Positions 1 through 64,000 of a stretch of DNA of 64,000 nucleotides are shown piece by piece. The position numbers and the translations under genes were made by a program. The notes beneath the pieces are model-generated. The model was not told the DNA's origin. It was given only the letters and a program-made list of their open reading frames with translations, and did no database searches. Position 1 is the first letter of the stretch, and each line of letters opens with the position of its first letter. The stretch is from Acidobacteriota bacterium (lineage in GTDB: Bacteria > Acidobacteriota > Terriglobia > Bryobacterales > Bryobacteraceae), in contig JAKOTR010000035.1 in NCBI GenBank assembly GCA_029776225.1, forward strand, positions 62,001-126,000. Direction: 5' to 3'.

Positions 1-669
1 CAGTCGATTTACAAGAACGCCGCCTACGATGTCTGCAAGAGCCGAAATCAAGACACTTACTTCCAGCGCTGGGACGAGATCAAGCACAACATCATTTTGA
101 ACTGGGTGGATGTGTTTGACGAGCAGCAGCAATCGGGCCTGGCGGTCTTTTCCGACCACACTACCGCCTACACGCATGGTCCCGACCATCCTCTCGCACT
201 CGTTATGGGCTGGGGGTGGGAAGGCGGCTTTTGGTGGGCGAAGTGCCCGTTGCGGGGAACTCAGCAAGTCAACTACGCCGTCGTCCCGCACCGCGGCAGG
301 TGGGACGAAGCCCATTTGTCAGCCGAAAACCAACGTTGGAATGAGCCGCTGCTGGCGCAGATTGTGAACGGAGAACCCGATGCGAGCGCAAGCCGCTCAT
401 TGGTGAGTGTAAGCGGGGGTGGAATCGAGATTCCTACGCTGCTCGTCGAAGGCAGGAACCTGCTTGTACGCCTGTTCAATGCCGAGGGCAGCGACGGCAA
501 CCGCACGATCTCCTTCGGAATCAAGCCGGCCAGCGTGCAGCTTGTGGAACTGGACGGCCGCGTCGTCCGGCAACTCCCTGTGCGGAGCGCCGCCGGCGGC
601 CGGTACGAGGTGACGCTGGCGCTGCCGCGTTTCGGCATCCGCACTTTGCGTTGTGTGCTGGATTCCTGA
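1..669 (+). CDS. C-terminal part of a GH38-type alpha-mannosidase (5' end outside window)
   Basis: The reading frame is open from the first base to a TGA at 667-669, so the gene starts upstream of the window. The visible ~222 residues contain stretches typical of the C-terminal beta domains of family GH38 alpha-mannosidases, for example SDHTTAYTHGPDHPLAL and AENQRWNEPLLAQ, followed by a beta-rich tail ending in LDS. The catalytic domain is not in view. GH38 enzymes hydrolyse alpha-mannosides from glycans. The following genes also concern sugar breakdown, in keeping with that role. A TTG or other internal start near 97 is possible but unlikely, because the homologous-looking sequence continues upstream of it. 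Confidence 0.7.
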   Translation, partial: QSIYKNAAYDVCKSRNQDTYFQRWDEIKHNIILNWVDVFDEQQQSGLAVFSDHTTAYTHGPDHPLALVMGWGWEGGFWWAKCPLRGTQQVNYAVVPHRGRWDEAHLSAENQRWNEPLLAQIVNGEPDASASRSLVSVSGGGIEIPTLLVEGRNLLVRLFNAEGSDGNRTISFGIKPASVQLVELDGRVVRQLPVRSAAGGRYEVTLALPRFGIRTLRCVLDS

Positions 670-779
670 AAAGCGGTAAACTGGCACGAACATAAAGCGC
701 CTGTGCGGTCGAGTTTACGGCCGCCGAGGGCTGCAAACATTTTTCACTTTTTGTCGGACGAAAGGAGCGTTCTTAAAAG

Positions 780-1868
780 ATGGGACAGGTAACACGCCGC
801 TCGTGGTTCAAGAAGAGCGCCGCGGTCGCCGCCGGCGCGAGCGCGGCTGTCTCCCTGCCGGAAAGAGCGTCTGCGATGCGGCAGGGAAAAATCATTCTGG
901 CGCACGTACTCAGCCTGAATGAGCCCGACCGCATAAAACTCTGCCTGCAGATGGGCGTCAAGCATGTCGTCTCAACGCCGTCGGTGAGGGGACTAAGCCG
1001 CGATCAGTATGCGGCCGCCATGCAGAAGCATAAGGAGCAATGGGCTGAAGCTGGATTCAAAGTAGCCGTTTACGAAACCATGACGCCGGTTCCCTCCGAC
1101 AACATAAGGCGGGGTACGCCCGGCCGCGAAGAGGAGCTGAAGGACTGGATCGCCTTCATCGAGGCCATGGGCAAGGTCGGCATTCCGGTTCTTTGCTACA
1201 ACTTCGGCCAAGGTGGAGCGCGAACCGGGAAAGTGATTCTGCGCGGGGGAGCCGTCACAACCGCACATGATTACGAGGAATCGAAAAAGCTTCCCCCTGC
1301 GAGGGAAATACTTACTGAAGATCAGCTCTGGGAATCGCTGACCTGGTTCATCCAGCGGATCATCCCGGTATGCGAGAAGGCAAAGGTGAAGATGGGGTAC
1401 CATCCCAACGATCCTTCGGTGTCTCCGTATCGCGGTTCCGCCCAGATCATGATCAGCCCGGCCGCCTACCGGCGTTTGTTTGCGATTGCGGACAGTCCGT
1501 ATAACGGTGTCAGCTTCTGCCAGGGGAATTTCCGGTCGATGAAGTACGCGCCGGGTGAAGATATCTATTCGGTGGCCACCGAGTTCGCCGAGAGAGGCAA
1601 GATTCAGTTCGTCCATTTCCGCGATGTGGAAGGCACGGCGGACACCCGCTACCACGAGACCTTCCACGACGACGGCCCGACGGATATGGCCAGAATGCTG
1701 CAGTGCTACGTGAGAGGTGGATTCGTCGGACCCATGCGCACCGACCACGCGCCGGCCATGGAGGGCGAAGATCCGGACAAGAGGCCTGGATATGCCATGT
1801 TGGGGCACATCTTTGCAATCGGCTACACCAAAGGCTTGATGCAGGCGCTGAACATCCCTTACGAGTAG
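780..1868 (+). CDS. Mannonate dehydratase-like TIM-barrel protein with Tat signal
   Basis: The 362-residue protein begins with a twin-arginine signal (TRRSWFKKSAAVAAGAS) and continues with features of the UxuA mannonate dehydratase family: GIPVLCYNF, HPNDPS, a CQGN segment, FVHFRDVEGT, FHDDGPTDM, RTDHAP and a PGYA...GYTKGL tail. UxuA converts D-mannonate to 2-keto-3-deoxygluconate using a divalent metal held by Cys and His residues of these motifs. Characterised UxuA enzymes are cytosolic, so the Tat signal is notable. The start is the only ATG with the Tat motif directly behind it; an AAAGGAG lies about 12 nt upstream. It sits between a mannosidase and a TPR protein. Exact substrate is inferred. 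Confidence 0.72.
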   Translation: MGQVTRRSWFKKSAAVAAGASAAVSLPERASAMRQGKIILAHVLSLNEPDRIKLCLQMGVKHVVSTPSVRGLSRDQYAAAMQKHKEQWAEAGFKVAVYETMTPVPSDNIRRGTPGREEELKDWIAFIEAMGKVGIPVLCYNFGQGGARTGKVILRGGAVTTAHDYEESKKLPPAREILTEDQLWESLTWFIQRIIPVCEKAKVKMGYHPNDPSVSPYRGSAQIMISPAAYRRLFAIADSPYNGVSFCQGNFRSMKYAPGEDIYSVATEFAERGKIQFVHFRDVEGTADTRYHETFHDDGPTDMARMLQCYVRGGFVGPMRTDHAPAMEGEDPDKRPGYAMLGHIFAIGYTKGLMQALNIPYE

Positions 1869-1941
1869 TTAGCCTCCGGCGGTGAATGCGGGGCAGCCGG
1901 CGCTCGCAGCGAGCGCGCCCGTTCAGACGGGACAGAGTGGT

Positions 1942-2835
1942 ATGAAGGTTGTTCGATTCAGCGCAATCGTCGCGCTTCAAACGGCAGCCGCTGCCCTGCT
2001 CGCGCTGCAAAGCGATGAAGAGTCGCGCCTGCTTCAGGAAGCGAATGCACACTATCTTGCGTTGCGTTCGGAGGAAGCCGTAACTTCATACCGGAAGTAT
2101 CTTGAGTTATACCGCGACCGCGCCGACGTAAGAGTGTTTCTCGGCGCAGCCCTCCTTAACCTGAACCGCCCTGAAGAAGCGCTCGAGGAAGCCCGGAGGG
2201 CGCTGAGTCTGGATCGCCGGTACGCCCGGGCCTTCGTGCTGATTGGACGCATCCATGCCAGCAAGGAAGAATGGTCGCACGCCCAGGAAGCGTTCCGGCA
2301 GGCCATCAAAATCAATCCGAAAGACCGGGAGGCCTGGTACTTCTCCGGACGTGCATACTACGCGGAGCAACGGTTCGAGAAAGCAATTGAGGCGTTCCAG
2401 CGAGCGCGAGAACTGGGAAGTGAACAGAGCCGGATCTACGCGAATCTGGGTCTGGCCTATGACGCGCTCCTCCGGTTTGACGAAGCAGAGCAGGCATACC
2501 GGCGGGCTATCGAGCTTGCCGGCAGCGAATACGGGCCGTACTTAGCGTACGGAGTCTTTTTGCACAAACAGGGCAAGCTGGCCGAGAGTGTGCAAATGCT
2601 GAAAAAAGCCATGGAGCTCAATCCCGCCTCAGCAAACACCCACTTTGAACTTGCCCGGGCGCTGTACCACTCGGGACAACTCGATTCCGCTGCCCGGGTT
2701 CTGGAACAGGCACAGGCTTTTTCGCGCGAGTGCCGCTTGCACTACTTACTAATCAGAATTTACTCGCAGCAACAAAGAGACCAGGATGCCGCCCGGCAAG
2801 CTAAGGCGATGGAGGGCTGCGTTAGTGGACCGTGA
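1942..2835 (+). CDS. Exported TPR-repeat protein
   Basis: I chose the ATG at 1942 over the one at 1882 because it places a plausible signal peptide first (KVVRFSAIVALQTAAAALLA). The 297-residue product is then built almost wholly from about seven tetratricopeptide repeats, visible as recurring patterns such as FLGAALLNLNRPEEALEEA, WYFSGRAYYAEQRFEKAIE and ANLGLAYDALLRFDEAEQA. TPR proteins act as protein-interaction scaffolds; the partner cannot be told from sequence. It follows the dehydratase gene by about 70 nt and could be cotranscribed with it. Confidence 0.75.
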   Translation: MKVVRFSAIVALQTAAAALLALQSDEESRLLQEANAHYLALRSEEAVTSYRKYLELYRDRADVRVFLGAALLNLNRPEEALEEARRALSLDRRYARAFVLIGRIHASKEEWSHAQEAFRQAIKINPKDREAWYFSGRAYYAEQRFEKAIEAFQRARELGSEQSRIYANLGLAYDALLRFDEAEQAYRRAIELAGSEYGPYLAYGVFLHKQGKLAESVQMLKKAMELNPASANTHFELARALYHSGQLDSAARVLEQAQAFSRECRLHYLLIRIYSQQQRDQDAARQAKAMEGCVSGP

Positions 2836-2912
2836 AGCCGTTCAATAGTTCTTCGTCCGGCATCGGGGACCCATTTGGGAACCGATCCCGCTCTGATCCA
2901 GTTGTGAAACTT

Positions 2913-3143
2913 TCACCCGCGGCGAAATGATTCCAGCGTCCACTCGTCCGCGGGGTCGATACTGTGGCGCAGCACGTAAAGGTGTCCGTCTTCGCCGCGG
3001 ACTCTGAAGTAAGTGGCGCTTGGGCTGTACCATTGGTCGACGACCTCGACGACCCTGTACTCGCGCTGCCCGAGATAGAAGCGCACAGGGCGCTCATCGG
3101 CCTTGTATCCCGCGTAACACTCCACTTCAACCCGCGAAATCAT
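2913..3143 (-). CDS. Small conserved protein, DUF6504-like
   Basis: A 76-residue protein that starts 3 nt after the stop of the JAMM-domain gene, so the two are almost certainly cotranscribed. It is rich in aromatic and charged residues (RPVRFYLGQREYRVVEVVD, GEDGHLYVLRH, DEWTLESFRR). The pattern resembles small beta-rich proteins of the DUF6504 kind, as far as I recall that family. No signal peptide or membrane segment is present, so it should be cytosolic. Function is unknown. Confidence 0.65.
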   Translation of the reverse strand: MISRVEVECYAGYKADERPVRFYLGQREYRVVEVVDQWYSPSATYFRVRGEDGHLYVLRHSIDPADEWTLESFRRG

Positions 3144-3146
3144 GCG

Positions 3147-4913
3147 CTAATCGGCAATTCTCCAGTCGATGACGATCACGGCAACCGGCGCATTGTCCCC
3201 GCGTAGTGTCAGTTTCCGCCAGCCAGTCTGCGCGGATGGTGGTTCTGTCACCAGCACCCGCGCCGCGCGCTCAGGATCCAAAGCGTAGCGCGTAAGATTC
3301 CAGCCGTTCCGCGGGCCGGGCGGTTCCCTCTGCGCCGCCAGCGCCTTCGAAGTGTACACGACCAGCCCGTTGTCCGACAACTCAGCCGGATAGGCGCTGA
3401 CACGAACCGGCACGCCGGGCAATTCTCCCGTCACGTAGCCGGTTGAAGCGGTTCTTCCGTTGATCGAAAGGGCCTGGCCGCGCCGGAGCAACCCCGTCCA
3501 GATCAGCCGTCCGGAAACCGGTCCCCGGTAGGCTGGTCTTGACGGCGCGGGCCGCTGTGGCGCGGCGGCGGTGAGCGGCGCCGTTGGAAGCGGCGCGGGA
3601 GCCGCCGGCAATTGGGCGGAGGCGGAAGGAAGCGAAGGAGGCTCTCCGAGCGCCGGAGCCGCCGCCCTATGAGGCCGCAGGTTTGCCAACTCCAACACCT
3701 TGGTTTGCTCTGACCGTGGCGGCGATTCGAGCAGTTCCGACCGCTGCCGGCCTCTCCTGCCACGGCGCGGCGGCCGCGGAGCCGGTTTGGGCTTCTCGGC
3801 TGCCGGCTCTCTTACGGGCTTCCGGGGGCTCGCCTCCTGCTTCGGCTTCGCGGTGGGCATAGCGCCGACGAATCTCACCAACTCCTGCACCGGTTTTCCG
3901 TCCGGCGGATTCACAATCAGGCGCACTTCTACGAGCCCCGACTTCCGGGTATAAGTGACGCTTCCGCGCCTGAGCGCCGCCGCGTTAAACGGGAGGACGA
4001 CCCTCTTGCCGCCATCCACGATTTCCAGCGATCCGCCTGCGGCCTGAAGCACCGGGGCGGCCATGCGGTCCCAGGCGATCTGGAGCTGTCCGTTCACATC
4101 GAGCGCGCTCAGGGCCAGCGATTGCGAAGCCGGTTGTTTGCGCTCCCGCAACATCAGCGCTGAGGTCATCGCGATGACGGCGAGCACCGGGACTGCCACC
4201 GCTCCCCACAGCAAAAACCGCCGCCGGTTTACTCGCGCACGCGCAGGACGCGCGCGGTCGCGTTTCGAAATGGTTGTTTCCGCACGCGGAGCCGGAGCGT
4301 TTTCCGGCGTTATCACCTCTCGCGCCGCGCTCCGTTTTTTTGTTGCCCTCACCGGCAGGGCGAACTCGCCGTAGCTCGACTCGCAGCGGATCTTTCCGTT
4401 CGCTTCGCGGAAGAAAAACCCCGCCCGGGACGTCCCGAACGATTCCGGCCTTACAACCAGCGCCACCTGCCCGGCTTTGGGAAAGTGCCGGTTGTGAAGT
4501 TCCAGATCCTGCTCGGAGAGGCAGACCTCGCTTCGCGTGTGAGACACATACCAACCTACCGGCTCCAGTCCCGCCAGCAGCGGATCGGTCTCAAGCGCGC
4601 GAAGCGCATCCGCGAATGCCTGGCCGTCTCTTTCGGAAAGCCGGTACGAGGGCCCGAACTTGTACTCGCAGGGCACAGGCCGGAACGCCAAAATACGCGT
4701 GACGCCATCCTCAAGCCGCCCAAACAGGATGCCGCCCACTTCCACCCCACCGCGGGGAAATTTGCAGTAGCCGGCCACCGCCTCCGCACGGATCTCTTCG
4801 AGAACCGAGGCCCAATACACTACCCGGATGGCGTGTCCCTCGACACTCCACACACGGGTTTCGCTGTCATGCTGCGCTGGCGCCATGCCCCTGAAGAGTG
4901 CTTCTGGTTCCAC
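3147..4913 (-). CDS. JAMM/MPN-domain membrane protein with altered metal site
   Basis: The 588-residue protein has three parts. Residues ~28-185 are a JAB/MPN domain: the glutamate motif is at E58 (GGVEVGGILFG) and the distal motif is SH125-x7-S133-x2-D136. The first histidine of the usual HxH pair is Val123 (GWYVSH), coded by GTG, so the zinc site may be incomplete. Residues 233-254 form one membrane segment after a basic stretch, giving a cytosolic JAMM domain. A Pro/Ala-rich linker then leads to a C-terminal beta-rich extracytoplasmic domain. JAMM enzymes cleave isopeptide or peptide bonds or metabolise Cys-conjugates; here activity is uncertain. The start could also be Met10. Confidence 0.7.
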   Translation of the reverse strand: MEPEALFRGMAPAQHDSETRVWSVEGHAIRVVYWASVLEEIRAEAVAGYCKFPRGGVEVGGILFGRLEDGVTRILAFRPVPCEYKFGPSYRLSERDGQAFADALRALETDPLLAGLEPVGWYVSHTRSEVCLSEQDLELHNRHFPKAGQVALVVRPESFGTSRAGFFFREANGKIRCESSYGEFALPVRATKKRSAAREVITPENAPAPRAETTISKRDRARPARARVNRRRFLLWGAVAVPVLAVIAMTSALMLRERKQPASQSLALSALDVNGQLQIAWDRMAAPVLQAAGGSLEIVDGGKRVVLPFNAAALRRGSVTYTRKSGLVEVRLIVNPPDGKPVQELVRFVGAMPTAKPKQEASPRKPVREPAAEKPKPAPRPPRRGRRGRQRSELLESPPRSEQTKVLELANLRPHRAAAPALGEPPSLPSASAQLPAAPAPLPTAPLTAAAPQRPAPSRPAYRGPVSGRLIWTGLLRRGQALSINGRTASTGYVTGELPGVPVRVSAYPAELSDNGLVVYTSKALAAQREPPGPRNGWNLTRYALDPERAARVLVTEPPSAQTGWRKLTLRGDNAPVAVIVIDWRIAD

Positions 4914-5072
4914 TGTAGCGATGCCGCGGGCGGGGCGGCAACCCTGGCGGGCGTCGCTGCCGATCTACGATAACTTGAGCTTCTTCCCTTTTTCTCGTGC
5001 GCTCACTAAGTCTCGCTAAGTGATGCGATATGGCATTTTCGGAATGAACTCGTGAATTAACTGGTTTGCCGC

Positions 5073-5101
5073 TTGCCGGTGTCGAAAGTCACCGTTATAA
5101 T
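5073..5101 (+). promoter_or_regulatory. sigma70-type promoter of the CBM48/GMC/cupin/glgX operon
   Basis: TTGCCG at 5073-5078 and a perfect TATAAT at 5096-5101 are separated by 17 bp. Transcription would start near 5108, giving a leader of about 114 nt before the ATG at 5222. This is the best promoter match in the 308-bp gap between the divergent JAMM gene and the operon. Confidence 0.6.
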
Positions 5102-5107
5102 TCGTGA

Positions 5108-5221
5108 TTAGCATCTCAAGAGGGTAACTTAGGTTTTTGGACCGAGGCTGGCGCGCTGGAACGCGCGGCCGAAGCCTCCGCGCCGCCGGGGGGCCTCAAA
5201 AAAAGAACCGCAAGAGGGGCT
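5108..5221 (+). promoter_or_regulatory. Structured 5' leader of the operon
   Basis: The predicted leader contains a hairpin at 5144-5178: GAGGCT (5144-5149) pairs with AGCCTC (5173-5178), enclosing a second stem of CGCGC (5152-5156) with GCGCG (5163-5167). A G/C-rich stretch, seven A residues and a GAGGGG just before the start codon follow. No U-run follows the hairpin, so it is not a standard terminator. I recognise no known riboswitch. Confidence 0.35.
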
Positions 5222-6325
5222 ATGGGAACAGCATTGGCGCCCGCGGTGCGGCGCGCTTTTGAAAGCGGCACCGTTGTCCAAAAAGACGACACTTACGTCC
5301 TGAATCACACTACAAAATATCTGGCCCGCGCGAACGTTGATGAGCGGCATAACTACGGGCAGTTTCCTCAAGGCGACCCGCGCGCGCGCATCTGCGAATC
5401 CTGGCGTTTCCCCGTCATAGACGGCTATTACGATCCGGCGGATCCGGAGGAATCTTACCACTGGAACGAAGTTACGTTTGTATACCGCACATTTGACGGC
5501 ACGCAGCCGGGGAGCGTTTCCGTCGTGGGCACGTTCGCCCCGCTTTATCAAGAGATCCCTTTGCGCCGCATTGGCGGCACGCCTTATTTCGCCGTCACGG
5601 TGATGGTGCCCAAGGGCGAAGTCCATACGTATCGGTACGTTGTGGACGGGCGGCAGGAGCTCGACCCGATCAATCCGCAAACCGCGGTCGCCGACAACGG
5701 CAGGGTGTGGTCGCGCTTCTTCACACACGGCTGCACCCAGCGGCTCTCGTTCGAGCCCTGGGAAATGGACATACTAGAGCGGCTGACGGACCACATCCTC
5801 CCCTTCCGCACCGTCGAGGGGCAGCGTTTTCTCGATCGGTATTACCAGCAGCTGGACAGGGCGGCGAGGGAATCGCAGTATCCCATCGCCTACCGTTTCG
5901 ATGAAAGCGTGGGCATCGCCAATTTCATCGACAAGCTGGTTGCCCGCGAAGAGAACCATCGCCTGATCGACTACAAGATCTGCCTCGAAATCATCAACCG
6001 CCTGCTCCGCATGCGCAATCCGTTCGTGGAGCCGCGCCTGATGTCCAAGGAGATGTACATCGAGCTGTACAACCAGATGGCGTCGGGGAACGTGCCCGGA
6101 TGGGATTACGGAGCGTACCAGAATCCGCGGTTCTTTCTCCAGTTGTTGCGGCGGCACGCCATCACGGGCGCCTTCGCGCATCCCAAATACGGCGGCAACG
6201 CCGCAGCGAGCGGCTGGGTCTATCTGAGCGAACGCTACCGCGACCCGGAGACGGGCGCGACGCTATTTGACTGGAGGCGGGTGCAGGAACCGCCGCTGGG
6301 AACCGACCAGCAGTACCGCGGGTAG
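5222..6325 (+). CDS. CBM48-like domain fused to gluconate 2-dehydrogenase subunit 3-like domain
   Basis: The 367-residue protein appears to be a fusion. Residues ~80-170 look like an E-set glycogen-binding (CBM48/AMPK-beta) domain: VTFVYRTFDG, VSVVGTFAPLYQEIPLRR, TVMVPKGEVHTYRYVVDG and a DPINPQ segment. Residues ~180-345 resemble gluconate 2-dehydrogenase subunit 3: FIDKLVAREENHRL in the middle and HAITGAFAHPKYGGNAAASGW near the end. Known subunit-3 proteins are Tat-exported partners of a GMC flavoprotein; this one has no signal sequence. It is first in a five-gene operon and sits 9 nt before the GMC gene. I infer that it tethers the flavoenzyme to an alpha-glucan. Confidence 0.65.
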   Translation: MGTALAPAVRRAFESGTVVQKDDTYVLNHTTKYLARANVDERHNYGQFPQGDPRARICESWRFPVIDGYYDPADPEESYHWNEVTFVYRTFDGTQPGSVSVVGTFAPLYQEIPLRRIGGTPYFAVTVMVPKGEVHTYRYVVDGRQELDPINPQTAVADNGRVWSRFFTHGCTQRLSFEPWEMDILERLTDHILPFRTVEGQRFLDRYYQQLDRAARESQYPIAYRFDESVGIANFIDKLVAREENHRLIDYKICLEIINRLLRMRNPFVEPRLMSKEMYIELYNQMASGNVPGWDYGAYQNPRFFLQLLRRHAITGAFAHPKYGGNAAASGWVYLSERYRDPETGATLFDWRRVQEPPLGTDQQYRG

Positions 6326-6334
6326 GAGCGAACA

Positions 6335-8143
6335 ATGGCGAACGGATACGATGTCGTGGTGATTGGCAGCGGCGCCGGCGGCGCGCCGATTGCCAACATG
6401 CTGGTGAAGGCCGGCAAGAACGTGCTCATGCTCGAAAAGGGGCCGCTTTTCCGCACGCAGGATCAGACCAGCGGCCTGAGCGACTTCAAACGCGACGAGT
6501 TGTTCGCTACCGGCCCGGAAAAAATCATTCGCGTGGAGCGAGCGGCGAACTGGGGCGAATCGTATTACTCCAGCCACGTCGAGCCGGACCTGAATGACGA
6601 GCCGCATATCTACCGCGATGCCGACGGCCGTGACCGCGCCACGCTGGAGGGCTACACAGCGCAGTGTGTCGGCGGCGGGACCCAGCTTTACGGCGGAGTG
6701 TCGCTGCGCTTCTCCCCACTCGACTTCCGTCTGAAGTCGTTCAATGAAAACGGCGCCGCGCTGCGCAACGATCCCAACGGCGATGTGAAGCGCGAAGCGC
6801 GCGACTGGCCGATCACCTACGACGATCTGGAACCCTACTACACCCTGGCCGAGGAGCTCGTAGGCATCAGCGGGACCCGCCAGAACCAGCTCAAACCGGC
6901 CAGCCGCGAGGTCTACCAGAAGCCGCTGCCGCCCAATCCCATCAGCCGCTTCGTCGAAATCGGCATGGATGCGCTCGGCATGCCGCGCTACCGCACCCCG
7001 CTGGCCGTGATCACCGAGGACCACCCGCCGAGCGGGCGCACCTATCCAGGCGGCGAGGCCGCCAAAACGGGATACGTGAACCGCTACGGTTGTCCGCTAG
7101 GTTTGAAATCGAGCACCTGGGTTGCACTGCTGGCGCCTATCTACGGCCGGCCGAACTTCGAGTTGCGGCCCAACTGCACAGTCACCCACCTCGAATGCGA
7201 CAGCTCGGGAAACGTCACCAAGGTCGTCTATCTCGATGCCGGCGGCCAGCGCCGCGAAGTGTCGGGCAAGCTGATCGTCGTGGCGTGCTCGGCGATCGAA
7301 TCGGTGCGGCTGCTGAAGCTCTCGGCGCTTGAGAGCGCGGAGTTTGACCGCCGCATCAACCAGAACGATCTTCTCGGCAAATACTTCCTGACGCACTGCT
7401 TCGGCGGGGCTGAGGCGATCATGCCCGGGCGCTACGACAAATCGCTCTCCGTGGATAGCGATTGGGCCACCGATGCGTGCGCCACTCCGGATTTCATTCG
7501 CTCCAACGGCCTCTGGGCGGGCGGCGCCATCTACAACAACACGTCCGACCAGTGCCTGCCCATCTCCCTGGCGCGCACGCACGGCAGCCAGGACATCGAC
7601 ACCATCTGGAAGGCGTTCGTCGAGGATACATCGCTCACCGGCGAGCGCCTGGCTTCCTTCTTCGACGAGAACTTCGGCACGCGCCTCTCGGTCAGTTTCA
7701 TGGCGAACCAGGTGCCGCTGAAAACGAACCGCATCGAGCTGCATCCCACGGTGAAGGACAAGTGGGGGCGCAACGTGGCGTACATCATCAAGGAGTGGCA
7801 CCCCCACGACCAGTATCTGATGGACGTATTCGCCGAGCAGTGCGCGAGGGTGTTGCGCTTCGGCGGCGACGGCGGCAGGGGCAACTACCCCGTGTTCGAA
7901 AAGGGGGGCGTTTACCAGGCAGAGAACGGGCTGGCGCGCATCGCCAATCACATTCTGGGCGGCGCGCGCTTCGGCACGGACCGCAATGACTCGGTGCTCG
8001 ACCCCAATTGCCGCGCGTGGGAGTTCGACAACCTATACGTCACCGACGGCAGCTTCATGCCCACTTCCGGAGGAGCCAATCCCACATTGACCATACAGGC
8101 GAACTCGTTTCGAGTCGCCGACCACCTATTGTCACGGCTCTAG
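6335..8143 (+). CDS. GMC-family FAD oxidoreductase (gluconate/glucose dehydrogenase large-subunit type)
   Basis: The 602-residue protein opens with an ADP-binding FAD fold (YDVVVIGSGAGGAPIANML, then E of the LEKGP strand). It has a GMC-type QCVGGGTQLYGG segment. It ends with the catalytic-domain signature: NHILGGARFGTD supplies the active-site His, and LYVTDGSFMPT...NPTLTIQA the Asn. The layout matches the flavoprotein subunit of membrane-bound gluconate or 2-keto-gluconate dehydrogenases, which oxidise sugar alcohols. Unlike those it has no Tat signal and no cytochrome c gene is nearby, so it probably works in the cytosol. An AGGAGCG site precedes the ATG. Substrate is unknown; the operon suggests a glucan or maltodextrin-derived sugar. 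Confidence 0.82.
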   Translation: MANGYDVVVIGSGAGGAPIANMLVKAGKNVLMLEKGPLFRTQDQTSGLSDFKRDELFATGPEKIIRVERAANWGESYYSSHVEPDLNDEPHIYRDADGRDRATLEGYTAQCVGGGTQLYGGVSLRFSPLDFRLKSFNENGAALRNDPNGDVKREARDWPITYDDLEPYYTLAEELVGISGTRQNQLKPASREVYQKPLPPNPISRFVEIGMDALGMPRYRTPLAVITEDHPPSGRTYPGGEAAKTGYVNRYGCPLGLKSSTWVALLAPIYGRPNFELRPNCTVTHLECDSSGNVTKVVYLDAGGQRREVSGKLIVVACSAIESVRLLKLSALESAEFDRRINQNDLLGKYFLTHCFGGAEAIMPGRYDKSLSVDSDWATDACATPDFIRSNGLWAGGAIYNNTSDQCLPISLARTHGSQDIDTIWKAFVEDTSLTGERLASFFDENFGTRLSVSFMANQVPLKTNRIELHPTVKDKWGRNVAYIIKEWHPHDQYLMDVFAEQCARVLRFGGDGGRGNYPVFEKGGVYQAENGLARIANHILGGARFGTDRNDSVLDPNCRAWEFDNLYVTDGSFMPTSGGANPTLTIQANSFRVADHLLSRL

Positions 8144-8182
8144 CGCAGAAAACCGGCTCCGCCGGGTGAGGAGGATACAAAC

Positions 8183-9331
8183 GTGGATCCACGATTCGAC
8201 GAAGTCTTCAGCGACCGGTTTACCAACCCGGAGAACGAAACGTTCAAGGTGGTTTTCTATCCCGACCGCATTTATCATGCCCAGTACCTCAACGCCACGC
8301 GCAGCCCGCGCTACCGCTACAACGTGCACGAGGTCCGCAACCAGCTCGACATCGCGGTGCTCAAGGGCCAGGTGTACATGGATGGCGTTTACCTGTGCAA
8401 CTTTCTGCGCATCGAGTACCGCGCCAGCCGTCTGACGGAACTTGCGCGCGAGCGGAACCGCTTTCTTCGGGACCAGGTCCTCGCCTGGGTGCACCTGCTG
8501 CCCGAAGATCCTTCGCTCGAGGCGCAGGCGACGGTGAAACTGATCTACGACAAGTGGGTGGACGCCTACCAGGTGGAGATTTGGGAAACGCTGGAGCCGC
8601 CGCTGGGCAAGCACCACGATTACACGGTCCTGGACATGATGGGCCAGAACGGATCCATCATCAAGGTGAGCGAGTTCAGCCCCGCCCTGCGGGACGTGAA
8701 GGCCATCCGCCGCGTGGAACTCGCCTTCCGTGAGAACGACCGCGACCTGCCCTTCGGCTACGCCATCCAGAACCCTGAGTGGGACAACAACTTCCTCCGC
8801 ACGCACCAAGAGCCGCGAAGCGATATGCCCAGCTCTCCGGAGAACACGGTGGAGGACAGGTGTTATCTCATCGATTTCCAGCGAGGGTGGTACTTCCATG
8901 CGAAAGACGTGAAGCCGGTGCGCTATTTGAACGCTATGATGGAGCCCGGCAATCCCGATGCGAAGCCGGACAACGTGATCGAGATGCGCTGGCTGGTGCA
9001 GCGCGAGCTGGGCAGCTCGATGGTCTTCTTCCACGAGGTCACCATTCCTCCCGGCAAGGTGGAGGGGATCCACCGCCATATTGGAACCGAGGAACTTTAT
9101 TTCGTGACCCAGGGCAAGGGCACGGCGTACATGGCGGAGGGAGACGATCCCTCCACCGATTCCCTGCCGACCGTGGAGCGCGACGTCTACATGCAGGGCA
9201 AGCTGAAGTGCAAAGCCCTTCCAGTGGAGCCTGGCACGGTGATCTACACCAAGAGCGGAGGCGTGCACGGTATCCGCAATGACGGCAACGAGCCGCTGAA
9301 GTTCGCGGCCTTCCTGTATCACACAGTCTAG
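8183..9331 (+). CDS. Cupin-domain protein with uncharacterised N-terminal region
   Basis: The 382-residue protein uses a GTG start preceded by GAGGAGG. Residues ~1-230 are not recognised. The C-terminal ~120 residues form a cupin: motif 1 is PGKVEGIHRHIGTEELYF (His-x-His and Glu metal ligands), and motif 2 is KSGGVHGIRNDG with the fourth ligand His. Cupins include sugar isomerases, epimerases, dioxygenases and binding proteins. No signal peptide is present. It lies 39 nt after the GMC gene and 12 nt before a second cupin gene, so a shared pathway is likely, perhaps handling the oxidised sugar. That is inference only. Confidence 0.7.
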   Translation: MDPRFDEVFSDRFTNPENETFKVVFYPDRIYHAQYLNATRSPRYRYNVHEVRNQLDIAVLKGQVYMDGVYLCNFLRIEYRASRLTELARERNRFLRDQVLAWVHLLPEDPSLEAQATVKLIYDKWVDAYQVEIWETLEPPLGKHHDYTVLDMMGQNGSIIKVSEFSPALRDVKAIRRVELAFRENDRDLPFGYAIQNPEWDNNFLRTHQEPRSDMPSSPENTVEDRCYLIDFQRGWYFHAKDVKPVRYLNAMMEPGNPDAKPDNVIEMRWLVQRELGSSMVFFHEVTIPPGKVEGIHRHIGTEELYFVTQGKGTAYMAEGDDPSTDSLPTVERDVYMQGKLKCKALPVEPGTVIYTKSGGVHGIRNDGNEPLKFAAFLYHTV

Positions 9332-9343
9332 AGGAGACAGCCC

Positions 9344-10645
9344 ATGGCCACTACAAGCGTTCCTCCCTCGCCGCCGATGCAGGGAACTTCACCGCAGTTG
9401 ATGGCGCACGTCGATAGCGTCTTTCAGGTGGATCCCTCCACGACGCCAAACTACGACAGCGGCAACTCGCTCGTGAAGCTGCTAAGCATCATGGAGAAGA
9501 CAGGGCTTGCCGCGGAGCGGCAGAGTTACCTGGCCAATTCACTCCAGTACCTGTTTCCGATCAGGAGGCTCGAGCTGTACGGTCCGGCGGGCAGCGACTT
9601 CCAGATTCTGGACCCCACGCAGCAGGACAACAAGAACGATTTTCAGAAGCAGAACGTGCGCGATTTCGAGCTGACCGACACGCAACTGGTGCGCGGGTGG
9701 GCCGTCGCCGGCAATAACATCGTGCCTTTCCTGCGCGCCAGCTACCGCGGCGGGCCGGACTCGCTTCTTTCGGAGATGTCCGGCCATCGCCTCGGCCAGC
9801 GCATCAAGCTGTGGATCAGGGTCAACGGCGCGCAGGTTTCCTCGCCGCTGGTGGTGCCCTACAACCCCATCACGGACCGCTACGATATCGAGCTGTGGAA
9901 TTCGCCGGTCCCCGACCTGCGCCCGCTGCTGGATGACAAGGCGCGCGACGCGATGGACCGCGGCGAATTGCAGGTCCGCAACGATCTGGTGCAGGGAGCG
10001 CTGTCGGATTTCGACCGGGGCAAGCTGGAAGACCAGTACACGGTCTTTGTGGCGCCCAACAACACGATGCATCCCGTGCTGCCGCTCCGCATCGAGCTGG
10101 CCTGGGCCGACGAATCCGAGCGCTTCTGGGACTCGCAGAACGGCAACAACTACGTCTACGAGTTCAACATGATTCTGCGCGGCTGGGATGCGTTCCTGGG
10201 CGTGGGCACGAGCCCGAATCCGCACGGCGGCGTGGGATTCCTGGAGTACCGCAACCTGATGTCGAACTATGGCCGCTACGCCGGGCGCAATGAACTAGGC
10301 CGCACGCCCCAGTTCTGGAACTTTGACGCCTTTGGCCGCAAGGACCACAACGGGCGCCGCGAGAACTTCATGGCCGTCGATTACATGGACCTTCACATCC
10401 TCAAGGCCAACTGCGGAATCGGCCTGCACCGGCACCGCGACAATCAGGAGGTGTTCTTCATGATGGACGGGCAGGGTTACATGGTTGTGGGCGATTGGGT
10501 CAAGTTTCCTAACCGCGAGCGGTGCTTCGAAATCCGCACTCTGAGGGCCGGGCATTTCGCTATGCTGAAGGGCGGCAATCTGCACGGCCTGATGAATCCC
10601 AGCGACGAAAACATCTCGCTGTTCATGTTCGGCGGATATGACTAG
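9344..10645 (+). CDS. Second cupin-domain protein of the operon
   Basis: The 433-residue product has an unrecognised N-terminal two-thirds and a C-terminal cupin. Motif 1 reads CGIGLHRHRDNQEVFFMMDG, with His-x-His and Glu. Motif 2 is KGGNLHGLMNPSD, supplying the last His. A good AGGAGA lies before the ATG. The N-terminal part (for example LRASYRGGPDSLLSEMSGH) does not obviously match the preceding cupin protein, so the two are not simple tandem copies. The 3' end overlaps the glgX start by 8 nt, indicating translational coupling. Cytosolic; function unknown. Confidence 0.68.
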   Translation: MATTSVPPSPPMQGTSPQLMAHVDSVFQVDPSTTPNYDSGNSLVKLLSIMEKTGLAAERQSYLANSLQYLFPIRRLELYGPAGSDFQILDPTQQDNKNDFQKQNVRDFELTDTQLVRGWAVAGNNIVPFLRASYRGGPDSLLSEMSGHRLGQRIKLWIRVNGAQVSSPLVVPYNPITDRYDIELWNSPVPDLRPLLDDKARDAMDRGELQVRNDLVQGALSDFDRGKLEDQYTVFVAPNNTMHPVLPLRIELAWADESERFWDSQNGNNYVYEFNMILRGWDAFLGVGTSPNPHGGVGFLEYRNLMSNYGRYAGRNELGRTPQFWNFDAFGRKDHNGRRENFMAVDYMDLHILKANCGIGLHRHRDNQEVFFMMDGQGYMVVGDWVKFPNRERCFEIRTLRAGHFAMLKGGNLHGLMNPSDENISLFMFGGYD

Positions 10646-12701
10646 CGCGCAACCCGTAATTCAGCCGTTCTCGTGGGCGGCCATTGAAGGCTCGCCCTTG
10701 CCGCTGGGCGCTACCTATGTTCCCTCCGAACACGCTTACAATTTCGCGCTCTATGCAAAGGACGCCACCAGGGTTACGCTGCTGCTTTACTCCGAGTCGG
10801 ATCCGGTGACGCCGGTGGACACGTACGAGATGCGCTATCCGGGGAACAAGACCGGGCGCATCTGGCACTGCCGCCTGCCGGCCAGCAGGGTGGAAGCGGT
10901 TAAATACTACGCCTACCGCATCGAAGGCCCGGCAGACATTTCCCAGGGCCACCGGTTCGATCCGGAAAAAATCCTGCTCGACCCCTACGCGGACGCGGTC
11001 TACTTCCCACCCAATCACAGCCGCATGGCGGCGTCGCGGCCGGGACCCAACGACGGGCGGGCGCCGCTGGGAGTGATCGAGATTCAGGGACAACCCTTCG
11101 ACTGGGGAGACGACGTGCGGCCGCGCCACGGCCACGATACCGTCATCTACGAAATGCACGTGAAGGGGTTCACGGCGCGCGCCAACTCGGGCGTGACGCC
11201 GGAGAAGCGCGGTACCTATGCCGGTGTGATCGAGAAAATTCCCTACCTCAAGGAACTGGGGGTCACCGTTGTGGAGCTGCTGCCCGTGTTCCAGTACGAT
11301 CCGCAGGAGCGCAACTACTGGGGCTACATGCCCCTGAACTTTTTCTCGCCGCACCATGCCTATTCGTCGAACCGCACGCCCGGCGCGCAGCTCGATGAGT
11401 TCCGCGAGATGGTGAAAGCGCTGCATGCCGCCGGCATCGAGGTCGTGCTCGACGTGGTTTACAACCACACCACCGAGAGCGACGAAAACGGCCCCACGTA
11501 CAGCTTCCGCGGTATCGACAATTCCACTTACTACCTCCTGCACGAGGACCGCTCGCGATACCGCGACGACACGGGCACGGGAAACACGCTGCACTGCGCG
11601 AACCGCTACGTGCGAAAGATGATCGTGGACAGCATGCGCTTCTGGGCCGAGAAGATGCACGTGGACGGGTTCCGCTTCGATCTGGCGTCCATCTTCACGC
11701 GCAACAGCGACGGCTCCGTCAATTATGACGATCCGCCTGTTATTTCCCAGATTACGAGCGACCCCGCTTTCGAGGACCTGCGGCTCATCGCCGAAGCCTG
11801 GGATGTGAGCGAGTACCAGTTGGGAAAGAGCTTTCCGGGAATTACGTGGTTTCAGTGGAACGGCAAGTTTCGCGACGAGATCCGGCGATTTGTGAAGAGC
11901 GATCCCGGCATGATCGGCTCGCTGATGACGAGGCTTTATGGCAGCGACGACTTGTTTCCCGATGAGCGGGCGTTCGGCTACCGTCCCTTCCAGAGCGTGA
12001 ACTACGTCTGCTCGCACGACGGCTTCTGCCTCTACGACCTGGTCTCGTACAACTTCAAGCGCAACCTGGCGAACGGGCACAACAACACCGACGGCACCGA
12101 CGAGAACTACAGTTGGAACTGCGGCTGGGAAGGCGACGAAAACGTCCCTGCCGAGGTGTTAGCCCTGCGCAAGCGCCAGGTGAAGAACTTCTGCACCCTG
12201 CTGATGCTGGCCAACGGCACGCCTATGTTTGTGGCCGGCGATGAGTTTATGAACACGCAGGGCGGCAACAACAATCCCTACAACCAGGACAACGAGACCA
12301 CGTGGCTGAACTGGGACCTTCTCGAGCGCAACGCCGACATCTTCCGGTTCTTCAAAAAGATGATTGCGTTCCGGAAAGCGCACCCCTCGATCGGGCGCAG
12401 CACCTTCTGGCGCAGCGACATTGAATGGTATGGAACCTCCGGCCCTCCGGACTTGAGTTACAACTCGCATTCGCTGGCCTATCTGCTGCGGGGCGGCTCC
12501 GTGGGCGATCAGGATATCTACGTGATGATCAACGCATGGTGGGAGCCGCTGACGTTTGACTTTCAGGGCGGGAACCCCGGAGGATGGCAGCGCGTCGTGG
12601 ACACGAACCTTCCCAGCCCTGAGGACATCAACGATCCCGTGCCTGTGACCAACGCACGCTACACACTGGGTCCGCGTTCCGTCGCCGTCTTCGTGCGGTA
12701 A
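10638..12701 (+). CDS. glgX: GlgX-type glycogen debranching enzyme (GH13, isoamylase family)
   Basis: The 687-residue protein has an N-terminal E-set/CBM48 domain (LPLGATYVPSEHAYNFALYA) and a GH13 barrel with all four conserved regions: region I at D272 (DVVYNHT), region II DGFRFDLAS with the nucleophile D348, region III EAWD with the acid/base E386, and region IV SHDG with H460 and D461. RNYWGYMPLNFFSPHHAY is typical of GlgX/TreX/isoamylase enzymes, which cleave alpha-1,6 branch points in glycogen or limit dextrins. It closes the operon and is translated from an ATG inside the preceding cupin gene. No glycogen synthase or phosphorylase gene lies in the window. Confidence 0.85.
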   Translation: MTSAQPVIQPFSWAAIEGSPLPLGATYVPSEHAYNFALYAKDATRVTLLLYSESDPVTPVDTYEMRYPGNKTGRIWHCRLPASRVEAVKYYAYRIEGPADISQGHRFDPEKILLDPYADAVYFPPNHSRMAASRPGPNDGRAPLGVIEIQGQPFDWGDDVRPRHGHDTVIYEMHVKGFTARANSGVTPEKRGTYAGVIEKIPYLKELGVTVVELLPVFQYDPQERNYWGYMPLNFFSPHHAYSSNRTPGAQLDEFREMVKALHAAGIEVVLDVVYNHTTESDENGPTYSFRGIDNSTYYLLHEDRSRYRDDTGTGNTLHCANRYVRKMIVDSMRFWAEKMHVDGFRFDLASIFTRNSDGSVNYDDPPVISQITSDPAFEDLRLIAEAWDVSEYQLGKSFPGITWFQWNGKFRDEIRRFVKSDPGMIGSLMTRLYGSDDLFPDERAFGYRPFQSVNYVCSHDGFCLYDLVSYNFKRNLANGHNNTDGTDENYSWNCGWEGDENVPAEVLALRKRQVKNFCTLLMLANGTPMFVAGDEFMNTQGGNNNPYNQDNETTWLNWDLLERNADIFRFFKKMIAFRKAHPSIGRSTFWRSDIEWYGTSGPPDLSYNSHSLAYLLRGGSVGDQDIYVMINAWWEPLTFDFQGGNPGGWQRVVDTNLPSPEDINDPVPVTNARYTLGPRSVAVFVR

Positions 12702-12786
12702 GCTCGCGCCATTATCCTGCCCCTGGAGCGGCAACCCTGGAGAGCTCCGCCCGGATTACAATGTAGACAAGCAGTCCAACTCAATA

Positions 12787-12845
12787 CCGCCCGCGTAAAG
12801 GGTAGGGCGGAACATGCCGCCCAAAAGGGGATGGGTGGTACATCC
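12787..12845 (+). promoter_or_regulatory. Leader with mutually exclusive hairpins
   Basis: CCGCCC (12787-12792) can pair with GGGCGG (12805-12810), or that same GGGCGG can pair with CCGCCC (12817-12822). The two helices exclude each other. A further GGATG/CATCC hairpin follows (12829-12833 with 12841-12845). The segment lies upstream of the start at 12886, in a gap whose only promoter-like element is a weak TACAAT at 12757-12762. This resembles an attenuator or switch, but I recognise no ligand class. Confidence 0.35.
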
Positions 12846-12885
12846 ATGCATTCCGGTTCGCAGCCTTTTTTCTGGGGGAAATGGC

Positions 12886-13464
12886 ATGCTGCTGGGAAAC
12901 ATCCGAAGTGCCGCTCTGTGCACCGCCGCGCTTGTGCTTTGCTCCGCGCTCCTGGCGGCGGATGCCGAATTGAAAATCGTGGTGCTGGAAGGGCAAGGCG
13001 CCATCAACAATATACGCCAGTCAACGGCGAAGCCTCCCGCGGTTCGTGTGGAGGACAGGGCGGGCCGGCCAGTGCCGGGCGCCCGGGTCACCTTTGTGCT
13101 TCCCGATATAGGGGCGGGCGGCGTGTTCCCTAACGGACAGACTTCGCAAACCGTCGTGGCCGATGGGGAAGGCCGCGCGGCTGCCCACGGGCTTCGCCCG
13201 AACAACGTCGCCGGGCGCTTTCTGATCCGGATCGACGCGGTGCACGGCGACCGGAGGGGGCACGCCGTTCTGACTCAGACGAATGTGGCGCCACCGGCGG
13301 ATCGCCGCATTTCCAAGAGAACCCTGATTATCATCGGCGCGGCCGCGGGTGTGCTCACTGGGGTTCTGATCGCGACGCGCGGCGGGGGAAACAGCAGCGC
13401 GGCGGCGCCCGCGGGCGGCACCGTCATCACCCCCGGCAGTCCCGTTTTCGGACCGCCCCGTTGA
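12886..13464 (+). CDS. Exported Ig-like domain protein with C-terminal membrane segment
   Basis: The ATG at 12886 is chosen because GGGGGAAA precedes it and a clear signal peptide follows (NIRSAALCTAALVLCSALLA). The 192-residue protein has one bacterial Ig-like (Big_1-type) domain: AVRVEDRAGRPVPGARVTF, then TSQTVVADGEGRA. A hydrophobic segment (TLIIIGAAAGVLTGVLIA) follows, then a Gly/Ala/Pro tail. It is probably anchored to the membrane with the Ig domain outside the cytoplasm. It is the first of three closely spaced genes for exported proteins. Function unknown. Confidence 0.68.
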   Translation: MLLGNIRSAALCTAALVLCSALLAADAELKIVVLEGQGAINNIRQSTAKPPAVRVEDRAGRPVPGARVTFVLPDIGAGGVFPNGQTSQTVVADGEGRAAAHGLRPNNVAGRFLIRIDAVHGDRRGHAVLTQTNVAPPADRRISKRTLIIIGAAAGVLTGVLIATRGGGNSSAAAPAGGTVITPGSPVFGPPR

Positions 13465-13468
13465 CGCC

Positions 13469-14434
13469 ATGCGACCGCTTGCCGCTGCTCTGATTCTGCT
13501 GGCCTGGCAGGCCCCGGCCCACGGCCCTGCCATCCGGGGGCCCATGCTCGGATATGTGTTCGACCCGGGCGCCGCGGCCATACGGCCCATCCTGGGAATT
13601 CCGGGGGCGGCCACGCTCGGCGCTCCGCTGGATCTCGGCGAACCTATCGTCCGGGCGGTGATCTCGCCGCGGCAGGACTTCGCGCTCGCGGTTGCCGCCT
13701 CCGATTCCCGCGTGCTGGCAGTCAGCCTGCCATCCGGAACGGCCGAGGGCTGCGAGTGTGCGCCCGGCCCGGACCGCATTCTTTTCAGCCCGCGCGGGGA
13801 TGCCGCGGCGCTTTACTACTCAGCCGGTGCGAGGCTTCGCGTTCTCCCGCGCGCCGGGACGGCTCGGGGCGGAGAGTTCGACCTTTCGCTTTTTCCCGGT
13901 GAACTGACCGCGCTTGCGGTGAGCGACTCCGGCGCCGCGCTGGCCGCCTTTCTCAATGAATCGGCGGGGATCGTGTACTACCTGGAGTCCGGCCGGGAAC
14001 CGGGGCTCGCGCTTTCGCTGAGCCGGGCGTCCGCGCTGGCCTTTCTCCCGGCAAGCTCCGACGCGCTTGCAACCGACGATGTGGACGACCGCCTGTACCT
14101 CATTCGGGATCCGGGCGGCCGCGCGGAAGTCACCTTGACGGCGGCCGCCGGCGACGGCTTGGAAAAACCTGCCGCGGTCCTCGGCCTAGAAAAATCGCGG
14201 GCGTTAACCGCGGATGCTCGTGGCATCGTTATGACCGATCTCACCGCGGGCTTCTCCTCGGTGATCGAGTGCGGGTTCGCTCCAGGCGATCTTCAGCCTT
14301 TGGGCGGTTCCGTTTACCGGCTGGCGGCGCCGTCTCCGGGTCCGCTGTGGTTTCTCGACGGCGGCGCGCCCGGCGCACGGGTGTTTTTCGTTCCGCCAGA
14401 TAACTTTGCTCCGCCGCAGGAGGAACAGCCATGA
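13469..14434 (+). CDS. Exported protein, possible beta-propeller
   Basis: The 321-residue product starts 4 nt after the preceding stop and has a short signal peptide (RPLAAALILLAWQAPAHG). The rest is made of short beta-rich units with recurring patterns such as VRAVISPRQDFALAVAASD, DRILFSPRGDAAALYY and LTALAVSDSGAALAAF. This suggests WD40-like or YVTN-like propeller blades, though no single family is certain. Its stop overlaps the next start as ATGA, implying translational coupling with the Ig-repeat protein. Role unknown, probably at the cell surface or in the periplasm. Confidence 0.6.
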   Translation: MRPLAAALILLAWQAPAHGPAIRGPMLGYVFDPGAAAIRPILGIPGAATLGAPLDLGEPIVRAVISPRQDFALAVAASDSRVLAVSLPSGTAEGCECAPGPDRILFSPRGDAAALYYSAGARLRVLPRAGTARGGEFDLSLFPGELTALAVSDSGAALAAFLNESAGIVYYLESGREPGLALSLSRASALAFLPASSDALATDDVDDRLYLIRDPGGRAEVTLTAAAGDGLEKPAAVLGLEKSRALTADARGIVMTDLTAGFSSVIECGFAPGDLQPLGGSVYRLAAPSPGPLWFLDGGAPGARVFFVPPDNFAPPQEEQP

Positions 14435-17310
14435 GGCGCGGCATGTTTCTCCTGGCGGCTGCGCTGGCGTTGGCCCCATCCGGGACGCTTCAGCTCGCGA
14501 GAGCCGACGTCAAAATTGCCACGAACTCCTTGCCCGACGGCAGGGTGGGCGTACCTTACTCAGCTTCGCTCGACGTGAGAGGCGGCCGGCCGCTCTATCG
14601 CTGGACTGTCTCCGGCGATCTCCCTCCGGGCTTGAGCCTTGAACTGATCACCGGCGCCATTACGGGTATCCCTGAAGTGGCCGGGGTCTTTGACTTCGTG
14701 GTCCGGGTCACCGATTCCAGGGGCGACTCGGACACCGCGTCCTTCCGGATCAGAATCCGTACGGCTCCAGAGGTGGGTCCGCTGGTGGTCGCCACGGCTT
14801 CGCTGCCGGCGGGGATGGTGGGTCTGCCGTATTCTGCGCCCCTGCTTGCTCAAGGGGGCGTCCCTCCGTATTCGTGGTCCGCTTCGGGGCTGCCAGCTGG
14901 CCTCGGCATCGGTTCGGGCGGGATCGAGGGGACTCCGGCGCAGGCGGGGACGTTTCCGGTGACCGTGGAAGTCACCGACAGCTCGTCCGCATCGGCCACA
15001 AAGGATCTCGTGATCAACGTGGCGCCCGCCCTGACGATCACCACGGGCGCGCTCCCCACAGGCAAAGCCGGCTCGGAGTACTCAGCCCAGCTCGAGGCCA
15101 TCGGGGGAAGCCCGCCTTATACCTGGTCCATAGCCTCGGGCGCGCTTCCCGCGGGACTGAGCCTCAAAGGCTCGCAAATCTCCGGAACGCCGGCTTCCGG
15201 GGGGACGCGAGACTTCACACTCCGCGTTTCGGATTCCGCGGGGGCTTCGGCGGTGAAAGCTCTGAGCATCCTGATTGAACCCAAGGCGCCGCCGCTGGCC
15301 ATCTCAACGGGCTCACTGCCCGACGGGCGGACCGGCGCACCCTACAGCCAGACGGTGACGGCTACGGGAGGCACGCCGCCCTATTCGTGGTCGGTAATTT
15401 CGGGTACGCTCCCCGCCGGCCTGACGCTTGGAGCGGGCCAGATTATGGGCACGCCTACCGACGGCGGCACGGCGCGGTTTACTCTCCAGGTGAAGGACAG
15501 CGCCGGAGAAACCGCAACCAAGGCCTTCACGATAACCATTGAGTCTGCGTTGCAAATCGCCAGCCCGAACGTGCTACCCGCCGGGGCTGTGCATGCCCCT
15601 TATCGCTACAATCTGATGGCGGCCGGAGGGGAGCCGCCTTATTTCTGGGAGATCACCGGAGGCTCGCTTCCGCCCGGCCTGACTCTGGCGGACAACGCGA
15701 TCTCCGGTAATCCCACCGCCGAGGGGAATTACAGCTTTTCGGCACGGGTCACAGACAAAGCGGGCGGGTCCGAGAGCGGCACATTCTCGGTCAAGATCAA
15801 CCCCGGCCTGACGATCACGAGTACCTCGCCGCTTCCCGCCGCGGCCGTCGGGACACAGTATTCTCAGGCGCTTGCGGCGCTGGCGGGCGCGCCGCCTTAT
15901 GAGTGGTCCGTTGTTTCCGGCGCCGTGCCCAGCGGCCTGAGCCTCGATCCAAGGACCGGCGTGCTGAGCGGCACCCCGTTGGTTGGCGGCACCTTCGATT
16001 TCACCGTACAGGTCAGGGATACCGCCGGCTCCTCGGTTTCCAAACCGTTCACGATCACGGTCGTATCGGCGCTTTCCATCGCAACGGCGAGCCCGCTTGC
16101 TTCCGGCGCCGTCGGCGTGCCGTATACGCAATCGCTCAGCGCGACAGCGGGCACGTCGCCGTATACCTGGGCGATCGCGGCAGGCGCGCTTCCTCCGGGC
16201 CTGACACTGGATGCCGCCGCGGGAATCATCACCGGCACGCCATCGGCAACCGGGACGTTTGAATTCACCGTGCAGGTACGCGACTCGCTGTCCGCCGCGG
16301 CTTTCAAAATCCTCGCCATCACCATCGCGCCGGCAATCGCCATCGCGAATGTGTCACCGCTACCGCCGGGAACCGCAGGAGAGCCCTATTCCCACCAGTT
16401 GAGCGCGCAAGGCGGCGTCGCGCCCTATACCTGGTCGGTGGTGGGGGGAACGCTTCCGGCGGGACTGGTGCTCGACGGCGCCCAAGGCCTGATTAGCGGA
16501 ACTCCGCAGGCCGCCGGCGACTACGAATTCACTCTTCGCGCCGCCGATGCCGCGGGAGGAGCCGCCACGGCTACCGCAACCCTGCACATCGGGCTGGTCG
16601 CGCCGCCCGCAGTGGCAATCACCGGGCTGCCGAAGACGGCCGGACCGCTCGCCCAGCCGCAGGTAAGTGTGAGCATCGAGGCGCCGTATTCGCTTCCGCT
16701 CACGGGCCAGCTCGTGTTGACGTTCACGCCGGACGCCATCGTGCCCGGCGACGATCCCGCGATCCAGTTTTCAACTGGAGGCCGCACCGTGGACTTCAGC
16801 ATTCCGGCGAACTCCACGCAGGTGAATCTGCCTGCGCCCCAGATCGCGCTACAGACGGGCAGCGTGGCCGGTACGATCACTGTTTCGGCGGTCCTAAGGG
16901 CTGGCGGCGTGGACGCCACACCTTCCCCGGCGCCCGTCCGCACGCTCAGGGTCCCGCGTTCCGCCCCTGTGATCCGGAGTTTGAAGAAGGTCACCACGGC
17001 GACCGGTTTCGAAATCTGGATAACGGGATATTCGCCCTCACGCGATCTGACACAGGCGTCTTTCCGGTTTACGCCGGCGAGCGGGAGCAATCTTCGCACA
17101 ACGACGGCAACTCTTCCGCTCGCCGAGTCAGCGCGGCAGTGGTACGAGGATCCCGCCTCAAGGCTATTCGGCAGCCAGTTTACGATCGTGCAACCCTTTA
17201 CGTTGCAGGGCAGCGCGGACGCAATTGGAGCGATTTACGTAACGCTTTCCAACACCGCGGGAACCTCCGAGGAGGTCCTGGTTCCGGAAGATACGGCAGG
17301 CGGAAATTGA
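14431..17310 (+). CDS. Large exported protein with eight putative-Ig (He_PIG) repeats
   Basis: The 959-residue protein has a signal peptide (FLLAAALALAPSGTLQLARA) followed by eight tandem repeats of roughly 85-90 residues. Each begins like ITTGALPTGKAGSEYSAQL, continues with GGxPPYxWSxxxGxLPAGL and ISGTP, and ends with FTxxVxDSAG. This is the He_PIG cadherin/Ig-like pattern common in surface proteins of Acidobacteria. About 240 unassigned residues close the protein. Such proteins are usually adhesins or scaffolds outside the cell. No LPxTG or PEP-CTERM-like sorting tail is seen. It is coupled to the two upstream genes. Confidence 0.75.
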   Translation: MRRGMFLLAAALALAPSGTLQLARADVKIATNSLPDGRVGVPYSASLDVRGGRPLYRWTVSGDLPPGLSLELITGAITGIPEVAGVFDFVVRVTDSRGDSDTASFRIRIRTAPEVGPLVVATASLPAGMVGLPYSAPLLAQGGVPPYSWSASGLPAGLGIGSGGIEGTPAQAGTFPVTVEVTDSSSASATKDLVINVAPALTITTGALPTGKAGSEYSAQLEAIGGSPPYTWSIASGALPAGLSLKGSQISGTPASGGTRDFTLRVSDSAGASAVKALSILIEPKAPPLAISTGSLPDGRTGAPYSQTVTATGGTPPYSWSVISGTLPAGLTLGAGQIMGTPTDGGTARFTLQVKDSAGETATKAFTITIESALQIASPNVLPAGAVHAPYRYNLMAAGGEPPYFWEITGGSLPPGLTLADNAISGNPTAEGNYSFSARVTDKAGGSESGTFSVKINPGLTITSTSPLPAAAVGTQYSQALAALAGAPPYEWSVVSGAVPSGLSLDPRTGVLSGTPLVGGTFDFTVQVRDTAGSSVSKPFTITVVSALSIATASPLASGAVGVPYTQSLSATAGTSPYTWAIAAGALPPGLTLDAAAGIITGTPSATGTFEFTVQVRDSLSAAAFKILAITIAPAIAIANVSPLPPGTAGEPYSHQLSAQGGVAPYTWSVVGGTLPAGLVLDGAQGLISGTPQAAGDYEFTLRAADAAGGAATATATLHIGLVAPPAVAITGLPKTAGPLAQPQVSVSIEAPYSLPLTGQLVLTFTPDAIVPGDDPAIQFSTGGRTVDFSIPANSTQVNLPAPQIALQTGSVAGTITVSAVLRAGGVDATPSPAPVRTLRVPRSAPVIRSLKKVTTATGFEIWITGYSPSRDLTQASFRFTPASGSNLRTTTATLPLAESARQWYEDPASRLFGSQFTIVQPFTLQGSADAIGAIYVTLSNTAGTSEEVLVPEDTAGGN

Positions 17311-17313
17311 CGA

Positions 17314-17754
17314 TTAAGCGGCGCGCGCCGCTCGTGCTTCGGTGCAGCGCTGCTGCTGTGCGGCAAAGGCGGCCACCCCAAGGATCCCGGCGACTTCGTC
17401 GCCGAGTTCGCACCAGGAGAATGGCTTCTCGATGAAATGAATGCACGGGTCGGGGACGAGTTCGCGGTTGATCCACGGAGGGTCGCCCGAGATCACTAAG
17501 AGTTGGATGTCCGGGTGGTGGCGGGCAGCTTCCCGCACCAGTTTCGGAGCCTCGTGAACGCGGGCGTCGGCGATCAGCAGGCCGATTGAGCAACTTTGTT
17601 CAGGGGCTTGCGGCGTCTCGTGCCCGGCGCCCGCTTCCAGGACCCGAAGCCCGCAATGACTCAAGAATTCCACGATCTGCCGCCGCAGCCCCTCGGCGGC
17701 TATCGATACGAGTACAGCGCCCGCGTCCGATTGGAATATTCCGGATTTCGCCAT
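17314..17754 (-). CDS. Single-domain response regulator receiver protein
   Basis: The 146-residue protein is a stand-alone CheY-like receiver: AVLVSIAAEGLRRQIVEFL at the front, the phosphoacceptor Asp in LLIADARV, and the conserved Lys in FIEKPFSW. The usual acidic pair near the N-terminus is not clear, so phosphorylation may be weak. There is no output domain. An AGAGGT site precedes the ATG and a promoter with a TAATAT -10 is visible upstream. It ends 3 nt from the Ig-repeat gene in convergent orientation. Partner kinase unknown; the hybrid kinases at 18788-24516 are nearby candidates. Confidence 0.65.
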   Translation of the reverse strand: MAKSGIFQSDAGAVLVSIAAEGLRRQIVEFLSHCGLRVLEAGAGHETPQAPEQSCSIGLLIADARVHEAPKLVREAARHHPDIQLLVISGDPPWINRELVPDPCIHFIEKPFSWCELGDEVAGILGVAAFAAQQQRCTEARAARAA

Positions 17755-17811
17755 TTTCGGACCTCTTAAAACCGAATCTAGCCTACCTCTGCGGGAATCA
17801 ATAGCCCCTTA

Positions 17812-17840
17812 ATATTAAACACCGCGCGGTAATTCGTAAA
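17812..17840 (-). promoter_or_regulatory. Promoter of the receiver gene
   Basis: On the minus strand TTTACG (17835-17840) and TAATAT (17812-17817) are separated by 17 bp. A 10-bp palindrome, ACCGCGCGGT (17821-17830), sits in the spacer. Confidence 0.4.
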
Positions 17841-17849
17841 CAACAAGGA

Positions 17850-17867
17850 AAAATTCAGCTGAATTTT
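17850..17867. promoter_or_regulatory. 18-bp perfect palindrome between divergent genes
   Basis: AAAATTCAGCTGAATTTT at 17850-17867 is a perfect 18-bp palindrome, about 10 bp upstream of the predicted -35 of the receiver gene and about 120 bp upstream of thiG. Its symmetry and position suit a dimeric repressor or activator; the cognate protein is unknown. Confidence 0.4.
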
Positions 17868-17985
17868 GCCTGTTTTGACCGTAATTGTGGAAGCAGCGCG
17901 TCTACGCGCTTGTCCGGATTGCGTTTCCGTTCCTGGCGCTGGCGCCGCGCGTGCCCGGGCCCGTGTTGTGTCTAGAATAAAATTT

Positions 17986-18762
17986 ATGTCTGAAACACTC
18001 ACCATAGCGGGACGGGAGTTCCGCTCGCGTCTGATCGTCGGTACGGGTAAGTACCGCACTTTCCAGGAGATGGCCCGCTGCCTCGAGGCGACCGGCGCCG
18101 ACATGGTTACGGTAGCCGTACGGCGCGTCAATTTGACCGACCGCTCCAAGGAGTCGCTGCTGGACTACATCGACCGGGATAAGTTCTTCATTCTGCCGAA
18201 CACCGCGGGATGCTATACGGCGGACGAGGCGATCCGTACCGCGAGGCTGGCGCGTGAAGTGGGGCTCTCCAACTGGATCAAGCTGGAAGTAATCGGGGAC
18301 CAGAAAACGCTGTTTCCGGACAATGCAGGCCTGCTGGAGGCCACCCGCGTGCTTGTCAAGGAAGGTTTTGTCGTCCTCCCCTACACGAATGACGATCTGG
18401 TGAACGCGCGGCGGCTCATCGATGCCGGCGCCGCAGCCGTGATGCCGCTCGGCGCGCCGATCGGCTCTGGGATGGGGATACAGAACGTGGCGAACCTGCG
18501 GATACTTCGCGAGATGATCACCGAGGTTCCGCTGATTGTTGATGCCGGCGTGGGCACGGCGTCGGACGCGGCAATCGCCATGGAACTGGGCTACGACGGG
18601 GTGCTGATGAACACGGCTATCGCCGAGGCGGAGAATTCGGAGCAGATGGCCGTAGCCATGAAGCTGGCGGTGGAAGCGGGGCGGCTGGCGTTCAAAGCCG
18701 GGCGGATGCCGAAGAGGCTCTACGCTTCGGCGAGCAGCCCGCTGGCCGGGGTCGTCCGCTAG
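17986..18762 (+). CDS. thiG: Thiazole synthase ThiG
   Basis: The 258-residue TIM-barrel protein matches ThiG over its length: [11 protein letters not shown], a Schiff-base lysine in [33 protein letters not shown] and GVLMNTAIA. ThiG joins 1-deoxyxylulose 5-phosphate, dehydroglycine and ThiS-thiocarboxylate to make the thiamin thiazole ring. The ATG at 17986 is chosen because ThiG proteins start with this short strand; 40 extra in-frame residues upstream look non-coding. No Shine-Dalgarno is seen, and a TAGAAT (17973-17978) lies 7 nt before the start codon, so the message may be leaderless. No thiS, thiF, thiH or thiO gene and no TPP riboswitch is adjacent. Confidence 0.9.
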
Positions 18763-18787
18763 AGCGGCCCGTCAAAGCCGGCGCCAT

Positions 18788-21223
18788 CTATTCGCGCTGA
18801 TCCAGGATCTGGCGTACGGTCTGCGCGAGCTCTCTTCCTACAAAAGGCTTTTGGAGAAAGAACATGCCGGGCCCCAAAGGTCCGCGGCGATGGATGGCGT
18901 CGTCCGTATACCCTGACATGTAAAGCACGCGCATTTCGGGGCGCTGGCTGCGCAGCCGGTCGGCCAGTTCCCAGCCGCTCATGTAGGGCATTACGATGTC
19001 CGTAATCATGAGGGGGATTGGACCAGTATGCCTTTCGCTGGCCAGCAGCGCCTCCCTCCCGTTAGCCGCCTCGATCAAGCTGTATCCGTGTTCGCGCAGC
19101 ACGTGGCAGGTCAGGCGCCGCACCGTGTCATCGTCTTCGACGACGAGAAGGGTTTCCGACCCTCGGGAAGTCTCGGGTTCGGTTCGGGTTTCGGCCGTCC
19201 GGCAAGCGGGTTTTGCGACCCTGGGCAGGAAGACTCTGAAGGTTGTGCCGGCGCCCGGCTGGCTGTCGACAAATATGGAGCCTCCGCTTTGCCGGACGAT
19301 GCCGTAGACGATCGAGAGTCCCAGGCCGGTTCCTTTCCCTTTTGCCTTCGTGGTGAAAAACGGCTCGAAAATGCGGCTCCTGGTTTCCGCATCCATTCCA
19401 ATTCCGGTATCGCTGATGGACAGCAGGACGTAATCGCCCGGCTCCAAAGGAGGGTGCGTTTGCGCGAAGTCCTCATAGACAGTGAAGTTCTGGGTCTCCA
19501 AAGCCAGTCTGCCTCCATGGGGCATGGCATCCCTGGCATTCGCCGCGATATTGAGAATCACCTGGTGCATCTGCCCCTCGTCGCCCTTCACGTATCCCAG
19601 TTCCGGGTCGAGGACAGTGGTCAACTCGATGTCTTCTCCCAGCACGCGCCTTAGCAGATTCGTGTCTTCTTGAATCAGGGAGTTCAGAGCAAGGTCGCGA
19701 GGCTGGATGATTTGCCCCCGGCTGAATGCCAGGAGCTGATGCGTAAGCTCGGCGGCCAGGTTCCCGGCCTTGCGGATCTCCTCCAGGCTGTCGCGCAGGG
19801 GGTCCTCGGGACTAAGCTCCTGAAGCATCAGTTCGGCGTAACCATTGATCGTGGTCAAAAGGTTATTGAAATCGTGGGCTATCCCTCCGGCCAGACGGCC
19901 GATGGAATCCATCTTTTGTGCATGACGAAGCTGTTCCTCCAAGTAGGCTCTTGCCCGTTCCGCTTCTTTCGCAGCGGTGATGTCCACGGCTACGCCGCGC
20001 AGACCCGCGGGGTTCCCGTTTTCGTCCGGAATGATGGTAAAACGGACCTCAACCCATACGGTGCGCCCGTCTTTGGCAATCATGCGAAACTGGCTAGCTC
20101 CATTCCTGCCGCTGCTGAACAAATCTGACGCTTCGCGGATCGCGCGTTCGCGGTCCTCCGCGTGGACGGCGCCATGCCAGAAGCCGGGTTCGGACAGCCA
20201 CTCCTGGACGCTGTAGCCCAGCATGGTTTCCACATAGCTGCTGACAAACGCCATCTTGTGGTTGGGATCATCCGGCGGTCCCCAGCTCTCCCAGACGACT
20301 CCTGGCACGCTCGCGATGATGTCAGCCAAACGCTCGCGCTGGCGCTGGACATCACTGAACAGCCGCGCCTTCTCCGCCTCTGCCTCCTCGCGCCGTGCCA
20401 GTTCGGCCTGCAAGCGCCGGTTCTTTTCCGCGAGCTGCGCGCGGGCGATAGCGTTCTCAATCGCGTAAGGCAGTTGGGTGAGGTAGTTGTCCCGCTTGAC
20501 AATGTAGTCGTATGCGCCCAGTTTCAAGGCCGCCAGCGCGGCGGCTTCGTCACCCTGGCCGGTGATCACGATGACCGGGACCGCCGGACCGCCGCGCTTA
20601 AGCTCGCGCAACAGATCGAGCGCGCTCATGTCCGGCATGCGGAGGTCCGAAAGGACGAGGTCGAATCCGTTTTGCCGCACAAGTGTCAGGGCGGTGTCCG
20701 AGGAGCGGATAGCCTCCACGCTGAAGTGCGGGGCAGTCTCGGCAAAGTGCCGGAGCGTCAGGTCGATATCCGCGCGGTCGTGTTCCACGTAGAGCACCCG
20801 CCTCCGGATCACCGCCGCGTTCCTTTCCGCCTCCAGCCTCTTGCGGTCTGCGGCCGCGCTTTCCAGAATTGCCGGCAGATTTTCGAGATAATTCCCCTGT
20901 TTCGGGATGTAATCGCACGCTCCCAGGCGGAGCGCCTGGACCACCAAAGCCTCATCTCCGGCGGCAGTCGCCAGCACCGTGGGCGGGGCAGCGCCGCTCT
21001 TTTTCGCCAACTCCTGGAGGATGGTGATGCCGTCTATGTCCGGCAGCCGGTTGTCCAGCAGCAACACGTCGTAGCTGGCTTCGTCCAGGCGGGTGAGGCA
21101 CTTACGCCCCGTATCCACAACTTCGAGTTCGATGTGGGGGGCTTTCAGCTCGAGGTGAACCCTGGTCAGGTCGGCATCGCAAGCATTGTCCTCGGCGTAA
21201 AGCACTCGAAGCTTTTCTTTCAT
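18788..21223 (-). CDS. Hybrid histidine kinase, REC-REC-PAS-HisKA-HATPase-REC
   Basis: The 811-residue protein starts with two receiver domains (residues ~5-125 with D57 in [10 protein letters not shown], and ~141-265 with [11 protein letters not shown]). A coiled coil and a PAS/PAC domain (~290-415) follow. Then come a HisKA domain with the phosphoacceptor His in [11 protein letters not shown], a HATPase with N, G1 and G2 boxes ([28 protein letters not shown]), and a third receiver (~690-805, [11 protein letters not shown]). No membrane segment is present, so it is cytosolic. It is the last of three genes, 3 nt after a receiver gene, and probably integrates phosphate signals from the kinase two genes upstream. 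Confidence 0.88.
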
Positions 21224-21226
21224 AAA

Positions 21227-21673
21227 CTAGGGCGCGCTTGCCCTGAAAGGCTGCTCATTGATAAGCAGCCAGTAGACTTTGATCGTTCTGATTACTTCGG
21301 CGAAAGCGGTGGAATCAACGGGTTTGACGATGTAAGAGTTGACGCCAAGCGCGTAAGCCGCCTCGATATCCTCAGTCTCTCGCGAGGTCGTCAGCACGAC
21401 GACCGGGACTTGCCTCCATATCGAATGGCTGCGGAACTGCCGCAGCACATCGATGCCGTCGACTTTCGGCAGGCGCAGGTCCAGCAGCACCAGGACGGGC
21501 ACACGCGCATCGGTGGCCGAGTTGTGCTCCTCCATGTACCGCAGCGCTTCCTCGCCGTCCCGGCAGGTCATCAGCGGGTTGACTACGCTGAGTTCCCTGA
21601 ACGCCTCGCAGGTAAGGTCCAGGTCCATCGGATTGTCCTCGACCAGTAGAATCGGGCGCACCGGCGTACTCAT
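21227..21673 (-). CDS. Response regulator, single receiver domain (Rcp1-like)
   Basis: From the ATG at 21673 the product has 148 residues: STPVRPILLVEDNPMDLDL with the acidic pocket, the phosphoacceptor Asp in VLVLLDLRLPKVDG, the Thr in VVVLTTS and the Lys in SYIVKPVD. It has no output domain and resembles the Rcp1-type regulators encoded next to phytochrome-like kinases. The start overlaps the upstream kinase stop as ATGA, and the gene ends 3 nt before the second kinase gene. It probably shuttles phosphate between the two kinases. Confidence 0.88.
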   Translation of the reverse strand: MSTPVRPILLVEDNPMDLDLTCEAFRELSVVNPLMTCRDGEEALRYMEEHNSATDARVPVLVLLDLRLPKVDGIDVLRQFRSHSIWRQVPVVVLTTSRETEDIEAAYALGVNSYIVKPVDSTAFAEVIRTIKVYWLLINEQPFRASAP

Positions 21674-24516
21674 GCCGCCTCCTCCATACCAGCCGGCCGG
21701 CCGGTGGGCAAGTCCAGAAAGAAGGCTGCTCCCGAGCCGGGCTCCGATTCGGCCCAAATCTTCCCGCCCCACTTGTCAACCAGTTTCTTGACAATAGCCA
21801 GTCCGGCCCCCGTGCCTTCAAACTCCTCCGGCAGGACCAGCCGGTTGAACAGCCCGAAGATACGATCGTGGTACTTCATGTCGAAACCGATGCCGTTGTC
21901 CGAGACCACAATGTGAAGAACACCCGGACTCTGCCGCGCGGTGACCGCAACTCGGGGCGGCTTGGCGTTCCGGCTGTACTTGAGGGCATTGTCGATGAGA
22001 TTGGTCAGAATCTGCAGCAAGCCGCGTTCCCATGCGCCGGCGCTTGCCGGTGAAATATCCAGTGTCACTTCCACACCTTGTTCCGTGATTTCCGGGTTGC
22101 GGTGCCGGAGAATACCCTCTACCATTGCGGCCAGATCAACCTGGGTGTAGGCGGGAATCTCCGCATCCAGACGGGCGTACTGCAGCAGATCGTCGATGAG
22201 GCGGTCGAGAGTATTGACGGCCGAGCGGATTTGCGTGATGCAGAAGAGCGCGCGGTCGGCAAGCCCGGCGCGGTGCCGGCGGTCCAGTTCCTGGGCGTAG
22301 CCGGCAATACCCCGCAGAGGGGCCTTCAAATCGTGAGATACGGTGTAGGCGAAGCCCTTCAATTCTTCGTTCCGGGCCCGCAACATTTCCTCCGCGCGCC
22401 TGCGTTGGGCGATTTCACTGTGCAGTTCCCGGTTTATTTCATGCAGTTCGGCCGTGCGCGCGGCCACCCTCTCTTCCAATACTTCCATCGCGCGCTTGCG
22501 CCCGGTGATATCGATCATGGCGCCGATCATCCGGATGGGTGTTCCGTCGATGCCGGCAACAACATAGCCGCGGTCGAACACGTCTGCGTACGAGCCGTCC
22601 CCGCGCTGGAAACGGTACTCATCGGACCAGAAGCCCTCTCCGCTTTTCGCCGCGGTGAGAATGCGAGTCATTACGCGCCCCACATCCTCCGGGTGGATAT
22701 GCTCAGCCCACCAGGCCAGGTCGGAGCGCACTTCTCCGGGGGGATAACCGAACAGTGTGGTCGCGCCCTGGTTCCACCACACAGAGTCGGTTGCCAGGTC
22801 CCACTCCCAGATCATGTCGTTGGTGGCGCGAGCGGCGATTTGGAAGCGTTCCTCGCTTTGCCGGAGCTGCATTTCCGCCTGCTTGCGTTCGGTGATGTCC
22901 TGGCAGATGCCCACCAGCTTCACCGGCTCCTGCGCTTCGTTGAAGATCCAGTTGCCCTGACTTTGCACCACCCGGATATCACCATCGGGACGCACGATGC
23001 GCTCCTCGAAATCGAAGCTGCTGCGCTCGCGGAAGGCGCGCTCGATGGTCTCTCTGGCGAGGTTCCGGTCGTCCGGGTGGATCCGTTCGAGTGCAGCCTC
23101 AAACGTTGGAGCGAGTTGCCCGGGACTGACGCCGAAAATCCGATAGAGTTCCTCCGACCAGTAGACCTTCCCGGTGCGGACATCCCACTCATAGCTGCCA
23201 AGATGGGCGATCCGCTGCGCTTCGGAGAGCTGTGCCTCCCGCCTTGCCAGTTCTTCCTCGGCGCGCTTGCGTTCGGTGATATCCATCGCCACACCGACTG
23301 CGCGCACCAGCCTGCCCGCGTCCGACACCATCCGGCCCTTGCTGGCGACCCAGCGCAATGAACCGTCGGGCCAGCAAATGCGGTACTCAACGTCGTAGTC
23401 GGCGCCCACCGCCCGCGATTGCTCCAGCGCGGCTTCAACGCGGGGGCGGTCCTCCGGGTGGATGACGTCCAACACAGCCTGCAAATCGAGATTGTCGGCT
23501 CCCGCCGACAAGCCGAAAATTGCTTTCAGCCGGTCGCTCCAGACGACACGGCCGGCAGCGATATCCCATTCCCAGATGCCGACCTGCCCGCAACTGACGG
23601 CCAGGCGCAGCCGCTCCTCGCTCGTTCTCAGAGCCTCCTCCTCGCGGTGCTTGAAGATAGCAATCGCGGCAGTGTAGGTAGCGATTTCGATCAGCTTCAA
23701 TTCCTTCTTTCCGGGGCGGGCCGGAGCGCGGAAATAGCAGGCAAAAGTTCCGAGTACGCGCCGGCGCGGGTCGAAAACCGGGGTGGACCAGCAGGCGCGC
23801 AGCCCGTATCCCAGCGCGAGGTCCCGGTATTCCTCCCACAGCGGATCGGTGGCGATGTCCTCGACAATGACCGGCTCGCGCCGGAAGGCAGCCGTGCCGC
23901 AGGAGCCGGCGCACGGGCCGATGGGCTGGCCCTCAATCGCGCGATTGTAGCCCTCCGGCAGGCTCGGCGCGGCGCCGTGGCGCACGTGTATCCCGTCGGG
24001 ATCGAGCAACAGAATCGAGCAGAGCATGCCAGGGCACTCTTCCTCGACGGTGCGCGCCAGCAGATCGAGGACCTCGTGCAGCTCCGCCCCACGTACGATA
24101 AGGTCCAAAACCTGGTTCTGGCCCTTCAGGAGAGCCGCGCTTTCCCGTGCGGCCTGCTCCGCCTCCTTGCGTCCGGTAACGTCATAAAAAAAGACGGAAA
24201 CCCCGTCCGGCGAGGGATAGACGCGGTTCTCGAACCAGCGGCTCCGGAGAAAGACTTCCGCGCAGGCCGGCTTCTGTTCGGCCATTGCTTGTTCGAGAAT
24301 TGAGCGCAACTTCCGCGCTTCGTTTTCCGGGAACTCCGCCCACGCATCCGCGTTCAGGAGTTCCTCGGGTTCCCGTCCCAGCAGCTCGGCGGCAGGCCGG
24401 TTAATGAAGGTAAACTTCAAGTCCCGGTCCAGAGCCAGAACGGCCTCGTTGACTCGTTCGAGAACCCCGCCGGGTTGTTGACTGGCAGGCTTAACGCCCT
24501 GTCTTCCAGGACTCAT
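21670..24516 (-). CDS. Multi-PAS/GAF sensor histidine kinase
   Basis: The 948-residue soluble kinase contains, in order, a PAS domain (~18-115), a GAF domain (~130-295, GPCAGSCGTAAFRREPVIVED), three PAS/PAC domains (~305-680, each ending in a DITERK-like motif) and a coiled coil. HisKA follows, with the His in YTVSHDLKAPLRG, then HATPase (NLIDNALKYS, SDNGIGFD, GTGAGLAIVKK). GAF domains of this type may bind small ligands; no chromophore-attaching Cys context of bacteriophytochromes is evident. It heads the three-gene signalling operon. The signal sensed is unknown. Confidence 0.88.
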   Translation of the reverse strand: MSPGRQGVKPASQQPGGVLERVNEAVLALDRDLKFTFINRPAAELLGREPEELLNADAWAEFPENEARKLRSILEQAMAEQKPACAEVFLRSRWFENRVYPSPDGVSVFFYDVTGRKEAEQAARESAALLKGQNQVLDLIVRGAELHEVLDLLARTVEEECPGMLCSILLLDPDGIHVRHGAAPSLPEGYNRAIEGQPIGPCAGSCGTAAFRREPVIVEDIATDPLWEEYRDLALGYGLRACWSTPVFDPRRRVLGTFACYFRAPARPGKKELKLIEIATYTAAIAIFKHREEEALRTSEERLRLAVSCGQVGIWEWDIAAGRVVWSDRLKAIFGLSAGADNLDLQAVLDVIHPEDRPRVEAALEQSRAVGADYDVEYRICWPDGSLRWVASKGRMVSDAGRLVRAVGVAMDITERKRAEEELARREAQLSEAQRIAHLGSYEWDVRTGKVYWSEELYRIFGVSPGQLAPTFEAALERIHPDDRNLARETIERAFRERSSFDFEERIVRPDGDIRVVQSQGNWIFNEAQEPVKLVGICQDITERKQAEMQLRQSEERFQIAARATNDMIWEWDLATDSVWWNQGATTLFGYPPGEVRSDLAWWAEHIHPEDVGRVMTRILTAAKSGEGFWSDEYRFQRGDGSYADVFDRGYVVAGIDGTPIRMIGAMIDITGRKRAMEVLEERVAARTAELHEINRELHSEIAQRRRAEEMLRARNEELKGFAYTVSHDLKAPLRGIAGYAQELDRRHRAGLADRALFCITQIRSAVNTLDRLIDDLLQYARLDAEIPAYTQVDLAAMVEGILRHRNPEITEQGVEVTLDISPASAGAWERGLLQILTNLIDNALKYSRNAKPPRVAVTARQSPGVLHIVVSDNGIGFDMKYHDRIFGLFNRLVLPEEFEGTGAGLAIVKKLVDKWGGKIWAESEPGSGAAFFLDLPTGRPAGMEEAA

Positions 24517-24792
24517 TCGGGGCCGTACCTCCCCGCCCTAACTTACGAGAACTCAGCCGAGCCGGCCCTTTGCGCCGGTGATATCAGGTAAGTACTCTGG
24601 AGCTGTAATTTACTGTTGGTAAGTTCTCTTCGACCCGGCTCTATTTTTATTCTATCCCCGGCGAGAGCCGGAGCCCGGCTGCTTACTCCAGCACTTCCGC
24701 CGCGGCATCGATACGAGCCAGGCAGACCGTGAGCGCGATCCGTTCACGGTTCTGGTGCGCTGAAAGGAATCCTCCGCCGCGCCGTAGGGATT

Positions 24793-25614
24793 TCAAACGG
24801 AAACAGCTCTGTGAGCGCCGCGGGGGCTCGGACGGCAGATGCCGCGCTCGCTCCGGCGAATGAAGTTCACCAGATGGAGGGCGTGCTCGGTTGGTATCTC
24901 GCGTTCGATGCGCTCCAGAGCTTCCTCAAGCTTCAGGCCCGAGCGGTACAGGATGCGATATGCCTTCTTCAGCGCCGCTATCTCCTCGGGGCTGAATCCG
25001 GCACGCTTCAAACCAACTATGTTCAGGCCCATCGGCTCAACGTCAAAGCCGGAGTAAAGGAAAAACGGCGGCACGTCGGCGTTCACGCGCGAATTCCCAC
25101 CGATCATCGCCAGCTTCCCGATCTTCGAAAACTGGTGAATCACCACGCCGCCAGAGATGAACGCCCGATCCTCGATCTCAACGTGGCCGGCGACCAGCGC
25201 GCAACTGCAAATCACCGTATCGTTTCCCACTTTCGAGTTGTGGGCGATGTGTCCCGAGGTCATGATGTAGTTGCGGTCGCCGATTTCGGTAACCGACTCC
25301 GGCTGGGTGCCGCGCGAGATGGTGTAGTGCTCGCGTATGCGGTTCCCGTTGCCGATCTTGAGATAGCTGCGCTCGCCGGTGAAGGCTTTGTCGAGCGGAT
25401 CGGTTCCGAGGACGGTACCGGCCGAAATCTCGTTGCGCTCTCCCATCGTAGTCCAGCGCTTCACGTAGACGTAGGGTTCCAGCCGGCAGAACGCGCCGAT
25501 CACGACGTCGGCCTCGATCACACAGTATTCGCCGATGATTACCTGGGGGCCGATCACCGCATCGGGATGGACGCGCGCCGTGGGTGCGATGACGGCCGAA
25601 GGATCGATACTCAT
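24793..25614 (-). CDS. lpxA: UDP-N-acetylglucosamine O-acyltransferase LpxA
   Basis: The ATG at 25614 gives a 273-residue protein that starts directly with the first left-handed beta-helix turns (SIDPSAVIAPTARVHPDAVIG). It contains the LpxA hallmark GTDPLDKAF...GERSYLKIGNGN and the catalytic-His region TSGHIAHNSKVGN, and ends with the helical domain HALHLVNFIRRSERGIC. LpxA adds the 3-hydroxyacyl chain that begins lipid A synthesis. The longer reading frame upstream of 25614 lies antisense to lpxD and is discarded. Unlike the common lpxD-fabZ-lpxA operon, here lpxA diverges from lpxD across 19 bp. No Shine-Dalgarno precedes the start. Confidence 0.92.
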   Translation of the reverse strand: MSIDPSAVIAPTARVHPDAVIGPQVIIGEYCVIEADVVIGAFCRLEPYVYVKRWTTMGERNEISAGTVLGTDPLDKAFTGERSYLKIGNGNRIREHYTISRGTQPESVTEIGDRNYIMTSGHIAHNSKVGNDTVICSCALVAGHVEIEDRAFISGGVVIHQFSKIGKLAMIGGNSRVNADVPPFFLYSGFDVEPMGLNIVGLKRAGFSPEEIAALKKAYRILYRSGLKLEEALERIEREIPTEHALHLVNFIRRSERGICRPSPRGAHRAVSV

Positions 25615-25621
25615 AAGTTTG

Positions 25622-25628
25622 TATGATA
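25622..25628. promoter_or_regulatory. Overlapping -10 elements for lpxA and lpxD
   Basis: In the 19-bp gap between the two start codons, TATGAT on the plus strand (25622-25627) and TATCAT on the minus strand (25623-25628) overlap almost completely. They end 6 and 8 nt before the respective ATG codons. No Shine-Dalgarno is visible on either side, so both transcripts could be leaderless. The -35 regions would lie inside the opposite coding sequence and are weak. Confidence 0.35.
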
Positions 25629-25633
25629 GCCTC

Positions 25634-26686
25634 ATGCGTGTCCGCGAATTAGCCGAATGGCTGGGCGCCACGTTCGAGGGCGACGGGGAGCGGGAACTCG
25701 TGCGCGCCGCCAGCCTGGAGAGCGCCGGCGCGGAAGACCTGGCCTTCGTTGCAAACCGCAAGGCATTCGCGCAGGCGCGGTTGTCAGCGGCGGGTTGCCT
25801 GATCGCGCCGCTGGACTTTCCGAACGAGGGTTGCCGCACCCTCATCCGCGCCGCCGAACCGCGCACGGCTTTTGCGCGCGCCGTCAGCCGGCTTCATCCC
25901 GTTCCGCCACCCGAACCCGGCATCCACCCGACCGCGGTGATCGCCGCAACGGCGGAGATCGGCCCCGGCGTTTCCATCGGCCCGCACTGCAGCATCGGCG
26001 AAGGCTCGCGCATCGGGGCTTCGGCGCAGATCGGCGCGGGCTGCCGGATTGGCCGGCGGGTGAGTATCGGTGAAGGCTGCGTGCTTCATGCGAACGTCAC
26101 CGTGTACGACGATTGCGATATCGGGGCGCGCACCATTCTGCACTCCGGGTGCGTCATCGGCGCCGACGGGTTCGGTTTCGTAATGGACGGCGGCCGCTAC
26201 CACAAGTTTCCGCAGATCGGCCGCGTGGTGATCGGAGAGGACTGCGAGATCGGCGCCAACTCCTGCGTGGACCGCGCCGCACTGGGCGTCACCTGGATCG
26301 GCGAAGGCACGAAGCTCGACAACATGGTCCACGTGGCGCATAACTGCCGGATCGGCCGGCACGTCGTGGTGGCGGCGCAGACAGGGTTTTCCGGCGGCGT
26401 CATCGTCGAGGACTATGCGGTGATTGGCGGGCAGGTGGGAATCGGCGACAAGGCGCGCATTGAATCGCGGGCGGTGCTCGGGTCCGGCAGCGGCGTGCTT
26501 ACTTCCAAGATCATCCGCGCCGGGCAGGTGGTCTGGGGCACGCCCGCGCGCCCGCTCAAGGAGCATCTGGAACAGCTAGCCAACCTTGCCCGCCTTCCCG
26601 AGCTGCGCCGGGAAGTCGCCGAGCTGCGGCGGCGTCTCGAGGAGCTGGAGGGGAGCAAGGGTGCTGGTGATCGTCGGGGGACATAG
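25634..26686 (+). CDS. lpxD: UDP-3-O-acyl-glucosamine N-acyltransferase LpxD
   Basis: The 350-residue protein has the N-terminal uridine-binding domain (VRELAEWLGATFEGDG, then LAFVANRKAF), a long hexapeptide beta-helix, and the catalytic-His motif NMVHVAHNCRIGRH. A C-terminal helical tail (LARLPELRREVAELRRRL) closes it. LpxD adds the second 3-hydroxyacyl group in lipid A synthesis. The ATG at 25634 begins at the conserved N-terminal strand; upstream codons are antisense to lpxA. The last 26 nt overlap the start of a P-loop NTPase gene. Confidence 0.93.
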   Translation: MRVRELAEWLGATFEGDGERELVRAASLESAGAEDLAFVANRKAFAQARLSAAGCLIAPLDFPNEGCRTLIRAAEPRTAFARAVSRLHPVPPPEPGIHPTAVIAATAEIGPGVSIGPHCSIGEGSRIGASAQIGAGCRIGRRVSIGEGCVLHANVTVYDDCDIGARTILHSGCVIGADGFGFVMDGGRYHKFPQIGRVVIGEDCEIGANSCVDRAALGVTWIGEGTKLDNMVHVAHNCRIGRHVVVAAQTGFSGGVIVEDYAVIGGQVGIGDKARIESRAVLGSGSGVLTSKIIRAGQVVWGTPARPLKEHLEQLANLARLPELRREVAELRRRLEELEGSKGAGDRRGT

Positions 26687-27230
26687 CAGCAAAGTCGGAA
26701 AAACCTCCGTGATTGCGGGCCTCATTCGCGAGACGCCCAGCTTCGATTGGACCGCGGTGAAGATCAGCGCGCACGAGCACGGCGAGACTTCGCTGATCGA
26801 GGAGACCGATCCGGGGCGCCCGGGCGACAGCGCCCGCTACCTCGCCGCCGGCGCAAAGCGCTCCTTCTGGCTGCGGACCGCCGCCGGCGGGTTGAAGGAC
26901 GCGATACCGGCGCTGCGTGAAATCCTGAATTCGAGCCGCAACGCAATCCTGGAATCGAACAGCGTGCTGGAATTCCTGCGCGGGGACCTGTATTTGCTCG
27001 TGCTGGATTTCGCGGTTCGCGATTTCAAGGAATCCGCCCGGAGGTTCGCCCCCCGGGCGGATGCACTCGTACTTTTGAACGGCGACTATCCCCCGCCGCC
27101 GTGGGTTCGTTTCGTTCCCTTGGATACGAAACCGGTGTTCCGCACCGCCCCGCCCGCCTACGCGGTGACGGAGGTGGTGGAATGGCTGCGCGAGAGCACT
27201 AAGGGATGCGCGCCGCGAGCGCCGCGCTGA
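26661..27230 (+). CDS. Small P-loop NTPase of the SIMIBI/BioD-MobB-like type
   Basis: I place the start at GTG 26661, inside the end of lpxD, because GGAGGGGAG precedes it and the product then opens with a strand and P-loop: LVIVGGHSSKVGKTSVIAGL. The spacing of this loop resembles dethiobiotin synthetase, MobB and related SIMIBI-class proteins. Other recognisable parts are DWTAVKISAHEHG and LYLLVLDFAVRDFKESA, a possible Walker B. The 189-residue protein is cytosolic. It is translationally coupled to lpxD and its 3' end overlaps the convergent DUF6599-like gene by 32 nt. Substrate unknown. Confidence 0.65.
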   Translation: MLVIVGGHSSKVGKTSVIAGLIRETPSFDWTAVKISAHEHGETSLIEETDPGRPGDSARYLAAGAKRSFWLRTAAGGLKDAIPALREILNSSRNAILESNSVLEFLRGDLYLLVLDFAVRDFKESARRFAPRADALVLLNGDYPPPPWVRFVPLDTKPVFRTAPPAYAVTEVVEWLRESTKGCAPRAPR

Positions 27231-28041
27231 GCGCCACCGGGTCCATACCCTCGGCTACGCCGGCGTACCCGGCCAGGTATTGGCCTTTCCGGAAGAAGCA
27301 CAGGCGGCCGAGATATTTATCGGCGACTTCGAAAGCCTCGTCGGCGACCTTGGCCGGCTTCACCTCGCCGAACCGCGCCCGAAGCTTGGCCATCACGCCC
27401 GCCGCCGCTTCGGGTGAGTCCTCAGTAACCAGGAACGCCTTCCCGTATTCGTACTCCGCGACGTAGCCGCGCCTCAGCAGCCGCAGCCCGAGAACGCTTT
27501 CGGGGATCAGCCGGGTGGAATCGGGCACCAGCTTCTCGGTGGGGAACCAGCCGATCTTCTCGGGAATTTGAGTGCTGCCCGGGAGCTTCTTTTCAATTGC
27601 GGTGCAGAAAGCTTTCAGCACGTCAGCGCCGTCCCGTGAAATGCCGATCTCGACATAGTATTTGTCTTTGACAAAAATGGCGCGGCGCGGCACGATCTGG
27701 CCGGCCGTTCCGATTTGTGTCAGCGGTTGCCGGGGATCGCGGTTCGCGCTGAACATCCCGTAGGCAGACTCGGCGTCGGCGAACTCGGAAATATCGAAGA
27801 CGATGGTATCCTCGCCGGACTGGCAGTTGACGCCGTCCATCTTGACAAAGCGGTAGATGAGGTAGCCCTCGGCGTTGCCGTCCATGTATTCAAACAGGGT
27901 ATCGGCAACGAAACTGCGCGCCTCCCCCTGCTGGGTCCAGCCGGGCACCAGCGAGCAGTCTGGCTTCTGGGCGAATGCGACCGGAATCATGGCGAACAGC
28001 GCGCATCCAAGGCGCGCGAGTGTACTGATCTTCTTCCTCAT
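27199..28041 (-). CDS. Exported DUF6599-like protein
   Basis: From the ATG at 28041 the product is 280 residues with a signal peptide (LARLGCALFAMIPVAFA) and a body containing LFEYMDGNAEGYLIYRFVKM and DAESAYGMFSANRDP. These are features I associate with the DUF6599 family of Acidobacteria and relatives, whose function is unknown. The start overlaps the upstream aldo-keto reductase stop as ATGA, so the two are translationally coupled. This ties the protein to the Fe-S aldo-keto reductase cluster. Confidence 0.65.
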   Translation of the reverse strand: MRKKISTLARLGCALFAMIPVAFAQKPDCSLVPGWTQQGEARSFVADTLFEYMDGNAEGYLIYRFVKMDGVNCQSGEDTIVFDISEFADAESAYGMFSANRDPRQPLTQIGTAGQIVPRRAIFVKDKYYVEIGISRDGADVLKAFCTAIEKKLPGSTQIPEKIGWFPTEKLVPDSTRLIPESVLGLRLLRRGYVAEYEYGKAFLVTEDSPEAAAGVMAKLRARFGEVKPAKVADEAFEVADKYLGRLCFFRKGQYLAGYAGVAEGMDPVALSAALAARIP

Positions 28042-29138
28042 GCGAATATCTCTTGCGCGCGGCGCATGCGCTGCGCGACTCTCACTCCATTCGGGCAGTT
28101 TACCGTGCATCCCGGGCACGAGTCACAACGCGCCTCGGCGTATGCGGCCGGCAACTCCTGGTAATACTCGCGGCCGACGGTGAACTGGCCGTATCCCTCG
28201 GCGTACGTGAGGAAGCGGAGCACGTCGGCGACCGGCAGTCCCAGCCGGCACTGGCCCTCGCACTTCCCGCACATCCGGCAGTACAGAGGACGGATCTCCT
28301 CCAGCCGGGCCGCAAGAAGTTTCTCGTCGGCGTCCGTGTACTTCGAGGACATGGCCCTGATGTTCTCTTCGAGCTGGTCCGTATCCACCATGCTCGGGAT
28401 GGCCGTATCGACGCTCGGGTTCTTCAAGACCCACTTCAGGGCGGCAAGCATCGTGCCCTCGCGCGCCATCTTGTTCCGCAGCGCCTCGTCGGTGGGGTAG
28501 AAGCCCTGGAACCTCGAGCCGCCGGCCATCACTTTCATCGCCACCACGCCGATGCCGGCCTTGTGGGCGGCATCAAGCGAGGGCTCGAGCCCTTTGTCCA
28601 TCGCGAAGTTGTACGACGTCAGAACCACGTCGAATTTCTTCTCGATAGCCGCACGGATGATGGCCGCCTGGTTGGCGTGGGTGCTGATGCCGGAAAAGCG
28701 GATTTTGCCCTGCTTCTTCGCGATGTCCTGCGCCTCGATCAACTCGTCCTTGATTTCCGCCGGGTCGCGGTAGTTGTGCAGAAACCAGATGTCGAGATAG
28801 TCCGTACCCAGTTCCCTCAAGCTGGTATCGAGATCGGCCAGCGCAGCCTCCTTCGTGCGCGACTGGACCTTGCTCGACAGAACCAGCTTGTCCCGCTTGC
28901 CCTTGATCGCGCTGCCGACCATCCGCTCGTTATTCCCGCGGCTGTATACGCGCGCGGTGTCGAAGTAGTTGATCCCCATGTCGATGGCGCGCGCGATCAC
29001 ACTCGGATCCGATGTGATCATGCAGCCGAAGCCCACTTTGGTGACCTTCAGGCCGGTCCGCCCGAGCGTGCCATATTCCAGTTTCGGAGTTTGAGCTAAA
29101 GAAGTCAGAAAATTTCTGCGAGATAGTCCAGTTCTCAT
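28038..29138 (-). CDS. Tat-signal aldo-keto reductase with C-terminal [4Fe-4S] motifs
   Basis: The 366-residue protein has a short twin-arginine leader (LSRRNFLTSLA) and then a full aldo-keto reductase barrel: LEYGTLGRTGLKVTKVGFG, catalytic Asp and Tyr in YFDTARVYSRGNNERMVG, Lys in LSSKVQ and His in IWFLHNY. The C-terminus carries two cysteine clusters, CRMCGKCEGQC and CDSCPGCTVNC, suited to Fe-S centres. Enzymes of this architecture are common in Acidobacteria and Planctomycetes, but their substrates are not established. It is about 33 nt downstream of a paralogue with the same architecture and is coupled to the DUF6599-like gene. Confidence 0.85.
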   Translation of the reverse strand: MRTGLSRRNFLTSLAQTPKLEYGTLGRTGLKVTKVGFGCMITSDPSVIARAIDMGINYFDTARVYSRGNNERMVGSAIKGKRDKLVLSSKVQSRTKEAALADLDTSLRELGTDYLDIWFLHNYRDPAEIKDELIEAQDIAKKQGKIRFSGISTHANQAAIIRAAIEKKFDVVLTSYNFAMDKGLEPSLDAAHKAGIGVVAMKVMAGGSRFQGFYPTDEALRNKMAREGTMLAALKWVLKNPSVDTAIPSMVDTDQLEENIRAMSSKYTDADEKLLAARLEEIRPLYCRMCGKCEGQCRLGLPVADVLRFLTYAEGYGQFTVGREYYQELPAAYAEARCDSCPGCTVNCPNGVRVAQRMRRAQEIFA

Positions 29139-29171
29139 ATGGCGGTCCTTAACAATTGATAGCAGCGAACG

Positions 29172-30332
29172 CTACGCGAACAGCTCCTGGGCGCGGCTGA
29201 CGCGTTCGGCAACCCTCACACCGTAGGGGCATTTCACCGTGCACACCGGGCAGTCGCCGCAGCGAGCCGTCACGGCGTTTTCGGGCAGTTCGCGGAAGCT
29301 TTCCCGCCCGAGCGTGAACTGGCCGTAACCGTCCGCGTACATCACAACCCGGATCAGGTCGGCGACCGGCAGGCCCTTGGCGCACGTGCCTTCACACTGG
29401 TTGCACATGCGGCAGTACAGCGGGCCGAACTGATTCAGGTAAGCGCTGAGCGTCTTCTGGTCGGCTTCGGAGAACTTCGAGCTCATTGCCGTGAAGTTCT
29501 GCTCGAGCTGATCCATGTCGGTCATGCTCGGAATGGTGGTATCGATCTTCGGGTTCTTCAGCACCCACTTGAGCGCGGCAAGCATGGCTCCCTCACGCTG
29601 CAGTGTGGCATGGAGCGAATCGCCGGGCTTGGTGCGGCGGAATCCGCCGGCCATCACCTTCATCGCCACCAGGCCCAGATTCGCCTCTTTGGCCCGGTTG
29701 ATGGCGGCCTCGATCTCGGGGCCGAGCGTGAAGTTGTAGGACAGCAGAACAACGTCGATCTTCCCGGACTTGATGGCGGCATCGATCACTTCGGGCTGGC
29801 CGCTGTGCGTGCTGACGCCCGTAAAACGGATTTTGCCCTGCTGCTTTGCGGTCTGCTGCGCGTCGAGCAGTTCGTCGGTGAGCTGGTCTGCACTGCTCTT
29901 GGCGTGGAGATACCAGATGTCCAGATAGTCGGTGCCGAGTTCCTTGAGGCTTGTGTTCAGGTGTTCGAGCGCCTGCTCCTTGGTCCGGGCCTGCGTCTTG
30001 CTGGAGATGTACACCGAATTTCTCTTGCCCTTGAGCGCGGCGCCCACCATGCGCTCATTGTTTCCCCCCTGATAACCCCTGGCTGTATCGAAGTAGTTGA
30101 TCCCGAGGTCGGCGGCGCGCGCAACGACGCTGCCGTCAGAGGTGATCATGCAGCCGAAGCCGACTGTTGTAACTTTCAACCCCGTGCGTCCCAGGGTCCG
30201 ATAGCTGAGCCCGGTCGGCGCGAGGTTCGCGGATCCCGATATGGCCGGGGCCGAAGTTGAAGTAGAAAGGCCGAGCCCGGCTGCAGGGAGCGCGAGGCCG
30301 GCGGCCAGGAAATTGCGTCTGGACGAATTCAC
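29172..30332 (-). CDS. Second Tat-signal aldo-keto reductase with [4Fe-4S] motifs
   Basis: The GTG at 30332 is preferred because GGAGGT stands 3 nt upstream and the Tat signal (NSSRRNFLAAGLALPAAGLG) then begins the protein. The earlier ATG adds a tail with no signal character. The 386-residue product is a paralogue of the 28038-29138 protein: YFDTARGYQGGNNERMVG, SSKTQ, IWYLHAK, then CRMCNQCEGTC and CGDCPVCTVKC. Tandem duplication is likely. It diverges from a DUF362 gene across 66 bp. Function is inferred to be an exported oxidoreductase of unknown substrate. Confidence 0.85.
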   Translation of the reverse strand: MNSSRRNFLAAGLALPAAGLGLSTSTSAPAISGSANLAPTGLSYRTLGRTGLKVTTVGFGCMITSDGSVVARAADLGINYFDTARGYQGGNNERMVGAALKGKRNSVYISSKTQARTKEQALEHLNTSLKELGTDYLDIWYLHAKSSADQLTDELLDAQQTAKQQGKIRFTGVSTHSGQPEVIDAAIKSGKIDVVLLSYNFTLGPEIEAAINRAKEANLGLVAMKVMAGGFRRTKPGDSLHATLQREGAMLAALKWVLKNPKIDTTIPSMTDMDQLEQNFTAMSSKFSEADQKTLSAYLNQFGPLYCRMCNQCEGTCAKGLPVADLIRVVMYADGYGQFTLGRESFRELPENAVTARCGDCPVCTVKCPYGVRVAERVSRAQELFA

Positions 30333-30398
30333 TGTCACCTCCAGGAACTTTCGATATAATCGGATACGAACTTCGATTGTAGAACGGGAGGTCTGCCT

Positions 30399-31508
30399 AT
30401 GGAAGTGAATTTCACACGTCGCCATTTTCTGCATTTTGCGGCCGGCGCGGGGGCGATCATCAGCCCGCTGCCGGTGAGCCGCCTCCTGCTAGGCCAAGTG
30501 CCGCCCGGTGTGCAGGTCCCGACCAGTTTGCCCGAGCCGGTAACCCCATACACACGGCGTTCAACAGTGGCGCTAGTCAAAGGCGAGGACCGCCGCAAGA
30601 ACATCATCGAAGCGCTCACGGCAATTGACGATCAGATCAAGCCGCTGCTGAAGCGCAAAAAATACGCAATCATCAAACCCAACAACGTCTCCACGACCAA
30701 TCAGTTGGCGGCAACGCACGCCGACGCGATTCGCGGCATCCTCGATTACCTCGCGCCGCGCTTCAAAGGCCCGGTGGTGATCGCCGAGTCGTCGGCCGGC
30801 GATACCATGGAGGGGTTTAAGAACTTCAAGTACGATCAGGTGGCCGCCGAGTACAAATCGCGAAATGTATCCCTGGTGGACCTCAATACGGAAGGCAAGT
30901 ACGAAGTCATTCCGCTGCTCTCCGCAGACCTCCACGTCGAACCTGTGCGGCTCGCCGCGCGCCTCCTCGACCCGGACGCCCTGATCATCTGCGCTGCGAT
31001 ATTAAAGACACATAACGTCTGTGTGGCCACTCTGTCGATGAAGAACATGACCCTGGGGGCGCCGCTTCACAGTCCCAGGGGCGTCACGCCGCGCTGGAAC
31101 GATAAGCGGAAGTACCACGGCGGGATCCGGCAGACTCACTACAACATGATGCTCACCGCCCAGAAAATGGCGCCGTTCTGGGGAGTCACCGTCATCGACG
31201 GGTACGAAGGCATGGAAGGCAACGGCCCCTCTTCGGGCACGCCGGTGCCTTCGCGCGTGGCCATTGCTTCCACCGACTACATCGCCGCCGACCGCGTTGG
31301 CGTGGAATGCATGGGCATCAACCCGTTGTGGATGGCGGGACTGCAATACTGCTGGCAGGTCGGCATCGGCCAGTACGACATCGGCAAGATCGACATCCGG
31401 GGCGAGCAGATCGCCAACGTGCGCAGGGAATACCGGCTTCACAAGGACATCGAGCGCCAGCTTCAGTGGATGGGTCCGCTCACCGATATTCCTGTCAAGC
31501 TGGGCTAA
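30399..31508 (+). CDS. Tat-signal DUF362 protein
   Basis: The 369-residue protein has a Tat leader (FTRRHFLHFAAGAGAIISP) and a DUF362 core: IIKPNNVSTTNQLAATHADA, GPVVIAESSAG, LIICAAILKTHNVCVATLSMKN, then VIDGYEGMEGNGPSSGTPV and STDYIAADRVGVECMG. DUF362 proteins are often found with ferredoxins or Fe-S oxidoreductases, and their biochemical role is unclear. No ferredoxin-type cysteine cluster is present here. The divergent position beside two Fe-S aldo-keto reductases suggests one exported redox module. Confidence 0.8.
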   Translation: MEVNFTRRHFLHFAAGAGAIISPLPVSRLLLGQVPPGVQVPTSLPEPVTPYTRRSTVALVKGEDRRKNIIEALTAIDDQIKPLLKRKKYAIIKPNNVSTTNQLAATHADAIRGILDYLAPRFKGPVVIAESSAGDTMEGFKNFKYDQVAAEYKSRNVSLVDLNTEGKYEVIPLLSADLHVEPVRLAARLLDPDALIICAAILKTHNVCVATLSMKNMTLGAPLHSPRGVTPRWNDKRKYHGGIRQTHYNMMLTAQKMAPFWGVTVIDGYEGMEGNGPSSGTPVPSRVAIASTDYIAADRVGVECMGINPLWMAGLQYCWQVGIGQYDIGKIDIRGEQIANVRREYRLHKDIERQLQWMGPLTDIPVKLG

Positions 31509-31528
31509 CTGAATTCGTTTCCGAACTG

Positions 31529-31556
31529 CAGGTGGGGTGGTGCGCCACCCCACCTG
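31529..31556. terminator. Strong hairpin between convergent genes
   Basis: CAGGTGGGGTGG (31529-31540) and CCACCCCACCTG (31545-31556) form a perfect 12-bp stem with a TGCG loop. It lies between the 3' ends of the DUF362 gene and the convergent gene at 31614. No U-run follows on either strand, so termination may be imperfect or Rho-assisted. Confidence 0.5.
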
Positions 31557-31613
31557 TATGCCTGCCTTCGCTCACGCCCGCGATTCCTGCCTGCCGGGGG
31601 CGCCTTTCAGCAC

Positions 31614-33983
31614 TTAGGAACGCACCTTCGTTTCGCGGCCTTCGCTTTCCCCGCGCAACCAGATATATATAGGAGCGCGCGGCGCCGGCGAGGGCCACGG
31701 CAGCGCGATTTTCAACGTCTGCCGCTGGCCTCCTCCCGCCACCGGGCGGGGAAGGTTTTCAACCGGGAGCCCGAACTTGGCGTCCCAGCCCGCCCGTTCG
31801 ATGAGGTCGAGGTCCTGTCCCGTCAGGATGCCTGCGTACGCCGACTCGCCCACCTTCTCGTCGGTCAGGGTGAAGCTCTCGATGCGAGGCAGCCGGATAA
31901 CACGGCCCAATTCGTACGGATCGGAACGCCCCTGCGCCGCCTCAACGGTGCTCATCAAAACGCATCCGGGACGGCCAACCGCACTTGGGTCCAGGGAGAG
32001 GAACAGCATGCCGGGACCAGCCAAATCGAGCTTGGCCTCTTCACGTTTCTCGCCGGCGTGCAGCGTGAGCACCGGTTCGTCTTCGCCGCAGCCAAGCCTC
32101 ACGGCGGGCCGGCCCTCAATGTTCTCCGTGCGGAGGGAAAAGCTCACAAACGACCCGGCAGGAAGCTCGCCGGGACGCAGCGTCACGCCCAGGTCGGCGG
32201 GCAGCGATCTTTCCAGGCCGGTGATTTTCGGCCGCGGGCCCGCCACTTCGATGGCCGCGGGCACCTCCACGGGCGCGTGCATGCCTTCCACCGCAAGTTT
32301 CAGCGTGAGACGCTGGCCTTTCCGCACCGAATCCTCGAGCCGTACGAAAAGGTCGCGCTCCGCCGCGCCCGGCGGGCCGAGTTCGACCGAAGCTCCGGAC
32401 GCTTCGATGCGCTCGATTCGATCAAGCCCCGAACCGCGCACGGCGATCCTCTGCTTTTCCTCGCCGAGGTTGGCGCGGAGCGGCAGACCCGCGATGACCG
32501 GCACCGGCGGGAGCACGCGGAGCGGCATTTCATGAGTCGCTCCACCGGCCTGCGTGATCACGAGTTTGTATCGGCCCGCCTTCAGCTTTCCGGTATCGAT
32601 GGCCAGGTCGATCGTATGCTGCGATCCCGCGCGCTTGCCTGACGGCAGCGTGAACTCCACCGCCTGCTCGTTCAGCGTCACCTTCTCGACGAACTGGAAA
32701 TCGGCGCCGGACAAAGTCACCTTAACCTTGCCGCGGCCTTCGATCAAGCGATCCTGCGATTCGGGCGTGACTGCCGCGGATTTCAGGTCGCCGAGCGGGT
32801 GCAGGCTGATCTCCCCCGGAATCTGGAACGTGTCCCAGTCCCAGAGTCCTGTGATCGTGTAGGTGCCGGGCGGAGCTTCGGAGTTTGTGAGATCGAGCTC
32901 CAGCGCGCCAGGCTGTGCCTTGACCGCAATTGGAAAGGCGCGCTCGCCTTGCCCCTTCAGACTCCAGTTCCTGACCCGCTCCAGCGCCTTCCAGTTGGCC
33001 GTTTTGATCGGGATGGACGACTTTTGGCTCACGGGCAGGTGGCTTGCGCCGGCGAGCGAAACCGCTGGCGGACCAGCATCGGGAAGCCGGCGTGCCCAGA
33101 GATACGCAAGCCGCGTGCGCGCTCGTGCCGGCTGTGGCCGGGCGCACAGCGTCAACCCGTAGGCGCCTTCACGCTGCGCCAGCGCGGATCGGAACTCGGT
33201 GTTGGGGAATATCAGCGTTTTGAGGTTGAGCCCCATTGCCGCGCCGCCGGCCGCGAGCCCCACATTGCTGCCGAAGAACAGCGCCGCTACCGACGCCGCC
33301 AGTCCCGCGGACTGCTGCATCCGGGTAGCTGGGGTGGGGGCAAGGGGATCGTAGCTGGCCAGCGCCGGGTTGAGCGCCCGCATGAGCACGAGCGCCTGCT
33401 CGCTGGTCGGGGCGGTGCGGTCAAGTTTGGGAATCGAAGTTCCGTATTGCGCGGCGAAGCCTGAGAGCGCCGCATCGAGATTCGCGGAGGACTGGGCGGC
33501 TTCCTGCGCCAGCAGCGTCTCGATCAGGTTTTCGACCTGCTCGGTCTTTTCGGCGTAATCCGCCAGTTGCGCGACGAGTTCGTGATCCTTGGTGACGAGG
33601 GAGGTAACCTTGTTGCGGCTCAGGCCATTCGGCCCGAGGACCATGCATGCCACGCGGACCCGAAACGGCGCGATCCACTCCGCCGCCTGATCTGCCCGCC
33701 GGGGTTCGAATACCTTGATTTCACCGCCCGTGGCGGGAACCAGCACCAACGAGACTTGCGCGCTCTTGCCGAGGTTGGCCGGGAGTTTCACCGGCCGGTA
33801 AACGAACCTGTCTCCCGGCCGTACCATGTTGACCTGGTCGATTCCCAATGGGTCCCCGGTGCCAGGGGCTTGAACCGTCAGATGAAAGCTGGCGAGCGGA
33901 GCGCTGGAGGGACAGCCATAAGGCGCCGCCGCCAGCCGGCACACGGAAGCGAGCAGAAAAACAGCAGCAGCGCAGCGGATCAT
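31614..33983 (-). CDS. Large exported protein with Ig/IPT-like beta domains
   Basis: The ATG at 33983 gives a 789-residue protein with a clean signal peptide (IRCAAAVFLLASVCRLAAA); 18 in-frame residues upstream lack this. A helical segment at ~130-240 (LAQLADYAEKTEQVENLIE) contains a glycine-rich hydrophobic stretch. It is followed by several beta domains with IPT/TIG-like turns such as VKVTLSGADFQFVEKVTL, IAVRGSGLDRIERIEA and AGILTGQDLDLIERAG. Tandem IPT-like folds are typical of surface or secreted proteins. I do not recognise a precise family or role. Confidence 0.65.
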   Translation of the reverse strand: MIRCAAAVFLLASVCRLAAAPYGCPSSAPLASFHLTVQAPGTGDPLGIDQVNMVRPGDRFVYRPVKLPANLGKSAQVSLVLVPATGGEIKVFEPRRADQAAEWIAPFRVRVACMVLGPNGLSRNKVTSLVTKDHELVAQLADYAEKTEQVENLIETLLAQEAAQSSANLDAALSGFAAQYGTSIPKLDRTAPTSEQALVLMRALNPALASYDPLAPTPATRMQQSAGLAASVAALFFGSNVGLAAGGAAMGLNLKTLIFPNTEFRSALAQREGAYGLTLCARPQPARARTRLAYLWARRLPDAGPPAVSLAGASHLPVSQKSSIPIKTANWKALERVRNWSLKGQGERAFPIAVKAQPGALELDLTNSEAPPGTYTITGLWDWDTFQIPGEISLHPLGDLKSAAVTPESQDRLIEGRGKVKVTLSGADFQFVEKVTLNEQAVEFTLPSGKRAGSQHTIDLAIDTGKLKAGRYKLVITQAGGATHEMPLRVLPPVPVIAGLPLRANLGEEKQRIAVRGSGLDRIERIEASGASVELGPPGAAERDLFVRLEDSVRKGQRLTLKLAVEGMHAPVEVPAAIEVAGPRPKITGLERSLPADLGVTLRPGELPAGSFVSFSLRTENIEGRPAVRLGCGEDEPVLTLHAGEKREEAKLDLAGPGMLFLSLDPSAVGRPGCVLMSTVEAAQGRSDPYELGRVIRLPRIESFTLTDEKVGESAYAGILTGQDLDLIERAGWDAKFGLPVENLPRPVAGGGQRQTLKIALPWPSPAPRAPIYIWLRGESEGRETKVRS

Positions 33984-34064
33984 GGCTACTTGGTTATAGA
34001 CGTGTCCAGAGCTGGAAAAGTCTGAACTGGAAAGCACCTTCAGTCCGCCGGAACGGAGCGAGAG

Positions 34065-34679
34065 CTACAGCTCGAGCAGGTGTCCCAGCTTTTCCTTCTT
34101 TGTCCGAAGATAGTTTTCGGAAGCGTGCACCGGCTCAGCCACGCAGGGAACGCGCTCGGCGACCTTGATCCCGGCCTGCTCCATTGCCTGGATCTTGTCC
34201 GGGTTGTTCGAGAGGAGGCGCACGCTCGACAGCCCGAAATACCGGAGGATTTCGGCCGCCAGGGAATAATTGCGGTGATCCGCCTTGAACCCCAGGAGCT
34301 CGTTGGCTTCCACCGTGTCGGCGCCGCCGTCCTGGAGTTCATACGCGCGCAGCTTGTTGAGCAGGCCGATGCCCCGGCCCTCCTGGTGCTCGTAGATCAG
34401 CAGCCCGCGTCCTTCTCCGGCGATTGCTGCCAGCGACAGTTCCAGTTGCGCCCGGCAATCGCAGCGCAGGCTGTGGAAAACGTCGCCCGTCAGACATTCT
34501 GAGTGAATCCGGACCAGCGGCGGTTCGGGACCCTCAAGATCGCCCATCTTGAGCACGACCGCCTCTTCGGGCGCCGGCCGGCAATGTTGGAATCCGTAAA
34601 TCCGGAAGTGCCCGAATCGCGTCGGGAAGTCGGCTTCGGCGACTTTTTCAAATCCGGATTTGCTGCCATTGTGAGACAT
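34065..34679 (-). CDS. ribA: GTP cyclohydrolase II RibA
   Basis: The 204-residue protein shows the RibA signature: VRIHSECLTGDVFHSLRCDC with zinc ligands C62, C73 and C75, then LLIYEHQEGRGIGLLNKLRAY with the catalytic Tyr/Arg region, and RLLSNNPDKIQAM. It opens the imidazole ring of GTP to start riboflavin synthesis. It is the monofunctional form, without a fused RibB domain. No other rib gene is adjacent. An FMN riboswitch cannot fit in the 48-bp gap to the divergent kinase gene. Confidence 0.93.
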   Translation of the reverse strand: MSHNGSKSGFEKVAEADFPTRFGHFRIYGFQHCRPAPEEAVVLKMGDLEGPEPPLVRIHSECLTGDVFHSLRCDCRAQLELSLAAIAGEGRGLLIYEHQEGRGIGLLNKLRAYELQDGGADTVEANELLGFKADHRNYSLAAEILRYFGLSSVRLLSNNPDKIQAMEQAGIKVAERVPCVAEPVHASENYLRTKKEKLGHLLEL

Positions 34680-34704
34680 GGTTCAGTGCGCGCTAATGCC
34701 TTTA

Positions 34705-34712
34705 ATTATAAT
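34705..34712. promoter_or_regulatory. Symmetric -10 shared by ribA and the LytS-like kinase gene
   Basis: ATTATAAT at 34705-34712 is its own reverse complement. It therefore supplies a perfect TATAAT on each strand: 34707-34712 forward and 34705-34710 reverse. It stands in the 48-bp gap between the divergent starts at 34679 and 34728. -35 boxes are poor on both sides. Confidence 0.45.
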
Positions 34713-34727
34713 GGACTCCGGACCCCC

Positions 34728-36047
34728 ATGGCGGAAGAGCGACTCGTCGTACTGATGACCTTAATGATCCGCCTCGGAGTGGTGGCCGCGCTTGCGAGCA
34801 TTCTGGTCCGCTCCAACCGGTTCAAAAGAACGCTGTTGCGGGAACAGCGGACGCTGAACCAGCGGTTGCTGCTGGCGCTGAGCTTCTCCAGTATTTTTGG
34901 CGCGGGCGTGGCGGTCCGCGTCGTTCAGAACAGCTACCGGGCGGTGGACTTGGGTCTGGAGGCCAGCCTTCTGGCCGGTCTGCTGGGCGGCTACGTCACC
35001 GGGCTCCTCTCCGGGGCGCTCATTTCGCTGCCCGCGATGTTCCACCACGAATATCTCACCCTCCCGCTGCTGGTGGGCGCGGGCGCGGTCGGGGGGCTGC
35101 TGCGCGACGGCGCTCCCGACACCGAGGAAATCTGGCGGTTTTCGCCTTTTTTCGACCTGAGCCTTTACCGCCTGTTCGCGCCCGGGCATGACCATATCCG
35201 GGCGGCCTTTCAGCTTGTCTCCCTTTTCGCCATTTTGTTCCTGGAGTTTCTGCGCCTCACGTTGGGCCAGATGTGGCCGAAATTGCTGTTCTCCATCCGT
35301 CCGACGTGGCCGGACCCTCACCCGCTGAACTATGTAGCCGTTTACGCCTCGACGGTGTTTGCGGTCACGCTGCCGCTGAAGATCTGGAACAACACCCGGA
35401 ACGAGATCAAGCTCGAAGAGCAGCAGCGGCTGCTGCTTCAGGCGCGGATGGACGCGCTCAGCCGCCAGATCAACCCGCATTTTCTTTTCAATACCCTGAA
35501 CTCGGTCTCATCGCTCATCCGGACCGACCCCCAGCAAGCCCGCGCCGTCGTCTACAAGCTGTCCAACATCTTGCGGCGGCTCCTGCGCAAGCACGATACC
35601 TTCAACCCGCTTAGCGAGGAACTGGACTTCATCAACGACTATATATCCATCGAGATGGTGCGCTTCGGCGACAAGCTCCGGTTCGAGAAAGAGGTGGACC
35701 CGCGCACGATGGACCGCCTCGTGCCGAGCATGTTGTTGCAGCCGCTCATCGAAAACTCTGTCAAGCACGGCTTGAGCAACAAAGTCGATGGCGGGGTGGT
35801 GCGCTTTCGCAGTAGTCTAAAGGAGGGAAGGCTGCACTTACTTGTGGAAGATGACGGGGTTGGGATTCCAGAGGCTAAGCTGGCGAATCTCCGCGGGCAG
35901 GGCATCGGAGTCAGCAACGTGAACGAGCGGCTGAAAGTACTCTTTGGCTCCGATTACCGGATGTGGATCGACAGCAAGCCGGGGCAGGGCACCCGGATCG
36001 AGATCGAGATCCCCGAACTGCAATCCAGCATGGCTCCCGCCACCTGA
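34728..36047 (+). CDS. LytS/YehU-type membrane sensor histidine kinase
   Basis: The ATG at 34728 is chosen because upstream codons run antisense to ribA. The 439-residue protein has about six membrane segments in residues ~5-235 (for example LMIRLGVVAALASILV and LGLEASLLAGLLGGYVTGLL), resembling the 5TM sensor of LytS. A His_kinase domain follows with the phosphoacceptor in RQINPHFLFNTLNSV, then a HATPase with QPLIENSVKHG, EDDGVGI and GQGIGVSNV. LytS kinases usually work with a LytTR regulator encoded next door; none is here, so the partner is elsewhere. Confidence 0.85.
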   Translation: MAEERLVVLMTLMIRLGVVAALASILVRSNRFKRTLLREQRTLNQRLLLALSFSSIFGAGVAVRVVQNSYRAVDLGLEASLLAGLLGGYVTGLLSGALISLPAMFHHEYLTLPLLVGAGAVGGLLRDGAPDTEEIWRFSPFFDLSLYRLFAPGHDHIRAAFQLVSLFAILFLEFLRLTLGQMWPKLLFSIRPTWPDPHPLNYVAVYASTVFAVTLPLKIWNNTRNEIKLEEQQRLLLQARMDALSRQINPHFLFNTLNSVSSLIRTDPQQARAVVYKLSNILRRLLRKHDTFNPLSEELDFINDYISIEMVRFGDKLRFEKEVDPRTMDRLVPSMLLQPLIENSVKHGLSNKVDGGVVRFRSSLKEGRLHLLVEDDGVGIPEAKLANLRGQGIGVSNVNERLKVLFGSDYRMWIDSKPGQGTRIEIEIPELQSSMAPAT

Positions 36048-36113
36048 GGCAGGTCCGGCGCTTGTTCCGGCCTCGCCAGGCCCGGGGAGTATGCACGCAC
36101 ACAAAGGTGACAC

Positions 36114-36812
36114 TTGACTAACTCAGAATCAGCAGTGCTGGCTCTTGGTTCTAACGGGCTTCCTAAGACAATCGCGGACCGGACCAGACGGATCTACGAC
36201 CGGCTGGCTCTCATTTACCCGCTTTCGACATACCTGTTTCACAGCCGGGCGCACCAGTGCGCGCTGGAGGCGGCCGGAGTGCGGGATGGCATGCGGGTGC
36301 TCGAGGTGGCAACCGGTTCGGGGGAGATGTTCCGGCGGGTAGTGCGCGCCAATCCAGGCGGCGCCACCATCGGCGTGGATCTTTCTCCCAACATGGCGCA
36401 TCGGACGCAGTGCCGCATCCGCCGCGAGTTCCCCAATTCCGTGACCCTGTGCCAGGCCGTGGATGCGCGCTTCATGCCCTTTCGCGATAACAGCTTCGAC
36501 GTGGTCTTCTGCTGTTACCTGCTGGAGCTGCTCGGCGCGGAGGACATTTTCAAAGCTCTGAGCGAGATCCGCCGGGTGCTGCGGCCGCTGGGAAAAATAG
36601 CGCTGGTCTGCATAGGGCAAGATACCCGCATCTTTAACCGGCTCTATAAGATCGCGGGCGGCATCGCACCGGCTTTCTGGGGGAGGCAGGTCGCGCATCA
36701 TGTCCCCTCGTTGATCGAAGCTTCGCAGTTCCGCGTGATTCAAGACAAGGCGGTGCGGCAAAGCTTCTACCCCTCGCGCGTGCTGGTGGCTACAAAGGTG
36801 GCGTCCGCCTGA
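36114..36812 (+). CDS. Class I SAM-dependent methyltransferase (UbiE-like)
   Basis: The 232-residue protein starts at a TTG preceded by AAAGGTGA. It has a Rossmann methyltransferase fold: MRVLEVATGSGEMFRRVV (motif I), IGVDLSPNMAH (motif II acidic residue), DARFMPFRDNSFDVVFCCY and a post-motif III LRPLGKIALV. The N-terminal RIYDRLALIYPLST resembles UbiE/MenG quinone methyltransferases, but the small substrate cannot be fixed from sequence. It lies 66 nt after the kinase gene and ends about 60 nt before a sugar oxidoreductase gene. Confidence 0.78.
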   Translation: MTNSESAVLALGSNGLPKTIADRTRRIYDRLALIYPLSTYLFHSRAHQCALEAAGVRDGMRVLEVATGSGEMFRRVVRANPGGATIGVDLSPNMAHRTQCRIRREFPNSVTLCQAVDARFMPFRDNSFDVVFCCYLLELLGAEDIFKALSEIRRVLRPLGKIALVCIGQDTRIFNRLYKIAGGIAPAFWGRQVAHHVPSLIEASQFRVIQDKAVRQSFYPSRVLVATKVASA

Positions 36813-36824
36813 TGTAAATAAATG

Positions 36825-36875
36825 CAGTGCAGTGAGGCTTCTTCTGGTAAATTAGACCCGAAAGGAGCTGCACTG
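36825..36875 (+). promoter_or_regulatory. Inverted repeat reaching into the start codon of the next gene
   Basis: CAGTGCAG (36825-36832) and CTGCACTG (36868-36875) are perfect inverted repeats. The loop contains the AAAGGAG ribosome site, and the last paired base is the G of the GTG start at 36875. Folding would bury the initiation region. A chance occurrence cannot be excluded. Confidence 0.25.
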
Positions 36876-38047
36876 TGGATGCAAATCGGCGGGGATTCTT
36901 GAAAAATTCTTTGGCGGCGGTTTCGGCCGCTCCTTTGTTTGTGCCCCGGAAAGCTTGGGGCGCAAATGACCGCATCACTTACGGCGTAATCGGCGCGGGC
37001 GGGCGCGGGGTCTACGTCAGCCAGGTGTTCCAGAAGCTCGGGGCTGAGTGCGTGGCCATTTGCGACGTTTACGAGCCTAACATCCAGAGGGCGCTCAAGA
37101 ACGCGCCCGGAGCGAAGACGTACGTCGATTACAACGATCTGCTCGCACAAGAAGGGATCGACGCCGTCCTGATCGCGACTCCCGACCATCAGCACTATCC
37201 CAACCTGATGGCGGCGCTCAAAGCTGGCAAGGACGTTTACCTGGAAAAACCCATGTCGCACTCCATCGAGGAAAGCCGCAAGATGGTCGAGGCGGTGCGA
37301 AAGTCGAAGCAGATCGTGCAGATCGGCATGCAGCGCCGCAGCGCGGAGATGGTGCTCAAGGCCAAGCAGAAGATCGATGAGGGCGTTCTGGGCAAAATCT
37401 CGATGGTCAAGCCGGTGTGGAACTGGAACACGGCCAGGCCGCTGAACAACAGTCCGCTTGAAGGCAAGATCGACTGGAAACGTTTCTGCGGGCCGGCCAA
37501 GCGGGAATTTCAGCCGATGTGCTTCCGCAGTTGGCGTCTGTTCTGGGAGTTTTCCGGCGGCAACATGACCGACCAGGGTACGCATCTGATGGACGTCACG
37601 CAGTGGTTCACCGGCACCGAAAGCGGACCGCTCTCGGCCATCTGCTACGGCCAGATTCAGAAGACCACCGGCTCGGAAGTCCCCGACGTGTTCTGCGCCG
37701 TGTTCGAGTATCCGCAGCACATGGTCACCTGGACGCTCAACTACTGCAACTCCTACCACAACGGGTGGTCAATTCTGTTCCAGGGCGACAAGGGAACCAT
37801 GCTCATGGACGAGGCCGGCTGCCGCATCTGGGCTGAGCCCTCCACAAGGCCGGAAAACCGCGAGCCGATTTACGAGGACAGGGCGGGCATTCCGGTGGAA
37901 GCGCACGTACAGAACTTTCTCGATTGCTGCCGGACGCGCAAGGAGCCGAACGCGCCCGTGGAAGTGGGCGCCAGCGCGGTTTCCGGCCCGCATCTGGCCA
38001 ACATCGCTTTCAAGCAAAGGCGCCAGGTCAGGATGAGCGAGGTGTAA
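36875..38047 (+). CDS. Tat-signal Gfo/Idh/MocA oxidoreductase
   Basis: The 390-residue protein begins at a GTG behind AAAGGAG and has a Tat leader (NRRGFLKNSLAAVSAAPLF). The NAD(P)-binding Rossmann motif is VIGAGGRGVY. The family signature EKPMSH carries the usual catalytic-region Lys, followed by IVQIGMQRR. The C-terminal alpha/beta domain contains NMTDQGTHLMDV, with the conserved Asp/His. Family members oxidise or isomerise sugars and inositols. It is 46 nt upstream of the GarR-like gene, suggesting a shared sugar-acid pathway. Confidence 0.87.
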   Translation: MDANRRGFLKNSLAAVSAAPLFVPRKAWGANDRITYGVIGAGGRGVYVSQVFQKLGAECVAICDVYEPNIQRALKNAPGAKTYVDYNDLLAQEGIDAVLIATPDHQHYPNLMAALKAGKDVYLEKPMSHSIEESRKMVEAVRKSKQIVQIGMQRRSAEMVLKAKQKIDEGVLGKISMVKPVWNWNTARPLNNSPLEGKIDWKRFCGPAKREFQPMCFRSWRLFWEFSGGNMTDQGTHLMDVTQWFTGTESGPLSAICYGQIQKTTGSEVPDVFCAVFEYPQHMVTWTLNYCNSYHNGWSILFQGDKGTMLMDEAGCRIWAEPSTRPENREPIYEDRAGIPVEAHVQNFLDCCRTRKEPNAPVEVGASAVSGPHLANIAFKQRRQVRMSEV

Positions 38048-38093
38048 ACGCGCAACACCGGCGGACTATACTCTTTAAGCGGAAGGAGCTTTC

Positions 38094-38996
38094 ATGAAGG
38101 TTGCTTTTATTGGTCTGGGGATTATGGGGAAGCCCATGTCCCTGAATCTGCTGAAGGCAGGTCACGAGCTGTTCGTCTACGATATCGTCCCGGCTCCGGT
38201 TGAAGAAGTGGCGAAAGCGGGCGCCACGGCCTGCCAGTCGGCCGCGGATGCGGCGAGCCGCGCCGAGGTGACGATCACGATGCTGCCAGACGGCCCCGAC
38301 GTGGAAGCGGCCGTGCTGGGTCCCGGCGGCGTGCTCGAGGGTGCTGCGAAGGGCTCGATCCTGGTCGACATGAGCTCGGTCAGCCCGCTGGTCTCCCAGA
38401 AAATCGGCAAGGCCTGCGCGGAGCGCGGCGTCGAGTTCCTCGATGCTCCGGTGAGCGGCGGAGAGCCGAAAGCGATCGACGGCACGCTGGCGATCATGGT
38501 GGGCGGCGACCAGAAAACTTTTGACAAGGTGCTGCCGCTGTTTCAGGTCATGGGATCGAGCGCCACGCTGACCGGGCCCGTGGGCGCCGGCAATGTCACC
38601 AAGCTCGCCAACCAGATCATGGTGGCGTGCAACATCGCGGCCATGGGAGAGGCGCTGGTCCTGGCCACCAAGGCTGGCCTCGACCCCGAGGTTGTCTTCC
38701 ACGCGGTGAAGGGCGGCCTGGCGGGCAGCACGGTGCTGAATGCGAAGGCACCGATGGTTATCGAGCGGAACTTCAAACCGGGCTTCCGGATCCGGCTGCA
38801 TCAGAAGGACCTGCGCAACGCGCTGCTGGCGGCCGAATCGTTGAAGGTTTCGCTGCCGTTTACCAGCCTCGCTCAGCAGATCCTGATTTCGCTCATGAAC
38901 AACGGGCGGGGCGAACTCGACCATTCCGGGATCGTCACCTTCCTGGAAGACATGGCGCAGATTGAAGTCCGCAAGCCCGCCGGGGCGGCTGTTTAG
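38094..38996 (+). CDS. garR: 2-hydroxy-3-oxopropionate (tartronate semialdehyde) reductase-like
   Basis: The 300-residue beta-hydroxyacid dehydrogenase has FIGLGIMGKPMSLNLLKAG for NAD(P) binding, the substrate-binding FLDAPVSGGEPKAIDG, and the catalytic Lys in GNVTKLANQ. These match GarR/GlxR, which reduce tartronate semialdehyde to glycerate in glyoxylate and aldarate catabolism. Related 3-hydroxyisobutyrate dehydrogenases are the main alternative. AAGGAG precedes the ATG. It is cytosolic and probably cotranscribed with the upstream oxidoreductase. Confidence 0.82.
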   Translation: MKVAFIGLGIMGKPMSLNLLKAGHELFVYDIVPAPVEEVAKAGATACQSAADAASRAEVTITMLPDGPDVEAAVLGPGGVLEGAAKGSILVDMSSVSPLVSQKIGKACAERGVEFLDAPVSGGEPKAIDGTLAIMVGGDQKTFDKVLPLFQVMGSSATLTGPVGAGNVTKLANQIMVACNIAAMGEALVLATKAGLDPEVVFHAVKGGLAGSTVLNAKAPMVIERNFKPGFRIRLHQKDLRNALLAAESLKVSLPFTSLAQQILISLMNNGRGELDHSGIVTFLEDMAQIEVRKPAGAAV

Positions 38997-39050
38997 TTCC
39001 GCCCCGCGCGCGGGAGGGTCCGGCCCGATGCGCGCTTGAGGAGCTTCGGA

Positions 39051-40263
39051 ATGCACCGCGGATTGGCGTTGCTCATCGCCGCCGCCTGTACCGGCGCAGA
39101 GCACGACCCGGTGGAAGTCCTCGCGCGCATGGGCCGGATCGTTGCCGATGAAGCCTCCCGCCTCCCCAAGTACACATGCGTGGAGACCGTGGAGCGGCGT
39201 GTATTCCTGGCCGGGCGCGGCTCCATTTGACCGCGACATCCGACGAAATCATTCCCGATGCCGGCCCGATTTCCACAGGACCTTTCGGTGCGCTGCTTCT
39301 CAGTGTTTTCCAGAGGAAGTCCCCGGAGTTCCAGTTTGCGGGAGAGACCGAGTTGGAAGGCCGCAAGCTCTTCACGTATTCTTTCCGGGTGCCGGTGGAG
39401 CGGAGCCGGTATTCATTCGTATGGGGGGCCGCCAGCAAGTCATCTTCGGCTATGAGGGAACGATCCTCATAGATCCCGAGACCGCCGAGCTGGTGCGGCT
39501 TACCGCGCGGACGCTCGACGTGGAGCGCGAAACGCCGTATTGCGAGGCGGCGACAACGCTGGACTACACCCGCGTGCGGATCGGAAAGGCCGAATTTCTG
39601 CTGCCCAGGGAGGCGCTGCAGCGGTTCGTTTCAGTTTCCCGCTTCCTCACCGAGAACATCGTGACCTTTTCGGAGTGCCGCGAGTTCCGGGCGGACTCTA
39701 CGCTTTCCTTCGGTGCGGCGCCGGATCCGCAGCCGGCTGGGGAAACGCCTCCGGCTACGCCGCAGCTCGATGTGCCCAGCGGTTTGCCGTTCACCTTGGA
39801 GCTGACAACCAGGATCGACAGCACGACTGCGGCCGCCGGCGATCCCTTCGCCGGCAAGCTGACCACCCCCATTACGGATGAGCACGGCAAAGAATACGCG
39901 CCGGCAGGAGCGATCGTGCGCGGGCGCCTCACTAGGGTCGGAATCACGATGCACCGGCCCGGGTTGGTCATGATTCTGCTCAAGCCCGAGACTATTGAGA
40001 TCGGGGGCAACACGTTCCTGTTTCAGGCCACCGGAAAGTCCGCGGCCGACTCCGCCCGACGGAAGAAAGCCCTTGCGCCCCCGGGTCAGCCTGGCGGCGT
40101 TGTGTCTCCCGGAGGGACTACGGGCACTTTGACCGTCAACCGGGGTCAGCCTATCGGCGCTCTGCACCCTTATGACAGAGGCATCGGCGGGTTACGGTTT
40201 TCGGGAACGGAAAAAATCGTCGAGATCGGGTTCAAGACGGAATGGGTGACGGGAGTACCGTGA
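39051..40263 (+). pseudogene. Exported protein gene broken by a deletion and two frameshifts
   Basis: One coherent protein is spread over three frames. A signal peptide and DPVEVLARMGRIVADEASRL-type start (ATG 39051, GAGGAG upstream) run to about 39200. A short piece with YSWPGAAPFDRDI is in another frame to 39240. SDEIIPDAGPISTGPFGAL through VPVERSRYSFVWG is in the third frame to about 39425. RQQVIFGYEGTILIDPETAE onward then runs to the stop at 40263. An extra C at 39240-39241 and one missing G in the G6 run at 39423-39428 explain two shifts. An internal deletion near 39200 explains the third. The C-terminal half has a TrbI/VirB10-like beta pattern (AGDPFAGKLTTPI). Assembly error is possible for the G run. 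Confidence 0.6.
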
Positions 40264-40334
40264 TGGCAGCGGCGATCACTAACACGGTTTGATTCCCTGC
40301 TCAGAATGCGAGAGGTTTTTCGGGGGGAGAAACA

Positions 40335-40361
40335 AGGGGCGCACGGAGTGCCGCCGCCCCT
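40335..40361 (-). terminator. Hairpin downstream of the small Lys/Ala-rich gene
   Basis: AGGGGCG (40335-40341) pairs with CGCCCCT (40355-40361), with an inner CAC/GTG helix. On the minus strand it is followed by TGTTTCT. It stands just past the stop of the 28-codon gene at 40370. Confidence 0.4.
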
Positions 40362-40369
40362 CTGTGATG

Positions 40370-40456
40370 CTACTTCTTCTTGGCAGTTTTCGCCTTCTTG
40401 GCAGTGGCAGTTTTCGCCGCTTTGGGCTTGGCTGCCGCCTTGCTCTTACAGGCCAT
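40370..40456 (-). CDS. 28-residue Lys/Ala-rich basic peptide
   Basis: The 28-codon frame begins ACKSKAAAKPKAAK after the Met and ends in KTAKKK. It is preceded by a near-perfect AAGGAGG with 6-nt spacing and followed by a hairpin terminator. The composition (11 Lys, 10 Ala) resembles the tails of histone H1-like or AlgP-like DNA-binding proteins. It probably binds nucleic acid or another polyanion. It lies 49 nt downstream of the small gene at 40506 on the same strand. It is easily missed because of its size. The coding assignment rests on the ribosome site and the context. Confidence 0.5.
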   Translation of the reverse strand: MACKSKAAAKPKAAKTATAKKAKTAKKK

Positions 40457-40505
40457 AGAATTCCTCCTTGATACAGTTTAAGTGAACAAGATCCTGTGTT
40501 GTTGT

Positions 40506-40775
40506 TCAGGGGCGCCAGTTCAACCATTCGCCGCGCGCCAGGGGCTCCCACACGATGCCGTCAAGGAGCGGCAGGCCTTCGTGTTTTTCTTCCTTGAGAT
40601 AGTGCTCTGCCATTTCTACGGCGTGTTTCTTGGCCTTTTCTTCTGTAAATTGCCTGCAACCTTGGATGGTCAGACCGGGGGCTTCGAGAAATACTTTCCA
40701 CTCGTCAAAGTCCGAGGCCACCAACAGCGTTAGATGGTGATATTGGGCTTTAAAACCTGAAAGTGCGCGGAACAT
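40506..40775 (-). CDS. Small conserved-looking protein of unknown function
   Basis: The ATG at 40775 is chosen over one 105 nt upstream because GGAGGAGG precedes it and the upstream extension looks random. The 89-residue product (FRALSGFKAQYHHLTLLVAS, DEWKVFLEAPGLTIQG, KAKKHAVEMAEHYLKEEKHE) has an alpha/beta look, no signal peptide and no membrane segment. I do not recognise it. The gap upstream to 41045 (165 bp) shows no clear promoter. Confidence 0.5.
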   Translation of the reverse strand: MFRALSGFKAQYHHLTLLVASDFDEWKVFLEAPGLTIQGCRQFTEEKAKKHAVEMAEHYLKEEKHEGLPLLDGIVWEPLARGEWLNWRP

Positions 40776-41072
40776 AGCCTCCTCCAGGGCATAACAGAAG
40801 ATAGCCCAGTCTGAGAAAGGAAGCAATAGTAAAAGGCGGTGGGTCAGGCATTTGTCCGCGTGCGTCGCCCAACAGCCCACGGACGCGCGGCTGGCGAATC
40901 ATAGCGGACAAGAAAGTTCCGGGTCCGGCGGTAGGGTTCTATTCTTGGTGTTCTCGAGTGAGCGTGGCCGCGCACCTTGACTTTTCGAAGGGCGCTCCCT
41001 CGAGCTGCCCAAGTTGTACACCCAATTTGAACCACGCCCCGCCAGGTGTGCGATAGTGAAGTCGAGGCGACC

Positions 41073-41525
41073 ATGAGGATCGCTGAAGAAGTCAGAGTTC
41101 TCGCCATCTGCTCCTCCGATGCGGATTGCGTCGCGCTAGCCAACATCTTCAGCCATTCCAAGTGGAGGCTGGATTGCGTACGAACCTGCGAAAGCGGGAT
41201 CCAGTTCCTCAGGGAAAACGATGTCCCCGTGGTGATCTGCTCCTGCGATTTGCCCGCGGGCTCCTGGAAGACCATTCTCGCCGAGGCGTCCAGCCAGCCA
41301 GTCCCACCCCGGGTGATTGTCGCCTCCCCGGAGGGTGGGGACGAGCTCTGGTCCGAGGTGCTGGCCATGGGCGGCTACGACGTGCTGGCTGAACCGTTCT
41401 ACGGTCCCGAGGTGGTGCGTGTCGTCAGCCTGGCGTGGCGGCAGTGGAAGCACGAGTGGGAACAGACCCGCCGAACTCAACGCGCTGCCGACCGCCATGG
41501 AGCCGCTGGCGGACCCCGGGATTAA
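41073..41525 (+). CDS. Degenerate receiver-domain protein (copy 1)
   Basis: The ATG at 41073, with GAGG upstream, gives 150 residues with a CheY-like plan: VRVLAICSSDADCVALANIF, an Asp in VVICSCDLPAG, a RVIVAS strand, and GGYDVLAEPFYGPEVVRVVS. The receiver Lys normally found before this Pro is Glu. The usual DD/ED acidic pair is reduced to SSDAD. It is probably a pseudo-receiver acting by protein contact, not by phosphorylation. A GTG at 41046 is an alternative start. A similar gene follows 63 nt downstream. Confidence 0.6.
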   Translation: MRIAEEVRVLAICSSDADCVALANIFSHSKWRLDCVRTCESGIQFLRENDVPVVICSCDLPAGSWKTILAEASSQPVPPRVIVASPEGGDELWSEVLAMGGYDVLAEPFYGPEVVRVVSLAWRQWKHEWEQTRRTQRAADRHGAAGGPRD

Positions 41526-41588
41526 CATTAATCCCCCTTGTACTTCAAGAGTGCTCTGGTACAGTATTCCCAAAACATTGGAGGCCGT

Positions 41589-42107
41589 ATGAGGCGCAAC
41601 GTGAGAGCTTTGCTCGTTATGAGCAGGGAGCGCCGCCTCTCGGTTATGGAACAACTCGATGCCTGCCGGGTGGAAGTCCTGCCGGCATGCGACTGGGATG
41701 AGGCGGAGCGCATGCTCTCCCGGGGGGGCATTGACGTGATCGTGACCGACACGCTGGGGGACTGGCGGCGCGTGCTGGAAGCGGCGGGAGGACACGCCGG
41801 CGGACCGCAGGTGGTCGTCTGCGCCAGGCACGTCGACGAGCGTCTGTGCGCGGAGTTGTTCCGCCACGGCGCCTATGACGTGCTCGTTGAGCCGTACTCG
41901 GGGGAGGAGCTGCTGCGCGTACTGGAAGCGGCGGCCGCCAAGACCTACATGAGTTCTCTGCGGGCCACCCCGTCCATGCCGCCTCCTGTGACAACGGATG
42001 AGCACACGTACACCGCTAACCTTCGCCCCGAAGATCCGGCGCCGGAGCGGCGGGAGCTCGAAGCGCAAAAACGAGCGCCGCTAACCATGAGGCGCACGGC
42101 GCCGTGA
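41589..42107 (+). CDS. Degenerate receiver-domain protein (copy 2)
   Basis: The ATG at 41589 has GGAGG close upstream. The 172-residue product repeats the plan of the preceding protein: VRALLVMSRERRLSVMEQL, an Asp in VIVTDTLGDW, QVVVCAR and HGAYDVLVEPYSGEELLRVL. Again Glu replaces the conserved Lys, and the N-terminal acidic pair is missing. A disordered Pro/Arg-rich tail of about 45 residues follows. The shared YDVL-x-EP motif supports duplication of one ancestor that had already lost the phosphorylation site. Confidence 0.58.
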   Translation: MRRNVRALLVMSRERRLSVMEQLDACRVEVLPACDWDEAERMLSRGGIDVIVTDTLGDWRRVLEAAGGHAGGPQVVVCARHVDERLCAELFRHGAYDVLVEPYSGEELLRVLEAAAAKTYMSSLRATPSMPPPVTTDEHTYTANLRPEDPAPERRELEAQKRAPLTMRRTAP

Positions 42108-42231
42108 GCGCGGGCATCCCGGCTTAGTACTAAGAATTTTTTTCCGGCTAATTGTACATAGCTGAGCGGAATATTCCCATCGTTTTCTCCCGTTGACACG
42201 CCGCGAAGTTGAAAGCTAAGCGTTTACCTCT

Positions 42232-42602
42232 GGAATCCGAATTGCAGTCCTGCCCGCGGCGGCTCCCCGGAAATCGCGGGTTTAGGTGGCGCGGGCTGCA
42301 TCGCCGTTGTGGGCAAGTTCGGATTCCCGCCGGCTGGAAGAGAGCCAGTCCGGGATTGTGGAGGTGGAGTAAAGGCCCGATTGGCTCTCTCAATCCAGCC
42401 AGCCGGCTCCGGGAGCGGCGATGGGGATGCAGGGAGCCGCGAGGGACGAAGTTAGACTGACTTGGCTCCGCCCATCCCGCAGTCGGTAACCGCGCCGTGC
42501 CCAAGGCTCCTCCCCGAAAGCACGGCGCGCGCCTGGGTCCGGCATAAGGCGGTGGGTTGCCTGGTTTTTAGCGGGTCCGACACTGGGTGACCCCGCCTTA
42601 TG
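42232..42602. ncRNA. Candidate structured RNA: five successive hairpins in a gene-free region
   Basis: The 613-bp gap 42108-42720 has no convincing gene. Within it are five non-overlapping stems. E: 42232-42245 with 42313-42327 (14 bp, one bulged G), enclosing 42252-42258/42290-42296. A: 42332-42347 with 42382-42400 (16 bp, 3-nt bulge) plus an inner CGGG/CCCG. D: 42424-42428 and 42433-42438 with 42464-42469 and 42474-42478. B: 42491-42500 with 42520-42529 (perfect 10 bp). C: 42543-42552 with 42593-42602 (perfect 10 bp). I see no RNase P, tmRNA, SRP or riboswitch hallmark. Strand unresolved; plus would make it a leader of the maturase gene. A CTTAGTACTAAG palindrome and T7 run lie at 42123-42143. 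Confidence 0.4.
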
Positions 42603-42720
42603 ACGGACTTTGCCTTTCCGCCCGCCCTTCCCAAACAGCAAACAAGAGCAAACGCCGCGTGATGTGGAACCGGCTCGAGGTGAGTGGCGGCGAGAGCGCG
42701 GGTGCTAGACTGAAGTGAGC

Positions 42721-43884
42721 ATGGGTTCCGGATTCGCCCTTCCCGTCCTGGGCGGGGGAGACGGCGTGGCGCCGCGCATCACTTCTCTGTTGATCAAGCC
42801 GGTATCGGCGGTCTGCAATCTCGATTGCCAGTATTGCTTTTACCTGGATCGTGAAGCCGATCCCTACAAGTCCCTGCCCGCCCGCAAGATGAGCGAGGAA
42901 ACCCTCGAGCGCCTCGTCGATACGTTTCTTTTCTACTCTTATCCGAACAGTATGCTCGCGTTTCAGGGCGGCGAGCCGATGCTGGCCGGACTGCCGTTTT
43001 TTCAAAAGCTGGTGGAGTTCGAAAAGCGATACGGGCGCGACGGCCAGAACGTAAGCAACGCACTGCAGACCAACGGCATCCTGATCGATGACGCCTGGTG
43101 CGAGCTGTTCCGCGAGTTCCACTTCCTGCTGGGCGTTTCCATCGACGGGCCCGAGGAAGTCCACGACGTCTACCGCTACAACAAGGCCGGGCACGGTACG
43201 TGGCGGCAGGTGATGCGCGCCATCGAGACGCTCCAGAAGAACAAGGTGGAATTCAACGTCCTCTGCGTGCTGAGCCGGGCGAACGTGGAGAAACCGAAAG
43301 AGCTTTACCGCTTCTTCCGCGGCCTTGGCATAGACTACGTGCAGTACATTCCGCTCTCTGAGTTCGATTCGGAAGGCAACCTTCTTCCCTTCACGATCAC
43401 ACCGGAACAATACGGGCGCTTTCTGGTCGAAACGTTCGATTTGTGGTGGCCGGACCGGCGCAAGATGCGCATCCGCTTCTTCGATAACCTCGCCGAGGCG
43501 CTGGCCGGGCAGAAGCCCGGAAGCTGCACGCTGCACGAAACCTGCGACAGCTATTGCGTGGTGGAGTACAACGGCGACGTCTACCCCTGCGATTTTTTCG
43601 TCGAAAGGGACTGGAAACTGGGCAACGTGATAGTGGATTCCTGGGCGGAGATTGCCCGCCGCCAGCGGCGGTACAGCTTTGCGGCGAAGAAGACGGTGGG
43701 GCATCCGGAGTGCCAGGCGTGTGAATACCAGTCCGTCTGCAAGCGCGGGTGCCCCAAGTTCCGGCACGGGCGATACGGGCGCTTCGAGGACCTGGATTAC
43801 TTCTGCGAGGCGTACAAGATGATCTACGCGAAAGCGCTCGGCCCGCTGCGCAAGGAAGTCGCCCGGCTGACGGGCGCGTCCTAA
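42721..43884 (+). CDS. Anaerobic sulfatase-maturating enzyme (radical SAM, SPASM)
   Basis: The 387-residue protein (389 if the GTG at 42715 is used) has the radical SAM cluster CNLDCQYC followed by FY. It also has the anSME-type FQGGEPMLAG and QTNGILI, and C-terminal SPASM cysteines in CDSYCVVEYNGDVYPCDFF and CQACEYQSVCKRGCPKF. These enzymes oxidise the active-site Cys or Ser of sulfatases to formylglycine without oxygen. Two sulfatases with Cys-type sites, CAPAR and CSPSR, are encoded at 51980 and 53840, so they are natural clients. The stop overlaps the convergent CNNM gene stop. Confidence 0.87.
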   Translation: MGSGFALPVLGGGDGVAPRITSLLIKPVSAVCNLDCQYCFYLDREADPYKSLPARKMSEETLERLVDTFLFYSYPNSMLAFQGGEPMLAGLPFFQKLVEFEKRYGRDGQNVSNALQTNGILIDDAWCELFREFHFLLGVSIDGPEEVHDVYRYNKAGHGTWRQVMRAIETLQKNKVEFNVLCVLSRANVEKPKELYRFFRGLGIDYVQYIPLSEFDSEGNLLPFTITPEQYGRFLVETFDLWWPDRRKMRIRFFDNLAEALAGQKPGSCTLHETCDSYCVVEYNGDVYPCDFFVERDWKLGNVIVDSWAEIARRQRRYSFAAKKTVGHPECQACEYQSVCKRGCPKFRHGRYGRFEDLDYFCEAYKMIYAKALGPLRKEVARLTGAS

Positions 43885-45221
43885 GCCGAGGGCCGCACCC
43901 TTTCGATCCGCACCAGGGCGATTCGCTTGCCCTCCATCGCAAGGATCGTGAAGCGGCGGTCGTTGTGCAGGACCGTTTCGCCGGCCTTCGGGATGTAGCC
44001 GAGCCGGAACAGCAGGAACCCGGCGAGTGTTTCGAATCCGGCGTTTGTCGGAAGTTCGATTCCGTATTGCGCTTCGAGGTCCCTGATGGATACCGTTCCC
44101 TCGAGTTCGATGACCGGCTGGCCGGGCACAGGGCGCGGCCGGCGCGGGTCGTGCTCGTCCTCGATCTCGCCGAAAACCTGTTCGATCACGTCCTCCATGG
44201 TGAGCAGCCCGACGATCGTGCCGAACTCGTCCACCACGAGCGCCATGTGCACGTGGCTCTGGCGAAACTCGTCGATCATCTGGCTCAGCGGCTTGCTCTC
44301 CGGGACCACAAGGTGTTTGTGCAGGAGGGAGCGAAGGCGGAACGGAGGGACGGCGGCGTTCTGCCGCGCGGCCGCCCGCATCTGCTGGCAGACCGCAAGC
44401 ATGTCCTTCGAGTGCAGGATGCCGATGATGTTCTGCGGTTCGTTTTCGTAAACGGGCAGGCGCGTGTACTGGTTTTCCACCAGCACGCGCATCACGGCCT
44501 CAAAAGACGAATCGACGGGAATTGACACGATGTCGTTCCGGGGCACCATGACTTCCCGCACGGAAATGGCGGGCATCTCAAGCAGGCGGTCGAGGGCGGA
44601 TTCCTCAAACCGCGATATGCGCCCCGCAGAACGCACCGATGCGGCAATCAGCTTGAGTTCCTCGATGGAGTGGCCCGCTCCGCGCTCGCCCGGCCGCAAT
44701 CCAAGCATCCGGGAGACCGCCGAGGAGGAGCGCTCCAGGATGTAGATAAACGGTTCCGAGATGCGATAGAAGACCAGCAGCAGCGGGGCGACCACTACGG
44801 CGTAGCGGTCCGCCTGCTTGATGCCGACATTTTTCGGGACCACCTCGCCGAGCACCACCATGACATACGTCAGCACGAGGAAGGCGACGACGAAGCTGAT
44901 GCCGTGCAGGAAGGGCTGAAGCGCGGGAGTCGCAATGGGGGCCACGAGCAACAGCAGGGCGTGGTAAACGGTGTCCTCGCCCGCCCATCCTGCGCCCAGA
45001 CCCGCCAGCGTTACGCCCACCTGCACGGTGGCCAGCAGCCGCTCGGGGCGGCTCAGAAGGTTGAGGGCCGCCTGCGCGCCGACGTTGCCGCCATCGGCCA
45101 TTTCCCGCAGGCGCGACTGCCGCGCCGACACCAGCGCGATCTCCGCCGAGGCAAAGAAGGCGTTCAGGCCGATGATGAAGATCAGCAGCAGGAATCGATA
45201 GCCCAGGTAAAATTCATCCAT
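43881..45221 (-). CDS. CNNM/CBS-domain transporter (HlyC/CorC, UPF0053 family)
   Basis: The ATG at 45221 starts a 446-residue protein; the one at 45251 adds ten residues and is also possible. The N-terminal DUF21 region has about four membrane segments with LLIFIIGLNAFFASAEIALV and VMVVLGEVVPKNVGI. Two CBS domains follow (VREVMVPRNDIVSIPVDSSF and VHMALVVDEFGTIVGLLTME), then a CorC_HlyC domain (IELEGTVSIRDLEAQYG). CNNM/CorC proteins export Mg2+ or modulate its transport, with nucleotides binding the CBS pair. It diverges from the acylase gene. Confidence 0.9.
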   Translation of the reverse strand: MDEFYLGYRFLLLIFIIGLNAFFASAEIALVSARQSRLREMADGGNVGAQAALNLLSRPERLLATVQVGVTLAGLGAGWAGEDTVYHALLLLVAPIATPALQPFLHGISFVVAFLVLTYVMVVLGEVVPKNVGIKQADRYAVVVAPLLLVFYRISEPFIYILERSSSAVSRMLGLRPGERGAGHSIEELKLIAASVRSAGRISRFEESALDRLLEMPAISVREVMVPRNDIVSIPVDSSFEAVMRVLVENQYTRLPVYENEPQNIIGILHSKDMLAVCQQMRAAARQNAAVPPFRLRSLLHKHLVVPESKPLSQMIDEFRQSHVHMALVVDEFGTIVGLLTMEDVIEQVFGEIEDEHDPRRPRPVPGQPVIELEGTVSIRDLEAQYGIELPTNAGFETLAGFLLFRLGYIPKAGETVLHNDRRFTILAMEGKRIALVRIERVRPSA

Positions 45222-45283
45222 AAATCGCTGTGTTAAATCGCTGTCATCCAACAGTCTACGCCGCGCGGAGTAAAATCGGGGGC

Positions 45284-47539
45284 GTGACTCGCGAGCGGCT
45301 GCTCAGGTATTTCAACATAGCCATATTCGCCGTACTGTTGCTCGCCGCCCTCGGTGTGTACTGGGCGGCTTACAGGCCTTTGCCGCAAACGTCGGGGACC
45401 CTGGCGGCGCCAATCAGCGGCAAGGCCGTCATTGTGCGCGACACGCTTGGCATTCCGCACATCACAGCCGCCACGATCGAAGACGCGCTCTTCCTGCAAG
45501 GATACGCCACGGCCCAGGATCGCCTCTGGCAGATGGACGGGTTGCGCCGCCTGGCCGCCGGGCGGCTTGCGGAAGTGTTCGGCCCCGCGGCGCTTGAATC
45601 CGACCGCGAGGCACGCAGGCTGCGAATCGACCGCATCGCGGAGGTCAGCGCGGCGAACCTTTCTCCGCAGGACCGCGCCGTGCTCGCGGCGTACGCCCGC
45701 GGAGTCAACTTTTTCATCGAGACCCAGCGCGGCAATTATCCCGTAGAGTTCTCTCTTCTGCGCTACGATCCTTTGCCTTGGACGGTGAAGGATTCGGTGC
45801 TTATCGGCCTTCATCTTTACCGCGCGCTGACGACGAGCTGGCACGCTGAGCTGCAAAAGAGCGCAATGCTGGAAACCGGCGACCCCGAAAAAGTGGGGTT
45901 CCTGTTCCGCAACGCGGGCGGGGAGATCCAGCCCGGCTCGAACGCCTGGGTGCTGGGAGGAAAGCGCACGGCGAGCGGCCGGCCTTTGCTGGCCAACGAT
46001 CCGCACCTGGAGTACTCGATCCCCGGCATCTGGCACGCCGTACACCTCAAGGCGCCCGGACTGAACGTCGCTGGCGTGGCGGTGCCCGGCCTTCCGTGCG
46101 TCATTCTGGGGCATAACGATCGGATCGGCTGGGGCGCTACAAACCTTCAGTTCGACGTCCAGGACCTCTACATCGAGAAACTCGATGCACGAACCGGGCG
46201 CTATGTCTTTCAAGGCAAACTGGAACAGGCCCGGCTGGAGCGTGAACTCATCCCCGTGCGGGGCGAGCCGCCGCAGGAATACGTGGCCTGGGTTACCCGG
46301 CACGGTCCGGTGTTTCGCGAGGGCGGCCGTTTTCTTGCGCTGCGGTGGACGGCGGCCGAGGGCGGCTTTGCGTATCCCTTCCTCGATTTGAACCGCGCGC
46401 GCAACTTTCAGGAGTTCACCGCGGCGCTCGCCCGCTATCCCGGGCCGGCCCAGAACTTCGTCTACGCGGATGTCGACGGTAACATCGGCTATCAGGCCGC
46501 GGGGCGCCTTCCCATCCGGAAGACTTACGACGGCACGGCGCCGGTCGACGGCAGCACGGGAGAATACGAGTGGCACGGCTACATTCCTTTTGAGCAACTG
46601 CCGCGCGTCTACAACCCACCTTCGGGGATCATCATAACAGCCAACCAGAATCCGTTTCCCCTCGGTTATCCATACCAGGTAAGCGGGAATTTCGCCTCCG
46701 GTTACCGGTCCAGGCAAGTCTACCACCTCTTAACCAGGCGGAGTGACTGGCGTGCCGGAGACATGGTGCGTATTCAGATGGACGTATACTCGGCGCTCCA
46801 CCACTTCCTGGCGCGGCAGGTGGTGGCCGCCTTTGGCCGGCGCGGTTCGGCGGACGCGGGAGTCAAAGAGGCGGTGGCAATCCTGCGCTCCTGGAACGGC
46901 CAGATGGAAGGCGGACCAGCGCCCGTGATCGCAACACTTCTGTTCCAGCACGTGCGCAAGGCTGCGGCGGAAAGGGCCGCCCCGGGCAAGGGCCTGGCGT
47001 ATGATGCTCCCCTGCCGCTCGGGAATCACAGCGTGCAGATGGCGCCTGCCGCGACCGAAAAACTGCTGCGGGAGCGGCCCAAGGGCTGGTTCGCCGACTA
47101 CGATGAGGTTCTGCTCACGGCCTTTCGCGATGCACTGGAGGAGGGCCGGAGAATACAGGGCCGGGATGTGACCAGGTGGGATTGGGGCAGATACAACCAG
47201 TTACGTATCTCTCACCCGATCGGGGGACGCATCCCGGTTATAGGCAAGTTTGCGGCCAGGTATTTCGATATCGGGCCCATAAGGCAAAGCGGCTCGACCG
47301 CGAGCGTGAAGCAGGCGACGCGCAGACTGGGACCCTCGATGCGCATGACGGTGGATTTCGCCGATCTGGACGCGTCCACTTTGAATCTGCTGGCCGGCGA
47401 GTCGGGGCAGGTGCTCTCGAAACATTACAAGGATCAGTGGGAAGCCTGGTATTACGGCCGGACGTTCCCAATGCAGTTTTCCAAGGTCGAAGCGAAAAGC
47501 ACGCTGACCGTCGTCCCGCTGGAAAAGCAGCAGCAGTGA
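45284..47539 (+). CDS. Penicillin acylase-family N-terminal nucleophile hydrolase
   Basis: The GTG at 45284 gives 751 residues starting with a membrane anchor or signal (LLRYFNIAIFAVLLLAALGV). The alpha chain contains VRDTLGIPHITA and GYATAQDRLWQMDGLRRLAAG. The autocatalytic Ser219 lies in EIQPGSNAWVLGG, as expected for the processing site, and LANDPHLEYSIPGIW follows. Members hydrolyse amide bonds in penicillins, acyl-homoserine lactones or cyclic lipopeptides in the periplasm. The substrate here is not known; quorum quenching or envelope amide turnover are options. Confidence 0.88.
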   Translation: MTRERLLRYFNIAIFAVLLLAALGVYWAAYRPLPQTSGTLAAPISGKAVIVRDTLGIPHITAATIEDALFLQGYATAQDRLWQMDGLRRLAAGRLAEVFGPAALESDREARRLRIDRIAEVSAANLSPQDRAVLAAYARGVNFFIETQRGNYPVEFSLLRYDPLPWTVKDSVLIGLHLYRALTTSWHAELQKSAMLETGDPEKVGFLFRNAGGEIQPGSNAWVLGGKRTASGRPLLANDPHLEYSIPGIWHAVHLKAPGLNVAGVAVPGLPCVILGHNDRIGWGATNLQFDVQDLYIEKLDARTGRYVFQGKLEQARLERELIPVRGEPPQEYVAWVTRHGPVFREGGRFLALRWTAAEGGFAYPFLDLNRARNFQEFTAALARYPGPAQNFVYADVDGNIGYQAAGRLPIRKTYDGTAPVDGSTGEYEWHGYIPFEQLPRVYNPPSGIIITANQNPFPLGYPYQVSGNFASGYRSRQVYHLLTRRSDWRAGDMVRIQMDVYSALHHFLARQVVAAFGRRGSADAGVKEAVAILRSWNGQMEGGPAPVIATLLFQHVRKAAAERAAPGKGLAYDAPLPLGNHSVQMAPAATEKLLRERPKGWFADYDEVLLTAFRDALEEGRRIQGRDVTRWDWGRYNQLRISHPIGGRIPVIGKFAARYFDIGPIRQSGSTASVKQATRRLGPSMRMTVDFADLDASTLNLLAGESGQVLSKHYKDQWEAWYYGRTFPMQFSKVEAKSTLTVVPLEKQQQ

Positions 47540-47540
47540 T

Positions 47541-48311
47541 CTACGCGCGCGGCTCGACAAACACCGGGCGCTCCGAGTTCTCCTTCAGCGGTAGCGGAAC
47601 CTGCATGCACAGGTTCATCACGGGCGCTACTTCATCGAATACCGCGAGCATGGATTCGACCAGGTCCAGCCCCGTGGCGCCGCGGACCTCGTCCTCGGTC
47701 ATCGGAAAGTAGAGCTGGAATCCCGCCCAGCAGTCCGGCGCGGCGGTTTCGAGCCGGCGGCGAAGTTTTTGAGGGCCGGGGTAGTCCGGCTCGCCGCAGT
47801 CGAGGGCGTTCCCGTCCCATGTTCCGGCGTGAATGCGGAAACCATCGGCGAGCAGGCGCCTGAGGTGCGCGTCCATCGCGCCGCGGGGCTTGAGCGCGGC
47901 CAGCAGGCGGTTCCAGTCCCAGTCTTCCCGAAGCCGGAAGGGCTCCGATTCGCGTGGAGCTTTCAAGAATCCGCGCTCGATCTGCAGCCCGCACTGGAAA
48001 ATGCGCTCGTCGTGCTCGATCGAAAGGTAGAACTTGGAACAACCGAAGCTCACGCCGCTGGAAAGCGGCTTGGCGGCGCGGTTGGCGCGGGTAAGGAAGC
48101 CGATCCACTTCCAATAGACGCCGCGGCCCCAACGCTCGGTGACGAACGCCTGCCCGTAGCGGGTTTCGAGCGCTGTCTTGAGGATGCGGGTGATGCGCTC
48201 GTGCTCCTCGAGGTTGCCGACGCGGATGCCGCGGTCGAAATCGAGGAATTCCGGGCGAAAACCGGCCACAATGGCCTGGCGGGGGGACGCTGCGGATCTG
48301 GGTGGACACAT
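47541..48311 (-). CDS. Hypothetical protein
   Basis: The 256-residue product has no signal peptide and no family I recognise. Visible features are GFRPEFLDFDRGIRVGNLEE, VTERWGRGVYWKWIGFLTRA, FYLSIEHDERIFQCGLQIER and CWAGFQLYFPMTEDEV, which suggest an alpha/beta domain binding a nucleic acid or small ligand. The start may instead be the GTG 15 codons in. The gene ends 1 nt from the acylase stop in convergent orientation and diverges from the ThuA gene by 29 nt. Confidence 0.55.
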   Translation of the reverse strand: MCPPRSAASPRQAIVAGFRPEFLDFDRGIRVGNLEEHERITRILKTALETRYGQAFVTERWGRGVYWKWIGFLTRANRAAKPLSSGVSFGCSKFYLSIEHDERIFQCGLQIERGFLKAPRESEPFRLREDWDWNRLLAALKPRGAMDAHLRRLLADGFRIHAGTWDGNALDCGEPDYPGPQKLRRRLETAAPDCWAGFQLYFPMTEDEVRGATGLDLVESMLAVFDEVAPVMNLCMQVPLPLKENSERPVFVEPRA

Positions 48312-48340
48312 GGGCGTAGCTGGTATCCAATTGTAATGCT

Positions 48341-49105
48341 ATGAGGACCTTGTTATCGGGTCTGGCGTTTGCGGTCCTGGCGCTCGCGGCGGACCGGCCC
48401 GTCGAGGTGCTGTTCATTACCGGTCAGAGCGACACGCAATACCACGACTGGCGCGTTTCGACGCCGCACCTGCGTCAAATTCTCGAAAGAACGGGCCGTT
48501 TCGAGGTAAAGGTCTGCGAATCGCCCGCCACGCTGACGCCCGCGGCGCTGGCAGGGGTTGACGTGCTGATCCTGAACTACACCGGGCCGCGCTGGGGCGC
48601 CGCGGCGGAACAGGCGGTGGAGGAATTCATCCGCTCGGGCCAGGGAATGGTTGGGGTGCACGGGGTGAACTACGGGCCGCTGATCGGGACCGAATTGCAG
48701 CCGGACGGCAAGTGGAAGCTGGTGGAGCCGTGGCCGGCCTTTCCCGAGATGCTGGGCATGACCTGGGCGCCCGCGGATATCGGCCACGCCAGGCGGCACG
48801 TGTTCAAGGTCAAGGTCGTGGACCGCACGCATCCGATCGGGCGGGCGCTGCCGCCGGAGTTCGAAGCCGACGATGAGTTGTACCACAAGATGGCGTTGAA
48901 GCCCACGGCGCGGGTGATCGCTTCGGCGTACGACGATCCGGCAACCGGCGGCACCGGCAAGGACGAGCCCGTGCTTTGGACCGTGCCGTTCGGCAGCGGG
49001 CGGGTAGTGTATTTCTCGCTCGGGCACGACCGGAAGGCGATGTCCATGCCCGGCTTCGTCGAGGCTTTCGTGGCCTCGGTTGAGTGGGCCGCGCGCAGCC
49101 GCTAA
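48341..49105 (+). CDS. Exported ThuA-domain protein
   Basis: The 254-residue protein has a short signal peptide (RTLLSGLAFAVLALAA) and a ThuA fold related to class I glutamine amidotransferases: VEVLFITGQSDTQYHDWRVS, VDVLILNYTG, GQGMVGVHGVNYG, HPIGRALP and GRVVYFSLGHD. ThuA was named from trehalose utilisation. Homologues are frequent in sugar-scavenging loci, but the reaction is not established. The stop abuts the stop of the convergent sugar porter gene. Confidence 0.82.
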   Translation: MRTLLSGLAFAVLALAADRPVEVLFITGQSDTQYHDWRVSTPHLRQILERTGRFEVKVCESPATLTPAALAGVDVLILNYTGPRWGAAAEQAVEEFIRSGQGMVGVHGVNYGPLIGTELQPDGKWKLVEPWPAFPEMLGMTWAPADIGHARRHVFKVKVVDRTHPIGRALPPEFEADDELYHKMALKPTARVIASAYDDPATGGTGKDEPVLWTVPFGSGRVVYFSLGHDRKAMSMPGFVEAFVASVEWAARSR

Positions 49106-50473
49106 TCAACCAGCCTTGCGCCAGAGTTTTTCGATCTCTTCGAGCGTCTTGCCCTTGGTTTCCGGCGTGGCGAGCCAGACGATGAGGAACATGGTCACGC
49201 ACATGACGCCGTAAAGCCAGAAGGCGCCGGTGACAGTGATCGCCGAGGAAAGCGAGAGGTAAGTCATCGTCAGCGCGACGCAGGCCGTCCACAGGGCGAT
49301 GGTTGCGATCGACATGGCGCGGCCGCGCACGCGGGTCGGGAAAATCTCCGCCAGAACCACCCAGACGCCGGGGCCCATTCCCACTGCGAACCCGGCCACG
49401 CAGCAAACCATCACCGCCAGCACCAGGATGGCGGGCGGCGGTTCAAGGAGGAACGCCGCGCCCAGCGCGAATTGTCCCACCCCCAGGATGCCCGCCGACA
49501 ACATGAGCAGTGGCTTGCGCCCCACGCGGTCGATCACCCACAGAGCGACGATGGTCGCCAGGAAATTGATCAGGCCGATCACGACGTTAGCGCCGATGGC
49601 CGAGCTTGCCGTCTGGCCGCCGACCTGTTCCTTGAAGATGACCGAGCCGTAGAAGAGCACCGTATTGATGCCCGTGATCTGCTGCAAAACGGCCAGCGCA
49701 ACGGCGATGAAGAGGGCGCGGCGGAAGCCGGGCTGAAAAAGCTCACGGATCGAGCCGGTTTCCTCCGCGATGGCTTCTTTGATCTGCCCCAATTCGATCA
49801 AAGCCTGGCTGCTGCCGTTCACCCTGGTCAAAACGCGGAGCGCCTCGGATTCCCTTCCGTTCTCCGTGAGCCAGCGCGGACTTTCGGGCACGAAGAACAG
49901 CGCGATAAAAAACGCGATCGCGGGCACAGCGGCGGAAGCGAACATCCAGCGCCAGCCGTGCGGGCCAACGTAGGAAAGCAGCCAGTTGATGAAATAGGCA
50001 AGCAGGATGCCGGTGACGATGGCCATCTGGTTCAGCGAAACCAGGCGGCCGCGGATCCGCGCCGGCGAAACCTCGGCGATATACAGCGGCGCCAGCATCG
50101 AAGCCATGCCCACCGCCACGCCTCCGATGAAGCGAGCGGCGACCAACTCGGTGAGATTGCGGGGCAGGGCGGCGCCGAGCGCCGAAGCCGCAAACAGGAG
50201 AGCTGAGACGATCAGGATGCGGCGCCGTCCGAATCGGTCGCTGAGCCAGCCGGCAATACTCGCCCCGAAAACGCAGCCAAAGAGCAGGCTGCTGGCGGCG
50301 ACTTCGGTCTGGAACTCGGTGAGTCCGAACTGCTCGCGCAGGAAAATGATCGCGCCGTTGATCACGGCGATATCAAAGCCGAACAGGAGGCCCGAGGTGG
50401 CCGCGACGATAGCCGAAAGATATACGAATAAAGCACTGCCGCGCACGTCCGGCGCAGTCTCACTTTGAAGCAT
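49106..50473 (-). CDS. MFS sugar porter
   Basis: The 455-residue protein has twelve predicted membrane segments and the sugar-porter signatures: WLSDRFGRRRILI after TM2, PESPRWLTENGR before the central loop, VIDRVGRKPLL after TM8, and the C-terminal ATPETKGKTLEEIEKLW. The motif QQITGINTVLFYG in TM7 is typical of proton-coupled hexose or pentose transporters. It would import a monosaccharide released by the exported enzymes of the neighbourhood. It diverges from the isomerase-like gene. Confidence 0.9.
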   Translation of the reverse strand: MLQSETAPDVRGSALFVYLSAIVAATSGLLFGFDIAVINGAIIFLREQFGLTEFQTEVAASSLLFGCVFGASIAGWLSDRFGRRRILIVSALLFAASALGAALPRNLTELVAARFIGGVAVGMASMLAPLYIAEVSPARIRGRLVSLNQMAIVTGILLAYFINWLLSYVGPHGWRWMFASAAVPAIAFFIALFFVPESPRWLTENGRESEALRVLTRVNGSSQALIELGQIKEAIAEETGSIRELFQPGFRRALFIAVALAVLQQITGINTVLFYGSVIFKEQVGGQTASSAIGANVVIGLINFLATIVALWVIDRVGRKPLLMLSAGILGVGQFALGAAFLLEPPPAILVLAVMVCCVAGFAVGMGPGVWVVLAEIFPTRVRGRAMSIATIALWTACVALTMTYLSLSSAITVTGAFWLYGVMCVTMFLIVWLATPETKGKTLEEIEKLWRKAG

Positions 50474-50556
50474 TTCCGTATGCTAACAGACCTGGACGCG
50501 GGGCGTCTTCCGGCCACTCATTAATGTATACTTCGGACGAGTTGAAGGAGGTCCGG

Positions 50557-51966
50557 ATGTCCGATTCCATGCTCCCCATGACCCGCCGGCAGTTTGGGCT
50601 CTCGCTGCCGGCTGCTGCGTCTTTAACCGTTCCGGCGGCGGCCCAGACTTCGGAGCTGATGCCCTGGGACGAGCCCGCGACGGTCGCGAAGGTGTACCTT
50701 GCGTCTCCTGAGGTGCACTGGCCGAAACCGACCCTGGATGTTGAGAACGAGGTCGCCGAAATCGAAGCGCGCCTGGCGGAGGTTGCGCACAAGCACACCG
50801 AAAACGTGCGCTTCGTGGGCGGGGAAATCCTGCGCGTGGAAGCGGACGTCAAGCCCTGGCTGGCAAAGATGGGCGAGATCGACGGCGTACTGATGATCCC
50901 CGTGTCGCAGCCGATTCCTCCGCTGCGCCCGCTGCTGGATTCGCTCGAAGTCCCCGGGCTGTTCTTCTCGCGGCCTTATGCGACTCACGCGTGGTCGTCG
51001 ATCGCGGAGCTGAGAAAGCACGGCAGGAAGCTCGACGTGATCGCGACCTCGAGCTACGGCGATCTCGACCCCTACATGCGCATCTTCCGCACCGTTCACC
51101 ACATGCGGAAGAGTAAGGTGCTGGTGGGCGTGGCGACGCCCGCGGCGCGCCAGCAGACTGCCGCCGCCTACAGCAAGCATTTCGGAACTTCGTTCAAGTT
51201 CATCACCGGCCGGGAATTCCAGGAAGCATTCAACGCGGTGGACGAGCGGCAGGCACAGAAGGAAGCGGACGAATTCATGCGCGGAGCGCTGAGGGTGGTG
51301 GAGCCGTCAGCCAAGGAGATCCGCGACGCCCTGCGCTTCTACCTCGCCCTGCGGAACATGCTCCGGCAGGAAAAGGCGAACGCGCTGACAATCGACTGCT
51401 TCGGCACGCTGGCGGCGAACACGCTGCCGGGATACCCTTGCATCGCCTGGTCAAAGTTCAACGACTCGGGACTGTACGGGGTCTGCGAGGCCGACCTGGC
51501 CTCCACCATGACGCAGATGCTGGTGGCTTCCTACTCGGGGATGCCGGGCTTCGTCTCGGACCCGGTGTTCGACATCAGCCGCAACGAGGTCATTCATGCC
51601 CACTGCGTTGCCGCGACGAAGATGAAGGGCTTCAACGGGCCGTCGTTCCCGTACATCCTCCGCAATCACCTGGAGACGAACGAGGGCGCGGCGGTTCAGG
51701 TGCTCATGCCATCGAACGAAACCGTCACCGTGGCGCGTTTCACTGGGCCACAGCGGTTGCTGGTATCCACCGCCGAGGTCACCGGTCCGGTGATGGATAG
51801 CGACCGCGGGTGCCGCACGCAGATCCGGACGCGTGTCAGCAACGCCGAAAAATGGCTTCAGAACTTTTCGGCCGGCCTTCACCGGGTGGTCTTCTACGGC
51901 GACCACACGCAGGCGATCGAGCGCATGGGCCGCCTGATGGGTTTCGAGGTGGTCCACGAGATCTGA
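50557..51966 (+). CDS. L-fucose/arabinose isomerase-fold protein with Tat signal
   Basis: The ATG at 50557 follows an excellent AAGGAGGT; the earlier ATG at 50524 adds 11 residues with no signal. The 469-residue protein has a Tat leader (MTRRQFGLSLPAAASL). Its core resembles FucI/AraA-type isomerases: DGVLMIPVSQPIPPLRPLL, LTIDCFGTLAAN, GVCEADLASTMTQML, FDISRNEVIHAHCVAATKM with possible metal ligands, and VARFTGPQRLLVS. Classical FucI is cytosolic, so an exported version is unusual. It sits next to a sugar porter and sulfatases, fitting breakdown of sulfated fucose-type glycans. The reaction is inferred. Confidence 0.68.
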   Translation: MSDSMLPMTRRQFGLSLPAAASLTVPAAAQTSELMPWDEPATVAKVYLASPEVHWPKPTLDVENEVAEIEARLAEVAHKHTENVRFVGGEILRVEADVKPWLAKMGEIDGVLMIPVSQPIPPLRPLLDSLEVPGLFFSRPYATHAWSSIAELRKHGRKLDVIATSSYGDLDPYMRIFRTVHHMRKSKVLVGVATPAARQQTAAAYSKHFGTSFKFITGREFQEAFNAVDERQAQKEADEFMRGALRVVEPSAKEIRDALRFYLALRNMLRQEKANALTIDCFGTLAANTLPGYPCIAWSKFNDSGLYGVCEADLASTMTQMLVASYSGMPGFVSDPVFDISRNEVIHAHCVAATKMKGFNGPSFPYILRNHLETNEGAAVQVLMPSNETVTVARFTGPQRLLVSTAEVTGPVMDSDRGCRTQIRTRVSNAEKWLQNFSAGLHRVVFYGDHTQAIERMGRLMGFEVVHEI

Positions 51967-51979
51967 TAGTGTATTCGGC

Positions 51980-53839
51980 ATGGAGAAACTCACCAGGCGC
52001 GGTTTCGCCGGAACCCTCGGCGCGGGGCTGCTAGCTGGAAGCAGCCAGGCGGCCAGGCCAAACATCCTCTGGATCACCTGCGAAGACATGGGGCCGCATC
52101 TGCACGCATGCGGCGACTCCTACTCGGTGACGCCGAACCTGGACGCGCTGGCGCGGCGAGGGTTGATGTACATGAACGCGTGGTCCAATGCGCCTGTCTG
52201 CGCGCCGGCGCGGACCGCCATCATCTCCGGAATGTACCCTTCCTCGACCGGCTCCGAGCACATGCGCTCGATGGTGAGCCTGCCTGCCGGCATGAAGCTG
52301 TTCCCCCAATACCTGCGCGAGGCCGGTTATTACTGTTCGAATAACTCCAAGGAAGATTACAACCTGGAAAAACCGGGCACGGTTTGGGACGAGTCGAGCA
52401 CCAAAGCGCACTGGCGCAACCGCGCTCCCGGCCAGCCGTTCTTTGCGGTCTTCAATTTCACTACCACGCACGAAAGCCAGATCCGCACGCGGCCGCACAC
52501 GTTCTTCCATGACCCGGCCAAAGTGCGCGTACCCGCGTATCATCCCGACACTCCGGAAGTGCGGCTGGACTGGGCGCAGTATTACGACAACATCACCACG
52601 ATGGACAAGCAGGCCGGGCGCGTGCTGGAAGAACTCAGGCAAGACGGTTTGGTCGAAGACACCATCGTTTTCTTCTTCGGCGACCACGGATCCGGCATGC
52701 CGCGCAGCAAGCGCTTCCCTTACAACTCCGGCTTGAACGTCTCGATCATTGCGTCGATTCCGAAAAAATTCCGGAGCCTCGCGCCGCCCGAATACAAAGA
52801 GGGCGCGAAGACGGACCGGCTCGTGGAATTCGTGGACCTGGCGCCCACCATGCTCAGCCTTGCGGGCCTGCGGCCGCCGGATCATCTTCAGGGGCGGGCG
52901 TTCATGGGGCCGTACCAGCAGCCGGAGCGGCAATTCGCTCACGGACTCCGCGGGCGTATGGACGAGCGCATCGACCTCATCCGCACCGTGCGCGATAAGC
53001 GCTACGTCTATCTGCGCAATTACATGCCCCACAAGATCTACGGCCAGCACATCGCCTACATGTTCGTCACCCCGACAACCCGGATATGGAAGGAGCTGTA
53101 CGATCAGGGCAAACTGAACGAGGCGCAGAGACGGTTCTGGGAACCCAAGCCGCCCGAAGAATTGTACGACCTCTCCCGGGACCCGGACGAAATCCACAAC
53201 CTGGCTACATCACCTGCGCACCAGGACGTGCTGAAGCGGCTCAGAAAAGCCCAGCAGGACCACGCGAAGGAGATTCGCGATGTGGGTTTTCTTCCCGAAG
53301 CCGAGCTCCACAGCCGCTCAAAGGGGTCGACGCCCTACGAGATGGGCCGCGATCCAAAGAAATACCCGCTGGAGCGGATCATGGCCGCGGCGGAGGCGGC
53401 ATCGTCGTTGAAGCCGGACGCCATGCCCGAACTGCTCAAGGCGCTGAACGATTCCGATTCGGTTGTGCGCTACTGGGCGGTGATGGGTATTCTGATGCGC
53501 GGGGAGGAGACGGTCAAGAAGCAGGCGCCTGCGCTGCGTAAGGCCCTTTCGGATGTCGCGCCATGCGTGCGCATCGCGGCGGCGGAGGCGCTCGGCCGCT
53601 ACGGCACCGACGAGGATGCAAGAAAATCCCTGGCCGCACTTATGGAGCTCGCGCCGGCCGACAAGAACGGCCCGTTCGTCTCGATTCTGGCGTTGAACGC
53701 GATTGAAGCGCTCCTCCCGAGAATCAAACCGCCGAAAGAGGCAATTGCCGCTCTACCCAAGTCGGATCCGGCTTCGCACCCGCGCGCGAACGAGGAATAT
53801 GTCTCGCGCATGATCGAGGCGGTGCTGGAGAAGCTCTAA
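51980..53839 (+). CDS. Tat-signal Cys-type sulfatase with C-terminal HEAT-like repeats
   Basis: The 619-residue protein has a Tat leader (LTRRGFAGTLGAGLLAG). The sulfatase domain has NILWITCEDMG for calcium binding, the formylglycine site C74-APAR followed by TAIISGMYPS, and a distal FFFGDHGSGMPRSKR. After ~440 residues it carries an extra helical part (DAMPELLKALNDSDSVVRYW, LSDVAPCVRIAAAEALGRYG) that looks like HEAT repeats. It hydrolyses sulfate esters outside the cytoplasm; the glycan is unknown. It starts 13 nt after the isomerase-like gene and is probably cotranscribed. The stop abuts the convergent sulfatase stop. Confidence 0.87.
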   Translation: MEKLTRRGFAGTLGAGLLAGSSQAARPNILWITCEDMGPHLHACGDSYSVTPNLDALARRGLMYMNAWSNAPVCAPARTAIISGMYPSSTGSEHMRSMVSLPAGMKLFPQYLREAGYYCSNNSKEDYNLEKPGTVWDESSTKAHWRNRAPGQPFFAVFNFTTTHESQIRTRPHTFFHDPAKVRVPAYHPDTPEVRLDWAQYYDNITTMDKQAGRVLEELRQDGLVEDTIVFFFGDHGSGMPRSKRFPYNSGLNVSIIASIPKKFRSLAPPEYKEGAKTDRLVEFVDLAPTMLSLAGLRPPDHLQGRAFMGPYQQPERQFAHGLRGRMDERIDLIRTVRDKRYVYLRNYMPHKIYGQHIAYMFVTPTTRIWKELYDQGKLNEAQRRFWEPKPPEELYDLSRDPDEIHNLATSPAHQDVLKRLRKAQQDHAKEIRDVGFLPEAELHSRSKGSTPYEMGRDPKKYPLERIMAAAEAASSLKPDAMPELLKALNDSDSVVRYWAVMGILMRGEETVKKQAPALRKALSDVAPCVRIAAAEALGRYGTDEDARKSLAALMELAPADKNGPFVSILALNAIEALLPRIKPPKEAIAALPKSDPASHPRANEEYVSRMIEAVLEKL

Positions 53840-55228
53840 TCAGTTCGCGGGGCGCGGGAGGGCGCCAACCGCCGCCGGCTGCGTCTGCCTTGCCATTGTG
53901 GCAGCCCAGGCCTTGCGGACGGGCTCCGGAAAACTTGGGATGAGCCGCTCGATGCGGCCGCGGATTTCGGCGACGATAGCGGGGTTTTCCGGCGCCACGT
54001 CGTAGCTTTCATCGGGGTCGTTTTCGAGATCGTAGAGTTCCGGCGAGGTGAGCGGCAGGTTTACCCGCCCGCCCGCGGGCGCGGGATTGTACGCCATCGA
54101 ATTGTAGCGCGCCACGTGCAGCTTCCACTTGCCCCAGCGCGCGCATTGCAGGTTCCAGCCGTCGAAGTAAAGCAGCGCCTCGCGCTCGATCGCCTGCCTT
54201 TGACCGGTGAGCAGCGGCCAGATGTCGATTCCATCCAGAGGATTGCGCGGCAGCGGCGCTCCGGTGAGTTGTGCGATAGTCGGGAGCACATCGAGGGTTG
54301 CGGCAACGCCCGTGCACGTGATGCCTTTCGGGATCCGGCCGGGGAAGCGCGCGATAAACGGCACGCGGACGCCGCCTTCGTAGGTCATGCCCTTGCGGCC
54401 CCGCAGCCGCCCGGGACTGCCCTGATACCAGGGGCCGTTGTCGCTCGACAGCATGACCAGCGTGTTTCCGTCGAGCCCGTTCCTCTTGATGCATGCGAGC
54501 ACTTCGCCGACGCTCCAGTCGAGTTCCTCGATCACGTCGCCGTAAAGGCCCAGCGGAGACTTGCCTCGGAACCGCGGCGAGGCGCCGAGCGGAATATGCG
54601 GGTAGGTATGCGGCAGGTAGAGGAAAAACGGGGAATCCTTCGACCGCTCGATGAAACGAACCGCCTGTTCCGTGTAGCGCGGCGTGAGCGTTTCCAGGGT
54701 GGCTGTCTCCTCTACCGTTTCGACCCCCGCGGGCGTGGCGTGCAACAGCACGCGCGGGTTCATGTCATTGCTGTAGGGAATGCCGTAGTATTCGTCGAAG
54801 CCGCGGCTTGTGGGGAGAAACTCCGGCAGATGCCCGAGATGCCATTTGCCGACGCACATGGTCTTATAGCCTTTCGGCTTGAGCATCTGCGCGATCGTGG
54901 TTTCCGAATCCGGCAGGCCTGTCTTGTCGTTGGGGAACAGCACGTGGGGCACGCCAACGCGCGTGGGGTAGCGCCCGGTCAACAGCGCCGCGCGCGACGG
55001 CGAGCAGACGGGATTGGCCGAATAGAAGTTGGTGAAACGCACGCCTTCGGAAGCCATCCGGTCGATGTTCGGCGTGCGGATCTTCGAGCCGTAGCAGCCG
55101 AAGTCGCCGTACCCGAGATCGTCGCAATAGATGAGGACGATATTGGGCGGGCGCGTGGGAGCGGCCGCAAGCGGGGCGCACACCGCCGCGGCCGCGCTCC
55201 TGAGGAACCCTCTTCGATCGATCTGCAT
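53840..55228 (-). CDS. Tat-signal Cys-type arylsulfatase
   Basis: The ATG at 55228 (AAAGGGGAAAG upstream) begins a Tat leader (IDRRGFLRSAAAAVCAPLA). The 462-residue enzyme has IVLIYCDDLGYGDFGCYG, the formylglycine site C75-SPSR followed by AALLTGRYPTR, and GYKTMCVGKWHLGH with catalytic Lys/His. SSDNGPWYQGSPGRLRGRKG supplies Asp/Asn, and an ELYDLENDPDESYD tail is typical of arylsulfatase A-type enzymes. It needs a maturase such as that at 42721 if grown without oxygen. It is 40 nt downstream of the DUF1080 gene on the same strand. Confidence 0.9.
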   Translation of the reverse strand: MQIDRRGFLRSAAAAVCAPLAAAPTRPPNIVLIYCDDLGYGDFGCYGSKIRTPNIDRMASEGVRFTNFYSANPVCSPSRAALLTGRYPTRVGVPHVLFPNDKTGLPDSETTIAQMLKPKGYKTMCVGKWHLGHLPEFLPTSRGFDEYYGIPYSNDMNPRVLLHATPAGVETVEETATLETLTPRYTEQAVRFIERSKDSPFFLYLPHTYPHIPLGASPRFRGKSPLGLYGDVIEELDWSVGEVLACIKRNGLDGNTLVMLSSDNGPWYQGSPGRLRGRKGMTYEGGVRVPFIARFPGRIPKGITCTGVAATLDVLPTIAQLTGAPLPRNPLDGIDIWPLLTGQRQAIEREALLYFDGWNLQCARWGKWKLHVARYNSMAYNPAPAGGRVNLPLTSPELYDLENDPDESYDVAPENPAIVAEIRGRIERLIPSFPEPVRKAWAATMARQTQPAAVGALPRPAN

Positions 55229-55268
55229 GCTTTCCCCTTTACGACGCTCCAAACCCCAGCAATTGCGT

Positions 55269-55898
55269 CTACGGCAGCTCTTTGATCTGGATGTTCCGGA
55301 AACGATGATACTTGCCCGGCGAGCAGCGGGCGCCGCCGTGAACCTGGAGCGCAATCATGCCCTCCACGGCGCCGTCGGCCGCGTGATTTTCCGTGTCCTT
55401 CCAGTCTGTGATCTGGGTGCCGTTCATCCAGACGGTGATGTGCGGCACATCGCCCTCGATGCGGACGCGCATGTGGTTCCACTCGCCCTTTTTCCAGTGC
55501 GGCTGCCAGTTCACGCGCGGACCGCGCACGCCTTTGAGTCCCTCGCCGTAAATGCCGCCCATGGTGCCGCCTTCCAGGTAATCGAGCGTCACCTGGTACG
55601 CCTGCCCCTTCTCATTCGAGCGGAGGAACAAGCCGCCATCGCAGCCGAAATCCGGGTTCATTTCGAAGGTAATCTCAAAGTTCTTGTAGGTTTTGTCGGT
55701 AAGGATAATGCCGCCGTTGCCCTCGCGATCCTGAGTGCCCGAAACTACGCCGTTCTCCACCTTCCAGGCTTTTGTATTGCCGTGGTGGTTGATCTGGCTT
55801 ATATGCCATCCTGCGAGGTTCGGACCAGGGGTGATGTCTGTCTGGGCGAATACTGCCGTCGCGAGGCACAAAATTGCCATCAGGCAAGCAAGTCTCAT
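55269..55898 (-). CDS. Exported DUF1080 (3-keto-disaccharide hydrolase-type) protein
   Basis: The ATG at 55898 with AAGGAG upstream gives 209 residues beginning with a signal peptide (RLACLMAILCLATAVFA). The jelly-roll domain matches DUF1080: NLAGWHISQINHHGN, WKVENGVVSG, FEITFEMNPDFGCDGGLFLR, GEWNHMRVRIEGDVPHITVW and a C-terminal GKYHRFRNIQIKEL. Some members of this family cleave 3-keto-glucosides or bind glycans. Exported Gfo/Idh/MocA enzymes like those in this window could make 3-keto sugars, so a link is plausible. Confidence 0.82.
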   Translation of the reverse strand: MRLACLMAILCLATAVFAQTDITPGPNLAGWHISQINHHGNTKAWKVENGVVSGTQDREGNGGIILTDKTYKNFEITFEMNPDFGCDGGLFLRSNEKGQAYQVTLDYLEGGTMGGIYGEGLKGVRGPRVNWQPHWKKGEWNHMRVRIEGDVPHITVWMNGTQITDWKDTENHAADGAVEGMIALQVHGGARCSPGKYHRFRNIQIKELP

Positions 55899-55945
55899 TT
55901 CCGTGCTCCTTTCAGCAGGCCAGTATACACGGCCCAAGCGCGGCG

Positions 55946-56494
55946 CTACCAGCCCGAAAACGTTCTGAAGGTCGCGTCTTCCAGCGATTGGACGGAGTCC
56001 TCAAACAGGTTGATGATCCTCTCGAGCATCCCGTACACCTCGGTGAGCATAAGCATACGGCGCGGGTCCTGTTCCCGGTCAGCCAGGTCGCGAATGGCGG
56101 CGATGTAGAGCTGGTCGGCTTCGTTCTCCAGGTCCGACATTGTTTCGATCTGATCGGCGAACCGCCGGCCTTCTCCGAACGCCTGAATCGCCGCTTCGAG
56201 AACGCCGGCACAGGCGCGGACGACGCCTAAAAGCTGCACCGCCGGCGCCGGCAGTCTGCCGAGGCGGTAGGCAGCCAGACGCCCCGCAAGAAGCTCGATC
56301 GCGTCCAGAATGCGATCCTGCTGATGAAACTGGCGCCGGACGATTTCTCTCGGCGTGGGGAAGTCGCCGTGCAGCCGTTCGAGATCACGCAGCGCCGCCC
56401 GCATGATCTCGTCTCCCTGCCTTTCGAGGTTCTGGATCTCCGCGAACGCGGCTGAGGGATCGGCGCTGCCGGCGCAATCGTCGAGCGCCGCCAC
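55946..56494 (-). CDS. DUF47/PhoU-like protein
   Basis: The helical 182-residue product matches DUF47 phosphate-transport regulators (LERQGDEIMRAALRDLERLH, FHQQDRILDAIELLAGRLAA, DLENEADQLYIAAIRDL). The GTG at 56494 is the first usable start, but the frame stays open upstream with plausible helix sequence (STFAKFQRHFGLLRRAV) and no ATG, so the true N-terminus may lie earlier at a rare start. DUF47 proteins usually accompany a PiT phosphate transporter; none is adjacent. Confidence 0.68.
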   Translation of the reverse strand: MAALDDCAGSADPSAAFAEIQNLERQGDEIMRAALRDLERLHGDFPTPREIVRRQFHQQDRILDAIELLAGRLAAYRLGRLPAPAVQLLGVVRACAGVLEAAIQAFGEGRRFADQIETMSDLENEADQLYIAAIRDLADREQDPRRMLMLTEVYGMLERIINLFEDSVQSLEDATFRTFSGW

Positions 56495-56642
56495 CGCGCG
56501 CCGCAGCAGGCCGAAATGCCTCTGGAATTTGGCAAACGTGCTGAGTTGCTTGGGGTGTCTCCTCCCCGCCGGCTCGCGCAGGGCGCAGCGGACCGGAACT
56601 CCGGGTCCGAAACAGTCTACACCCTGCGCGCGGCGAGTGGAG

Positions 56643-58073
56643 TCAGCGGATCACGAAGCCCGGCGCGTGGTCCACGGAGAACTTGCCTTCGGCGGCGGTG
56701 CGGAGAGGCCGCCCCAGGTATCTGAGGTTCTCGATGACGACGTTTTCGACCGGGTGCTCCTTGTCATAGCCCGCGATGATGCTGTAGGGCAGCGCGCCGT
56801 CGACTACGTGCAGGTTCGTCACGCGGACATTACGGACGCGGCCGCGATTTTTCGCTCGCATCGCCCTCTCTTCCGGGTCGAGGCGAATGACGCCGTCCCA
56901 GGCGCCTCCGGGATCCGAGGGGCGCGAGCGGTCGGGGCGGTCAACCGCGCCATAGCGGCCGTAGAGCACCGCGAAGTCGATCAGCTTGTGGCGCGCGTCC
57001 TCCACCCGGATGTTATCGAAGACCACGTCTTCGACCAGGGCCGAGTCGCCGTTGTGGATGCTGATCGCCGCGCCGCGCTCCACGCGGATGATGTCGATGT
57101 CCTGGAAGCGGATCTCGCGGACGGGAGTGGTGCGCAGTTCGAATCCTATCTCGATGCCGTTGCCGCACGGCATGTTCCAAAAGACCGCATTCCGCACGGT
57201 GACGTTGCGCACGCCCTTGTCCATCATGTTTTTCACCACGACGCAGTCGTCGTTGGCGCGGATGAAGACGTTTTCGACGAGCACGTTGCTGGAAGAGACG
57301 ATATCGATGCCATCGGTGCTGCACGCGGGGGTGGTGAGGATCCGGATGCCGTCGATGTGGGTGCCTTCGGCGTTTCTGAGGTGAACGGTCCAGCTCTGGC
57401 TGTTGAGCAGCGTGATCCCCTCGATCTTTGCGCCCTGGGTGTTTTCGAGCAGGATCATGTTCCGCTGCCCGCCATAGATGTTGGGGCTTTGCCGAGGAGC
57501 GGCGCCGCCGGAGGACTGGCCGCGGCTCGGCAGGTTGGAGGCATCGAGAATTCCCCGGCCCCGGATCGTAATGTTCTTCGTGCCGACGGAACGGACGACG
57601 CCTTTGACGATCGAGCCGGGCGCAAGGTAAAGCGTTTCGCCGTCCTTCAGCTCGATGAGGCCGGGCTCGTGTTCGCCGGGCCCGAAGTACCGGACATTCG
57701 GCATGCCGGCCTTGAGCGGGTCCTTCTCGGGCAAATTGATCAGCAGGTGCAGCACCCGCCTCCAATCGCCGTTGAACTCAACCGTGAGCGGGATGGGGGA
57801 CTTGACCTGAAGCCGGACGGTGCTGTGGTCCGCCCCGATCACCGGCACGACGCCGGCGGACTTGGGCCGGACGTCCACCCAGCGCACATCGAAATCCGCG
57901 CGGATCACGACTTCCGCGGGGCGGGCGAGATCGAACTGGCCGAAATAGCCGCCGTGAAAGTTGTGCAACCGCAGCGGCTGGCCGTCCACGGTTACCTGAA
58001 CCAGCGGCGCCTGCTGCGCGGCGGCAGTCTGGAAAAAGACAAAATTGATGAGCAGCGGCAGTATGAGCAACAT
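56643..58073 (-). CDS. Exported GH28-like right-handed beta-helix glycosidase
   Basis: The 476-residue protein has a signal peptide (LLILPLLINFVFFQTAAA), an N-terminal beta domain and then a parallel beta-helix. The GH28-like active-site turns are STDGIDIVSS and IRANDDCVVVK, whose Asp residues correspond to the polygalacturonase catalytic acids, followed by CGNGIEIGFE. GH28 enzymes cleave galacturonans and rhamnogalacturonans by inversion. The divergence from plant polygalacturonases means specificity is open. It would act in the periplasm or outside. Confidence 0.78.
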   Translation of the reverse strand: MLLILPLLINFVFFQTAAAQQAPLVQVTVDGQPLRLHNFHGGYFGQFDLARPAEVVIRADFDVRWVDVRPKSAGVVPVIGADHSTVRLQVKSPIPLTVEFNGDWRRVLHLLINLPEKDPLKAGMPNVRYFGPGEHEPGLIELKDGETLYLAPGSIVKGVVRSVGTKNITIRGRGILDASNLPSRGQSSGGAAPRQSPNIYGGQRNMILLENTQGAKIEGITLLNSQSWTVHLRNAEGTHIDGIRILTTPACSTDGIDIVSSSNVLVENVFIRANDDCVVVKNMMDKGVRNVTVRNAVFWNMPCGNGIEIGFELRTTPVREIRFQDIDIIRVERGAAISIHNGDSALVEDVVFDNIRVEDARHKLIDFAVLYGRYGAVDRPDRSRPSDPGGAWDGVIRLDPEERAMRAKNRGRVRNVRVTNLHVVDGALPYSIIAGYDKEHPVENVVIENLRYLGRPLRTAAEGKFSVDHAPGFVIR

Positions 58074-58142
58074 AGCTAATGATCATCGCTCAAAAACGCC
58101 GCGTTTGCTCGGGGATGGGGGAACCCGCCCTCTGCCGCCTTC

Positions 58143-58676
58143 TTAGAAGAGTTTCAACCCAGTCGCGTTCAGTTCGTGACTTCGCACGGCCCGCTTCACT
58201 ATTTGGCACTTCCGATGGAGCACTTTATATGTTCGTATCCGATTGAAATGGATGGAGCCAGTCCGAACGGCTTGATGGACCTCACGAAAACTTGTCTCAT
58301 GATCGATGCCCAGCTCCCGGTAACGCGCTGTTTTCTTAGCCAGTTCGTAAATCTCGTTATTATCGAGAAAAAGAAATCGGTTGTTCGCGCATAGGAACAG
58401 GTCTAGGGCGAGAACTGCCGTTCGCTTGTTGCCGTTCGCAAACGGATGGTTGCAGATGAGTGAATGGAACAGAGCGGCGGCCTTCGAGCAAATCGTTGGG
58501 TATGCCGGCTCTCCGAATATGGTTTGGAATGGCCTGCCCACGGCTGACGCCAGCAACCCCCGATCCCGATACTCGTCAGGACTTATGGGCTCCTCTTTAG
58601 CCGCATGCGGCCAGAACATGGAGACAAGCGTATCGTGAATTTCCTCAATGTACGCGACAGATAGAGCGAAAGCGAT
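58143..58676 (-). CDS. Doc/Fic-family toxin (start uncertain, possibly AUC)
   Basis: The core has RDRGLLASAVGRPFQTIFGE, PTICSKAAALFHSLICNHPF and the Fic motif HPFANGNKR. As in the Doc subgroup, a Lys follows the motif's second Asn; Doc phosphorylates elongation factor Tu and stops growth. The first ATG (58619) would remove the helix LSVAYIEEIHDTLVS expected at the family's N-terminus. Upstream the frame is open only to the antitoxin's TAA, with no ATG, GTG or TTG. AGGAG sits 6 nt before an ATC at 58676, so a rare AUC start is possible. Base composition is lower in GC than neighbours, suggesting transfer. Confidence 0.72.
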   Translation of the reverse strand: MAFALSVAYIEEIHDTLVSMFWPHAAKEEPISPDEYRDRGLLASAVGRPFQTIFGEPAYPTICSKAAALFHSLICNHPFANGNKRTAVLALDLFLCANNRFLFLDNNEIYELAKKTARYRELGIDHETSFREVHQAVRTGSIHFNRIRTYKVLHRKCQIVKRAVRSHELNATGLKLF

Positions 58677-58679
58677 CCC

Positions 58680-58847
58680 TTACTCCTGAGCGAGTTTCTT
58701 CAATGCAACGTAATATTTGGCGGCAGAGTGAATGGCTGCGGCGTCCGCCTTTCGCCCGGCACGGGAGAGTTCCTTCTTCACAATGGCGGAGTTGTCCAGA
58801 ATGCTCTTCTTCAGCTCTCTGACCTTCTTCTGGACAGCGACAGTCAT
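58680..58847 (-). CDS. Small Lys-rich putative antitoxin
   Basis: The 55-residue product (TVAVQKKVRELKKSILDN..., YYVALKKLAQE) is encoded immediately upstream of and in the same frame as the Doc/Fic toxin, separated only by its TAA. A GGAGGG lies about 9 nt before the ATG. It is helical, basic and without an obvious DNA-binding motif. Position and size suggest the antitoxin, although it does not resemble Phd. It lies just downstream of the tRNA-Leu 3' end. Confidence 0.6.
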   Translation of the reverse strand: MTVAVQKKVRELKKSILDNSAIVKKELSRAGRKADAAAIHSAAKYYVALKKLAQE

Positions 58848-58925
58848 CCCGCTTTCCCTCCTCGACCATTATGGCGTGGATCTTCAGGGTTGCGACCAGT
58901 CATTTCACTTGGAACTGGCGAGGCA

Positions 58926-59011
58926 TGGTGCGGATGAGAGGACTTGAACCTCCACGGGGATTCCCCACAACGACCTCAACGTTGCGCGTCTGCCAATTCC
59001 GCCACATCCGC
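58926..59011 (-). tRNA. tRNA-Leu (anticodon GAG)
   Basis: The 86-nt minus-strand sequence folds as a class II tRNA. The acceptor stem GCGGATG pairs with CATCCGC, followed by A and an encoded CCA. The D-arm is GTGGCGGAATTGGCAGACGC and the anticodon stem CAACG/CGTTG holds the loop TTGAGGT with anticodon GAG. A long variable arm (GGGGAATCCCC) and the T-arm GGTTCAAGTCC complete it. It reads leucine CUC and CUU codons. It is directly downstream of secG, as in Escherichia coli secG-leuU. Confidence 0.95.
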
Positions 59012-59039
59012 ACGTGGCACTGAGAGTATTCTACTACAC

Positions 59040-59486
59040 CTATTTCTGGGCCGGAGCGGGCGTCTGCTGCTGCGCCGGGGCTGCCGGGGCACTTTCCGGC
59101 CTCGGCGGGATATTCAGCGGGATCGTCTGGGACGGCCCGCCTTCAGGCGTAATCGTCATGGACGGCTGCCCGGCCGGGGCCTGGCCACTGGGGGCCGGCG
59201 CCGATTGCGGGGCCGGAGCCGGACGGTCCTCAAGCACCGTCTTGGCGCTGGGAGCGCGGCCGGTTGCCAGAATCGCCAGCGTGAGCGACGTCAGCATGAA
59301 CACGGCGGCGGCGACCCGGGTGGCTTTGGCCAGGATGGTAGCCGACCCGCGCGGGCCAAAGGCCGTTTGCGAACCCATGCCGCCAAAAGCGCCGGCGAGA
59401 TCAGCCGCCTTGCCGCTCTGAAGCAGCACGACGATGATCAGGAAAAGGCAAACCAGAACGTGAATGATCGTCAATAAAATAACCAT
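59040..59486 (-). CDS. secG: Preprotein translocase subunit SecG
   Basis: The 148-residue protein has the two membrane helices of SecG ([20 protein letters not shown] and [17 protein letters not shown]) separated by the conserved loop [20 protein letters not shown]...FGPRG. A Pro/Ala-rich tail of about 60 residues is longer than in enterobacterial SecG but common in Acidobacteria. SecG assists SecYE in protein export. A strong promoter lies upstream and tRNA-Leu follows 28 nt downstream. Confidence 0.92.
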
Positions 59487-59538
59487 GCGGGCCTGCTACT
59501 GCGGGCACACTTTACGCACCCGCCTTTTTTAACTTTTA

Positions 59539-59568
59539 AGTATACGGGAGCGCCAGTGGGCGGGTCAA
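59539..59568 (-). promoter_or_regulatory. Promoter of secG (and probably tRNA-Leu)
   Basis: On the minus strand TTGACC (59563-59568) and TATACT (59539-59544) are separated by 18 bp. This predicts a start near 59532 and a leader of about 46 nt to the secG ATG. Confidence 0.6.
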
Positions 59569-59641
59569 TGCACCCCGGCTGCCGGGCTCTTCCGGAGAGA
59601 AAAACGGGAGTACAATGGTCCGGAACCGAGGTCAACGAGAC

Positions 59642-60940
59642 ATGAAGAAAGACCCACTATCCCGAAGATCTTTTTTGAAAAAAACGACGGCCGCCGGGGC
59701 GGCTGCTTCGACGTTCACGATCATTAGGCCGGAACTGGTCCGCGGCACCGTCCCCCCCATGCTGAAAGTCGGGCTGATCGGCTGTGGCGGCCGCGGCACG
59801 CAAGCTGTTGAGAACATCATGGAAGGTTGCCCGAACGTGGAACTGGTCGCCATGGCCGACATGTTCGAGAACCGCCTGGAAAGCTCCCTCCGGACTCTGC
59901 GGGACAACCCGCGCAACGCCAAGTATGCGTCCCGCATCAAGGTCGATCCCGAGCACCGCTTCATCGGGTTTGACGCGTACAAGAAGGTGATCGCGTCCGA
60001 TGTGGACATCGTCTTCCTGTGCACGCCGCCGGGATACCGTCCCATGCACTTCGAGGCCTGCGTGGAAGCCAAGAAGCACGTTTTCTGCGAGAAGCCGTTT
60101 GGCACAGACCCGGTCGGAGTCCGGCGCTTCATGGCAGCCGCGAAGAAGTCCGAGGAGTTGAAGCTCACCGTCAAATCCGGCGCTCAACGCAGGTCGCAGC
60201 CCTACTATCTGGAGCAATACAAGCGCGTCAAGGACGGCGAAATCGGCGAGATCACGGCTCTGTACGCCTACTGGATCGGAACGCCGGTGCTGCAATTTCT
60301 CAGCCCGAATTGGCCGGGGCCGAAGGGCAAGCGCGATCCGAGATGGAGCGACATGGAGTTCCAGAACCGCAACTGGTATTCCTTCGTCTGGATCTGCGGC
60401 GACCAGGTTGTCGAGCAGCACCTGCACAACATCGACGTCTGCAACTGGTTCATGGGCACCCACCCGGTGGAATGCGTCGCTTCGGGCGGCGTCGCGTGGC
60501 GTCCGCGCGAGGAGGAGTACGGCAACATCTACGACCACCTGGCCGCGGATTTCGTCTACCCCAACGGCGTCCACATGTCCAGCTATTGCCGCCAGTACAG
60601 AGGCGAGGGCGTGGCCCAGAACGTCAGCGAAATCATCGTCGGGACCAAGGGCCGCATCGATACGATCAAGCCCACGCGCGGCGCCAACCCCTACGTGCAG
60701 GAGCACGTCGACATGATGGCGTCGATCCTCGGCACAGGTCCTTATATCAATGAGGCGATGGCCGTCGCGGAAAGCACCATGACCTGCATCATGGCCCGCG
60801 AAGCCGCCTACTCTGGCCGGAGGCTCACCTGGGACGACATGATGAAGTCCCAGCTCGATCTGCTGCCCAAGAACCTGGATATCAACGCTTCCGTTCCCGT
60901 GCCACCCCTGGCGGTGCCGGGCGTCTACAAGTTCATTTAA
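59642..60940 (+). CDS. Tat-signal Gfo/Idh/MocA oxidoreductase (paralogue 1)
   Basis: The ATG at 59642 is preferred over 59615 because it places the Tat leader correctly (LSRRSFLKKTTAAGAAAS). The 432-residue protein has the nucleotide-binding GLIGCGGRGTQAVENI, CEKPFGTDPVGVRRFMAAAK with the family Lys, QRRSQPYYLEQYKRVKDGEI, and ICGDQVVEQHLHNIDVCNW with the conserved Asp/His. Exported members of this family may carry bound NAD(P) and oxidise sugars. It is followed 66 nt later by a close paralogue lacking the Tat signal. Confidence 0.87.
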   Translation: MKKDPLSRRSFLKKTTAAGAAASTFTIIRPELVRGTVPPMLKVGLIGCGGRGTQAVENIMEGCPNVELVAMADMFENRLESSLRTLRDNPRNAKYASRIKVDPEHRFIGFDAYKKVIASDVDIVFLCTPPGYRPMHFEACVEAKKHVFCEKPFGTDPVGVRRFMAAAKKSEELKLTVKSGAQRRSQPYYLEQYKRVKDGEIGEITALYAYWIGTPVLQFLSPNWPGPKGKRDPRWSDMEFQNRNWYSFVWICGDQVVEQHLHNIDVCNWFMGTHPVECVASGGVAWRPREEEYGNIYDHLAADFVYPNGVHMSSYCRQYRGEGVAQNVSEIIVGTKGRIDTIKPTRGANPYVQEHVDMMASILGTGPYINEAMAVAESTMTCIMAREAAYSGRRLTWDDMMKSQLDLLPKNLDINASVPVPPLAVPGVYKFI

Positions 60941-61006
60941 CAGCGGAAAGGGGGACCGGACGCCGCGCCTGCGGCGGCCGGCCCCAAGCCGTTTTGAGGA
61001 GTCGCC

Positions 61007-62161
61007 ATGCAGCAAAAGGATAAGCTCAAGGCCGGGCTCATCGGAGTTGGCGGCCGTGGCTCCGGCGCAATCGTTGACTGCCTTACCGGCAATCCAAACG
61101 TGGAAATTGTGGCGCTCGCCGATGTCTTCGAAGACCACCTGGAGCGGAACCTGAAGCGCTTGCAGGAGAAGTTTCCCGATCGCATCAAGGTCGATGCGGA
61201 GCACCGCTTCGTCGGTTTCGACGCCTATAAGAAGCTGGTGAACTCGGACGTCGATATCGTCATGCTCTGCACGCCTCCCGGTCACCGCCCGGCGCACTTC
61301 GAAGCCGCGGTGGAGGCCAAGAAGCACGTTTTCTGCGAAAAGCCGATCGCGACCGATCCCGTAGGCGTGCGCCGCTTCATGGCCGCGGCGAAGAAGGCCG
61401 AGCAGCTCAAGCTCACGGTCGTCTGCGGCGCCCAGCGGCACTACTCCTCCGAGTACGCCGAAACGGTCAAGAAGATCCAGGACGGCGCAATCGGCGAGAT
61501 CGTCGCGCTCTACTCGCAATATCTCAGCGGCCCTGTCTGGCACGAACGCGAGCGCAGACCGCAGTGGGGCGACATGGAATACGAGCACCGCAACTGGTAT
61601 TCCTACAACTGGATCTGCGGGGATCAGATCGTCGAGCAGCACTTCCACAACATCGACTTCATGAACTGGGTGATGGGGACGCATCCCGTGAAGGTGGTTG
61701 CTTTCGGCGGCGCCGCATGGCGTAAGGACGACCCCATGTACGGCGACATCTACGACCACATGACCTCGGACTTCGTTTACCCGAACGGCGTGCGCCTCTC
61801 CAGCCACTGCCGGCAGTACGAGCAGGGCTGCTACCGCAAGGTGGACGACCTGATCGTCGGCACGAAAGGGCGAAGCAACGGCCAGGATATGGGCACCAAG
61901 GGCATCAACTCGCAGGTGCAGGAGCACATCGCCATGGTGAAGAGCATCCTGGGCGAGGGGCCGTACATCAACCAGGGAATGGCGGTCGCCGAAAGCACGA
62001 TGACCTGCATCATGGCCCGCGAGTCGGCGTACTCGGGAATGGAGATCACCTGGGACATGATCATGAACTCCAAGCTGGACCTCCAGCCCAAAGAGTTCGA
62101 CTACAATCTGAAAACGCCCGAGAGGAAGCGGCCCGTGCCGGGCGAGTATAAGTTTATTTGA
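61007..62161 (+). CDS. Cytosolic Gfo/Idh/MocA oxidoreductase (paralogue 2)
   Basis: The 384-residue protein begins directly with KLKAGLIGVGGRGSGAIVD after a GAGGAG site, so it has no Tat leader. It repeats nearly every motif of the preceding protein: ADVFEDHLERNLKRL, CEKPIATDPVGVRRFMAAAK, ICGDQIVEQHFHNIDFMNW, AVAESTMTCIMARESAYSG and a PVPGEYKFI end. A tandem duplication followed by loss or gain of export is the simplest explanation. Its stop overlaps the TTG start of the sugar kinase gene, so oxidoreductase and kinase are coupled. Confidence 0.87.
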   Translation: MQQKDKLKAGLIGVGGRGSGAIVDCLTGNPNVEIVALADVFEDHLERNLKRLQEKFPDRIKVDAEHRFVGFDAYKKLVNSDVDIVMLCTPPGHRPAHFEAAVEAKKHVFCEKPIATDPVGVRRFMAAAKKAEQLKLTVVCGAQRHYSSEYAETVKKIQDGAIGEIVALYSQYLSGPVWHERERRPQWGDMEYEHRNWYSYNWICGDQIVEQHFHNIDFMNWVMGTHPVKVVAFGGAAWRKDDPMYGDIYDHMTSDFVYPNGVRLSSHCRQYEQGCYRKVDDLIVGTKGRSNGQDMGTKGINSQVQEHIAMVKSILGEGPYINQGMAVAESTMTCIMARESAYSGMEITWDMIMNSKLDLQPKEFDYNLKTPERKRPVPGEYKFI

Positions 62162-63195
62162 CCCGTATCGTCAAGAGCGTCGCACCGATCCGCATTTGCG
62201 ACAACGGAGGCTGGACGGACACCTGGTTCGCGGGCCACGGGCGTGTCTTCAACATCGCCGTCTATCCGTACGCGGAAGTCGAGATGCGGGTCCGGCGCGG
62301 CGCCGTGGACCGCGAGCGCATCACGATTCACGCTGAGAATTACGGCCAGTCCTATACCATTGCCGAGCCGTGCGGCTCTTACGGCAAGCATCCCCTGCTG
62401 GAAGCGGCCTTCGATTACATGCACATCCCCAAGGATGTCTCCATCGAGGTCTCGATTTTCAGCGAAGCGCCGGGCGGATGTTCTACAGGCACCTCCGCGG
62501 CCGTGAGTGTGGCGCTCATCGGAGCGCTCGATACGCTGACGCCTGGGCGGATGTCGCCTCATGAAGTCGCGGCGGCCGCGCAGCGCATTGAGACCGAACT
62601 GCTCAACCAGCAGTGCGGCATCCAGGACCAGATCGCCTCGGCGTTCGGCGGCATCAACTACATCGAGATGCACCGCTACCCGCACGCCTCGGTCAGCCAG
62701 ATCCGCATTCCGGATTCGCTTTGGTGGGAGCTGGAAAGCAGGCTGTCGCTGGTCTACGTCGGCCAGACGCACAGTTCTTCGGAAGTGCACCAGATGGTGA
62801 TTCGGGAACTGGAGGGCGCGGGTCCGGATACGCCCAAGCTTCGCCCGCTGCGCTGCGCCGCGGAGAAATCGAAAGACGCACTGTACGCCGGCGACTTTGA
62901 AGCGCTCGGGCGCGCGATGATCGAATGCACGGAGGCGCAGGCGGAGCTGCATCCCGCGCTGGTCGGGCCGCATCACCGGCGTATTATTGAAATCGCGCGC
63001 GCCCACGGCGCGCTCGGCTGGAAGGTGAACGGAGCGGGCGGAGAGGGCGGCTCGGTGACGATCCTCAGCGGCGCCGGCTCCGCGCGCAAGCGTGCGATGC
63101 TGCGCGAGATCGAGCAGACCTGCCCCACCTACCGGAACATCCCAATCTACCTTTCGCGCTACGGCCTCCGGGTCTGGGAGGCGGGGGAAGGGTAG
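62158..63195 (+). CDS. GHMP-family sugar kinase (heptose/fucose kinase-like)
   Basis: The 345-residue protein starts at a TTG overlapping the previous stop (TTGA). It opens with APIRICDNGGWTDTWFAGHG, the sugar-binding segment of the HddA/fucokinase branch. It has the GHMP phosphate loop SEAPGGCSTGTSAAVSVALI, QQCGIQDQIASAFGGINYIE, and a C-terminal VNGAGGEGGSVTIL. These kinases phosphorylate anomeric or other sugar hydroxyls, for example D-glycero-D-manno-heptose 7-phosphate or L-fucose. Coupling to the cytosolic oxidoreductase suggests that the oxidised or epimerised sugar is then activated. Confidence 0.82.
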   Translation: MTRIVKSVAPIRICDNGGWTDTWFAGHGRVFNIAVYPYAEVEMRVRRGAVDRERITIHAENYGQSYTIAEPCGSYGKHPLLEAAFDYMHIPKDVSIEVSIFSEAPGGCSTGTSAAVSVALIGALDTLTPGRMSPHEVAAAAQRIETELLNQQCGIQDQIASAFGGINYIEMHRYPHASVSQIRIPDSLWWELESRLSLVYVGQTHSSSEVHQMVIRELEGAGPDTPKLRPLRCAAEKSKDALYAGDFEALGRAMIECTEAQAELHPALVGPHHRRIIEIARAHGALGWKVNGAGGEGGSVTILSGAGSARKRAMLREIEQTCPTYRNIPIYLSRYGLRVWEAGEG

Positions 63196-63382
63196 GGGCC
63201 GCCGCGCATTTCCTTGTAGGCGACCGCGGGAGCCTCGACGTGGAGGCCAGCAGCGGCCGTTGTCAACTTTCGGGTGGCTGACCATCCCTCCGGAGCTGGG
63301 GAGCAGTTCGGTAGTTGGAGGGTTGCCAGCCGGATTCCTCCATCAGACGCGATAGACAGACAAGGGGAGAGCCGGCAGTCAA

Positions 63383-63493
63383 GTGAATTATCATCTTCAT
63401 GGATTTGCGGTGAACGGAGTTCAGTACAGCATTAATGTTTCGCAAGCAGAGTTCAATGTCCACTGGAAGATATCAGAACCTACCTGTCCTTGA
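63383..63493 (+). CDS. Possible 36-residue small protein overlapping the SIR2-like gene start
   Basis: A GTG at 63383, with AAGGGGAGA about 12 nt upstream, opens a 36-codon frame (NYHLHGFAVNGVQYSINVSQ...) ending at TGA 63491-63493. Residue use looks protein-like, a mixed beta pattern with aromatic residues. The frame overlaps the start of the SIR2-like gene in another register, which would allow coupling. The rest of the gap from 63196 shows no clear gene or promoter. Evidence is thin. Confidence 0.3.
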   Translation: MNYHLHGFAVNGVQYSINVSQAEFNVHWKISEPTCP

Positions 63494-64000
63494 GTCCCCT
63501 GACGTTTTTGTACTCGGCGCCGGCTTCTCCCACGCGATCAGTGACAGCATGCCGCTGATGAGGGATCTCGGTTGTCGTGTTGCTACCAACCAGCCCGAAT
63601 ATCAGCGCATCGCCGAGCTCTTCGGTGGTGACGTCGAACTGGCAATGACGTTCCTGGTACAGGACCAGCCCTGGCTGGCAGAGTCCGACCGCCTCCGGAA
63701 TAGAGCGGTTTTTCTCGAGATCTCCAGGAAAGTCGCAAGTGTGATCGACGAGGCGACTGAGGAGGTGTTGAGCCATCCCTGCCCGGAATGGCTGGTTAGG
63801 TTTGTACACTACTTACACGACTGCAGATGCACAGTCATAACCCTCAATTACGACACACTCCTGGAACGCGCCTTCCGAGCAATCGAGCTGGGGCAGGATC
63901 CTCTCGGTCGGCCAAATTGTTACCTGGATGCGCGGGCGCTTTTCCCAATTGCTCTGCAAGCACCTGGTCTTGGGTTTCTTAGACCGCTGTCTGCTACTGT
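63435..64000 (+). CDS. SIR2-like NAD-binding domain protein (3' end outside window)
   Basis: An open frame from ATG 63435 (or 63456) runs off the window without a stop. It has the SIR2-type nucleotide loop VFVLGAGFSHAIS and the second signature TVITLNYDTLLERAF, equivalent to the TQNID region whose Asn and Asp are catalytic. SIR2-like domains of this kind occur in anti-phage effectors that deplete NAD, as well as in other bacterial proteins. About 188 residues are visible. Codon use and GC appear lower than in the upstream sugar genes, consistent with transfer. Downstream partners cannot be seen. Confidence 0.68.
   Translation, partial: MFRKQSSMSTGRYQNLPVLESPDVFVLGAGFSHAISDSMPLMRDLGCRVATNQPEYQRIAELFGGDVELAMTFLVQDQPWLAESDRLRNRAVFLEISRKVASVIDEATEEVLSHPCPEWLVRFVHYLHDCRCTVITLNYDTLLERAFRAIELGQDPLGRPNCYLDARALFPIALQAPGLGFLRPLSAT

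Follow-up and report, generated by a model that had tools for sequence, protein, structure and literature searches.

Four genes, encoding a predicted small-subunit fusion protein (P1), a GMC flavoprotein (P2) and two predicted metal cupins (P3 and P4), form a conserved unit: in a comparison of 33 loci that span seven phyla or proteobacterial classes, 31 have these genes in one order and on one strand. We propose that this unit is a horizontally moving, cytosolic cassette in which P2 oxidizes a glucosyl unit derived from an alpha-glucan and the cupins process the product. The gene content and order are well supported; we infer the chemistry, and we give the proposal as a whole about an even chance of being correct. 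An earlier note on this DNA described a cytosolic, alpha-glucan-linked oxidoreductase set of five genes, the fifth (P5) encoding a GlgX debranching enzyme. A cytosolic, alpha-glucan-linked set is supported, but GlgX is an accessory outside the conserved core, and debranching is not a conserved step because GlgX is one of four kinds of GH13 neighbor and 11 of the 33 loci have no GH13 gene in the stretch examined. The note knew of no described pathway with this gene set, and a literature search with joint terms found no account of the cassette among the papers covered.

Results

Gene organization

The window, the whole stretch of 64,000 nucleotides that was analyzed, contains five open reading frames on the same strand at positions 5222-12701 (Table 1), and the gaps of 9, 39, 12 and -8 nt given for them earlier are exact in the ORF coordinates. 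Expression from one promoter, also claimed then, is plausible from the position of the one promoter-like site found 5' of P1, but only plausible, because 2.0 such sites are expected by chance in shuffled sequences. As the note had held, a signal peptide is not evident on any of the five proteins in a hydropathy scan, which is crude and is not a signal-peptide predictor. The peak mean hydropathy of P1 to P5 (15-residue window, first 50 residues) was 0.57, 1.30, -0.16, 0.35 and 0.87, compared to 1.74 for a twin-arginine small subunit from the same genome that served as control. By the same scan, the highest value among 23 P1 N-termini was 1.13, and one of 24 P4 N-termini (L017, 1.68) approached the control. 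None of the eight genes that were scanned with Pfam at window positions 3147-14431 was a cytochrome c gene, and no multihaem cytochrome c subunit is annotated beside the Microvirga copy (L017).

Table 1. Features of the locus, in window positions.
Feature	Positions	Strand	Size	Description
Promoter-like site	5073-5101	+		TTGCCG-17-TATAAT, ~120 nt 5' of P1
P1	5222-6325	+	367 aa	AMPK-CBM-like beta domain fused to Gluconate_2-dh3
P2	6335-8143	+	602 aa	GMC flavoprotein
P3	8183-9331	+	382 aa, GTG start	N-terminal beta domain, C-terminal predicted metal cupin
P4	9344-10645	+	433 aa	P3 paralogue: N-terminal beta domain, C-terminal predicted metal cupin
P5	10638-12701	+	687 aa	GlgX/isoamylase-type GH13 with CBM48; overlaps P4 by 8 nt

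Conservation and spread of the cassette

Conservation of the five-gene order, which the earlier note suggested checking, extends to P1-P4 but not to GlgX, which is found in only 3 of the 33 loci; routine separation of the genes, raised there as counter-evidence, is not seen for the four-gene core. Loci that repeat a counted locus (L001, L003, L004 and others) were excluded from the 33. The alignments of P1 (A1, 23 rows, without L018, which is cut, L037 and L039), P2 (A2, 25 rows, without L039), P3 (A3, 24 rows, without L036, which is interrupted by a stop, and L039) and P4 (A4, 24 rows, without L030, which is cut, and L039), like the P2 tree, do not contain L120-L122 and L139-L142.

P1 is present, whole or cut, in 31 of the 33 loci; L039 has the start of a P2 that is 55% identical, with no P1 in the 4.7 kb upstream. 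In a species-wide scan, the P2 of 23 loci has 55-89% in common with that of the window; the figure for the other 57 loci retained is 34% or less. The presence of the cassette is patchy and some copies are broken; those in cyanobacteria comprise four full-length and three partial copies, of 291. Because the P2 tree crosses phyla, we conclude that the cassette moves horizontally. The P4 profile had no relative in a single scan of viral contigs. Carriers include Brevibacillus dissolubilis CHY01, Methylomonas lenta R-45370, Sphaerospermopsis aphanizomenoides BCCUSP55 and Microvirga sp. VF16, and direct testing should be possible because members occur in such named strains.

No recurrent reductase or kinase that could complete a catabolic route was seen around the core (ORF clustering of 26 loci, with some neighbors scanned against Pfam). 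A UxuA-like gene lies near the cluster in the window (780-1865) and directly 3' of GlgX in L018; we left it out of the cassette because its places differ and it is absent from the other 24 of the 26 clustered loci. ABC-transporter-type genes, all from one ORF cluster that was checked with Pfam for L030 only, occur near three cores (L023, L030 and L040), and export genes (HlyD and OEP) are also near the core in L040.

GH13 genes beside the core

A GH13 gene or its remnant adjoins the core in 22 of 33 loci, compared to none of 57 control loci around other GMC relatives (970,507 bases; 39 of the 57 loci longer than 15 kb). The Fisher p of 4e-13 overstates this association because it treats related loci as independent: L139, L141 and L142 are ~91-93% identical where aligned, and several Nostoc/Anabaena loci are close kin. 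The GH13 gene directly follows P4 in 16 of the 22 loci, is 5' of P1 in the other 6 (Nostoc/Anabaena and kin), and in many loci is within tens of nucleotides of P4. These neighbors are of four non-orthologous kinds: the GlgX/isoamylase type (the window, L018 and L032), a GlgB/TreZ-like kind b (9 loci, two of them with remnants), a GlgB/TreZ-like kind c that is ~30% identical to b (8 loci, two incomplete), and an alpha-amylase type (L140 and, incomplete, L026). Four of the loci with no GH13 gene in the examined stretch (L019, L030, L037 and L039) are truncated by a contig end on one side or both; the others (L024, L027, L028, L034, L038, L098 and L122) have more flanking room. Repeated recruitment of one enzyme class points to an alpha-glucan substrate, and we consider the adjacency of GH13 genes the best evidence for it.

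P5 contains CBM_48 and Alpha-amylase domains (Pfam) and the GH13 catalytic Asp/Glu/Asp motifs. Its earlier assignment to GlgX agrees with these features and with a nearly full-length alignment to the GlgX model TIGR02100 (2-687 of 688), its best NCBIfam match, although the score of about 622.4-623 bits is below the cut-off of 640.9. No other GlgX-type match in this genome spans most of the model, and P5 may be the housekeeping GlgX here. The lack of a second such match and the 11 loci with no GH13 gene in the examined stretch would fit a core that oxidizes a small molecule with no link to glycogen and that has housekeeping glycogen genes beside it by chance. We think this unlikely, because the neighbors are of four unrelated kinds in different phyla, often lie so close to P4, and were not found at the control loci.

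P1, a fusion protein

P1 had been described as a fusion of a CBM48-like domain and a dehydrogenase subunit 3. The second half of that description stands: residues 225-333 match Gluconate_2-dh3 (Pfam, 30.7 bits, cut-off 23.4). The other domain (about residues 98-155) has AMPK1_CBM as its top match, at 26.2 bits slightly below the cut-off of 26.8, and we therefore call it AMPK glycogen-binding-like rather than CBM48. AMPK binds glycogen through two glucan-stacking tryptophans. At the two alignment places that we take to be these sites, P1 has leucine in 23 of 23 sequences at one and tryptophan in just 2 of 23 at the other, and judging from these residues the domain may be a scaffold instead of a glycogen binder. 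The earlier note placed glycogen-directed modules at both ends of the operon; GH13 genes do recur beside the core, but P1 lacks the AMPK tryptophans and GlgX is not a core member. We propose that P1 is the partner of P2. Homology between the N-terminal domains of P1 and P4 was considered and rejected (profile comparison, E 0.054, probability 1).

P2, a GMC flavoprotein

The placement of P2 in the GMC family is confirmed by its GMC_oxred_N and GMC_oxred_C domains (Pfam). All 25 aligned sequences have His539 and Asn582; we take them to be the GMC catalytic pair, with the role that the His...Asn pair presumably has in pyranose oxidases. The solved proteins that score best as its relatives are the FAD-dependent glucose dehydrogenase and fructose dehydrogenase (PDB 6a2u, 8hdd and 7w2j; E 1e-44 and 4e-34 against the P2 family profile), followed by pyranose oxidase and cellobiose dehydrogenase. 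Among solved structures, choline and cholesterol oxidases score far below the sugar dehydrogenases, and P2 is far below the NCBIfam cut-offs for choline dehydrogenase, cholesterol oxidase and MftG, each of which we rejected as its identity. The stretch of P2 aligned to the cysteines that we take to be the 3Fe-4S ligands of glucose and fructose dehydrogenase contains at most one cysteine in 25 of 25 sequences.

P3 and P4, paired cupins

Both proteins fit the metal-cupin pattern His-x-His-x(3,4)-Glu plus a later His. In P3, His297, His299, Glu303/Glu304 and His362 are invariant in 24 of 24 aligned sequences, as are His362, His364, Glu369 and His414 of P4 in 24 of 24 including the window copy. 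We take these to be the cupin metal ligands, and the conserved residues agree with the earlier prediction of two metal-binding cupins. P3 is above the Pfam cut-off for Cupin_2 and P4 is below it (22.1 of 27.2); neither has an NCBIfam match. The two are paralogues and not unrelated proteins (hhalign probability 97.3, E 2.1e-11, 281 columns).

The best structural match to the P3 cupin domain is TM1287 (Z 18.1, 113 residues, 1.6 A), and other high matches are KdgF (Z 15.2) and archaeal phosphomannose isomerase (Z 14.3). The cupin part of P4 is poorly modelled (pLDDT below 50 at 280-335), so our structural claims do not extend to its fold. A distant P4 relative in L111 is head to head with Gluconate_2-dh3 and GMC genes confirmed with Pfam; L109 resembles L111, with the GMC gene confirmed and the small subunit recognized by eye only.

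Two other activities of P2 and the cupins have to be weighed. Fungal aldos-2-ulose dehydratase is a cupin enzyme, and P2 could be a pyranose-2-oxidase-like enzyme whose 2-keto-sugar the cupins dehydrate or isomerize to an antimicrobial of the cortalcerone or microthecin type. Pyranose oxidase (TIGR02462) is the best, if weak, NCBIfam match to P2 (59.7 bits, cut-off 544.9) and is among its PDB matches; the patchy spread and decay of the cassette would suit a secondary metabolite; and the ABC-transporter-type genes near three cores, with the HlyD/OEP export genes in L040, also count in its favor. A reference title within PMC11650716 offers a precedent, the formation of cortalcerone by fungal pyranose oxidase and aldos-2-ulose dehydratase. 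However, P2 is matched far better by glucose and fructose dehydrogenases than by pyranose oxidases, the positions of the ABC genes differ and such ATPases are common. In the PDB sequence search, neither P3 (matches to E 0.01) nor P4 (matches to E 1) hit aldos-2-ulose dehydratase. Nor is that enzyme among the structural matches listed for either, although such an absence does not disprove homology. We regard this route as quite improbable.

Alternatively, P2 could be an oxidase that supplies hydrogen peroxide to cupins that use glucan-binding N-terminal domains and cut alpha-glucan oxidatively, much as cellobiose dehydrogenase works with polysaccharide monooxygenases. The scarcity of Fe-S cysteines in P2 and the absence of cytochrome genes among those scanned in the window would fit, as would the cellulose-oxidizing cupin 9bwi among the matches to P3 (Z 13.3) and the weak top matches of the P4 N-terminal domain to the isoamylase N-domain, CBM56, AMPK beta and CBM21. 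The papers listed by a literature search for the cellulose-oxidizing cupin were all unrelated. However, many cupins match P3 equally well or better, and the N-domain matches (Z 7.9 for isoamylase) are at the level of common beta-sandwiches. His-His-Glu-His cupin ligands typify isomerases, decarboxylases and dioxygenases, and peroxide in the cytosol would be costly. Such cleavage seems to us very improbable.

Discussion

We favor the oxidation of a glucosyl unit by P2 followed by processing by the cupins. The neighboring GH13 enzyme, of the GlgX/isoamylase type in the window, would release or trim a malto-oligosaccharide from glycogen or maltodextrin. P1, through its fused subunit-3 domain, would hold and mature P2, which would oxidize a hydroxyl of the glucosyl unit to give a keto-sugar or lactone. 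The electrons might pass to oxygen or to some soluble or quinone acceptor, bypassing the Fe-S and cytochrome c path that the periplasmic relatives use. P3 and P4 might then convert the product by metal-dependent isomerization, elimination, dehydration or hydration. A bolder and rather improbable version is that the cassette breaks down alpha-glucans by neither hydrolysis nor phosphorolysis: inside the cell, P2 would oxidize C3 of one glucosyl residue in a maltodextrin, one cupin would split the 3-keto-glucoside by a metal-dependent beta-elimination, and its paralogue would hydrate the product. The cassette would then be the cupin equivalent of those eliminase/hydratase pairs that are TIM barrels, carried across phyla and taking any GH13 enzyme at hand.

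Bacterial use of glycogen and maltodextrin is taught as hydrolysis and phosphorolysis, to which the cassette would add an oxidative branch. It might also be a source of novel keto-sugar products, and of novel carbohydrate oxidases for use in biosensors and in synthesis.

Parts of the cassette resemble known systems. P5 is like GlgX/isoamylase (TIGR02100; PDB 2vnc) in its motifs and extent of alignment, but falls just short of the model's cut-off and is of a type that is accessory to the core. The C-terminal domain of P3 shares its fold with TM1287, KdgF and archaeal PGI/PMI, and the general metal-ligand pattern of P3 and P4 is presumably that of such single-domain sugar-active cupins; unlike them, P3 and P4 have a long conserved N-terminal domain and no NCBIfam match. 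P2 is like the pyranose oxidases, including cyanobacterial OPOx (PMC11650716), in its GMC fold and C-terminal His...Asn pair, but its match to them is far weaker than that to glucose dehydrogenase; the word operon is absent from the main text of the OPOx paper.

The Agrobacterium GlycDH-OGE and gut strain PUE operons, which open glycosides through oxidation, elimination, hydration and reduction (PMC10628242), likewise combine an oxidoreductase with a pair of metal enzymes. In that account, the pair is annotated as sugar phosphate isomerases/epimerases (TIM barrels), and the last step belongs to a reductase. The cassette instead has cupins, a word that does not occur in the paper's main text, and no reductase was observed with it.

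Like the FAD glucose and fructose dehydrogenase complexes, the cassette pairs a GMC catalytic subunit with a small subunit, represented by the Gluconate_2-dh3 domain of P1. In contrast to those complexes, P1 has no Tat or Sec signal evident in the crude hydropathy scan, no cytochrome c gene is found in the scanned part of the window or in the annotation of the Microvirga copy, and P2 retains at most one aligned Fe-S cysteine. Here, the small subunit is fused to a CBM-like domain and two cupins are added to the set.

The gene cluster and its core

Five genes lie on one strand of the window, with the spacings that the earlier note had described. The first four (P1-P4) form a core: P1 is an AMPK-CBM-like domain fused to Gluconate_2-dh3, P2 is a GMC flavoprotein, and P3 and P4 are cupins. 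The adjoining gene, P5, encodes a GH13 enzyme of the GlgX/isoamylase type. A hydropathy scan, the only method used for this point, gave no evident signal peptide on the cluster proteins. The cluster does not stand out in G+C content (0.615, against 0.625 for the window). P2 is present once in the source genome (5.18 Mb, 97.7% complete, 115 contigs). A second GMC protein there matches at 35% identity; it, too, adjoins a Gluconate_2-dh3 gene, but one that, unlike P1, shows a twin-arginine start. The host's nearest relative is a Bryobacterales MAG (L018, 89% identity in P2), on which basis we regard the host as an acidobacterium. UxuA-like genes (mannonate dehydratase family) are found near the core in both genomes, at different positions. 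In the window, a gene divergent from the cluster encodes a 588-aa protein whose N-terminal domain weakly resembles JAB/MPN (below the Pfam cut-off).

A species-wide scan with P2 (one genome per species) gave 374 relatives; among the best 80, which were kept, 23 loci (L018-L040) are 55-89% identical to P2 and the other 57 are at most 34% identical. The complete set is also present on a Microvirga plasmid. Genome searches added L098, L120-L122 and L139-L142 to a comparison set of 33 loci including the window. The order and strand of P1-P4 are constant in 31 of the 33. Of the exceptions, the contig of L037 begins inside P2, and L039 breaks off at a contig end after about the first four-fifths of P2, with P1 absent from the 4.7 kb upstream. 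The 31 include three loci truncated by contig ends (L018, L019 and L030), one in which a stop interrupts P3 (L036) and one decayed copy (L122). In nine loci, the four core genes are spaced by -2 to 225 nt, given our choice of start codons.

Several other genes lie near individual cores. An AEP-TOTE conflict-system primase gene is near the partial P2 of L039, and in Anabaena sp. UHCC 0187 a gene for a Dyp-type peroxidase follows the core at a distance of about 4 kb. ABC-transporter-type ORFs of one cluster occur near three cores (Pfam for L030 only), beside HlyD and OEP genes in one of them (L040); this may be coincidence.

Coordinates and occurrence of features (window coordinates, or those of the locus named)
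Feature	Locus	Position	Remarks
Five-gene cluster	window	5222-12701 (+)	gaps 9, 39, 12, -8 nt
588-aa protein gene	window	3147-4913 (-)	
UxuA-like genes	window; L018	780-1865; 7345-8763	
Region with start of P2 (55% identical), contig ending inside P2	L039	1-6366	primase gene nearby
Dyp-type peroxidase gene	L024	12273-13796	
ABC-transporter-type ORFs	L023; L030; L040	12151-12924; 3-860; 1116-5041	
Distant P4-type cupin loci	L109; L111	1594-4793; 2479-5664	hydrophobic N-termini; neighbouring GMC has Cys-rich stretch
Decaying copy	L122	4436-8060	
P4 cupin end alone	L123	5635-5928	
C-terminal P4 piece beside type c GH13 gene	L110	7422-9665	frame broken
GH13, GlgX/isoamylase type			3 loci
GH13, GlgB/TreZ-like b			9 loci
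GH13, GlgB/TreZ-like c			8 loci; about 30% identical to b
GH13, alpha-amylase type			2 loci
Alpha-amylase-type GH13 frame	L140	10535-12544	opens directly after P4 stop; order of Methylomonas; start codon not fixed

The proposed link to alpha-glucans

The earlier note had placed GlgX in the set. GlgX, present in the window, L018 and L032, is no constant partner of the core. In 22 of 33 loci, however, the core does adjoin a GH13 gene or remnant, either next after P4 (16 loci) or upstream of P1 (6 loci), and these GH13s are of four non-orthologous kinds. The same search detected no GH13 gene in 57 control loci around other GMC relatives (970,507 bases in all, with 39 of the loci exceeding 15 kb). 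The difference in adjacency gives a Fisher p of 4e-13, which overstates the case because the loci are related. In our view, what speaks most strongly for the substrate is that unrelated enzymes sharing a substrate class have been recruited next to the same core. The earlier note's argument from a glycogen-binding module is weaker: the AMPK-CBM-like domain of P1 is there, but of the two positions at which AMPK beta has its glucan-stacking tryptophans, one has Leu in 23 of 23 sequences and the other has Trp in 2 of 23.

Distribution, transfer and loss

The cassette is rare and patchy. Within the window's family, 7 genomes out of 150 matched the P4 profile (two by a close, full-length copy, five by distant or partial ones); in the order that includes a Nostoc, 7 out of 291 did so (four full-length, three partial). 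The orders of Methylomonas, Brevibacillus and Azospirillum had matches in 2 of 201, 1 of 39 and 4 of 82 genomes, respectively. Each count includes the genome that led to that group's choice. For P1, a search of 297 genomes from the window's phylum brought up 14 matches at E<=0.001, and only those in the window's genome and one other (G231) span most of the protein. P4 is single-copy in each of ten host genomes tested. The P2 tree (25 rows, midpoint root) is discordant with phyla. With starred support throughout, an Azospirillum pairs with a Verrucomicrobium, the Microvirga plasmid groups with a member of the window's phylum, and one unplaced bacterium and two Gammaproteobacteria nest within an otherwise cyanobacterial group of ten rows. 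In the order of a Nostoc, one copy (L122) has loss across P1/P2 and within P4, and another locus (L123) retains only the end of P4. GH13 remnants are found in L020 and L036. The history of the cassette is thus one of gain by transfer and of loss. At L110, a type c GH13 gene directly follows a broken piece of P4; this looks like a cassette remnant with a surviving GH13 gene.

The oxidoreductase and the cupins

The top-scoring relatives of P2 are FAD glucose and fructose dehydrogenases, and all 25 sequences have His539 and Asn582. The stretch of P2 aligned to the Fe-S cysteines of these dehydrogenases (presumably the cluster-binding residues) never has more than one Cys in these 25. We found no cytochrome gene among the eight genes scanned at window 3147-14431. 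Since there is also no evident signal, electrons probably leave P2 by a route other than Fe-S/cytochrome; oxygen or another acceptor may receive them.

P3 and P4 are paralogues. Both have a beta domain at the N-terminus and a cupin at the C-terminus, and the cupin ligands are the same in every sequence compared (24 of 24 for each). In a predicted model of P3 (mean pLDDT 82), the cupin matches TM1287 (Z 18.1, 113 residues, 1.6 A), with KdgF and sugar isomerases among its other structural matches. The P4 model is poor in the cupin part. Its N-domain resembles that of isoamylase (Z 7.9, 98 residues, 3.1 A), a likeness that may reflect a common arrangement only; Foldseek alone gave no match at E 0.001.

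A distant P4 relative in the window's family (L111) is head to head with Pfam-confirmed Gluconate_2-dh3 and GMC genes. Another (L109) is similarly placed, with the GMC confirmed and a Gluconate_2-dh3-like frame recognized by eye only. Because of these neighbors, the pairing of P4-type cupins with such oxidoreductases seems to predate the cassette. By eye, the N-termini of both cupins resemble signal peptides. The hydropathy value for L111 (2.02) bears this out; that for L109 (1.22) does not and is lower than the 1.68 of P4 in locus L017. The two sets may be a version of the cassette whose products are exported.

Proposed pathway and comparison with known systems

Searches of open-licence papers for the components of this gene set taken together returned none, and among the papers listed by other searches we recognised no description of it; one may exist elsewhere. 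Known families occur here in a conserved, mobile and apparently undescribed combination. We propose that the GH13 enzyme would yield a malto-oligosaccharide or chain end, that P1/P2 would oxidise one glucosyl unit, and that P3/P4 would then process the resulting keto-sugar. The main chemical rival is a fungal precedent, the reported pairing of pyranose oxidase with aldos-2-ulose dehydratase. The GlycDH-OGE operon offers a precedent for the proposed oxidation by P1/P2 and processing by P3/P4: it too has one oxidoreductase and a pair of metal enzymes, in that case TIM barrels, and its reactions are an oxidation and then Mn-dependent elimination, a hydration and a reduction (PMC10628242).
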